A stretch of 42,216 nt of DNA. Source: Bacteroidales bacterium. Its GTDB lineage: Bacteria; Bacteroidota; Bacteroidia; Bacteroidales; VadinHA17. Below, piece after piece: positions 1 through 42,216 of the stretch (position 1 is its first letter; the number at the start of each line of letters is the position of its first letter). Position numbers and translations under genes: made by a program. Where the stretch lies: assembly GCA_012513795.1 (NCBI GenBank), contig JAAZBN010000143.1:1-42216 (forward strand). Direction: 5' to 3'. The notes beneath the pieces are model-generated. The model had not been told where the DNA came from. It was given only the letters and a program-made list of their open reading frames with translations, and searched no databases.

Positions 1-10
1 CGTATAATTC

Positions 11-2167
11 TCATACTGTCTCCAACAGCAAAGATAATATCTGTTTTGCTGTTTTCGACACTGATGTTCCGGGACCGAAGATGGCAGCCACGCCTGCATC
101 ATAGAGGAACTGGTAATCCTGCGGCGGAATGACCCCGCCTGCAATCACAAGAATATCCTCCCGGCCCAGCTTCTTAAGCTCGCTTATGACCTGCGGTATA
201 AGGGTCTTATGGCCTGCGGCGAGGCTGGAGACCCCGAGCAGGTGAACATCGTTCTCCACTGCCTGTCTTGCTGCTTCGGACGGAGTCTGGAAAAGTGGTC
301 CGATGTCGACGTCGAATCCAATATCGGCATATCCGGTCGATATAACCTTGGCGCCGCGGTCATGGCCGTCCTGCCCCATCTTGGCAATCATGATGCGGGG
401 TTGTCTTCCCGCCCGGGCGGCAAACTCGGCTGCCATTGCCCTTGCTTCCTCAAAATCAGAATCTGATTTGTACTCTGATGAATATACTCCTGAAATGGTT
501 CTTATCACTGCTTTGTACCTCCCTGCTACTTTTTCACATGCGTAAGATATTTCGCCGAGTGTTGCCCTCTTTGATGCAGCATCAACGGCCAGTTCGAGCA
601 GGTTTCCCTCACCGGTTTCGGCTGCACGGGTGATGGCTTCGAGCGCCCTGCGGCACTCTTCCCCGTTACGTCCTGCCTTCACTTCGGCAAGCCTCCTCAG
701 CTGGGCTTCGCGCACAGCGCTGTTATCAACCTCGAGGATCTCGAGCGGGTCTTCCTTCTCCAGCCTGTACCTGTTGAGGCCGACAATTGTCTGAGCGCCG
801 GAGTCAATTCTTGCCTGTGCCCTGGCGGCTGCCTCCTCAATCCTCATCTTGGGTATGCCTGACTCAATGGCTTTTGCCATGCCACCCAGACTCTCAACCT
901 CCTCTATCAGCTCCCATGCCTTATGTGCGATCTCGTGAGTGAGTGTCTCAACATAAAATGAACCGGCCCACGGGTCAACCGACTTGCAGATGCTGGTCTC
1001 TTCCTGTATGAATATCTGGGTGTTGCGAGCAATCCTTGCAGAGAAATCGGTAGGCAGTGCAATGGCCTCGTCAAGGGCGTTGGTGTGCAGACTCTGGGTA
1101 TGGCCCAGCGCTGCAGCCATAGCCTCGATGCAGGTACGCCCGACGTTGTTGAACGGGTCCTGCTCGGTAAGGCTCCATCCCGATGTCTGGGTATGGGTCC
1201 GGAGCGCCAGTGACTTCGGATTCTTCGGGTTGAACTGGCTGACTAACTTCGCCCAAAGCATCCTTGCCGCCCTCATCTTGGCTATCTCCATGAAGAAGTT
1301 CATGCCGCTGGCCCAGAAAAAAGAGAGCCGCGGCGCGAAGTCGTCTATGTTCATGCCGGAATTCACCCCGGTGCGGAGGTACTCAAGGCCGTCGGCCAGG
1401 GTATAAGCCAGTTCTATATCCGCTGTGGCGCCTGCTTCCTGCATGTGATACCCCGATATTGAGATGCTGTTGAACTTCGGCATCTTCTCAGAGGTGTACC
1501 TGAATATGTCGGCGATGATCCGCATCGAGAATGCAGGCGGGTAGATGTATGTGTTGCGAACCATGAACTCCTTCAGGATATCATTCTGAATAGTGCCCTG
1601 CAACTCACTCAGCTTTGCTCCCTGCTCCAGCCCTGCCACTATGTAAAATGCCATTACGGGCAGCACCGCCCCGTTCATTGTCATCGATACCGACATCTCC
1701 CTGAGGGGGATCTGGTCAAAGAGGATCTTCATATCCTGCACCGAGTCAACTGCCACGCCGGCTTTCCCTACATCACCCACAACGCGCTCATGATCAGAGT
1801 CATATCCGCGGTGTGTTGCAAGGTCAAAAGCAACCGATAGTCCCTTCTGGCCTGCAGCAAGGTTCCTGCGGTAGAAGGCGTTCGACTCTTCAGCGGTGGA
1901 GAATCCGGCATACTGCCTGATTGTCCATGGCTTCATGGTGTACATGGCCGAATAAGGCCCGCGGAGGTACGGTGGTACACCGGCAGCATACTGCAGGTGC
2001 TCCATGCCCTTCAGGTCTTCACGGGAATAAACGCTCTTGAGGCGAATTCTTTCGGGAGTCTCCCACTGCGGGCTGATGCCGTTCTCTTTCTCCCACTTCT
2101 GTTTGTCTCTTGAAGGCACTGTCACCTTCAGGGGGTCAATATCAGTAAATTTTGGTCTTTTGCTCAT
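11..2167 (-). CDS. mutB: methylmalonyl-CoA mutase large (alpha) subunit, catalytic and B12-binding
   Basis: 718-aa ORF; family-typical [35 protein letters not shown] and C-terminal cobalamin-binding segment [12 protein letters not shown]; sits directly downstream of the small subunit. Confidence 0.96.
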
Positions 2168-2173
2168 CTCCCG

Positions 2174-4039
2174 TCAGTTTATTCCGAGTATCCTGTTGAA
2201 CATTTGCAGTGTCTCAAGCACATTGGATTTGATGCTGATGAAGTGCTCCACTCCTTCGGTCTTGAGGTCTTCCGTGCATGGCGGATTTCCTGCCACCACA
2301 AAGACAGCCTTTCCGCCTGTTGCCTTAAAGGCCTCTTTCGCAAGTGTGGCATATTCTTCGTCAGAACTGCAGATGACAATTATGTCTGCCTTTGCTCCGA
2401 TGGCTGCATTGACGCCTTCGGCGACGCCTGCAAAACCGTTATTGTCCTGCACCTCATAGCCGGCCACTGCGAAAAAATTGGATGAGAACTGTGCCCTTGC
2501 CCTGCGCATGGCAAGATCACCGATAGTGAGCATGAAAACCAGCGGCCTGCGGCCGGACTTTTCCGTTGCCAGTCTCAGCTTCTCGAACTCATCTGCACCG
2601 CGGGCAGGGAGGATAGGCCTTACCTCCTCGTCAGCTGAGGCAGCGTATTCTTTAAAAAGTTTTCCCGGATCATGTTCCGGCGATTTTTTCTCCCTGAAAT
2701 CAGGATACTGGTTTGTACCCAGAAGGACTTCCTTTCTTTTTGCCATGTCAGCCTTGCGCGTTGCAGCAGCCTCACTGATGCGCTTCTGTATCATCCCTTT
2801 GCGAAGGGCTGCAAGGAATCCTCCCTCGTTTTCAATCTCAAGGAATAGTTTCCAGGCCTCGCGGGCTGTCATTGAGGTCAGTTCCTCTATGTAATATGAT
2901 CCGGCTCCCGGGTCAGCAATCTTTCCGAGGTGCGCCTCTTCCATCAGCAACAGCTGCTGGTTGCGGGCGATCCTCTCCGAGAAGTCGCTTGCAGTCCGGA
3001 ACACTGTATCGAATGGTTCCACTGTTACTGACTCTGCGCCGCCAAGAACAGCCGACATAGCTTCGGTCTGGGTCCTGAGCATGTTGACGTACGGGTCATA
3101 GAGGGTCTTGTTCCACCTGCCTGTGACCGAATGGATGTGCATCAGGGCTGATCCGGGTTCCTTCGTGCCGTAGGCACTGACTATCTCTGCCCAGAGCATC
3201 CTGGCTGCACGCAGTTTGGCCGTCTCAGGAAAGAAGTCGGGGCCGATGGCGAGTGTGAACCGGAAGGCTCCTGCCGCTGTGTCAGGGTCAATGCCTCTTC
3301 CGGTCAGTGCTGCCATGTATTCATTGCCTAGTGACAGCGTATATGCCAGCTCAGCGACGGGGCCAGCGCCGGCATTGCTGAAAAGGGTGCCTGAGGGCTC
3401 GACGCACTTAATGCCCGGTGTCTCTGCCGCATCGCTGACGAGGCCTGCCAGGTAATCGAGGCCCTGGTCAACGGGCACGCACAGCTTGCCGTTGGCGGCC
3501 AGCCTGCCCAGCGGGTCAGCCGAGACGGTTATGTTCACCTGCTTCAGGTCAGCGCCTGATGAGCGGAGGTATCCCTTAAGTGCGGCAACGAGCTCTTTCG
3601 CCCTGCCGGCGATTGAAAAACTGATCTCAATGCTCTCCGGATGAATATCCTTAAGGAGCTGTGCGACGGTCTCCGGGGTGGCCGTCTGCGAGTCTGCGAT
3701 GACAAAGCCAAGCGAGGTGATGCCTCTCATCAGTATGTCAAGAGCTTTGGCGTTGGCAGCCTTATAGTCTGTCACCGTTATATCCTGGCGGATGAACCAG
3801 TTGTTACCCTTCACTGCCACTCCCCTTACAAAGGGGAAATCACCCGGAAGCAGGTTGCTGTGAGGCAGAGTGTCAAGGTCCTCCTGCCTGTAGAAGGGCA
3901 TGACAGAAAGGCCGTCGCGTGTTTTCCAGACAAGTTTCCTGGTAAAGTCAGCGCCCTTCAGATCAGCAGTGATCTTCTCCATCCACTCCGTTGCGGAGAC
4001 AGGCGGAAATTGTTCAAATAGCTTCTTTTTCTTATCCAT
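2174..4039 (-). CDS. mutA: methylmalonyl-CoA mutase small (beta) subunit
   Basis: 621-aa ORF, mutase-like barrel plus degenerate B12-binding domain lacking DxHxxG; 6 nt upstream of mutB. Confidence 0.93.
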   Translation of the reverse strand: MDKKKKLFEQFPPVSATEWMEKITADLKGADFTRKLVWKTRDGLSVMPFYRQEDLDTLPHSNLLPGDFPFVRGVAVKGNNWFIRQDITVTDYKAANAKALDILMRGITSLGFVIADSQTATPETVAQLLKDIHPESIEISFSIAGRAKELVAALKGYLRSSGADLKQVNITVSADPLGRLAANGKLCVPVDQGLDYLAGLVSDAAETPGIKCVEPSGTLFSNAGAGPVAELAYTLSLGNEYMAALTGRGIDPDTAAGAFRFTLAIGPDFFPETAKLRAARMLWAEIVSAYGTKEPGSALMHIHSVTGRWNKTLYDPYVNMLRTQTEAMSAVLGGAESVTVEPFDTVFRTASDFSERIARNQQLLLMEEAHLGKIADPGAGSYYIEELTSMTAREAWKLFLEIENEGGFLAALRKGMIQKRISEAAATRKADMAKRKEVLLGTNQYPDFREKKSPEHDPGKLFKEYAASADEEVRPILPARGADEFEKLRLATEKSGRRPLVFMLTIGDLAMRRARAQFSSNFFAVAGYEVQDNNGFAGVAEGVNAAIGAKADIIVICSSDEEYATLAKEAFKATGGKAVFVVAGNPPCTEDLKTEGVEHFISIKSNVLETLQMFNRILGIN

Positions 4040-4113
4040 CAGGATTTATGTTGCTGAGGGTTGTAAATTAATGTGTTGTAAGGCTGTTAAACCATGCTTT
4101 TTATCATGAGAGT

Positions 4114-5206
4114 TCACTCTTTGCCGCCGAACTCCATCAGGTACGCCTTGATGAACTCATCAATCTCACCGTCGAGTACGGCCTGGGCATTGCCTGCCTC
4201 GTAACCGGTGCGCAGGTCCTTTACCAGCTTATATGGGTGCAGGGTATACGATCTGATCTGTGAGCCCCATTCAATCTTTTTCTTTGCACCCTCGATCTTT
4301 GCCTGTTCATCCATCCTTTTGCGCAGTTCCATCTCATAAAGGTGTGACCTGAGGAGGCGGAGGGCGTTCTCCTTGTTTTGTCCCTGGGAACGTGACTCCT
4401 GGTTCTCGATGACGAGGCCGGTGGGGGCATGGCGGAGGCGGACGGCGGTCTCCACCTTGTTGACGTTCTGGCCGCCGGCGCCTGATGAGCGGAAGGTCTC
4501 CCAGGTAATATCGGCCGGATTGATCTCGACGACAATGTCATCATCAACCAGCGGAGCGACGAAGACCGATGCGAATGTCGTCTGTCGTTTGCCCTGTGCG
4601 TTGAAGGGTGATATGCGGACCAGGCGGTGGACGCCGTTCTCGCTCTTGAGGTATCCATAGGCGTTTTCACCCTCGAACTCGAGGGTTACAGTCTTTATTC
4701 CGGCTTCGTCGCCTGCCTGGTAGTATGCCTCTGTGATCTTATACCCGCTCTTCTCTCCCCACATGAGGTACATTCTCATGAGCATCTGTGCCCAGTCATT
4801 GCTTTCTGTGCCACCGGCGCCTGCATTGATCTTGAGGACGGCGCCGAGGCGGTCCTCCTCACGGCGCAGCATGTTGCGGAGCTCAAGTTTTTCTACTGCT
4901 GCGAGGGTTTTATCATATTGCTGACCCATCTCCTCATCGGTGACTTCACCCTCTTTGAAGAAGTCGTACAGGACGAGCATGTCCTCAACGGCAGTGTCGA
5001 CTTTGGCGAAAGCCGTGGTCCAGCTCTTAACAGAGGATATCTCCTTCATGAGTTCCTCTGCTTTTTTCGGGTCATTCCAGAATCCGTCCGAGTGGGTAAT
5101 CTCTTCCTTTTCCTTGATTTCGTTTAGTCTGGCATCGACGTCAAAGATACCTCCTTAACGCATCCCGGCGTTCAACGAGGTCCTGTATCTGGTCATTGGT
5201 TATCAT
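4114..5206 (-). CDS. prfB: peptide chain release factor 2, expressed through programmed +1 frameshift (in-frame TGA at 5141-5143)
   Basis: Main frame holds the GGQ motif ([20 protein letters not shown]). Upstream short frame ATG ATA ACC ... GCG TTA AGG AGG TAT CTT TGA C at 5206-5141 fuses after a +1 shift to [41 protein letters not shown]. Confidence 0.95.
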
Positions 5207-5436
5207 GTCATGTAAAAGTTTGCGCAAATATAGTCAAATTAGGCAAGAGCCAGCTGGTAATAACCAGTAGTGGTGCGGGCGTCTGGGGGCCGACATGGTA
5301 TTTCGGGACCGGACGCCCCGCATTCAGGTGTATAATTATATCCAAATGGGCAATATTTGCACTATAATAGTGCGTTTTTAATGTATATGTGACCTTTTAT
5401 GGTGCATTATTATATCTTTGCAGAATATTAACTGCC

Positions 5437-6606
5437 ATGGAAAAGTTATTTGAGCATTTTATAAAACTTCTGAAAGAGACAGATACCCGTTTCCTGCGGT
5501 ACATCTATCCTGAAATAAACTGGGAAAACAGAATGATAGGGCTTACCGGCCCTCGTGGGGTAGGAAAGACGACTTTGGTATTGCAGCATATCAAAATGAA
5601 CCTGGATATTCCTGAGACGCTCTATGTGACAGCAGAGGACTTTTACTTTTCTGACAACAGGTTAACTGATCTGGCTGATGCTTTTGTTAAACGTAACGGA
5701 AAGTATTTGTTTGTTGATGAAATACATAAATACAAGGACTGGGCCAGGGAGTTGAAACTGATCTACGATTACCATCCGGAACTTAAAATTGTGTTTTCAG
5801 GTTCTTCTGTTCTGGACATTAAAAAAGGGGCCTCTGACCTGAGCCGCAGGGCGGTTATGTATAACCTGCAAGGTTTATCGTTCAGGGAATATTTGCAATT
5901 GTTTCACCATGTTGCTTCCCGGACGTTTACCCTGGAGGAAATCCTGTCGCATAAAGCGGGGCTACCTCAAATAAAACACCCATTACCACTCTTTGAAGAC
6001 TATCTGAAGAGAGGGTACTACCCATTTTCACTGGAGGAAGATTTTGAAAGAAAACTTCAGCAGATTGTCAACCACACCCTTGAAACTGATATTCCGGTGT
6101 ATGCAGGAATGAACGTATCAACCGGGAGAAAGTTAAAGCAATTACTGGCTATTATTGCTAAAAGCGTTCCATTCAAGCCTAATATGACAAGCATAGCAAC
6201 TGCTCTTGTCGCGAGCCGGAATAATATTGCAGATTATTGCCTGTTTATTGAAGAAGCCGGATTGATTACCCAGCTCAGGGATGCCACCGGGGGAATAAGA
6301 GGTTTGGGCAAAGTAGACAAAGTATATCTCGACAACACTAATCTGATTTACAATCTCGCAAGTGTCGACCCGAATCCCGGGAACATAAGGGAAACATTTT
6401 TCCTGAACCAGCTAAGGTTAAAATATGATGTAATTACATCTCCCGCAGCTGATTTCAGGATTGATGATTTTACCTTTGAGGTTGGTGGAAAAAGCAAAGG
6501 GTTAAAGCAGATTCAGGATTTGGATAATGGCTTTATTGTCAGAGACGGAATTGAACATGGTTACCTGAATATCGTTCCTCTATGGCATTTTGGTATGATC
6601 TACTAA
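5437..6606 (+). CDS. AAA family ATPase, AAA_14/DUF4143-like
   Basis: Walker A GPRGVGKTT, Walker B YLFVDEIHKY, family-typical FSGSSVLDI and LSRRAVMYNLQGLSFREYL; ATG at 5437 (MEKLFEHF) preferred over the upstream start at 5389. Confidence 0.85.
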   Translation: MEKLFEHFIKLLKETDTRFLRYIYPEINWENRMIGLTGPRGVGKTTLVLQHIKMNLDIPETLYVTAEDFYFSDNRLTDLADAFVKRNGKYLFVDEIHKYKDWARELKLIYDYHPELKIVFSGSSVLDIKKGASDLSRRAVMYNLQGLSFREYLQLFHHVASRTFTLEEILSHKAGLPQIKHPLPLFEDYLKRGYYPFSLEEDFERKLQQIVNHTLETDIPVYAGMNVSTGRKLKQLLAIIAKSVPFKPNMTSIATALVASRNNIADYCLFIEEAGLITQLRDATGGIRGLGKVDKVYLDNTNLIYNLASVDPNPGNIRETFFLNQLRLKYDVITSPAADFRIDDFTFEVGGKSKGLKQIQDLDNGFIVRDGIEHGYLNIVPLWHFGMIY

Positions 6607-6620
6607 GGGACCGTAAGCCT

Positions 6621-7565
6621 TTAACCAACCTTGTAGCCGGCGAAGGAGCCTGTGCCTGTCTGGGTTGCAGTACCTGTATAAATATTTACACTTACAGTGT
6701 TACCTCTGCTTAATCTGATTGTTATTGACCTGACTGTCATAGTGGTACCGCTTCCAATTTCAACGGCTAGTTTTTCATAAGGTGCGGAGTTGACATAGAT
6801 CGAAACTTCACGTGAGCCTCCGTTGCCGTCTGCAAAATAGGATACATTGAAAGTGTAGATGCCATCAGCCGGGGCTGTGAAAACTCCGGTCCCTGCATTG
6901 AAACCACCTCCGATGCTCAGGTCAGGTTCATCATATGTCATTATCACATTGGTAATCTGAGGGGCAATATCTGATAAAAGGTTTCTTGCCCTGAATGCTA
7001 TAATTGTATCCAGCCGGACTGTGTTTCCTGATTCGATTGAGAGAAGCTTAGTCCCCTGGTCATAAATTAATTTCTGATCGTCAGTATCCGTTGCCGGGTC
7101 GCCCGGGTCACCCTTGGGGCCGGGAGGGCCGGCCGGGCCGCGTTCAAGTGATTTGGCGGCATAGAGCGCGTACGGCACAGCCATGAACTGCATCGTGCCC
7201 ATATCCATGAACAGATTCTCAAACTTGACCTCCACAGTCAGGTAATGGTTGGCAGTTGACCAGTCTATCGCACCAAAGGTGCCTAAAACCGGAGCGCCCT
7301 GTCCAATCATGAGCGAAAAAACCCCGTACCTGGAGGTAGTAACATTTGTAAAAACCTCCTGGTAAATGATCTCACCGGTGGGTGACTCTTTCCTGATAGA
7401 GAACCGCACCTCTATTGGTGTGCTAACCAGCTCGTTGCCGCTGTTGTCACGGGCCACGGCCTGGTAGTTGATACCGGCCGGGACTGTTCCCTGAGCCCCT
7501 GCCGTAAGAGTCGCTGCCACCAGAACCACCAGTATTGCCATCGCATAAGAAGAGACTCTTTTCAT
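6621..7565 (-). CDS. secreted protein with Bacteroidota N-terminal domain, short collagen-like Gly-X-Y run and C1q/TNF-like C-terminal domain
   Basis: Signal peptide; GINYQAVARDNSGNEL...VPYALYAAKS; GPAGPPGPKGDPGDP; C-terminal FNAGTGVFTAPADGIYTFNVSYFADG resembles C1q. Start set at MKRVSSYAM. Confidence 0.7.
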   Translation of the reverse strand: MKRVSSYAMAILVVLVAATLTAGAQGTVPAGINYQAVARDNSGNELVSTPIEVRFSIRKESPTGEIIYQEVFTNVTTSRYGVFSLMIGQGAPVLGTFGAIDWSTANHYLTVEVKFENLFMDMGTMQFMAVPYALYAAKSLERGPAGPPGPKGDPGDPATDTDDQKLIYDQGTKLLSIESGNTVRLDTIIAFRARNLLSDIAPQITNVIMTYDEPDLSIGGGFNAGTGVFTAPADGIYTFNVSYFADGNGGSREVSIYVNSAPYEKLAVEIGSGTTMTVRSITIRLSRGNTVSVNIYTGTATQTGTGSFAGYKVG

Positions 7566-7575
7566 ACCCTTTGGT

Positions 7576-8103
7576 TTATAGTTTTTCAATCTTAAATGAC
7601 CTGTTTATAACGCCGTCGGTACTGATCACGTTGGCGACATAGATTCCTTTGTTGTAGTGGACAAGGCTGACTTTGTGCCTGTAATCATGCTCAGCAGAAA
7701 GGTCGAGTTCATCAGTGTACATCAGTGAGCCCGGCAGGGTGTAGATGAAGATCCTGTAATGTCTTGCCATCACTCCGTAGACTCTTATTGTAAGAACCCA
7801 GGGGCCGGCTTCGCTGCTTTCGGTAAGCGGATTGGGGAAGAAGTCAACCCCGTTTCCCTCCCTGTCAGGCAGTTTCTGCTCCGGGATAAACCTCGGCTGC
7901 TGAAAGCCCTGTGACAGGTTGTAAAAAGAGGGAAGTGACACCTCCACGGCCGTCTCGCCAATTGTCTGCTGGTAAGTCAGACCTGTGTGTGTAACAATGT
8001 TACCAGCCGGCACAAGTACCTGGTGCGACAGCCTGTCCGACTTCTGCGGGAAGAGGTATGTACATATCATCAAAAGGAAAATACCGGTAATAAACCGTTT
8101 CAT
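7576..8103 (-). CDS. secreted hypothetical protein with T9SS sorting-domain-like C terminus
   Basis: MKRFITGIFLLMICTYLFPQ signal peptide; HQVLVPAGN...TIGETAVEV...LSQGFQQPRF pattern; C-terminal FPNPL...GIYVANVISTDGVINRSFKIEKL. ORF-track start at 8385 overlaps the flippase and is rejected. Confidence 0.65.
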   Translation of the reverse strand: MKRFITGIFLLMICTYLFPQKSDRLSHQVLVPAGNIVTHTGLTYQQTIGETAVEVSLPSFYNLSQGFQQPRFIPEQKLPDREGNGVDFFPNPLTESSEAGPWVLTIRVYGVMARHYRIFIYTLPGSLMYTDELDLSAEHDYRHKVSLVHYNKGIYVANVISTDGVINRSFKIEKL

Positions 8104-8144
8104 GATAAAGGCCCTTTTGTTTACAAATTCAAAAATAACACTTT

Positions 8145-9596
8145 TCAGGCAGTTCCGAACCTCCCGGTGATCAGTTTGAGGCTGGAGAGAGGCTCGATGA
8201 ACCTGAAAAGGAGGGCCAGGAGGATCCCTGCCGCAAGCTGTAAGGCGGCTGCAGCTGTCCACGGGATACCTGTCCTGCTCAGGAGCCACCCGGCCAGGAA
8301 GGTCAGTCCAAGCATCAGCAGGAACAGAAGAATCCTTCCGTTCCCGGCAATGCCGGACATCGTCCTTCTCACGGTCAGCATGCAAGCCACGGCAACCAGG
8401 GATTGAGTGACCAGAGCGGTACAGGCAGCTCCTGACGGGCCCAGCTCCGGAATGAGGATCCGGTTGAGTGAAAGGTTGATGATCATGCCTGACACTGTTA
8501 TTACCCCAAGCATTTTAAGTTTCCATGAAGCAGTAAGCATTGTGCTGTAAATGTATATCACTCCAACGGGTACGAGGGTAATCATCAGTATCCTGAAAGC
8601 GGTCACGGCGTTCTCAACCGGTGAGGTATAGAGAATGTCGAGCATCTCAGCCGGAAACGTGGCGAGGGTCACCGCACCTATCCCCAGCGGGACTATGAGC
8701 ATCCGGCCGGCCATCCTTGCCAGAGGCCTGATATCACTGTCTGATGACAGTCCCCGTGTCATTATGGGAAGCAGCATCCCGCCAAACAGCACAGGAATCA
8801 TTGCCAGCGCATCGAAGAGCCTGAAGGCCTGGGCGTAGTTGCCGGCCCGGGTGGCCCCGTCAGGAAGCAACCGTTCAATCATCACCGAATCCATTCTCCA
8901 GTAGAGTGTCATTGCAAAGACCACCACCGAATAGGGCAGCCCGGTCATGATGATGCTCTTCAGAACTGAGGTATCAGGCTTCACTGCTGCAACCCTCCCC
9001 TTGCGCACCACTATTATGAATGCAGCGCACATCACCGTAAAATAGGCAGCTGTCTGGGCCCATACAAACCATTCTATCCTGAACCCACCGGTAGTAACTC
9101 CGCCCCACAGGAGCACCGAGCAGATGACTATCATCACCAGCCTGTCGGCTACGGAAAGGAGGCTGTCAAGGAAGAGGTACTGCATGCCGCTTATGCTTGA
9201 CCGGAGCCAGAGGATCATTGATGCCATCACCTGGTTCAGCATGAGTACCAGCAGTATTGTTATCTGCCCTTCCCGGTAACCCAGGGCATAAGCAACGCTG
9301 ATAGAGACAAGGAAGTATACCGCTGTGAGAAAGAGTCTTATTACCAGCACATTGCCAAAGTAGATCCTTACCCTTGCAGGATCAGCCGATACAGCGCGGT
9401 TGTTGAATCCCGAGAGTCCCAGGTCAAGCAGGAGGGTGAAGAGCACTGAGAAGCTGAAAAGTGAAAAATAGCTTCCGTAGGCGGTTTCGCCAACCACGTT
9501 CTGAACAGTGCGGTCTATGCCCAGCACCCAGAAAGCCTTGACCAGGATGCTCACTGTCAGGAGGAAGGTGATATTGATAAGGAACTTTCGCCTCAA
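8145..9596 (-). CDS. oligosaccharide flippase / polysaccharide biosynthesis (MATE-like, Wzx-type) membrane protein
   Basis: 483 aa, about 12-14 hydrophobic segments, RKFLINITFLL...ETAYGSYFSLFSF start typical of the family. Confidence 0.85.
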   Translation of the reverse strand: MRRKFLINITFLLTVSILVKAFWVLGIDRTVQNVVGETAYGSYFSLFSFSVLFTLLLDLGLSGFNNRAVSADPARVRIYFGNVLVIRLFLTAVYFLVSISVAYALGYREGQITILLVLMLNQVMASMILWLRSSISGMQYLFLDSLLSVADRLVMIVICSVLLWGGVTTGGFRIEWFVWAQTAAYFTVMCAAFIIVVRKGRVAAVKPDTSVLKSIIMTGLPYSVVVFAMTLYWRMDSVMIERLLPDGATRAGNYAQAFRLFDALAMIPVLFGGMLLPIMTRGLSSDSDIRPLARMAGRMLIVPLGIGAVTLATFPAEMLDILYTSPVENAVTAFRILMITLVPVGVIYIYSTMLTASWKLKMLGVITVSGMIINLSLNRILIPELGPSGAACTALVTQSLVAVACMLTVRRTMSGIAGNGRILLFLLMLGLTFLAGWLLSRTGIPWTAAAALQLAAGILLALLFRFIEPLSSLKLITGRFGTA

Positions 9597-9677
9597 ATCA
9601 GTCTGCCGTGGATAAAAGAATCAATGCCAATTTATAAATTAATTGCCACATTTGTATTTCAGTAGCAGCAGCGGAAA

Positions 9678-10811
9678 ATGATCATTGCAATCAATGCGCG
9701 TACGCTCAGGGCAGTGCCCCGTGACGGTATCGGGTGGTTCACCCTTGAGGTTGTCAGCGGGATGGTCCGTAACCACCCTGAGCACCGGTTTGTCCTGATC
9801 GGCGACAGGAGGCCGGAGCCGCTTCCGGTCAGGGGTGACAATGTTGAATATGTGACCTTACCGTTACGGACAGTGCATCCGCTGCTCTGGCATGGATGGC
9901 ATGAGTATCTGTTGCCACCGGTGCTGAGGCGGACCGGGGCTGATGTTTTCATCGCACCTGACGGGATGATTCCGCTGAGAACGGATGTGCCATGTATTCC
10001 AGTGATCCATGACCTCAACCATGAGCACCGGCCCGGAGACATACCTGGCGCTGAGTGCAGGTATTACCGCAGGCTTTTCCCGCTCTTCGCGGGGAAGGGA
10101 GCACGTGTTGCAACTGTATCACATTTCTCGGCAGGCGACATTGCTGCGACATACGGGATCAGCCCGGACAAGATAGATGTCGTGCCGAACGGTGTTGCCG
10201 GGATTTTTTCTCCGCCGCAGCCTGGCGAGGCGGAGGAGACGCGGAGGCATTACACCGGTGGTAAGCCATATTTTCTGTTCGTAAGCAATTTTTCTCCGAG
10301 GAAGAATGTTGAAGCGGTGATCAGGGCATTTGAAATTTTCAGGCAGAGCGGAGGAGGAGAACAAGTTCTGTTGCTTGCCGGGCGGAGGCTTTACCTGACG
10401 CGTGAGATGGACAGGCACCTGGAGGCCTCCCCGTATGGCAAGGATATTGTCTTTACCGGTTCTGTAACGCGTGATGTGTTGCGCCGGCTCTACGGTGCTG
10501 CGGAGGCGCTGACCTTCGTGCCGCGGTTCGAGGGGTTTGGCATACCCGTAGTGGAGGCGCAGCGATGCGGTGTGCCGTGCATTCTGTCAGACAGCTCATC
10601 ACTCCCCGAGGTGAGCGGCGGCGCGGCACTCTGCGTCAGCCCCGCTGACGCAGGTGCCATAGCCGGGGCTATGGCACGCCTCGTCACCGACGGCGCGCTG
10701 CGCCGCCGTCTCGCTGACGAGGGATATGCCAACTCACTCAGGTACACCTGGGAACAGGCTGCGGAAGAAATGTGGAAATCAGTCATCAAAGCTACCGGGG
10801 GAGCCGCCTGA
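9678..10811 (+). CDS. glycosyltransferase family 4 (GT-B)
   Basis: FLFVSNFSPRKNVEAVIRAF and FVPRFEGFGIPVVEAQRCGVPCILSDSSSLPEV motifs. Confidence 0.92.
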   Translation: MIIAINARTLRAVPRDGIGWFTLEVVSGMVRNHPEHRFVLIGDRRPEPLPVRGDNVEYVTLPLRTVHPLLWHGWHEYLLPPVLRRTGADVFIAPDGMIPLRTDVPCIPVIHDLNHEHRPGDIPGAECRYYRRLFPLFAGKGARVATVSHFSAGDIAATYGISPDKIDVVPNGVAGIFSPPQPGEAEETRRHYTGGKPYFLFVSNFSPRKNVEAVIRAFEIFRQSGGGEQVLLLAGRRLYLTREMDRHLEASPYGKDIVFTGSVTRDVLRRLYGAAEALTFVPRFEGFGIPVVEAQRCGVPCILSDSSSLPEVSGGAALCVSPADAGAIAGAMARLVTDGALRRRLADEGYANSLRYTWEQAAEEMWKSVIKATGGAA

Positions 10812-11413
10812 TGCTTAAACCATTCTTCAGGGACGGCATCCGTGAAGCCGGTTGCGACGAGGCAGGGCGCGGATGCCTGGCAGGCCCCGTGTACGCTGCA
10901 GCAGTCATCCTCCCGAAGAGATACCGTAACAAAGAGCTCAATGACTCCAAGAAACTGACCGCCCGCCAGCGCGAGCGGCTCCGCACGGAAATCATATCAT
11001 CTGCCACCACCTGGTGCGTCGCCTCGTGCTCAAACACCGAGATAGATGAGATGAACATACTGCGCGCCTCTATCACCGCCATGCACAGGGCAATAGACGG
11101 GCTTGAACCCCGCCCGCTCCTGCTCCTGATAGACGGCAACAGGTTCTACACCTATGGAGATATCCCCCATCAGACAATAATAAAGGGTGACGCCACATAC
11201 CTGTCCATCGCGGCTGCATCAGTGCTGGCAAAGACGGAGCGTGACCATCGCATGGAGGAGCTTGACGCCCTCTGCCCCTGCTACGGGTGGCGGCAGAACA
11301 AGGGATATCCTACCCCGGAGCATCGCAGAGCCATTGCTGAATTCGGCCCCAGCCCGTTCCACCGGCTATCATTCAACCTGATTGACCTGCAGCGGGAACT
11401 CCCTTTCTTATAA
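10811..11413 (+). CDS. rnhB: ribonuclease HII
   Basis: EAGCDEAGRGCLAGPVYAAAVIL, LNDSKKLTARQRERL, LLLIDGN; ATG overlaps the upstream stop (TGATG at 10809-10813). Confidence 0.95.
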   Translation: MLKPFFRDGIREAGCDEAGRGCLAGPVYAAAVILPKRYRNKELNDSKKLTARQRERLRTEIISSATTWCVASCSNTEIDEMNILRASITAMHRAIDGLEPRPLLLLIDGNRFYTYGDIPHQTIIKGDATYLSIAAASVLAKTERDHRMEELDALCPCYGWRQNKGYPTPEHRRAIAEFGPSPFHRLSFNLIDLQRELPFL

Positions 11414-11489
11414 AATGTTAAAATCATTATTCCTGAGAATGTATTTTGATATCTTTGGTTCCAAACTTAAATCAACAACACCATAAATC

Positions 11490-13634
11490 ATGAGAAAACT
11501 ACTGGCAATTATTGTTATCCTTGTAACCTTCTCAGCCTCGCAGGCCAGGGCTGATGAGGGCATGTGGCTGCTGCCGCTCATCGAGAAGCTCAATATCGGC
11601 ACTATGACCGAGATGGGGCTCAAGCTGACAGCGGAAGACCTGTACAGCATCAACCAGGCAAGCGTTAAAGACGCCATCGTCATCTTCGGAGGCGGCTGTA
11701 CCGCTGAGATCGTCTCTCCTCACGGCCTGCTTCTTACCAACCACCACTGCGGTTATGGCCAGATCCAGAACCACAGCACAGTTGAGCATGACTATCTCAA
11801 TAACGGTTTCTGGGCCATGTCAAAGGAAGAGGAACTTCCCAATCCCGGCCTGTCAGTCACCTTCCTGGTGCGCATTGAAGATGTTACCTCAAGGGTACTT
11901 GGCAAGGTCAATCCAGACATGACCGAAGCGGCACGCCGCGAAGCCATCCAGGCTGAGAGCGCCGCCATCACCTCAGAGGCTACGAAGGGAACCCACTACA
12001 ACGCCCGCGTATCATCATTCTACAGCGGAAACCAGTATTTCCTGCTTATCTATGAGGTTTTCTCCGATGTCAGGCTTGTGGGAACACCCCCTAACTCAAT
12101 CGGGAAATACGGCCATGACTCTGATAACTGGATGTGGCCGCGCCATACCTGCGACTTCAGCGTTTTCAGGGTATATATGGGTCCTGACGGGAAACCGGCT
12201 CAGTACTCGAAGGACAATGTTCCGCTCAAACCGAAGCATTACCTGCCTGTCTCAATCAAGAACCTGCAGAAGAACGATTTTGCAATGGTAATGGGCTACC
12301 CCGGCACCACCACCAGGTACATGACATCGTACGAGGTTGACGAGGCAATGAAGATCACCAACGCCAACAGGGTAAAGATCCGTGGTGCACGCCAGGAGAT
12401 ATGGATGAAGGATATGATGGCAGACCCGAAGGTAAATATCCAGTATGCATCCAAATACGCCGGTTCATCCAATTACTGGAAGTTCTCAATCGGCCAGAAC
12501 GCCGGTCTCACCCGTCTGCGCACCGCAGAAAAGAAAGCGGCTTTCGAAGCTGAATACATGAAGTGGGTAAACGCTGATCCGGCCCGCAAGGCAAAATACG
12601 GCAATGCACTTTCCCTGATCGAAAACGCCGTTAAGGGAAGGGCCGAAAAGTACAACGTTTCCCAGTATATGAGAGAAGCATTGTCGACAGAACTGTTGGG
12701 CTTCGCCGGCCAGATGACCATGCTCGAGGAGGCCCTTGTAAAAAAGGATGCTGAGAGAATCAACGGCATGACAGGAAGGCTTAAGAGATCTGTTGAGAAT
12801 TTCTACGGTGATTATAACTATCCTACCGACCAGAAAACCACAAAGGCGATGCTGAAGCTCTACAGGACTGACATTGATCCGAAGTACTGGCCATCGTTCT
12901 ACAAGCTGATTGACACGAAATTCAAGGGAAACATCGACGCCTTCGTTGATAATATCTTTGCGAAGTCAATCTTTGTCTCACAGGAGAAACTGGCGGCATT
13001 TCTCGAGGCTCCCAGCCTGAAGGTCCTTCAGAAGGATCCTGCATTTATTGTTGCCAAATCAATCAACGAGATGAACTCGACATTAATGAAGGATCTCCAG
13101 GGATTCAGTGCTGACCTCTCAAAGGGGCAGCGTCTCTACATGGCCGGAGTAATGGAATACCAGCCTGACAAGACACAGTACCCTGATGCCAACTCCACCA
13201 TGAGGCTCACCTACGGTAAGGTACTCGACTACTACCCGTATGATGCAGTTCATTACAACTGGTATACGACCCTCGACGGCGTTGTGCAGAAATACAAGAA
13301 GGGTGATTATGAGTTTGATCTGCCGCAGCGGCTCATTGATCTCAACAACAAAAGGGAGTATGGCCGTTACGGTTCACCTGATGGCTACATGCCTGTATGT
13401 TTCATCACCAACAATGACATCACCGGTGGCAACTCAGGCAGTCCGGTCATTAATGGCAACGGCGAACTGATCGGTCTTGCCTTTGACGGCAACTGGGAAG
13501 CCATGACCGGAAACATAGCATTCGAACCTGACCTCCAGAGATGTATCAACGTAGACATACGCTACGTTCTCTGGGTGATTGACATCTATTCAGGGGCAGG
13601 GTATCTGCTCAATGAGATGGATATCAGGCAGTAA
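11490..13634 (+). CDS. S46 family serine dipeptidyl peptidase, DPP7-like
   Basis: TNHHCGYGQIQ catalytic His region, ITGGNSGSPVINGNGELIGLAFDGNWEAM catalytic Ser region; signal peptide. Confidence 0.93.
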   Translation: MRKLLAIIVILVTFSASQARADEGMWLLPLIEKLNIGTMTEMGLKLTAEDLYSINQASVKDAIVIFGGGCTAEIVSPHGLLLTNHHCGYGQIQNHSTVEHDYLNNGFWAMSKEEELPNPGLSVTFLVRIEDVTSRVLGKVNPDMTEAARREAIQAESAAITSEATKGTHYNARVSSFYSGNQYFLLIYEVFSDVRLVGTPPNSIGKYGHDSDNWMWPRHTCDFSVFRVYMGPDGKPAQYSKDNVPLKPKHYLPVSIKNLQKNDFAMVMGYPGTTTRYMTSYEVDEAMKITNANRVKIRGARQEIWMKDMMADPKVNIQYASKYAGSSNYWKFSIGQNAGLTRLRTAEKKAAFEAEYMKWVNADPARKAKYGNALSLIENAVKGRAEKYNVSQYMREALSTELLGFAGQMTMLEEALVKKDAERINGMTGRLKRSVENFYGDYNYPTDQKTTKAMLKLYRTDIDPKYWPSFYKLIDTKFKGNIDAFVDNIFAKSIFVSQEKLAAFLEAPSLKVLQKDPAFIVAKSINEMNSTLMKDLQGFSADLSKGQRLYMAGVMEYQPDKTQYPDANSTMRLTYGKVLDYYPYDAVHYNWYTTLDGVVQKYKKGDYEFDLPQRLIDLNNKREYGRYGSPDGYMPVCFITNNDITGGNSGSPVINGNGELIGLAFDGNWEAMTGNIAFEPDLQRCINVDIRYVLWVIDIYSGAGYLLNEMDIRQ

Positions 13635-13664
13635 CCTGCAGGCAAAAAGCAATAGGCATTAGTG

Positions 13665-13696
13665 AAAAAAGGGATTCCAGAATTGGATCCCTTTTT
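13665..13696. terminator. probable bidirectional intrinsic terminator after the S46 peptidase
   Basis: AAAAAAGGGATTCC-AGAATT-GGATCCCTTTTT stem with flanking A/T tracts. Confidence 0.7.
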
Positions 13697-13775
13697 CATT
13701 CTTAATGAACTGTAACCACAGGCCTTGATCCTTTGCCAGCACTACTGCCCTCCCCTGCAATCTGGCTGCTCGCTA

Positions 13776-13796
13776 AAAATGCCCCCCGGGCATTTT
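13776..13796. terminator. terminator-like hairpin
   Basis: Perfect inverted repeat AAAATGCCC-CCC-GGGCATTTT. Confidence 0.5.
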
Positions 13797-13815
13797 ATTC
13801 ACGCTCGCCCCTATC

Positions 13816-13845
13816 TTGCCTAATGCCTTAAAAAGAGTACCTTTG
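13816..13845 (+). promoter_or_regulatory. Bacteroidota-type promoter (-33 TTG / -7 TACCTTTG) for marC-rnhA
   Basis: TTG at 13816-13818, 19-nt spacer, TAnnTTTG at 13838-13845, start codon at 13860. Confidence 0.5.
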
Positions 13846-13859
13846 CAAAAATTTCCCCA

Positions 13860-14438
13860 ATGCAGTTTAATCTCCTTGACATATTAGCCTGCTTCATGGT
13901 GTTGTTCGCAATCATTGACATGCCGGGATCGATCCCTATCATCCTGGATATCAAATCTAAGACCGGCAACATCCACCCCTGGAAGGCAACCCTGGTCTCG
14001 CTTTCCATTTTCCTTGCATTCCTTGTCTTCGGGGAGAAACTTCTCAGCATATTCGGTATTGACGTAGGTTCGTTCGCAATAGCAGGTGCATTCATCATTT
14101 TCCTGATCGGGATGGAAATGGTGCTCGGTGCAGAGTTCTTCAAGCATGATTCGCCCGGGGGCGGAACCATTGTGCCGATAGCCTTTCCGCTAATTGCCGG
14201 TGCCGGATCCATTACCACCATCCTTTCTCTCAGGGCTGAGTATGCAACTATAAACATCCTTATTGCCCTGATGCTGAACATGGTGATCATATATACCGTC
14301 CTCAGGCTCACGACGAGGATCGAGCGTCTGCTGGGGCCCACCGGGCTGCACATACTGAAGAAATTTTTCGGTATTATCCTTATTGCCATCGCCATAAGGC
14401 TGTTCATCAACAACACAGGCATCACCCTTCCGCAATGA
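13860..14438 (+). CDS. MarC family membrane protein
   Basis: 192 aa polytopic; FAIIDMPGSIPIILDI and PIAFPLIAGAGSITTILSL motifs. Confidence 0.9.
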   Translation: MQFNLLDILACFMVLFAIIDMPGSIPIILDIKSKTGNIHPWKATLVSLSIFLAFLVFGEKLLSIFGIDVGSFAIAGAFIIFLIGMEMVLGAEFFKHDSPGGGTIVPIAFPLIAGAGSITTILSLRAEYATINILIALMLNMVIIYTVLRLTTRIERLLGPTGLHILKKFFGIILIAIAIRLFINNTGITLPQ

Positions 14439-14917
14439 GTCCGTCAGTGGTTTCTATCTATACTGACGGTGCCTGCAGCGGCAATCCCGGTCCGGGAGGC
14501 TACGGTGTGGTGCTTCTTTCGGGTTCGCTCCGCAAGGAGCTCTCAGGAGGTTTCAGGCTCACCACCAACAACCGGATGGAGCTTCTGGCAGCCATCACCG
14601 GACTTGAGGCGCTCAAACTTGACGGGCTGGTTGTAAGGTTGTACACCGATTCACAATACCTTGTCAATGCGGTCAACAACGGCTGGCTCTTCAGCTGGGA
14701 AAAGAAACGGTTTGCCAAAAAGAAAAACCCGGATCTGTGGATCCGTTTCCTGGAGGTTTACAGGCGTCACAGGGTGACCCTTGTGTGGGTGAAAGGTCAT
14801 AACAATGACCCTGAAAATGAACGATGTGATACCCTTGCGGTGGCAGCATCAAAGCTTCCGGGTCTTCCTGAAGATGAAGGCTACAAGGCAAATGGTGATG
14901 ATGAAGAGATCATCTGA
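14435..14917 (+). CDS. rnhA: ribonuclease HI
   Basis: IYTDGACSGNPGPGGYGVVL, TNNRMELLAAI, LYTDSQYLVNAV, WVKGHNNDPENERCDTLA; ATGA overlap with marC. Confidence 0.96.
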   Translation: MSPSVVSIYTDGACSGNPGPGGYGVVLLSGSLRKELSGGFRLTTNNRMELLAAITGLEALKLDGLVVRLYTDSQYLVNAVNNGWLFSWEKKRFAKKKNPDLWIRFLEVYRRHRVTLVWVKGHNNDPENERCDTLAVAASKLPGLPEDEGYKANGDDEEII

Positions 14918-14979
14918 CAGGTGACAGTAATATTTGTCTTTTATAAAAAAAGTGCAATTTTTGTAAAAAAAGGGGAGAG

Positions 14980-15384
14980 ATGAAAAGTTTCTTACACAAA
15001 GCAACAGACCTGACGCCGGAGATAATCCTGTCTCCTGCAGAAAACCGGTTCATTATCGCCGGGAAGTCGGCGCCTGAAGATGTCAGGGGTCTTTATTACC
15101 CGGTTATTGAATGGATGCAAGAGTTCGTTGCGGAAATAAAAAGGGGGCACAATTACACTGACGCCAACCCGCTCCGCCTTAAGCTTGATCTTGAATACTT
15201 TAACTCATCCTCAGCAAAGTTTCTCTTTGACATCTTCGGCCACCTGAAGGAGATGAGCAACGAAGGGATTCCCGTGGACATCGAATGGCATTATGACGAG
15301 GAAGACACGGATCTTCGCGAGGCCGGCGAGGACCTGGCGCTGCTTGCTGAACTGCAGTTCAGGTATTGCCCGAAAACCAGATGA
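14980..15384 (+). CDS. SiaC-like regulatory phosphoprotein (DUF1987)
   Basis: 134 aa; TPEIILSPAENRFIIAGKSAPEDV...YYPVIEWM...YFNSSSAKFLFDIF is characteristic of DUF1987/SiaC. Confidence 0.8.
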   Translation: MKSFLHKATDLTPEIILSPAENRFIIAGKSAPEDVRGLYYPVIEWMQEFVAEIKRGHNYTDANPLRLKLDLEYFNSSSAKFLFDIFGHLKEMSNEGIPVDIEWHYDEEDTDLREAGEDLALLAELQFRYCPKTR

Positions 15385-15872
15385 GCCAGCTTAGAGGACC
15401 CGCAGAACTTTACCAGCTCCTTGATTCGCTGCAGATACCCTATGAATATATAGAGCATCCTCCCGTGCCGACGGTTGAGGAAGCAATGAAATACTGGTCC
15501 GGCATCGACTCCGGCCACTGCAAGAACATTTTTTTTCGCAATCACAAGGGTGACCGCCATTACCTCGTAATACTTTATTACGATTCAAAACTGAATATCA
15601 GGGAGCTGGAGCAAAAGCTCCGCCAGGGAAAACTCTCCTTTGCCTCTGACCGCAGGCTGATGCAGTATCTGGGCCTCACCCCCGGCTCGGTCTCCCCTTT
15701 CGGCCTTATCAATGACCATACACGTCACGTACATCTGTTCATTGACAGGACTCTTCTTGATCATGAGAGGCTCTCATTTCATCCCAACACCAACACTGCC
15801 TCCCTGATCATCCCCCGTGAAGGGCTATTCAGGTTCCTGGCCCACACCGGCAACACCTACGAATATTTCTGA
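15381..15872 (+). CDS. prolyl-tRNA editing-domain protein (YbaK/ProX-like)
   Basis: YEYIEHPPVPTVEEA, CKNIFFRNHKGDRHYLVIL, LGLTPGSVSPFGLIND; ATGA overlap with upstream gene (15381-15384). Confidence 0.88.
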   Translation: MSQLRGPAELYQLLDSLQIPYEYIEHPPVPTVEEAMKYWSGIDSGHCKNIFFRNHKGDRHYLVILYYDSKLNIRELEQKLRQGKLSFASDRRLMQYLGLTPGSVSPFGLINDHTRHVHLFIDRTLLDHERLSFHPNTNTASLIIPREGLFRFLAHTGNTYEYF

Positions 15873-16116
15873 AACCGCTTCCATGGCCCTCTTCCGCGAG
15901 GTGGCCTTCCGGATCCTTTCCCATACCCTGTACACATACGGGTTTATCTGATCCGGAATAACGGCAGGGTCATAATCGCCATTTACCAGACCCGTTCCGT
16001 CGTTCGCCGGAAATAATTCCAATTTTCCCTGACATATATAATAATGATGCAGCAATAAACTCAGTCTGACAGTCTTTTATCCGGACTTGCACCTTAAACT
16101 AAAACTCATTACTGCC

Positions 16117-18843
16117 ATGAAAAGAATTGCATTAACGCTTGCAGGGCTGATTCTATGCACTCTCGGAGGAGCCAGGGCGGAAAGCCTGACTGAAAAACGG
16201 TCAGATACCCGGAACAACAGACAGAACGGCACACGGCCGGCCGGACAAAAAGAAACAGTAGTTGCAAACCAGGACTCCATTCAGAAAAAAACCTACAGCG
16301 CCACATTTGTTACCACCCCCCCTCTCATCGACGGGGCAATCGAGGACGATGCCTGGCTTAACGGTGAATGGCAGGGCGATTTCACCCAGTTTGAGCCTCA
16401 TAACGGCGCGCCTGCCTCCCAAAAAACAGAATTCAAGATCCTGTTTGATAACAACAACATTTACGTGGCATTCAAGGCCTATGACACAAATCCTGACAGC
16501 ATTGTCAGGCGTATAGCACGACGGGACAACGGTGACGGTGATTTCGTGGGTGTCGGCTTTGACAGCTACCATGATCTCCAGACCGGCTTTGCTTTCATGG
16601 CAAATGCCGCCGGCGTCAAGAATGATTTCATATGGTCACAGGACGGCCGTATGGAGGATGATACCTGGGACCCCATCTGGTTCGCAGGATCCAAAATATA
16701 CGACTGGGGATGGGCTGCAGAGATGAGGATACCTCTTACCCAGCTTCGCTTCAGGATATCTGATGACGGGGTCTGGGGATTGGAGATATTTCGCCGCCTT
16801 TTCCGAAACCAGGAAATGTCTGCGTGGCAGCCAATTGACAGAAACGCTTCAGGTCTTGTACATAACTTCGGAAAACTTACAGGCCTTACTGGCATTAAAC
16901 CAAAGAAACAGGCTGACATCACTCCCTTCGTGGTTGGAAGCCTTGAGACTTTTGAAAGCGAAGAGGGCAATCCCTTCGCCACAGGCAGAGCCTGGAAATA
17001 CAACGGAGGTCTTGATGCCAAGTTCGGTATCACCAACAATATGACGCTTGACCTTACTGTCAACCCCGATTTCGGGCAGGTTGAGGCTGACCCCTCCGAG
17101 GTAAACCTCACCGCCTACGAAACCTTCTTCCAGGAGAAGAGGCCCTTCTTCATTGAAGGCAATAACATCACAAGCCTTAAGACAGGAGTAGGTGACGGCG
17201 ACCTTGGCTTTGACAACCTCTTCTATTCGAGAAGGATAGGGAGAAGCCCGCATCTCGGAGCAGAGACCGAGGAGAACGAATTTGCACGTGTACCACGCGT
17301 TACCCCGATTATCAGCGCAGCCAAGCTTACCGGGAAAACCCCTGACGGCCTTTCCGTTGGCATCGTTGAAGCGGTGACCGCGGAAGGCAGGGCTCTTATT
17401 GATTCTCTTGGTGAGAGGAGCGAACAGACGGTAGAGCCTCTGACCAACTATTTCGTCTCAAGGATTTCGAAGGACTTCGGGGGAGGAAGGACAATCATCG
17501 GCGGAGCCTATACAAACACCTACCGGTTCCTTGACGCAAGAGGAACTGATGAGCTGGTACGCAGCGCCAACACCGCCGGGGTCGATTTCACCCACTTCTT
17601 CGGAGAAGAACGGAAGTGGTTACTGTCAGCAACTGCAGCAGGAAGTAACCTCAACGGCAGCAAAGAGGCCATTGAAAAGGTTCAGCGATCATCCATCCAT
17701 TTCTTCCAGAGACCTGATGCTGATTACATTGAAGTAGATCCCACACGCACCAGCCTCAACGGCTTCGGAGGCAATATCCAGGCAGGAAAGGTAGGGGGAA
17801 AATGGAACTTCACGGGATTTGCATACCTGAAATCACCCGGATTTGATCTCAATGACGTTGGGTACCTTCAGAGTGCCGATGCAATCTTTGCGGGCCTCTG
17901 GTCAGCATACAGCTTTGACAAACCATTCAGCATATTCAGGAGGATAAGACCCAACGCCAACCTGGTTGGTATCTGGGACTTCGGCGGCACACACCTGGCC
18001 ACTAATGGCAACCTCAGTTTCTATATCCAGTTCAAGAACCTGTGGTGGACCAACTACGGGGCAAGCTATCGCGGGAACGCATTATCAACAACCCTCCTCA
18101 GGGGAGGGCCTGTAATGATCAATCCCTCATACCTCAACTGGTGGTTTAACCTTGGATCAAACAGCTCAAGGAGCGTTTATGCCACCGTCTTCGCAAACGG
18201 GGGCAACGGCGGAGAAGACTCCTCTGAAAGATATACGGCAGGACTTAATCTCACGGTCAAACCAGGAAGATCATTTACTGCTACGCTTTCTCCATCCTAT
18301 TCAAGAAACAGGAATGAAATCCAGTACGTAACACATGCCAGTGAACCCGATCGGTACATCCTGTCACGTATAGATCAGCAGATTGTCAGCATGTCAGTAA
18401 GACTGAATTACAATATCACACCTGACCTGACTGTACAATACTGGGGACAGCCATTCCTTGCCGCAATGGATTACAGCAGGTTCAAGGCAGTTACCAACCC
18501 CAGGGCAGATAAGCTGACTGACAGGTTTCACCTTCTTACAGATGAAGAAATGACTTATGATGCTGATGAAAACAGGTATTCAGTTGATGAAGACGGTGAT
18601 GAAACAATTGACTACAGCTTTGACAACCCGGACAACAACTATGACCAGTTCCTTTCAAACCTGGTTGTCAGGTGGGAGTTCAGGCCGGGGTCAACACTGT
18701 TCCTCGTCTGGTCACAGACCCGCAGCTACAATGATACAACAGGGTCATTCTCACTCGAAGAGAACCTTAACAACCTTTATACAACTGAAAAACCATATGA
18801 TGTCTTCCTGGTAAAATTTACCTACCGTTTCGGTTTGCGCTAA
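16117..18843 (+). CDS. DUF5916 domain protein with N-terminal CBM9-like domain (paralog 1)
   Basis: TTPPLIDGAIEDDAWLNGEWQGDFTQFEPHNG...NPDFGQVEADPSEVNLTAYETFFQEKRPFFIEG; C-terminal barrel-like KFTYRFGLR; ATG 16117 begins a good signal peptide. Confidence 0.88.
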   Translation: MKRIALTLAGLILCTLGGARAESLTEKRSDTRNNRQNGTRPAGQKETVVANQDSIQKKTYSATFVTTPPLIDGAIEDDAWLNGEWQGDFTQFEPHNGAPASQKTEFKILFDNNNIYVAFKAYDTNPDSIVRRIARRDNGDGDFVGVGFDSYHDLQTGFAFMANAAGVKNDFIWSQDGRMEDDTWDPIWFAGSKIYDWGWAAEMRIPLTQLRFRISDDGVWGLEIFRRLFRNQEMSAWQPIDRNASGLVHNFGKLTGLTGIKPKKQADITPFVVGSLETFESEEGNPFATGRAWKYNGGLDAKFGITNNMTLDLTVNPDFGQVEADPSEVNLTAYETFFQEKRPFFIEGNNITSLKTGVGDGDLGFDNLFYSRRIGRSPHLGAETEENEFARVPRVTPIISAAKLTGKTPDGLSVGIVEAVTAEGRALIDSLGERSEQTVEPLTNYFVSRISKDFGGGRTIIGGAYTNTYRFLDARGTDELVRSANTAGVDFTHFFGEERKWLLSATAAGSNLNGSKEAIEKVQRSSIHFFQRPDADYIEVDPTRTSLNGFGGNIQAGKVGGKWNFTGFAYLKSPGFDLNDVGYLQSADAIFAGLWSAYSFDKPFSIFRRIRPNANLVGIWDFGGTHLATNGNLSFYIQFKNLWWTNYGASYRGNALSTTLLRGGPVMINPSYLNWWFNLGSNSSRSVYATVFANGGNGGEDSSERYTAGLNLTVKPGRSFTATLSPSYSRNRNEIQYVTHASEPDRYILSRIDQQIVSMSVRLNYNITPDLTVQYWGQPFLAAMDYSRFKAVTNPRADKLTDRFHLLTDEEMTYDADENRYSVDEDGDETIDYSFDNPDNNYDQFLSNLVVRWEFRPGSTLFLVWSQTRSYNDTTGSFSLEENLNNLYTTEKPYDVFLVKFTYRFGLR

Positions 18844-18865
18844 GCGCCTCTGAAAGCAGGTCCGG

Positions 18866-18903
18866 AAGAGCGGTGGATGTTTGTCTGTCGCTCTTTTTTT
18901 TTG
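18866..18903 (+). terminator. intrinsic terminator between the two DUF5916 genes
   Basis: AAGAGCG ... CGCTCTT inverted repeat followed by a long T tract. Confidence 0.75.
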
Positions 18904-18979
18904 TCCCTTTTCATTTAAGTCGCCCTGATTTAATTTTGTTTAACTTTGTGTTACTTTACTGTCCCTTAAACCCCTTGCC

Positions 18980-21619
18980 ATGAAAAGTATCCTTCTGATT
19001 CTTCTGATGCTTCATGCTGTTGTGCTCTCCGCCCAGGAGTATGAAAAGAGGGTCTATACAGCATCCCGGACCACCACCCCTCCGGTGATTAACGGTGACC
19101 TTGATGACATGGCATGGACAACGGGTGAATGGGGAGGCGACTTCACGCAGTTTGAGCCATATGAGGGAGCGGCACCAAAACAGAAGACCGAATTCAAGAT
19201 TCTCTATGATGACGATAACATTTATGTAGCATTGAAAATGTGGGACACTGCACCTGACAGTATTGTTGCGCGCATGACCCGCCGTGATGACACTGACGGT
19301 GACCAGGTGGTCCTGGGAATTGACTCATATTATGACCTGAGCACCGGATTTGGATTCGGGGTAAGCGCTGCCGGGGTCAAGGGTGATCTCATCTGGACTG
19401 ATGACGGCAGGAACGAGGATGAAACATTTGATCCTATATGGTACGTTAAAACAGGTATCTACGATTGGGGCTGGGCGGCAGAGATGAAGATACCTCTTAC
19501 ACAGCTCCGCTTTGCCGGCAAGGATGAGCAGGTATGGGGTTTTGAAGTCATCAGGGAGTTATACAGGCATAACGAAACCGACCTCTGGCAGCCTATACCA
19601 AGAAATGCATCGGGCTTCATACATAACTCAGGACTGCTGAAAGGATTGAACAATATCAGGCCGAAAAAACTCTTTGACCTCACCCCGTATGGTGTTGCCA
19701 TGCTTGAAACCTACGAAGGGGAAAGGGGAAACCCATGGCATGACGGAACCAACATTAAGGCAAATGCAGGTATTGATGCCAAAATAGGGGTGACAAACAA
19801 CATGATACTCAGCCTGTCACTTAACCCCGACTTCGGCCAGGTTGAAGCTGATCCGTCAGAAGTGAACCTGACAGCCTTTGAGACCTATTTCAGTGAGAAA
19901 AGGCCGTTTTTCATAGAAGGAAGAAATATTACATCATATAATCTCGGCATTGGTGACGGAGATGAGGGTAATGACAACCTTTTCTATTCACGACGAATCG
20001 GGAGAAGGCCTTCAATGAGACACTCACCGGGAGATGATGAATTTACATGGACCCCGGCTTTTACACCTATTATCGGAGCCGCAAAACTGACGGGCAAGTC
20101 ATCCGGAGGACTGTCAGTGGGAGCCGTTGAGGCAGTTACCGCGCAGGTAAACACAAGAATCTACAATGAGTTAACTGACGAGACATCGTACATCACAGCC
20201 GAACCACTCTCAAATTTTGCACTTGGCAGGGTGCAGAAAGACTTAAATGATGGGAAAACAATTATAGGAGGCCTGATAACCAGCACCATACGCCAACTGG
20301 ATGAAACCACCGAGGACTATTTTCATAAGTCGGCCACTACCGGCGGACTCGACTTTACTCAGTATTTCGGGGACAGAAATTATATACTCCAGCTCCGCAC
20401 CGTCTTCAGCAATGTAACAGGAACAGAAGATGTAATTGCACGCACACAGCGCTCAATAATTCACAACTTCAGGCGACCGGATGCAGATTATACCGAGTAT
20501 GACCCCACCCGGAAGTCGCTTACCGGAACAGGCGGTAACCTCATGGCCGGGAAAATAGGAGGAAACTGGCAATTTCTCTACCTCTCGGCGTGGAAATCAC
20601 CGGGCCTTGAACTGAATGACATAGGATACATGCAGGCAGCTGACCAGTACCTTGGAGTCGGTGTGATTAATTACAATATCCATAAACCCTTCGGTATATT
20701 CAACAGAATGAATTTCGGAACCAACCTGATACATCTGATGGATTTCGGGGGGAACCTGAATGTGGTAGGAATTTCGGGCTCATCTTCAGCACAATATAAA
20801 AACCTGTGGCACACGTTCATCAGCGGCCAGGTAAACAGCCCGGAAAAGGATAACCTGATGCTCCGCGGAGGTCCTATGATGAAAATGCCGGGCAACATGT
20901 ACATCGGGGGTGGCATCAACAGCAATTCACGAAAAAAGCTGAGCGGCGAAATCGACTTCAGGTTTTATAAAACCTTCGGGGATGTGCGTACTGCCTACAA
21001 TATCAGTTTCGAGGCAGACTACAGGCCGATAAACACACTGACCATCAGCATTGAACCGGAATGGAGCAGAACAATGGACAACATGCAGTATGTCACCACA
21101 GTATCACTGACCAGCGGCGTTTATACTCCAAGATACATTTTTGGAACTATTGACCAGAAAATACTGAGCTTGTCACTGAGGGTGGATTATAATATCACCC
21201 CTGACCTGACCGTCCAGTACTGGGGACAACCATTCTTCGGATCGGGATCTTACAGCAACTTCAAGCACATAACTGATCCGGTTGCGGGTGAATTTGATGA
21301 CAGGTATGAAGTTTTCAGCCCTTCACAGATTGAATATATCACAGGCGACAATGAATATGCCATTGACGAAAACCTGGACTCATGGACAGATTACTCCTTC
21401 TCCAATCCCGACTTCACTGTCAGTGAATTCCTGCATAACCTTGTTGTGAGGTGGGAGTTCCTGCCGGGATCAACCGCATACCTGGTATGGTCTCAGACCC
21501 GTGAGTATAATACCGGTGACGGCCGGTTCGATTTTGGCTCCCAGGCCGGGGCATTGTTCGGAGATACAAAACCACACAATGTATTCCTTGTCAAGTTTTC
21601 ATACAGGTTCGGACTATGA
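18980..21619 (+). CDS. DUF5916 domain protein with N-terminal CBM9-like domain (paralog 2)
   Basis: Clear homology to the upstream gene along its whole length (e.g. NPDFGQVEADPSEVNLTAFETYFSEKRPFFIEG, NITPDLTVQYWGQPFF). Confidence 0.88.
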   Translation: MKSILLILLMLHAVVLSAQEYEKRVYTASRTTTPPVINGDLDDMAWTTGEWGGDFTQFEPYEGAAPKQKTEFKILYDDDNIYVALKMWDTAPDSIVARMTRRDDTDGDQVVLGIDSYYDLSTGFGFGVSAAGVKGDLIWTDDGRNEDETFDPIWYVKTGIYDWGWAAEMKIPLTQLRFAGKDEQVWGFEVIRELYRHNETDLWQPIPRNASGFIHNSGLLKGLNNIRPKKLFDLTPYGVAMLETYEGERGNPWHDGTNIKANAGIDAKIGVTNNMILSLSLNPDFGQVEADPSEVNLTAFETYFSEKRPFFIEGRNITSYNLGIGDGDEGNDNLFYSRRIGRRPSMRHSPGDDEFTWTPAFTPIIGAAKLTGKSSGGLSVGAVEAVTAQVNTRIYNELTDETSYITAEPLSNFALGRVQKDLNDGKTIIGGLITSTIRQLDETTEDYFHKSATTGGLDFTQYFGDRNYILQLRTVFSNVTGTEDVIARTQRSIIHNFRRPDADYTEYDPTRKSLTGTGGNLMAGKIGGNWQFLYLSAWKSPGLELNDIGYMQAADQYLGVGVINYNIHKPFGIFNRMNFGTNLIHLMDFGGNLNVVGISGSSSAQYKNLWHTFISGQVNSPEKDNLMLRGGPMMKMPGNMYIGGGINSNSRKKLSGEIDFRFYKTFGDVRTAYNISFEADYRPINTLTISIEPEWSRTMDNMQYVTTVSLTSGVYTPRYIFGTIDQKILSLSLRVDYNITPDLTVQYWGQPFFGSGSYSNFKHITDPVAGEFDDRYEVFSPSQIEYITGDNEYAIDENLDSWTDYSFSNPDFTVSEFLHNLVVRWEFLPGSTAYLVWSQTREYNTGDGRFDFGSQAGALFGDTKPHNVFLVKFSYRFGL

Positions 21620-22188
21620 TGAACAATACCTGTCCATGGCCGGCTGGTGACTCCCTGATGATTGCCTATCATGACACAGAATGGGGTGTTCCGGTTCATG
21701 ATGACCTGAAATGGTTTGAACATATAATCCTTGACGGCGCCCAGGCAGGCCTCAGCTGGAAAACAATCCTCCACCGCCGTGAAGGATACCGGAGGGCGTT
21801 TGACTGTTTTGATCCTGTAAAAGTGGCCCGGTATGATGAAGCCAGGTACAACCAATTGATGAATGACGAAGGAATCATACGCAACCGACTGAAGATCAGA
21901 TCAGCAATTAATAATGCAAAGGCATTTATAAAGGTACAGGAGGAATTTGGCACATTTGATGCATACATCTGGAAGTTCACTGACGGCAAGCCTGTGATAA
22001 ATCACTGGAAAACCCTGAGTGAGCTACCGGCCCGCACCCCTCTCTCGGATCTTATCAGTAAAGATCTTCAGAAAAGAGGTTTCACCTTTGTGGGATCGAC
22101 CATCTGTTACGCCTTCATGCAGGCAGCAGGCATTGTAAATGACCACCTGGTTACCTGTTTCAGACACCCGTCACGGAGTATCACATGA
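21616..22188 (+). CDS. tag: DNA-3-methyladenine glycosylase I
   Basis: MNNTCPWPAGDSLMIAYHDTEWGVPVHDD, LDGAQAGLSWKTIL, FVGSTICYAFMQAAGIVNDHLVTCFRH. Confidence 0.94.
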   Translation: MMNNTCPWPAGDSLMIAYHDTEWGVPVHDDLKWFEHIILDGAQAGLSWKTILHRREGYRRAFDCFDPVKVARYDEARYNQLMNDEGIIRNRLKIRSAINNAKAFIKVQEEFGTFDAYIWKFTDGKPVINHWKTLSELPARTPLSDLISKDLQKRGFTFVGSTICYAFMQAAGIVNDHLVTCFRHPSRSIT

Positions 22189-22337
22189 TTCCGGATAATG
22201 AATTATTGCGGACCGGGGGCCCCGGACTTTAAGTTATACCAAGGTCTGATGATATGAGCCACCTGTGGCAGTTGGCAATTGCCGGGAAATATACCGCAAC
22301 TTAAGTATCACGAGGCCTCATCAGGCAGACGGCACCG

Positions 22338-24815
22338 TCAGAAGATATATCCCAGCTCCAGGGTTATGAACCTTCCAGGGCAGACTGCACCCTTGCTGTC
22401 GTAGAACTTAGTGTCAAGAATATTCTGTACACCCAGGTCAGCTGAGATCTTTCCCAGGAACACCCTCGAGAGTCTCATATCGATGGTAACATATGCCGGG
22501 TAGCGGTTACTTCCAATGACCTCGTCAAAGATGTTCTGATCATTGGCCCACATTGTCCCCTGGTACCTGGCTACAAGCCCTGCATTGACAAACCTGTTGT
22601 TCCACCGTGCCGAGAACGAAGCCGTGGCTGATGGCACATCGGTGAGATGATTGCCTGTCAGATCAATGGGATCAGCCGCATCAAGCGGTTTGTATCCGGA
22701 AATCACAGAATAGCTGTAACCGATCGACGCTCCGAGGTATATTGAAGAATTCACTGGATAGCTCAGTTCAGCCTCTGCTCCGGTGATCTCAACAAGAGGT
22801 ATGTTGGTCCTGACCAGTATTGGTCTCAGCCCGTAACCCATGTCAATGGAGTCACCGGTATTGACATAATAGAGAAAATCCTTCCCTGTCGAGTAATATG
22901 CAGAAAGTGACGCCCTCAGCCTGCCGGCAATCATGATGTCACCGCCGGCTTCAAGGTTGGTAAGGTATTCCGGGCCGGCATCAGGATTTGCCAGCTTGAA
23001 ACCTCCCCTGATGCGTCCTGACCTGCAGAGGTCGTCAAGCACTGACGGCCGGAATCCCCTTCCGGCAGAGGCGTAAAGCCTTAGTTCCGGTGACGGTGTG
23101 TAATTGATGGCCAGTTTCGGGCTCAGGGCTCCCCAGGTGACATTGTCCATATCACGGTCCTCGATATTCCTCATGAATACAGTTTCTGCCGAAGGAGTAT
23201 CAATATAAAATGCACCATCACGGAACATGGAGAGGTCATACCTGAGGCCGGCTGTAATATTCAGACGGTCAGGAATAAGGGCAAAAGCCTCCTGCAGGTA
23301 AAAACCTGCACTGAGCATTTTCCCACGGTTGTATACGATATCGGTTGAAGTGAGGTAGACATCGGCGGCATCAACACTTCCCGTTTTCAGGTCGGTTCCG
23401 GCAGTCAGAGTGTGACGGCTGCCTGGTTTCCACCGGACAGATGACAGAATACCGGCGTCAACCCTTTCTGACAGGACATTATACCAGGTGTAGTCATCCT
23501 TCATGTACTCATTTACCTTTTTGTAATCCTCCTTCAGCCAGAACAGGCTCACATCGGCCGTAAGGCGGTCGCGTTCAACGCTGTATCTAGCCCTGAACTG
23601 GTACGTATCATGATCGGTGGTGTTTCCATGAGGCTGATATACCAGCTCTCCCGTGCCCCGCCTGTCATTGTAGGCAATGAAATCGGTTTCGATAAATTCA
23701 CCCCTCCTGATATTGTAGCCGGTTTTGAGGCTGGCAGTGTACTCCTGCATGTCAGAAGCCACGATAAACGGGTTGGCAGCCTGGTCAAATTCCGATTGCG
23801 TGATATAACCGTCACTCTGGCGGTATAAACCGTTCAGGAGATAGTAAAAACCCCTGCCCTGGCTTTTACCGGGATCCACTCCGGGAAGGAGATTCTGACC
23901 GGGTGCCGGGTTCTCAGCAGGGCTGTGGTTCTGACCCGGTTGGATATCCTTCGCCAGTGAGAGATTCTGACCCGGGTTCTGGTTTTCGGGGGATACGAGA
24001 TTCCTACCTTGAGTAAAGTTTTGGCCAAGGCTGATCCTCGCGAAAAATGTGTTGTAGGTGCCATAGCCTGCAGTCACCTTTCCGGAGAGAGCCTCTTCAG
24101 GTTTCCTGGTGATGATGTTGATGGTTCCGCCCATGGCATTGCTGCCATACATCGATGATGCCGGCCCCTTAACCACTTCGATACGCTCTACCATGGCAGG
24201 GTCAAGCAGGTTCCAGTTTACTGAGCCCCCGTCTGACTTGTTTACGGGCACACCGTCAATCATCACCAGCACCCTGGCCTGTTCATTGCCGCTGAGCCCG
24301 CGCATGGTTACACTTGACTTGTGTGAAAAGATGCCGAATGAGCGGCTTACATTAAGTCCTGGCACTGAAGCAAGCATTTCATCAACGGTAGCTGCCGGCC
24401 TTGAGGCAATGGCTGCCGGACCCAGGAGGGTGACCCGTGCCGGTACGTCTGCAATACGGCTTGCGCCACGGTTTGCAGTGATGATCACCTCGCCTGCGTC
24501 AATGAATTCCTCCTCAAGGGCGAAGCTGATGTTTACCGTACCACTCCCGGTCACTTCCACAATACGTGACTGTGATTTATACCCGAGAATCCGTGCTTCA
24601 AGGGTATGGCTTCCCGCCGGGACCTGTTCAATTATGAAAGTACCGCCAGTGCCGGTTGTTGCTCCCCTTATCCCGTCAAGTATTACTGCAACATCACGGA
24701 GAGGTTGCCCGTCGCGGCTGCAGGTGACCCGCCCGGTGATTATCCCCTGGGCAGATACACCTGCAGAAAAGACAATTAAAAGTATTGCAGAAAGTATTAA
24801 TCGTGAGGGTTTCAC
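22338..24815 (-). CDS. TonB-dependent outer-membrane receptor with carboxypeptidase-regulatory-like N-terminal domain
   Basis: GIITGRVTCSRDGQPLRDVAVILDG; plug EVIITANRGASRIADVPARVTLLG, VEVVKGPASSMYGSNAMGGTINIITRK; ends in F. Confidence 0.92.
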   Translation of the reverse strand: MKPSRLILSAILLIVFSAGVSAQGIITGRVTCSRDGQPLRDVAVILDGIRGATTGTGGTFIIEQVPAGSHTLEARILGYKSQSRIVEVTGSGTVNISFALEEEFIDAGEVIITANRGASRIADVPARVTLLGPAAIASRPAATVDEMLASVPGLNVSRSFGIFSHKSSVTMRGLSGNEQARVLVMIDGVPVNKSDGGSVNWNLLDPAMVERIEVVKGPASSMYGSNAMGGTINIITRKPEEALSGKVTAGYGTYNTFFARISLGQNFTQGRNLVSPENQNPGQNLSLAKDIQPGQNHSPAENPAPGQNLLPGVDPGKSQGRGFYYLLNGLYRQSDGYITQSEFDQAANPFIVASDMQEYTASLKTGYNIRRGEFIETDFIAYNDRRGTGELVYQPHGNTTDHDTYQFRARYSVERDRLTADVSLFWLKEDYKKVNEYMKDDYTWYNVLSERVDAGILSSVRWKPGSRHTLTAGTDLKTGSVDAADVYLTSTDIVYNRGKMLSAGFYLQEAFALIPDRLNITAGLRYDLSMFRDGAFYIDTPSAETVFMRNIEDRDMDNVTWGALSPKLAINYTPSPELRLYASAGRGFRPSVLDDLCRSGRIRGGFKLANPDAGPEYLTNLEAGGDIMIAGRLRASLSAYYSTGKDFLYYVNTGDSIDMGYGLRPILVRTNIPLVEITGAEAELSYPVNSSIYLGASIGYSYSVISGYKPLDAADPIDLTGNHLTDVPSATASFSARWNNRFVNAGLVARYQGTMWANDQNIFDEVIGSNRYPAYVTIDMRLSRVFLGKISADLGVQNILDTKFYDSKGAVCPGRFITLELGYIF
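23865..24008 (-). repeat. four tandem degenerate 36-nt (12-aa) units inside the TonB receptor
   Basis: GRNLVSPENQNP / GQNLSLAKDIQP / GQNHSPAENPAP / GQNLLPGVDPGK. Confidence 0.8.
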
Positions 24816-24836
24816 CTTAAGCTCCTTTACTGAATT

Positions 24837-25736
24837 TTATTTCTGAATCCTGATAGCTATCTCCATCTCCCCGGTTGCCACCTCATCGGCACGGATAACC
24901 TTTATGAGTCCATACTTGCCGTTGGCAGTGCGGAAGGGTACCACCTTGCCGGTATAGGCATACTTTGACAGCCCGCTGACACTGCCCGGCCGGTATGCAT
25001 TGACCAGCAGACTGTCATTGACAGCTTCGTCAAACATGGCTTCGGTAACCAAATCATTATCAGATGTATAATAATCAAACATGGTCTGGTTCCGCACACT
25101 CCACGAACTGAAGAGAGGGTAATAAGTCAGTGCAGAGGAATAGGCAGGACAGGTAAGTGTAGGTGATGAGTTGCCTGATGTAATGTACCAGAAGGCAGCC
25201 ATATCAACATCCGCTTCGTGCCCGGACACCCCGGCGGCATTCCAGGCTGACCCGGAATGCAGATCAACAAAATGGGGCAGTGAGGAATTGTCCTGCAGCC
25301 CGATCCTGACAGACGGGTGGTAGTTTATTTCGCCCCAGGCAGACCCGGCTCCCTTCAGTACAGTCATTGAAACTGATGCAGTATCACGGTATGAATTCAT
25401 TACCGAGAATATCCACCGTTCGGTCTGACCGTAACCCCGGGTGTAGGTCAGGGTGGTGTCAAGGCCCCCGTAACTGATGTACATTCCCCGGTCAGACTCT
25501 GTAACGGAAACTCCGTCAGAGATCCTCCTCACAACAAGGTTGGTGATTGCCCCACCCCCGCCTGAAACGGATATCCCGAACCTGAGAGTACCTCCCGGTG
25601 CCACGGCAGAGCCATCAGCTGTGAACTCATTGCCTGTTCTTAGAAGGATCAGAGGGGTTGTCCCGGGTTCTTCGGTGTCACAACCTGTGGCAGCAAGAAA
25701 TAAAAGCAGCAGAATGACAGGAATCCGTTTTGCCAT
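24837..25736 (-). CDS. outer-membrane lipoprotein, HmuY-like (tentative)
   Basis: MAKRIPVILLLLFLAATGC lipobox; C-terminal GKVVPFRTANGKYGLIKVI; 21 nt upstream of the receptor. Confidence 0.6.
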   Translation of the reverse strand: MAKRIPVILLLLFLAATGCDTEEPGTTPLILLRTGNEFTADGSAVAPGGTLRFGISVSGGGGAITNLVVRRISDGVSVTESDRGMYISYGGLDTTLTYTRGYGQTERWIFSVMNSYRDTASVSMTVLKGAGSAWGEINYHPSVRIGLQDNSSLPHFVDLHSGSAWNAAGVSGHEADVDMAAFWYITSGNSSPTLTCPAYSSALTYYPLFSSWSVRNQTMFDYYTSDNDLVTEAMFDEAVNDSLLVNAYRPGSVSGLSKYAYTGKVVPFRTANGKYGLIKVIRADEVATGEMEIAIRIQK

Positions 25737-25743
25737 CGTCAGA

Positions 25744-26292
25744 TTACTTTGTTTTGACGAGGAATGTAACCGAACCGTCGGCACCCTGGGTTACGGAAGT
25801 TGCCAGGAGGAATCCGTAGGTACCATCCTCCGTATTGAATGCCCATACCTGTCCCACCTGTACATCTTTTGCCTTTCTGCGTGCATTTTCACTGTCAAAT
25901 GAGGTCTCAATCAGGGCGTCACCGTTCTGAACGGCTTCAAACTGAGCCTGGGTAAGGGATGTCAGAAAGAAGTATGTGGTATTCTTCGTTGTCCAGTTAT
26001 CAGGCATATCATCACCTGTAAATATCCCGGTGATACCTGTGCCGGGAGATGCAAGTGCAATGTTGTTTCCTGTTTCAGCCTCATAGAAGCAGAATATGTC
26101 TATCACAGCAGCGTTATCAGCAGCCTGAACCATTGTATAGGTCTTGTTTTCACTCACTGAATAAAATCCCGGAATGGTGGTATTGGCCTGGGCACCAAGT
26201 GTAATTGAAGGATCTTCCTTCTCCTTCTCACAACCTGAAACCATTACGGCAAACAACGGAAGAATCATAAAAAGTGCAAATCTTGTTTTCAT
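25744..26292 (-). CDS. outer-membrane lipoprotein related to the 24837-25736 product
   Basis: MKTRFALFMILPLFAVMVSGC lipobox; WTTKNTTYFFLTSLTQAQFEAVQNGDALIETSF parallels WSVRNQTMFDYYTSDNDLVTEAMFDEAVNDSLLVNAY of the neighbor. Confidence 0.6.
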   Translation of the reverse strand: MKTRFALFMILPLFAVMVSGCEKEKEDPSITLGAQANTTIPGFYSVSENKTYTMVQAADNAAVIDIFCFYEAETGNNIALASPGTGITGIFTGDDMPDNWTTKNTTYFFLTSLTQAQFEAVQNGDALIETSFDSENARRKAKDVQVGQVWAFNTEDGTYGFLLATSVTQGADGSVTFLVKTK

Positions 26293-26480
26293 CTCAGTAC
26301 AACTTTCAAAAATCGTTATGCATTTGTTTTCATATCGCGGACAAAGATAACGTGGCAGGATCACAAATAAATGATTCATGTCATAAAATGGCAATTTGTT
26401 AAACATTCGTGGTACAATTTTTGATGTTTATAAACAATGAGGCGCCTCTTCAATTAATTCATAAACCTAAACTTTAAATT

Positions 26481-27257
26481 ATGAAGAGGAAAAAAGAAAA
26501 GGTTCCCGGTTTTGATGTTATTATCTTCCGGGACCGCAACAAGGAGTATGGTGCTTACGATCTGCGCCGGCGTTACGGGTCAACGATGAGCATCTCCCTT
26601 GCAGCAGGACTGCTGGCTGGCGCCTCATTCTTCCTGGTGCCGTATTTCACCGCTGACCCTGTTGATCTTCAGCCTGGCAACAGGATTGATGTCATCGCCA
26701 TGCCTGATCCTGACCTGGTCACACCGCTGCTGCCTCAGGAGGCACCTGAACCGCCGAGGCCACCTGCAGAAGCAGTGAACAATGTTCGTTTTGTTCCGCC
26801 CGAGGTGGTTGTTGACGGGCAGGAGACCGGAGACGGAGTCATGCCTGCTGACCTTCTCAACAAGGAAGTAGTTGACGGTGATGTTCCCGTAGAGGTCCCG
26901 GTTGACCTGACAGGAACGGATCCGGTTGTCCCTGTTGAGCCCGAAGCATATGTGTTTGCCCAGGAGATGCCCTCCTTCCCCGGAGGCAATGAGGCTTTGC
27001 TCAGGCATATCATGGAGCAGGTAGTCTACCCGCAGGATGCCATTGAAAACAGGATACAGGGTACCGTGTTGCTGCAGTTTGTTGTAAGCAGTACAGGAGA
27101 GGTTACCCGTGTTGAGGTCACCCGCAACGTTGATCCCCTGCTTGACAGCGAAGCCCTGAGGGTGATCAGCGGGTTGCCTAGATGGAAGCCCGGCAAGCAG
27201 GATGGTAATCCTGTTCCGGTATGGTTCTCAGTGCCGGTAGTCTTCGTGCTCAGATAA
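26481..27257 (+). CDS. tonB: energy transducer TonB
   Basis: Single N-terminal TM, Pro/Val-rich periplasmic linker, C-terminal TonB fold FPGGNEALLRHIMEQVVYPQDAIENRIQGTVLLQFVVSSTGEV. Confidence 0.9.
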   Translation: MKRKKEKVPGFDVIIFRDRNKEYGAYDLRRRYGSTMSISLAAGLLAGASFFLVPYFTADPVDLQPGNRIDVIAMPDPDLVTPLLPQEAPEPPRPPAEAVNNVRFVPPEVVVDGQETGDGVMPADLLNKEVVDGDVPVEVPVDLTGTDPVVPVEPEAYVFAQEMPSFPGGNEALLRHIMEQVVYPQDAIENRIQGTVLLQFVVSSTGEVTRVEVTRNVDPLLDSEALRVISGLPRWKPGKQDGNPVPVWFSVPVVFVLR

Positions 27258-27432
27258 AATTCCTGTCGAGGAACTTACGGAATCTGTACTTGAAAATAAA
27301 GATAGATTTCAACGCAAATCCCGTAAAACCATGTCTTCATCTGATTAAGCATTTACTTAAAACTGAAAATTCTCTGAATAATGAAGTAATTATAACTATT
27401 CTCTATTATATGCTTTATAGCATATTTAATAT

Positions 27433-27463
27433 TTTGGATTTTATTCATAATTTCTTAACTTTG
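27433..27463 (+). promoter_or_regulatory. Bacteroidota-type promoter for the PUL (-33 TTTG / -7 TAACTTTG)
   Basis: TTTG at 27433-27436, 19-nt spacer, TAACTTTG at 27456-27463; susC start at 27562. Confidence 0.55.
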
Positions 27464-27561
27464 TATTGCTTAATCGTTTAAACTAAAATGGCCTGAAACA
27501 GGTGAAATAACCTTTAATCGAATAATTAAACAGAATTTCATTCCTACTAACCCTAAAACCT

Positions 27562-30500
27562 ATGAGATCAAAAAAGCAATTGAAGAAGACATTGGTTGCA
27601 TTTTTCATGATTTTCTGCATTAGCATTTGCCAGCTTAATTTTGTTCTGGCATCAGAGAATCAGGAAACGCAGCAGCAGAGATCAATCAAAGGACAGGTAG
27701 TGGACAATCAGAATCAGCCATTGCCCGGAGTAACTGTCATGGTAAAAGGCACCAATATTGGTTCTGTTACCGACAATAACGGTATGTATTCTATCGAATT
27801 TGGAGCGGGAATTCAAGACCCAATACTTGTATTTTCGTTTATCGGGATGAACCCTGTAGAGGAAAAAGCTGGTGCAAGATCTGTAATAAATGTCACAATG
27901 GAATCAGCTGTTGTTGCCCTTGATGAGCTTGTTGTGATTGGCTATGGGACAGTTAGAAAAAGTGACATAACAGGTTCGGTTTCCTCAATTGATGCAGCGG
28001 AGACATTTGTAGCCCCAGTTTCCAATATCAGCCAGGCAATTCAAGGCAGAGCGGCAGGAGTATTTGTCACCTCTGCTTCCAATGAGCCTGGAGGAGGAAC
28101 GACTATCCGTATCAGAGGCGGAAACTCTATAACAGCCGGGAATGAACCATTATATGTAATAGATGGAGTAATCGGAGCCGCACTGAATAGCATAGCTCCA
28201 AGTGACATTGAGTCAATTGAAGTGCTGAAGGATGCTTCTTCAACAGCAATCTATGGAACAAGAGGTGCTAACGGAGTAATTCTTATAACATCGAAAAAAG
28301 GAACAATCGGAGTACCCAAAGTAACGGTCAGCACATCTCATGGATGGCAAAAGGTAGCCGGGAAAATCGATGTAAGGAACGGACGTGAGTTCGCAGAGTT
28401 TTATAATAATGGCGCCCTGAACACCGGGACAGAACCTATTTATGATCTTGATAACCTCCCCGAGGAGACAGATTGGCAAGAAGTTGCTCTTAGAGAAGCA
28501 TATATCACTGATAACGGTATTTCGATACAGGGAGGAACCCAGCAAACTCAATATTACATCTCCGGGAACTACCTGAAACAGCAGGGCATTTTGCTGTCCA
28601 ATGAATTTCAGAGATACAATGTCAATATTAACCTCGATCAGAAAGTTTCAGACTTTCTGAATGTCGGGGTTAACTTCAGATATCTTAATCTATATACTGA
28701 TAATCCAAAATATGGAGCAGGCACATTAGCACTTTTAAGTCCATTCCTAAGCGTATATGATGAGGCTGGGGATTATACATATCAGTGGGCAAGTGGAGTA
28801 CTGTTTGATAATCCAATTGCAGCTGCCAACATGAACACTGATGAATCATTCAATGATCGTATTATGGCGATTACCAATGCTGAATTCAATATTGTAAAAG
28901 GACTTAAATTCAAATCTTCCTTCAGCTTCGAAAAAGCCAATAATAAGACCCAGGTATACCTGCCAGGCAGTAAACCAAACCGAACAGCACAAAACTCAGG
29001 CGGCTACGGCAGTATTGATAACAATGACCAAAAAACCATCCTGAATGAAAACATCCTGAACTATGAGAAACAGTTTGCGAATTCCTCTGTAAGCGTCATA
29101 CTTGGACAAACCACCCAGTCATTTGTAGGGCAATCAAGCTTTATCTCAGGTGATAAACTCCTCAATGATGCCACTAAATTCTATGCCCTGGAATTTACCG
29201 AGGTGGATTACAGAACAATATCCTCATCCTACAACCAATGGAATATAGTATCATTTTTGGGTCGTGTCAATTTTTCACTGAATAACAAATACCTATTCAC
29301 TGCCTCATTCCGTCGTGACGGATCTTCCCGATTAGGAGCCAACAATAAATGGGCAAATTTCCCGTCTGCAGCATTTGCCTGGAAAATGTCTGAAGAGCCA
29401 TTCATCAAGGATCTTGGTATATTTGATAACCTGAAATTTCGTGCCAGTTACGGAATTACCGGAAATCAGGGAATTCCTACATTCGCAACTCTCCCAAGAC
29501 TTGGTACTTTACAGGGAATTATTAATGACACAGAATACACTGGCGTTGTCCAGGGCACCTTGTCAAATCCCAACATCAGGTGGGAAACAACAGCACAATT
29601 CGATGTTGGTCTTGAGGCCGGTTTCCTGAAGAATAGACTAAATCTTGAACTTGATTTTTATTATAAGAAAACTACGGACCTGTTGTTTGATGTAGAAGTT
29701 CCCTATTTTACAGGCTTCCAATCTCAGCTACGAAATATCGGAAGCCTGCAGAACCTTGGATATGAGGCTCTTATTGATGCCAAGATCATCTCCAGGCCAA
29801 GTTTTTCATGGGATGTCTCAGTTAATATTTCTCAGTATAAAAATAAAATTCTGGATCTGGGTGACAAAGAGTATATTGAAACTTACCGCCTTCCAGCTCC
29901 ATCAAGGGCTTTGACTGGAAAACTGATCGAAGGTGAACCCCTGGGAATTTTTGTTGGTTATATAGTTAAAGCTGTAGATCCAACAACCGGGGATTTTGTA
30001 TTTGAAGATATTTCGGGCCCTGAAGGAGTACCTGATGGGATTGTGGATCAAAATGATGAAACTATTATTGGTAACTCAAATCCCAAATTTTTTGGAGGAA
30101 TACAAAATTCTTTGAGCTATAAAAACTTCAGGTTGACTATGTTTTTTCAGGGCGTCTATGGGAACGACCTATATAACACCCGACTCTATAACAGCAGCTC
30201 ACTTGAAGTATCTGGTCATGAATTGAACTCATACAGCCAGCTCTCAAAGCAATGGACCGCTGCGAACCCTGAAGGCGCCGAGTGGCCAGGGGCAGGTATT
30301 GCCAACAATATACTTGCCTATTCAAACTCCAAGTTTATTGCAGATGGGTCATTCCTGAGAATGAAAACGATGGAATTTAGCTATACCATCCCTAAAATAG
30401 GTAATTTATTTGAACAGGCACGTATTTATTTTACCGGATCTAACCTGTTGCTATTCAAGGACAAGGACTATCTGAATTATGACCCTGAAGTCAGTCAGTT

Positions 30501-30588
30501 CGGAACCGATGATGTGTTAAGAGGATATGATAACGTAGTTTATCCGAATAATAAATCATATGTATTCGGTGTCAACGTCACATTTTAA
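27562..30588 (+). CDS. SusC/RagA family TonB-linked outer-membrane protein
   Basis: IKGQVVDNQNQPLPGVTVMVKGTNIGSVTDNNGMYSI; DELVVIGYGTVRKSDITGSVSSI; STAIYGTRGANGVILITSKKG. Confidence 0.97.
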   Translation: MRSKKQLKKTLVAFFMIFCISICQLNFVLASENQETQQQRSIKGQVVDNQNQPLPGVTVMVKGTNIGSVTDNNGMYSIEFGAGIQDPILVFSFIGMNPVEEKAGARSVINVTMESAVVALDELVVIGYGTVRKSDITGSVSSIDAAETFVAPVSNISQAIQGRAAGVFVTSASNEPGGGTTIRIRGGNSITAGNEPLYVIDGVIGAALNSIAPSDIESIEVLKDASSTAIYGTRGANGVILITSKKGTIGVPKVTVSTSHGWQKVAGKIDVRNGREFAEFYNNGALNTGTEPIYDLDNLPEETDWQEVALREAYITDNGISIQGGTQQTQYYISGNYLKQQGILLSNEFQRYNVNINLDQKVSDFLNVGVNFRYLNLYTDNPKYGAGTLALLSPFLSVYDEAGDYTYQWASGVLFDNPIAAANMNTDESFNDRIMAITNAEFNIVKGLKFKSSFSFEKANNKTQVYLPGSKPNRTAQNSGGYGSIDNNDQKTILNENILNYEKQFANSSVSVILGQTTQSFVGQSSFISGDKLLNDATKFYALEFTEVDYRTISSSYNQWNIVSFLGRVNFSLNNKYLFTASFRRDGSSRLGANNKWANFPSAAFAWKMSEEPFIKDLGIFDNLKFRASYGITGNQGIPTFATLPRLGTLQGIINDTEYTGVVQGTLSNPNIRWETTAQFDVGLEAGFLKNRLNLELDFYYKKTTDLLFDVEVPYFTGFQSQLRNIGSLQNLGYEALIDAKIISRPSFSWDVSVNISQYKNKILDLGDKEYIETYRLPAPSRALTGKLIEGEPLGIFVGYIVKAVDPTTGDFVFEDISGPEGVPDGIVDQNDETIIGNSNPKFFGGIQNSLSYKNFRLTMFFQGVYGNDLYNTRLYNSSSLEVSGHELNSYSQLSKQWTAANPEGAEWPGAGIANNILAYSNSKFIADGSFLRMKTMEFSYTIPKIGNLFEQARIYFTGSNLLLFKDKDYLNYDPEVSQFGTDDVLRGYDNVVYPNNKSYVFGVNVTF

Positions 30589-30624
30589 ATAAGAAATAGT
30601 CCAAAACGCCAAAAAAATAAAAAA

Positions 30625-32163
30625 ATGAAAAACGCTATACTAATTATACTGATGTTGTTTCTTTGTTCCTCATGTGACGAGTTTCTCACGGAGGATCCAA
30701 GAGGTAATCTATCTGCAGATCAGTACTTCAATACAAAAGAAGAGTGTACCAGCGCTATAAACGGACTCTATTTCAGGTTCAGTGATAGCTTTCTTCACTC
30801 TAGCCTGATACATACATTGAATATCGGGACTGATCAATTCTTTACACCCCGGGCTGTGATGTTCGGCGGTATGGTTCATGGTATTTATGAAGGACTTGGA
30901 GTTTTTGACGTCAGGATACTTGATTACTGGACTGTTCTCTATCGTGGAGTCCGGGATGCAAATCTGGTTATTTCGAGGATCGAGCAATCTCCTCTGGATG
31001 AATCCGAAAAAGCAGCTCTGCTGGGAGAAGCAAAATTCATAAGAGCCATGTTTTACTATTACCTTGCCACCTTATGGGGAGACGTTCCGTTCTGGACAGA
31101 CGAGCTAAACATTGATGAGGTCTCATTAATAGGCAAAACTGCTCAAAGTGAGATATTTGATTATATACTTAATGATCTTGAAACTGCGGAGAGCACACTA
31201 CCCTCCACCACCTGGGGACAAAACAGTGGCCGGGCCACAAAGTGGGCAGCAAAAATGTTAAAAGCCAGGATCTATCTCTGGATAGAGGATTGGGGAAATG
31301 CAAAAACAGAAGCATCTGAAATTATTGCACAATCGCCTCACATCCTGATGCCGAATTACGGGGATATTTTCAAATCCTCAAAAGAAAGGAATGCCGAGTT
31401 GATTTTTGGCATAGAATTTAAAGAAGACGCCAAATCAACTGACGTACCGAATCAGTATAGGCCACAGGGAAACCTGGAAGCCCATATAAAGCCTGCCCCC
31501 GTTTGGTTCAATGGTATTGCCGCATGGTGTCTTTACAGAAGTTTTATCGACACATTTGAACCGAATGATATCAGAAAAAAATATATTGTAGTGGACTCCA
31601 TTGATGGCAAAAAGACTAATTATTATTATTGCCTGAAGTATATGGAAGTTCCTTTACCTATCAGTGATCCACTGATGGATGTCGGTTCACCTATGGCGAA
31701 ACTTAACTCAGGAATGGATAATATATACATGAGACTGGGAGATACATACCTCGTTCTAGCCGAATCTGAAAATGAGCTGAACGGCCCGACAGAGATTGCC
31801 TATGATGCTGTGAATGCCATCCGAAACCGGGCTAAACTAGCTGATCTTCCTGAAGATTTAGACCAGGAGGGACTTCGCCAGGCTATAAGAGGTGAAATCA
31901 GTAAAGAACTCGTCGGAGAAGCTATTGGAAGAAAAATGGACCTGATCCGATGGGGAATTCTGGAAGAGACGGTTAAGGGACTGCCTGCACGTGAGGTTAT
32001 AGCCCAGCAGAACCCACTCGTATCAAATGTATACAAAACCAGGGCTACATTCTATGCAACATCCTGTGCAACTAAGTTTTCAGGGAAATGGAATTTCTTT
32101 CCTATCCCCGGCGGGGAAGTACAGAGAAATCCTAATCTGGAGCAAAATCCACTTTGGGAATGA
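30625..32163 (+). CDS. RagB/SusD family nutrient-uptake lipoprotein
   Basis: MKNAILIILMLFLCSSCDEFLTEDPRGNLSADQYF; C-terminal GRKMDLIRWG...FFPIPGGEVQRNPNLEQNPLW. Confidence 0.96.
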   Translation: MKNAILIILMLFLCSSCDEFLTEDPRGNLSADQYFNTKEECTSAINGLYFRFSDSFLHSSLIHTLNIGTDQFFTPRAVMFGGMVHGIYEGLGVFDVRILDYWTVLYRGVRDANLVISRIEQSPLDESEKAALLGEAKFIRAMFYYYLATLWGDVPFWTDELNIDEVSLIGKTAQSEIFDYILNDLETAESTLPSTTWGQNSGRATKWAAKMLKARIYLWIEDWGNAKTEASEIIAQSPHILMPNYGDIFKSSKERNAELIFGIEFKEDAKSTDVPNQYRPQGNLEAHIKPAPVWFNGIAAWCLYRSFIDTFEPNDIRKKYIVVDSIDGKKTNYYYCLKYMEVPLPISDPLMDVGSPMAKLNSGMDNIYMRLGDTYLVLAESENELNGPTEIAYDAVNAIRNRAKLADLPEDLDQEGLRQAIRGEISKELVGEAIGRKMDLIRWGILEETVKGLPAREVIAQQNPLVSNVYKTRATFYATSCATKFSGKWNFFPIPGGEVQRNPNLEQNPLWE

Positions 32164-32223
32164 TATTTTGAATTATGAAACTGGAATTCATATTCTTTAA
32201 TTTGAAAATTTGAAAAAGGTTTT

Positions 32224-35205
32224 GTGTTGGTTGGATTTACAAACTGGTTAATTGCGTTGATTCTCTCCTGGGCATTGAACATGCCCGGTGAGAGAATCAA
32301 TTATGGTGATTTTATTTCCCATCTTATTGACTTTGAGCACCTGGCTAAACTTCCGGCTTGTGGAGAGAAACAATTTATACTGGCAGGAAATAATTACAGT
32401 ACCGGTTATTATAATCCGGACTTCTTATACAACTGGGATATTACTTCAGATGTTCCAACCGGATTCCCCTTTAAGAAAGGAGATGACCTGGTTCTGGCAG
32501 AGGTAAAAGGTCCCGGGGTGATAAACTGGCTGTGGTTTGCTATCCCCGGTGAGGGATCCGTGAAAGTCTTTCTGGATGAAGAAGAGACCCCGGTTTTTAA
32601 TGCCTCCATAAATGAATTGTTCAGGAATTTTAACCGGATTTATCCCAATCTGGTTTATCGAGCCGGAAGAAGTTTTAATTTCTTCATTCCGATACCCTTT
32701 CAGAAATCGTGCAGAATAGTTGCTGAAAAGGACTGGGGGGAGTATTACCGTGTTGGATTCAAAACATATCCGGGCGAAACGAATCTCCCCAGTCTTAAGG
32801 ATGGATTTGGCAAGAATGAAAGATTAGCACTTGATCAGTTGAACTCCAAAATGGGTCAGCGGGGATATATATCCGACCGGTCGCATAACGGAGAATCAAC
32901 AGATACCATTGTCGTCAGCATTCAGCCTGGTGAAACATTAACTGTTTTCCATTCCAAAGCCACCCGGGCAATTAGTTCAATGAACGTTTCCCTTGAACTT
33001 GGCCAGATAGTACCGGAAATAATCCTTCGCCAGGATGGACAGAACCTGAGACAACCTGGTCGCAGGAGGATAATCCCTGATACCCCTGATGACAAAAATG
33101 TCTTGCGTGAGCTTGTGCTGGCAATGTACTGGGATGGCGAAAAAAATCCGGGAGTATGGTCTCCGCTGGGCGATTTCTTCGGGACAGCCCCAGGCTGGAA
33201 TACATATCGCTCTTTACCTTCCGGGATGACACCGGATAAATTATACAGTCAATGGTTTATGCCATTCAGGAATGAAGCACTCATAACATTGCGGAATGAC
33301 GGATTGAAAGTCAGAAAACTTATTTTTGAAATCACGCACATTCCGCTTGAAGATCCGATAGAGAATTATGGAAGGTTTCATGTCTTATGGCAGGGAGATA
33401 ATTCCATGCGACAGCCCTCAGGTGAGCATGGAAGGGAATTGATGCTGTTATCCACAAAAGGAAAAGGAAGATTCTGCGGAATTATGCTCGATGCCTGCAA
33501 CCCAACCGGAAAGTGGTGGGGAGATTGCTCATATAATTTTATAATTGACCGGGAAAAGGCACCATCTGTTAAAGGGTATGGGCTTGATACTTATTTTGGA
33601 ACCTGGGGTAATAACTATTTCAGTGAAGCCTTCCACGCTCATAGTCTGATTGATCGCTCAATGACACAACGGAAACATGAAAGCCTCAACAGGTGGCATA
33701 TAACGGATAATATTCCATTTCATGAATCTCTGGATATCAGATTCGGTATGAATTTCCCCGAAACTGATTCTGTTTATTATAACGCCACAATGTTCTGGTA
33801 CCAGGAAGAGAGTCAACTCAAGGCATTTCAGCAAGCCCCCTTAGAAGCCCGCATTGATCGACATGTTGATTCTGAGTTCGGCATGGAAGATTGCCTGGAG
33901 GGTGAGGATCTGAAAATAGTTACATGCACTGGAGGTATTGCCATACCACTTTTCGTTGAAGGCTTGCATACCGGAGGATGGAGCGGAATGAGAGGGAAAG
34001 AACAACTATGGTGGAAGGATATTAAGGCCGGGGATACTTTAAAATTATCTGTACCATCAGAAGTTGATTCAGATTTTAAGGTCAGGATACAATTCATTAA
34101 AGGGGAAACCTATGGGCAATTTAAAGTCTACCTGGACGAAAAGCTGATAGATGGAAACCTGAATCTCAATCACAAAATGCTCGCACCCTCCGGCCCTGTT
34201 GATTACGGAATTCACAACCTGAGTAAGGGATTGCATTCATTGATGATTATTGCAGCCAAATCCTACTCAGCTGACTCAGATACATTTCAATTCGGGCTTG
34301 ATTACCTCCAGCTGGAGCCGTGGAAATATGACAGAGATCCTAATCCGAAGACTCAACATGTAGTTGCAGGCAACTTCTTTAAGATATATGAAGAAAACAA
34401 TATTAATGATCATTGTTTCATTCAGGGGCCTGATGGTAAATGGCATTTCTACGGTATCGGAGGTGGCAGGGGATTTGCCCACGGCACATCAATGAACCTT
34501 AAGGGCAGGGCCTGGACTTCCCAATCTTATCCCTTTCCTGTTGAATGGAATCCATGGAAAGAAATGCACCTCTGGGCACCCCATGTTGTAAAACATGATA
34601 GCACATATTATATGTACTATTGTGCCGGGGGAAAGACCGGAGCTATTTACCGTATGCATCTCGCTACCTCCCGTGATCTTCGTAACTGGACCAAATACAC
34701 AGGGAATCCGCTATTTATAGATGGTTTTGATGCACGCGACCCTATGATACTTAAGGTAGGTACACAATGGGTAATGTATTATTGTGCAAATACAAAGGCT
34801 CAGGGGGGCAATCATGTGGTAGCTTATCGCATAAGTAATGATCTGCTGAACTGGAGTGAAAGGCATATAGCATTTATTGATCCCCGACGGCATAAAGCGG
34901 GAGGACCAACAGAATCCCCTTTCGTTGTCCGCCGTGGAGACACTTTTTATCTTTTAATTGGTCCCCGCGAAGGTTATGTCGGGACTGATGTTTTTGCCTC
35001 AAAAGACCCGTTCAAATGGCATCTGGAGGATAAAGTCGGCCATATTGATTCTCACGCTGCCGAAGTAGTACGTGATAGTGACGGGAAATGGTATGTCAGT
35101 CATTCTGGTGTTGGAGAAGGAGGTTTGTTTTTAGCTCCTTTATACTGGAATGACGGCATAGATGATAAAGATACCTCGCTTCCTGTCCCCGGGCTTTTGC
35201 CGTGA
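32224..35205 (+). CDS. two-domain carbohydrate-active enzyme: DUF2961 (GH172-like) plus C-terminal GH43-like beta-propeller
   Basis: N-terminal VLAEVKGPGVINWLWFAIPGEGSVKVFLDEEETPVF; C-terminal HLWAPHVVKHDSTYYMYYCAG, DARDPMILKVGTQWVMYY, GGPTESPFVVRRGDTFYLLIG. GTG start; may instead start at ATG 32281. Confidence 0.82.
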   Translation: MLVGFTNWLIALILSWALNMPGERINYGDFISHLIDFEHLAKLPACGEKQFILAGNNYSTGYYNPDFLYNWDITSDVPTGFPFKKGDDLVLAEVKGPGVINWLWFAIPGEGSVKVFLDEEETPVFNASINELFRNFNRIYPNLVYRAGRSFNFFIPIPFQKSCRIVAEKDWGEYYRVGFKTYPGETNLPSLKDGFGKNERLALDQLNSKMGQRGYISDRSHNGESTDTIVVSIQPGETLTVFHSKATRAISSMNVSLELGQIVPEIILRQDGQNLRQPGRRRIIPDTPDDKNVLRELVLAMYWDGEKNPGVWSPLGDFFGTAPGWNTYRSLPSGMTPDKLYSQWFMPFRNEALITLRNDGLKVRKLIFEITHIPLEDPIENYGRFHVLWQGDNSMRQPSGEHGRELMLLSTKGKGRFCGIMLDACNPTGKWWGDCSYNFIIDREKAPSVKGYGLDTYFGTWGNNYFSEAFHAHSLIDRSMTQRKHESLNRWHITDNIPFHESLDIRFGMNFPETDSVYYNATMFWYQEESQLKAFQQAPLEARIDRHVDSEFGMEDCLEGEDLKIVTCTGGIAIPLFVEGLHTGGWSGMRGKEQLWWKDIKAGDTLKLSVPSEVDSDFKVRIQFIKGETYGQFKVYLDEKLIDGNLNLNHKMLAPSGPVDYGIHNLSKGLHSLMIIAAKSYSADSDTFQFGLDYLQLEPWKYDRDPNPKTQHVVAGNFFKIYEENNINDHCFIQGPDGKWHFYGIGGGRGFAHGTSMNLKGRAWTSQSYPFPVEWNPWKEMHLWAPHVVKHDSTYYMYYCAGGKTGAIYRMHLATSRDLRNWTKYTGNPLFIDGFDARDPMILKVGTQWVMYYCANTKAQGGNHVVAYRISNDLLNWSERHIAFIDPRRHKAGGPTESPFVVRRGDTFYLLIGPREGYVGTDVFASKDPFKWHLEDKVGHIDSHAAEVVRDSDGKWYVSHSGVGEGGLFLAPLYWNDGIDDKDTSLPVPGLLP

Positions 35206-35285
35206 GATTCATGTAACTCATCAGCATGCCGTAATGCTCATGGGATCTGGATCAAACAGATTAGGTAGCCTCAAAAGAAATTAGA

Positions 35286-37316
35286 ATGATCCGATATATT
35301 CTTGCATCTCTTTTCACGGTTATTTCATCAGCTGTCATCTCACAGGAGGCGGTCACCCATATAGTAAACTTATTGCCTGACGGTTCTTTTTCACCAAAAT
35401 ATTTATTTGTAAGAGACGGAGATACTGTCCAATGGAACTTCTGTGAACGTTCAGATAATATAATTCCTGTGGATTCCATTGATTCAGGTTCAGGCATGTC
35501 AATTAAATATAGGGCATATAACCCTGATGACCCAAATGAATTTACAGGACCCTTACCCATAGCAGTGTCCGGTGTGTTCACTCAGAGCCCGGAAAGCCCT
35601 TCGGCAGGATTCAAAGCTTATACCCTGGGGGAATCACCATGCGAACCAGCAGCATTTGCCGGTAATCAAATCTTATGCAGTAATGGGGTTGATTATGCTA
35701 CAATGGACTGGACCTGGCAGCAACCGGGGATAACCGGGGTCAATATCAGGATGCGATGGAATGAGATCCATCTTGGCCCAGGTGTTTTCGACTGGAGTAT
35801 ACTGGACAGAGAAATAAAAAAAGCTGTCGAAAACGGGAAAATGTACAATCTTACATTTAAGGCAGGTGGCCAGGGTACACCTGATTGGATTTTCAATCCG
35901 AGAATAGCTGGTGATTATACAGTTAATCCGGTTACCATTCAACTGGTAAAAGATGGAGGAAATTCCTGCTATGTACCATGGACTCTTGGCAGTCCGGCAG
36001 ATACCAATTACCTACATCATTATTTTGAATTGTGGAAAGCCGCTGCTGCCCACCTGAAGGAGAAAAATGCCTTTTACCGGGCCCTGGCATATGTTAAACC
36101 CTCTGGTTTGAATGAAATATCGCCAGAAAACAAACTTCCGAGGGGCTGTGACTCCATATGCAATGTGGTCATATGTAACGACAGAGCCTGGGCGGAGGAA
36201 GGAAATTATACCCCTGATGCCTTGTATGCATTTTACAGCAAACAGACCACCCTGCTGGCAGAGTTATTCCCTGAAAAGTACATGAGCTATATGCTGATAC
36301 AGAATGGATTTCCTCTGATAAACAACTACAGTGAATACATGGAACCGCTGACAGAACCACTTCCCGGTCCGTTGCTGCAAACGGTGACAATCCTGGAGAA
36401 CGGGAGGCTGGAACAGGGACTTAGGTTTGTTGTGCAGCATAACGGAGTGGGACCAAGGCCACAGGACAGAAATCCTCCATTGGAGCCCTGTCCCAATGAG
36501 GGCATACATCCGGCGGCAGGTCCCTTTGCCTTTGCAGGCATGGGTTGTCCAAATCCTTTCGTTCTGAGGGAAGGAGAGCATGGCCAGATAACAGCTTTTC
36601 AAACTGTCAATGCTACAGGTGATGCCTTAAATCCATCAGGTGTTTCAGATCCCTTGACCCTGGAGTCAGCCATCAGGAATGTGTGGGACAACTCGGATGG
36701 CATATTCCTGGAAATTTATGAACAACGCTTCTGGGAAGCCGAAATGAACGGACATGTGCTTGACCCGGGTGCGACTGGAAGAACTATCGGAGAATGGAAT
36801 GAGCTCTTCCATCAGCGCAGAAAGGAATTCTGGCCGGAACTTCCCGATCCTTTTCCAATGAGTCACTATCATGTATTCAAGTACAATAAAACACAATCCG
36901 ATGAAAATCAAGTGCTTTATTATGTAAATGCCTCCAAAACCTCCACAGAAAGAGCCGATAATCCATACGGAGCAGTCATTATTCTCCCAAGTGGCCCCAA
37001 TTCCTCGGAAAACCTTCTGGAAACAGGCAGTAGAAATAAAGTGCTGTGTTATCCGAATCCGTTTGAGGAGTCAGTCTCCATTAACTATAACGTGCAAAAG
37101 CCCGGACCGGTTGAAATAGTCATCCTGGATCCTATGGGAAGAATGCAGGATGTATTGATCAGCTCATTTCAGACGCCAGGGGATTATACGATTGAATATG
37201 CAGGTAACCCTTCCGGCGGCTTCCATCTTCTCCCGGGGGTATACTTCCTGAAAACAACCATATCCGGACAAACAACTGTTAGTAAAATTATTAAGACCCT
37301 AAACAAAAGTCCATGA
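35286..37316 (+). CDS. T9SS type A sorting-domain protein with cupredoxin-like N terminus and GH-A-like TIM barrel
   Basis: SFSPKYLFVRDGDTVQWNF; GVNIRMRWNEIHLGPGVFDWSILDREI; C-terminal CYPNPFEESVSINYNVQKPGPVEIVILDPMGR...GVYFLKTTISGQTTVSKIIK. Confidence 0.72.
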   Translation: MIRYILASLFTVISSAVISQEAVTHIVNLLPDGSFSPKYLFVRDGDTVQWNFCERSDNIIPVDSIDSGSGMSIKYRAYNPDDPNEFTGPLPIAVSGVFTQSPESPSAGFKAYTLGESPCEPAAFAGNQILCSNGVDYATMDWTWQQPGITGVNIRMRWNEIHLGPGVFDWSILDREIKKAVENGKMYNLTFKAGGQGTPDWIFNPRIAGDYTVNPVTIQLVKDGGNSCYVPWTLGSPADTNYLHHYFELWKAAAAHLKEKNAFYRALAYVKPSGLNEISPENKLPRGCDSICNVVICNDRAWAEEGNYTPDALYAFYSKQTTLLAELFPEKYMSYMLIQNGFPLINNYSEYMEPLTEPLPGPLLQTVTILENGRLEQGLRFVVQHNGVGPRPQDRNPPLEPCPNEGIHPAAGPFAFAGMGCPNPFVLREGEHGQITAFQTVNATGDALNPSGVSDPLTLESAIRNVWDNSDGIFLEIYEQRFWEAEMNGHVLDPGATGRTIGEWNELFHQRRKEFWPELPDPFPMSHYHVFKYNKTQSDENQVLYYVNASKTSTERADNPYGAVIILPSGPNSSENLLETGSRNKVLCYPNPFEESVSINYNVQKPGPVEIVILDPMGRMQDVLISSFQTPGDYTIEYAGNPSGGFHLLPGVYFLKTTISGQTTVSKIIKTLNKSP

Positions 37317-38320
37317 ATAATATCATTCCTACCCTGTTTCTTTACTTGTTCCTTCCGGCATTGCTTTGTGCAGAGGACACCGGCAGAACCGACTGCATTA
37401 TATCATCGGGGAATCTTGACCGTCATTTTATTGTATATAAACCTGCCGGAGAATCAAACCGGCCTTCACCGGTGGTATTCATGTTTCACGGAGCAAGTGG
37501 CAACGGAGAGCGATTCTATAATATTTCCGGATGGAAAGAAAAAGCCGACAGTGTGGGCTTTATTGCTGTTTTCCCCACTGCAAAAAGGTATTGTCTAAAG
37601 GGTGATGATGGAACTCGTTTGGTAACCAGATGGAATGCGGGCACTCTTGAAAAAGAGATTTGTGAAAGCGAGACCCTTGCTGATGATGTGCTGTTCTTCA
37701 GAGACATGGTGTCGTACCTAAAAGAGAATCACAGCGTTGACTGCAGGAGGATTTATGCCTCGGGATTTTCTGACGGAGCTAATTTTGTAAGCCTTCTTAC
37801 AATTAAGGCTTCGGATATACTGGCTGCCACTGCAGTGGTGGCAGGAATGCTGCAGGACACTACCTTGCAGACGAAATCCCCGATTCCTTTCTTTCTGGCT
37901 GTCGGACAAAAGGAAATTCTGCTTGCCGGGCCGGATGGAGAAGCACTTCCTCTCAGCCCTGAGGTTATTGAAAAACACAGATTACTGATGGGAATTATAA
38001 ACAGAATGGTTGATAGACTTAGCCTTGAAAGGGAATATGTAGTAAAAGAAAATGAGCATTTTCTGGAATTGGTTTACAGCAAGAGCCGTATGAATGCCGG
38101 CAACCAGCTGAGGTTTGCACTTATTGGTAATCTCGGACACAATTACCCTAACGGCAGAAACCATCCCCTGGTGATTGCAGACGTTTTTTGGGAGTTTTTC
38201 AAGGATAAAGTAAAAAGTCCCGTCCCCAATCAGGAAGATATCAGTTACGGACCCTTTGAAAACAATGTGCCGGGTTTATATTTTCAGTTACCTGCTAAAA
38301 CATTAATCTCTTCCAATTGA
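37313..38320 (+). CDS. alpha/beta-hydrolase, CE1/PHB-depolymerase-like esterase
   Basis: VVFMFHGASGNGE, GWKEKADSVGFIAVFP, nucleophile elbow GFSDGANF; ATGA overlap with upstream gene. Confidence 0.8.
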   Translation: MNNIIPTLFLYLFLPALLCAEDTGRTDCIISSGNLDRHFIVYKPAGESNRPSPVVFMFHGASGNGERFYNISGWKEKADSVGFIAVFPTAKRYCLKGDDGTRLVTRWNAGTLEKEICESETLADDVLFFRDMVSYLKENHSVDCRRIYASGFSDGANFVSLLTIKASDILAATAVVAGMLQDTTLQTKSPIPFFLAVGQKEILLAGPDGEALPLSPEVIEKHRLLMGIINRMVDRLSLEREYVVKENEHFLELVYSKSRMNAGNQLRFALIGNLGHNYPNGRNHPLVIADVFWEFFKDKVKSPVPNQEDISYGPFENNVPGLYFQLPAKTLISSN

Positions 38321-38340
38321 TGTAAATAAAAATTTCTATA

Positions 38341-39969
38341 ATGAAAAATAACTCCCCACTACCTCTTCTTGGACTTGGAACCCTGGCCTGTCTTCCCTGT
38401 AATGCTTCCTGTGATTCCGTGGTGACAAATCAACCCAATATAATTTTCATTATCTGTGATGATCTGAACGATGCCATAACAGGCTTCGGAGGGCATCCCC
38501 AGGCCATTACCCCTAACATCGACAAGATGGTAAGCAAAGGCGTGAGATTTATTAATGCTCAGAACAATAACCCGGTTAGCGGGCCCAGCCGAGCAAGTCT
38601 CATTACCGGGCTTTACCCCCATACCTCAGGCTACTTCGGTTACAATTTCAATCATATTCACTGGAGAACCAATCCTGTTCTGAAAGAATCAATGACACTT
38701 TTTGATTTTTTCCGGGCTAATGGATACAAAGTGCTCGGAACCGGAAAGGTATTCCATAATACCCAGGAAGAATGGTCCTCATTCGATGAATACGGTCATG
38801 AACCCAGTTGGGGACCATGGCCATGGGATGGTACTTCTGATACTGTTTATTCCTTTGATCAGCTAGCCGAGACAGCTAATGCAGCCTTCCACCATGATTT
38901 TGCAGAAGGTTTTTTTATGATCACCGACCAATTCGGCCGACTGTCCGATATCCCGGTTATCGCTCCTGACAATGAAAAAGGGATTCCGGGCTATACTGGT
39001 TGGCGTTTATATCACAAACCCTTCCGGTATGTTACTAGGGGCGACCGGGATCTCATGCCTGATGAGCTGAATGCAGAATGGGCAGGAGAAAAACTCAGGG
39101 AAAAACATGACAAGCCTTTTTTGCTGTGTATAGGAATGAACAGACCCCATGCCCCTACCTTTGCTCCCGACGAATATTTTGATCTTTTCCCAATCGAGGA
39201 GGTCAAATTGGCCATCATTAAAGATGGTGATACGGAAGATTGTGCTGACATACTTGTTCCCCCTGGTGCAGATGCCAGTGCTCTTGGATTCAGGAGGTAT
39301 GAAAACTATATCCGGCAGGGTGGAACAGAACTGCTAAGAAAATGGACCCAGGCCTACCTGGCCAACATTGCTTTTGTAGATGACCAGATAGGGAAAATTA
39401 TGGATGCGCTTGAAGCAGGTAACTATGCAGATAATACATGGGTGATCTTTACCAGTGACCATGGTTACCACATGGGAGAGAAAGAATACCTCTTTAAAAA
39501 TTCACTGTGGGAAGAATCCTGCAGGGTACCATTTATTGTTACCGGTCCGGGTGTTCCAGAAGGGAAAATCTGCGATCAGCCTATTTCATTAGTGGATCTG
39601 TATCCCACCTTAATTGATATTGCCGGCCTTAACACCGATTTCGTTACACCCCAAAAACTAGACGGTTATTCCATTGTTCCCCTGTTAAAAAATCCGGAGC
39701 ACGGCCAATGGAGAGGCCCTGATGCTGCCCTGACTTCAATCCATTCACTGGAAAGGCTTGACTCAGGTGAACCAGGAATCCCTGAACGACAGCATTACAG
39801 TCTCCGGACCAGGAAATACCGTTACATATTCTGCAACAACGGTGAAGAAGAATTATATGATCATGAGTCCGATCCATACGAATGGAACAATCTGGCTGAT
39901 GATCCGGATTACGCAACAATAAAGGAGGAGTTGAAAGCGGAAATGATAGCCTTCTTCAAAAAGAAATAG
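38341..39969 (+). CDS. sulfatase (S1/alkaline phosphatase superfamily), Ser-type, iduronate-2-sulfatase-like
   Basis: NIIFIICDDLNDAITGFGGHPQAITPNIDKM; SGPSRASLITG; FTSDHGYHMGEKEYLFKNSLWEESCRVPFIV. Confidence 0.94.
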   Translation: MKNNSPLPLLGLGTLACLPCNASCDSVVTNQPNIIFIICDDLNDAITGFGGHPQAITPNIDKMVSKGVRFINAQNNNPVSGPSRASLITGLYPHTSGYFGYNFNHIHWRTNPVLKESMTLFDFFRANGYKVLGTGKVFHNTQEEWSSFDEYGHEPSWGPWPWDGTSDTVYSFDQLAETANAAFHHDFAEGFFMITDQFGRLSDIPVIAPDNEKGIPGYTGWRLYHKPFRYVTRGDRDLMPDELNAEWAGEKLREKHDKPFLLCIGMNRPHAPTFAPDEYFDLFPIEEVKLAIIKDGDTEDCADILVPPGADASALGFRRYENYIRQGGTELLRKWTQAYLANIAFVDDQIGKIMDALEAGNYADNTWVIFTSDHGYHMGEKEYLFKNSLWEESCRVPFIVTGPGVPEGKICDQPISLVDLYPTLIDIAGLNTDFVTPQKLDGYSIVPLLKNPEHGQWRGPDAALTSIHSLERLDSGEPGIPERQHYSLRTRKYRYIFCNNGEEELYDHESDPYEWNNLADDPDYATIKEELKAEMIAFFKKK

Positions 39970-40010
39970 CTGTGATGATGATTCAAAATTTATGTTAAAA
40001 ACATTTAATT

Positions 40011-41444
40011 ATGAAACAATTAACCCGACGGAGTTTCATGCGTACAATGGGATTTGGTGCCGTTGTAATGACCTTTCCTCCTTTTCCGAAAACTTGCTTC
40101 CAGGGAAACGACCTCGACAGGTTTGGCGGCCTGAAAGCCATTTCTTTTAATGCTAACGGGTATTTCAGGTTGGAAAAAGGAGATCGCTGGTGGCTGGTAA
40201 CTCCCGAGGGTAACGCCTTTCTTTCCTGGGGATTGAATCACCCCGATCCCGATTATATGTTGCAGGAGTACAACAGGAAATACTGGTCAGAAAAATTCGG
40301 TGCGGGCGATAGAGAGGATCCTGTATTTAAAAAGGCATTCATCAAAAAAGTGATGTACGACCTGGAGGTGTTTGGAATGAATACCATTGGCACCCATGCA
40401 AGGAAGGAGTATTATGAAACTTTAACTGTACCGTACATACAAGGACTTTTTTTTGTTAGCACACCTTACTGGAAAGGTCCTGTAGCAAGAGATTTTCCGG
40501 ATGTGTATGACCCGACCTTTGAAAGGAGATGTGACCAGATTGCCCGTCGGACGGTTGAACCCAGAAAGGATGATCCCTATCTTATCGGCTATACACTGAC
40601 CGACTGTCCCGTTCTCACAGACAGGGACGCAGCTGCCCACGGACAGGATCCCTGGGGTGGGCCAGCTCCGGAATCACCAACCTGGCCCAGGGTATTGAGA
40701 AACCTGGGACCTGAATCACCCGGGAAACAGGCGTTCGTGTTGATTATGAAAGATCGATATCCGAATATAAACGACTTCAACAAGGTTTACCAAACGATTT
40801 TCACTTCATGGGAAGAGCTCGCGGTTGCATATGAATGGAGCCCGATGAAAAGCAGTAAGGAAATCGATGATGCAGATGACAATCTAATCTTCCTGTTAAA
40901 CATCCTTAAGCAGTATTATGCGGTTGCATATGATGCTATCCGAAAATACGATACTAACCATCTCATTTTAGGCGATATAATCAATGCTCAGACCCCTCCG
41001 CCAGATGACGTTGTCTCACTGATGACCGGGTATTCTGACCTTGTGGCCTACCAGTTCTACGGGAGCTACGATGAACAGGTCACCCTTCTTGACAGATGGT
41101 CAGACATGGCAGGTAAACCCTTGTTCCATGCAGACTCCAGTTTCAGCGTGCCATACAAAGAAATGCCAAACCCCATCGGCAAAATCTGTCACGATACCAA
41201 GACCCGGGCCAACTGCTTTCTGGATTTTGCAACTCGTGCATTCGCCAGAAAAGATTTTGTTGGCTGGAATTGGTGTGGATGGATGGATTCATGGGAGAAG
41301 TGGAAAAAAACCCGACAACACACAGGCCTTCAAGATCCCTTTGGCAATTATCATCTTCCGATGCCAGATGCAATGTCATGGTTTGGTTCAAGGGTTTATA
41401 GTTTTGGAATGAATAAATACATGAATAAAATACCCGAATATTGA
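40011..41444 (+). CDS. agarase-like / clan GH-A-like TIM-barrel protein with twin-arginine-like leader
   Basis: LTRRSFMRTMGFGAVVMTF; GYFRLEKGDRWWLVTPEGNAFLSWGLNH; DDPYLIGYTLTDCPV; KPLFHADSSFSV. Confidence 0.65.
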   Translation: MKQLTRRSFMRTMGFGAVVMTFPPFPKTCFQGNDLDRFGGLKAISFNANGYFRLEKGDRWWLVTPEGNAFLSWGLNHPDPDYMLQEYNRKYWSEKFGAGDREDPVFKKAFIKKVMYDLEVFGMNTIGTHARKEYYETLTVPYIQGLFFVSTPYWKGPVARDFPDVYDPTFERRCDQIARRTVEPRKDDPYLIGYTLTDCPVLTDRDAAAHGQDPWGGPAPESPTWPRVLRNLGPESPGKQAFVLIMKDRYPNINDFNKVYQTIFTSWEELAVAYEWSPMKSSKEIDDADDNLIFLLNILKQYYAVAYDAIRKYDTNHLILGDIINAQTPPPDDVVSLMTGYSDLVAYQFYGSYDEQVTLLDRWSDMAGKPLFHADSSFSVPYKEMPNPIGKICHDTKTRANCFLDFATRAFARKDFVGWNWCGWMDSWEKWKKTRQHTGLQDPFGNYHLPMPDAMSWFGSRVYSFGMNKYMNKIPEY

Positions 41445-41486
41445 TAAGGAACCTAACTTATGTCCATAACACAAAAATCCAGAGAT

Positions 41487-42216
41487 ATGAAAAAGACCAT
41501 AGAAATTCTCTTTATCGCAATTGGAATTAACTCGGGACTGATGGCCCAGGAGGGGAAAGTCTTCGATCAGCTATCAATGCAGAGCGAAATCCTGAAGACA
41601 AAGAAGAATTATGCTGTTTACCTCCCTCCCGACTATGAAACATCGGAACGGAGCTATCCGGTGCTGTACCTGCTGCATGGTGGAGGTGGAAATCAGATCG
41701 TATGGGTTCAGAATGGGAATGTCAGACATATTGCAGATAGCGTAATACTGGAGGGGCATGCAACGCCAATGATTATTGTAATGCCTGACGCAAGTGGTGA
41801 AAACAGGGGCTATGCCAATGACCCTGAAGGGAAGTGGCGATATGAGGATTTTTTCTTTCAGGAATTTATGCCTTTCATTGAAAAAACCTACAGGATCAGG
41901 CCGGGGAAAAGATACCGGGCCATAGCAGGCTTATCGATGGGAGGTAATGGCACTTTTATTTATGCGTTGCATCACCCTGAATTATTTGCTGCCGCCTGCC
42001 CCCTGAGCGCAGCGACATTTCCCTTCACCCTTGATGATGCAAAGGAGTTGTTGCCTAAACGGTATCCTGATATCACGGATAAACAGATCGAGGAGTACTA
42101 TAACCGGTATAGTATACCTGAGTTGATTAACAAAATACCGGAAGACAGAAAAGGGGCGGTCCGCTGGTATATCGACTGTGGAGATGACGATGCCCTGGAA
42201 CAGGTTTACGAGGGGA
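41487..42216 (+). CDS. CE1-like esterase (partial, truncated by window edge)
   Basis: ATG at 41487, open to the window end (not in ORF track); MKKTIEILFIAIGINSGLMAQ signal peptide; YPVLYLLHGGGGN, GLSMGGNGTFIYALHHPELF. Confidence 0.88.
   Translation, partial: MKKTIEILFIAIGINSGLMAQEGKVFDQLSMQSEILKTKKNYAVYLPPDYETSERSYPVLYLLHGGGGNQIVWVQNGNVRHIADSVILEGHATPMIIVMPDASGENRGYANDPEGKWRYEDFFFQEFMPFIEKTYRIRPGKRYRAIAGLSMGGNGTFIYALHHPELFAAACPLSAATFPFTLDDAKELLPKRYPDITDKQIEEYYNRYSIPELINKIPEDRKGAVRWYIDCGDDDALEQVYEG

Follow-up and report, generated by a model that had tools for sequence, protein, structure and literature searches.

A conserved four-way-junction RNA structure predicted within the reading frame of a Bacteroidales glycosyltransferase

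Inverted repeats within a glycosyltransferase gene

The window, by which we mean the whole 42,216-nucleotide stretch of Bacteroidales DNA analysed here, comes from an assembly of 317 contigs (G000). It carries on its plus strand a gene for a GT4-family glycosyltransferase of 377 aa (9678-10811; Pfam PF00534, E = 1.1e-24; PF13439, E = 2.6e-13), whose stop is overlapped by the start of rnhB, encoding RNase HII (10811-11413, plus strand; Pfam PF01351, E = 1.6e-37). Orthologs of the glycosyltransferase were found in all relatives searched (60 of 60). A first-pass annotation had placed three consecutive inverted repeats within this coding sequence, and the Pfam matches bear out its choice of host gene. 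Palindrome 1 is present as claimed (arms 10631-10640/10644-10653; 10 of 10 positions complementary), together with its extension by GGCAC at 10625-10629 and GTGCC at 10654-10658 around a bulged T. Palindrome 2 is likewise present (arms 10654-10664/10667-10677; 11 of 11 complementary). Palindrome 3 (10679-10722, plus strand) exists in the window, with arms 10679-10690/10711-10722 complementary at 11 of 12 positions and an inner GACGGCG/CGCCGTC pairing, but it is not conserved; in most orthologs its complementarity is 3-9 of 12, and it lies outside the structure described below.

We then compared the predicted fold of this region with shuffled sequences. The segment 10605-10720 folded at -82.8 kcal/mol vs -56.3 ± 3.9 kcal/mol for dinucleotide shuffles (z = -6.8; 0 of 200 shuffles), and none of 1000 synonymous-codon shuffles folded as well. 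All copies in the genus beat their synonymous shuffles (z = -5.4 to -9.1), so that for palindromes 1 and 2 the folding energy falls outside the synonymous range, and three outgroup copies gave z = 0.5, -0.02 and -0.05. Repeats of this kind are rare. In 415 kb, comprising the window and two same-genus relatives (G010 and G005), only 11 inverted repeats combined perfect arms of 10 or more with a loop no longer than 4. Five of them were this element or its orthologs. In these 415 kb the block and its two orthologs took stability ranks 1-3 among 12,168 scanning windows. A scan of 1.70 Mb of G005, half of that genome, placed its block first of 42,249 scanning windows by stability after GC correction. 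It was the sole member of the top 13 stable places to lie within a reading frame of at least 120 codons. Very stable windows outside such frames in G005 include L165:11041, L205:19641, L208:6161, L153:9641 and L163:41.

Palindromes 1 and 2 are arms of a four-way junction

An RNAalifold consensus was generated from 18 distinct full-length glycosyltransferases from the same genus of uncultured Bacteroidales (57-100% protein identity), one of them, L003, being almost identical to the gene in the window. The consensus is a four-way junction with 40 pairs that spans codons 313-344 (10615-10709, plus strand), also described here by pair counts, a covariance model (R1) and the third-position diversity of stems and loops. 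Palindromes 1 and 2 form two arms of this larger junction and, in a codon alignment, are kept in all 18 orthologs. The first-pass annotation had raised the idea that they fold as mutually exclusive structures; this idea is unneeded, as both coexist as neighbouring arms. It had missed the 15-bp closing stem.

The closing stem, P1 (10615-10629/10695-10709), was paired in 99.3% of cells, with two pairs showing double changes; the window copy has a single A.C mismatch at 10628/10696. P2, which corresponds to palindrome 1 (10630-10640/10644-10654, with a 3-nt loop at 10641-10643), was paired in 99.0% of cells and has two pairs with double changes, in L016-L019. P3, which corresponds to palindrome 2 (10655-10663/10668-10676, with a variable 4-nt loop at 10664-10667), was paired in 97.5% of cells and contains compensated wobble-wobble pairs at 10655/10676 and 10661/10670. 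P4 is a weak hairpin of 5 bp capped by a 3-nt loop (10681-10693; arms 10681-10685/10689-10693) that was paired in 92.2% of cells, with one double change, and its pairing probability was just 0.31 in the window's own 701-nt context. P1 adjoins P2 without unpaired bases, and stacking of the two could give a nearly unbroken helix of about 26 bp. The rnhB start lies about 100 nt 3' of the junction. An upstream strand, 10553-10564, could compete with the 5' strand of P1 for positions 10696-10707 of its 3' strand (87% of cells pair; 11 of 12 pairs well kept; one fixed A.G mismatch). This upstream strand encodes a conserved EAQR motif, and protein constraint may explain the pairing.

Base pairs are maintained by compensated changes

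Across the 18 orthologs, 97.9% of cells were paired and both sides had changed in seven pairs. Cells with both sides changed numbered 21, vs 5.5 after shuffling, and none of 500 shuffles reached as many. Pairing dropped to 24-56% when partners were shifted by 1-3 columns, a comparison that favours the structure because the consensus came from these very sequences; for that reason the independent tests, namely third-position diversity and tree-based changes, weigh more. On a quick FastTree phylogeny built without codons 305-350, in which some nodes are weakly supported, nine branches carried changes on both sides that keep pairing, vs a mean of 1.27 and a maximum of 4 when the same columns were paired randomly. 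Covariation was thus beyond chance and beyond the shifted controls. In P2, CTGCGTCAGC/GCTGACGCAG is replaced by CTGCGCCGGC/GCCGGCGCAG in L017-L019, with L016 as an intermediate, and L021 shows a further compensated change from CATAGC/GCTATG to CATTGC/GCAATG. Compensated changes alter the amino acids encoded by P2 (V to A, S to G and D to G).

Codon and residue constraint follows the stems

Divergence at fourfold sites is about 0.5-0.7 across the gene (~0.58) and falls to 0.18-0.24 exactly over 10608-10712; among the eight closest orthologs it is 0.08-0.13 in this block vs about 0.55. Third-codon-position diversity was 0.11 at the 26 stem sites, 0.44 at the unpaired sites of the block, of which there are only six, and 0.47 elsewhere in the gene. 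On the basis of those six positions, synonymous constraint was limited to paired positions. The block has the lowest 32-codon third-position diversity (0.18); none of 264 control windows, drawn from four genes of the locus (the glycosyltransferase, rnhB, a flippase and an S46 peptidase), fell below 0.33. Four alanine codons are near fixed (GCA at 10650, GCC at 10656, GCT at 10668 and GCG at 10695; each in 17 or 18 of 18 genomes).

Constraint extends to the protein. Within the genus, amino-acid divergence was 0.157 in the block and 0.256 in the rest of the gene, whereas among 11 genes from other genera the block was the more variable part (0.603 and 0.507, respectively). The conservation of this protein stretch therefore accompanies the RNA structure. 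Codons and amino acids are frozen together because a third position in a stem is usually paired to a first or second position on the partner strand. Elsewhere in the protein, L007, L009, L011 and L014 carry 22-53 extra in-frame residues of short tandem-repeat sequence in an N-terminal loop at residues ~46-52; the window copy is without them.

The junction is confined to one genus

The covariance model found one copy each in 20 of 22 genomes of the genus (the second row reported per genome is the same place on the opposite strand), including all 13 genomes that are at least 90% complete. Two genomes gave no match: in G015 a gap of 95 N lies exactly over the structure (L020:2392-2486), and in G003, a 71%-complete assembly, the gene itself is missing. 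The G015 gap perhaps reflects hairpins hindering sequencing or assembly, and the same contig has other gaps. Under filters stricter than those of the genus search, no match was found in 76 other genomes of the family or in 392 genomes sampled from the order. A search of 9600-11500 against Rfam gave nothing at E values up to 1, and ARAGORN found no tRNA at the junction.

These results bear on the earlier suggestion of a selected mRNA structure governing the coupled rnhB start. Selection is supported by covariation, by the stem-limited synonymous constraint and by the synonymous-shuffle z, whereas the gene order with rnhB and S46 is common to genera without the junction, so nothing ties the junction to rnhB.

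RNA and DNA as acting forms

We then considered which strand the structure serves. G-U cells outnumbered A-C cells (36 vs 6), with nearly equal counts when taken by pairs (6 and 5), and the fold z was -6.8 on the plus strand and -5.7 on the minus strand. Wobble is used sparingly, as 14 of 18 sites able to become G-U never do, which is stricter than usual for RNA. From these comparisons of sequence, coding-strand RNA is more likely to be the acting form. Alternatively, the element could act in DNA, as a cruciform, as a folded single strand in replication or transfer, or as a multi-site protein-binding locus, the RNA being incidental. This reading, which we regard as unlikely, fits the perfect Watson-Crick arms that are kept with G-T intermediates mostly missing, the single copy per genome and the complementary structure that also folds on the minus strand. 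It fits poorly with the G-U pair that 12 of 18 genomes have midway along P1 (10625/10699; A.C in the complementary strand) and with the one that nine have at the base of P2 (10630/10654), and no insertion at the site was seen in any relative. There was also no GC-skew flip at the locus in G005 (C2), hence no sign of an origin or terminus, and a replication landmark was rejected on this basis.

A trans-acting small RNA, made or processed from this stretch of the mRNA and with the fold as its body, would account for the compact and stable fold, the single copy and the sharp boundaries. We give it a low probability, since no unpaired seed is conserved: diversity at unpaired third positions resembles that of the gene outside the block, and the loop of P3 varies. 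Weak scans also showed no promoter-like or terminator-like site standing out in the surrounding 700 bases and no match to a Bacteroidetes-type promoter nearby. The junction itself has no stem followed by a T run of the kind that makes an intrinsic terminator. A programmed frameshift was considered and rejected, the codon alignment having no conserved slippery heptamer before the fold.

The first-pass annotation had also proposed template-switch mutation. Neutral template switching that corrects the arms of quasipalindromes, with protein constraint blocking other changes, could let the structure persist without selection; it would yield Watson-Crick arms and would slow third positions that pair with first or second positions. 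We find this improbable, because the long-range P1 is kept as well as the short-loop hairpins (99.3% paired with arms 65 nt apart) and the G-U pairs at 10625/10699 and 10630/10654 persist uncorrected in at least half of the genomes. Few such palindromes exist at other places in the genomes, which gives no sign of a general correcting process, and the outgroups show no trace. The block is far more similar between species than the flanks are, as it would be if one copy had recently recombined or spread through the genus and so mimicked conservation. Its unpaired third positions, though, match the rest of the gene in diversity, and the compensated changes follow clades, which makes such an origin very improbable. 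Least credible is the in-frame insertion of a mobile element like the palindromic ones of Rickettsia; a small palindromic element was also among the causes first suggested. The palindromes do sit within the reading frame, but the block aligns ungapped to, and equals in length, outgroup genes without the structure, and the genome holds no second copy.

A proposed role in the mRNA

The junction is very probably under selection as a structure. The region 10615-10709 is best explained as a genus-specific, single-copy structured RNA element within the glycosyltransferase reading frame. That the structure is both selected and acts in cis in its mRNA is a joint claim to which we would give even chances. 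Selection very probably keeps the base pairs; P1 would stack on P2, with P3 and the weak P4 completing the junction, and any action in cis would take place in the glycosyltransferase-rnhB mRNA. Because the loops and the remaining unpaired positions are variable, a ligand pocket or a base-pairing seed is less likely, and with no terminator tail, promoter or slippery site, a mechanical role for the helix is left. The most plausible such role would be that of a double-stranded site for processing or decay control, for example by RNase III cleavage or as a barrier to 3'-5' exonucleases. A helix of about 26 bp would be long enough for RNase III. Alternatively, the junction may slow elongation and so set glycosyltransferase output against rnhB. 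Against the cis-acting mRNA reading, the junction is unpaired during translation and P4 is weak.

If the element is an RNA, the same stretch carries both a protein message and a folded-RNA message. Structured-RNA searches usually skip coding sequence. Because the fold restrains amino acids as well as synonymous codons, it offers a testable case of RNA structure steering protein evolution, and it cautions that residues conserved in protein alignments may be kept for RNA.

Relation to known structured elements

Large screens have already yielded candidate RNA structures that overlap coding regions in bacteria (Fremin and Kyrpides, 2022, PMC9067536; Fremin and Bhatt, 2021, PMC8040213), including palindromic candidates inside cas genes, one of them mostly in Bacteroidetes and near the end of cas6 (PMC9067536). 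Those candidates resemble the GT4 junction in being covariation-supported folds inside coding genes. They are set apart by description, as they come from CRISPR operons or human-microbiome data, while the four-way junction here belongs to a GT4 gene in one genus. Unlike those candidates as described, constraint on the GT4 junction follows stems and spares loops. Rickettsia palindromic elements are inserts present in repeated copies, both between genes and within genes, which they make longer (review PMC2229807). The GT4 junction is similarly a palindromic sequence within a reading frame, but it is single copy and adds no residues.

With the tRNA cloverleaf it shares a four-way junction of a closing stem and three arms, but its stem lengths are 15/11/9/5. 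The near-continuous helix of about 26 bp predicted for P1 on P2 would resemble the RNase III processing stems of bacterial mRNAs, which differ in that the GT4 junction lies inside a translated reading frame. The kind of element is thus known; within the reach of Rfam and of the open-access papers that were searched, the family, its shape and a codon and residue constraint that follows the stems appear to be new.

A second candidate in a GT2 gene

Scanning for stable places led to a second glycosyltransferase, a GT2 gene in G005 (L116:11745-13316), of which the window's own genome has a copy (L133; G000:C48). Its GC-rich, multi-branched fold (L116:12939-13092; G005:C2:72939-73092) lies in an alanine-rich stretch with nearly fixed codons. 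RNAalifold applied to 13 orthologs gave a junction whose closing stem is GC-rich (P1, GCGGCGGCGG..), with arms GACCGC/GCGGTC, GGCTGCGGC/GCCGCAGCC and ACGGCGGCGT-GCA-ACGCCGCCGT. In this junction 94.8% of cells were paired, third-position diversity was 0.14 in stems and 0.32 outside, and covariation was above 500 of 500 shuffles; its number of pairs with double changes was reached by 37 of 500 shuffles. Synonymous-shuffle z ranged from -1.0 to -3.7. Compensated changes were seen in L138 and L139, and the most divergent genus member, L143, is without the fold. On these alignments we regard the GT2 junction as a candidate, weaker than the GT4 junction.

A two-genome synonymous scan for further elements was too noisy at gene starts. 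The second glycosyltransferase candidate suggests that further such elements may exist in the genus. That large multi-branched folds in GT4 and GT2 reading frames form a genus-wide regulatory or processing device, undescribed before, for which selection has reshaped the proteins to be alanine-rich, is a tentative idea that we presently doubt. The GT2 protein also contains tandem-repeat-like inserts (GVTGEVAIPGAEEQVSLL..., within L116:11745-12300), as if such inserts were common in the genus.
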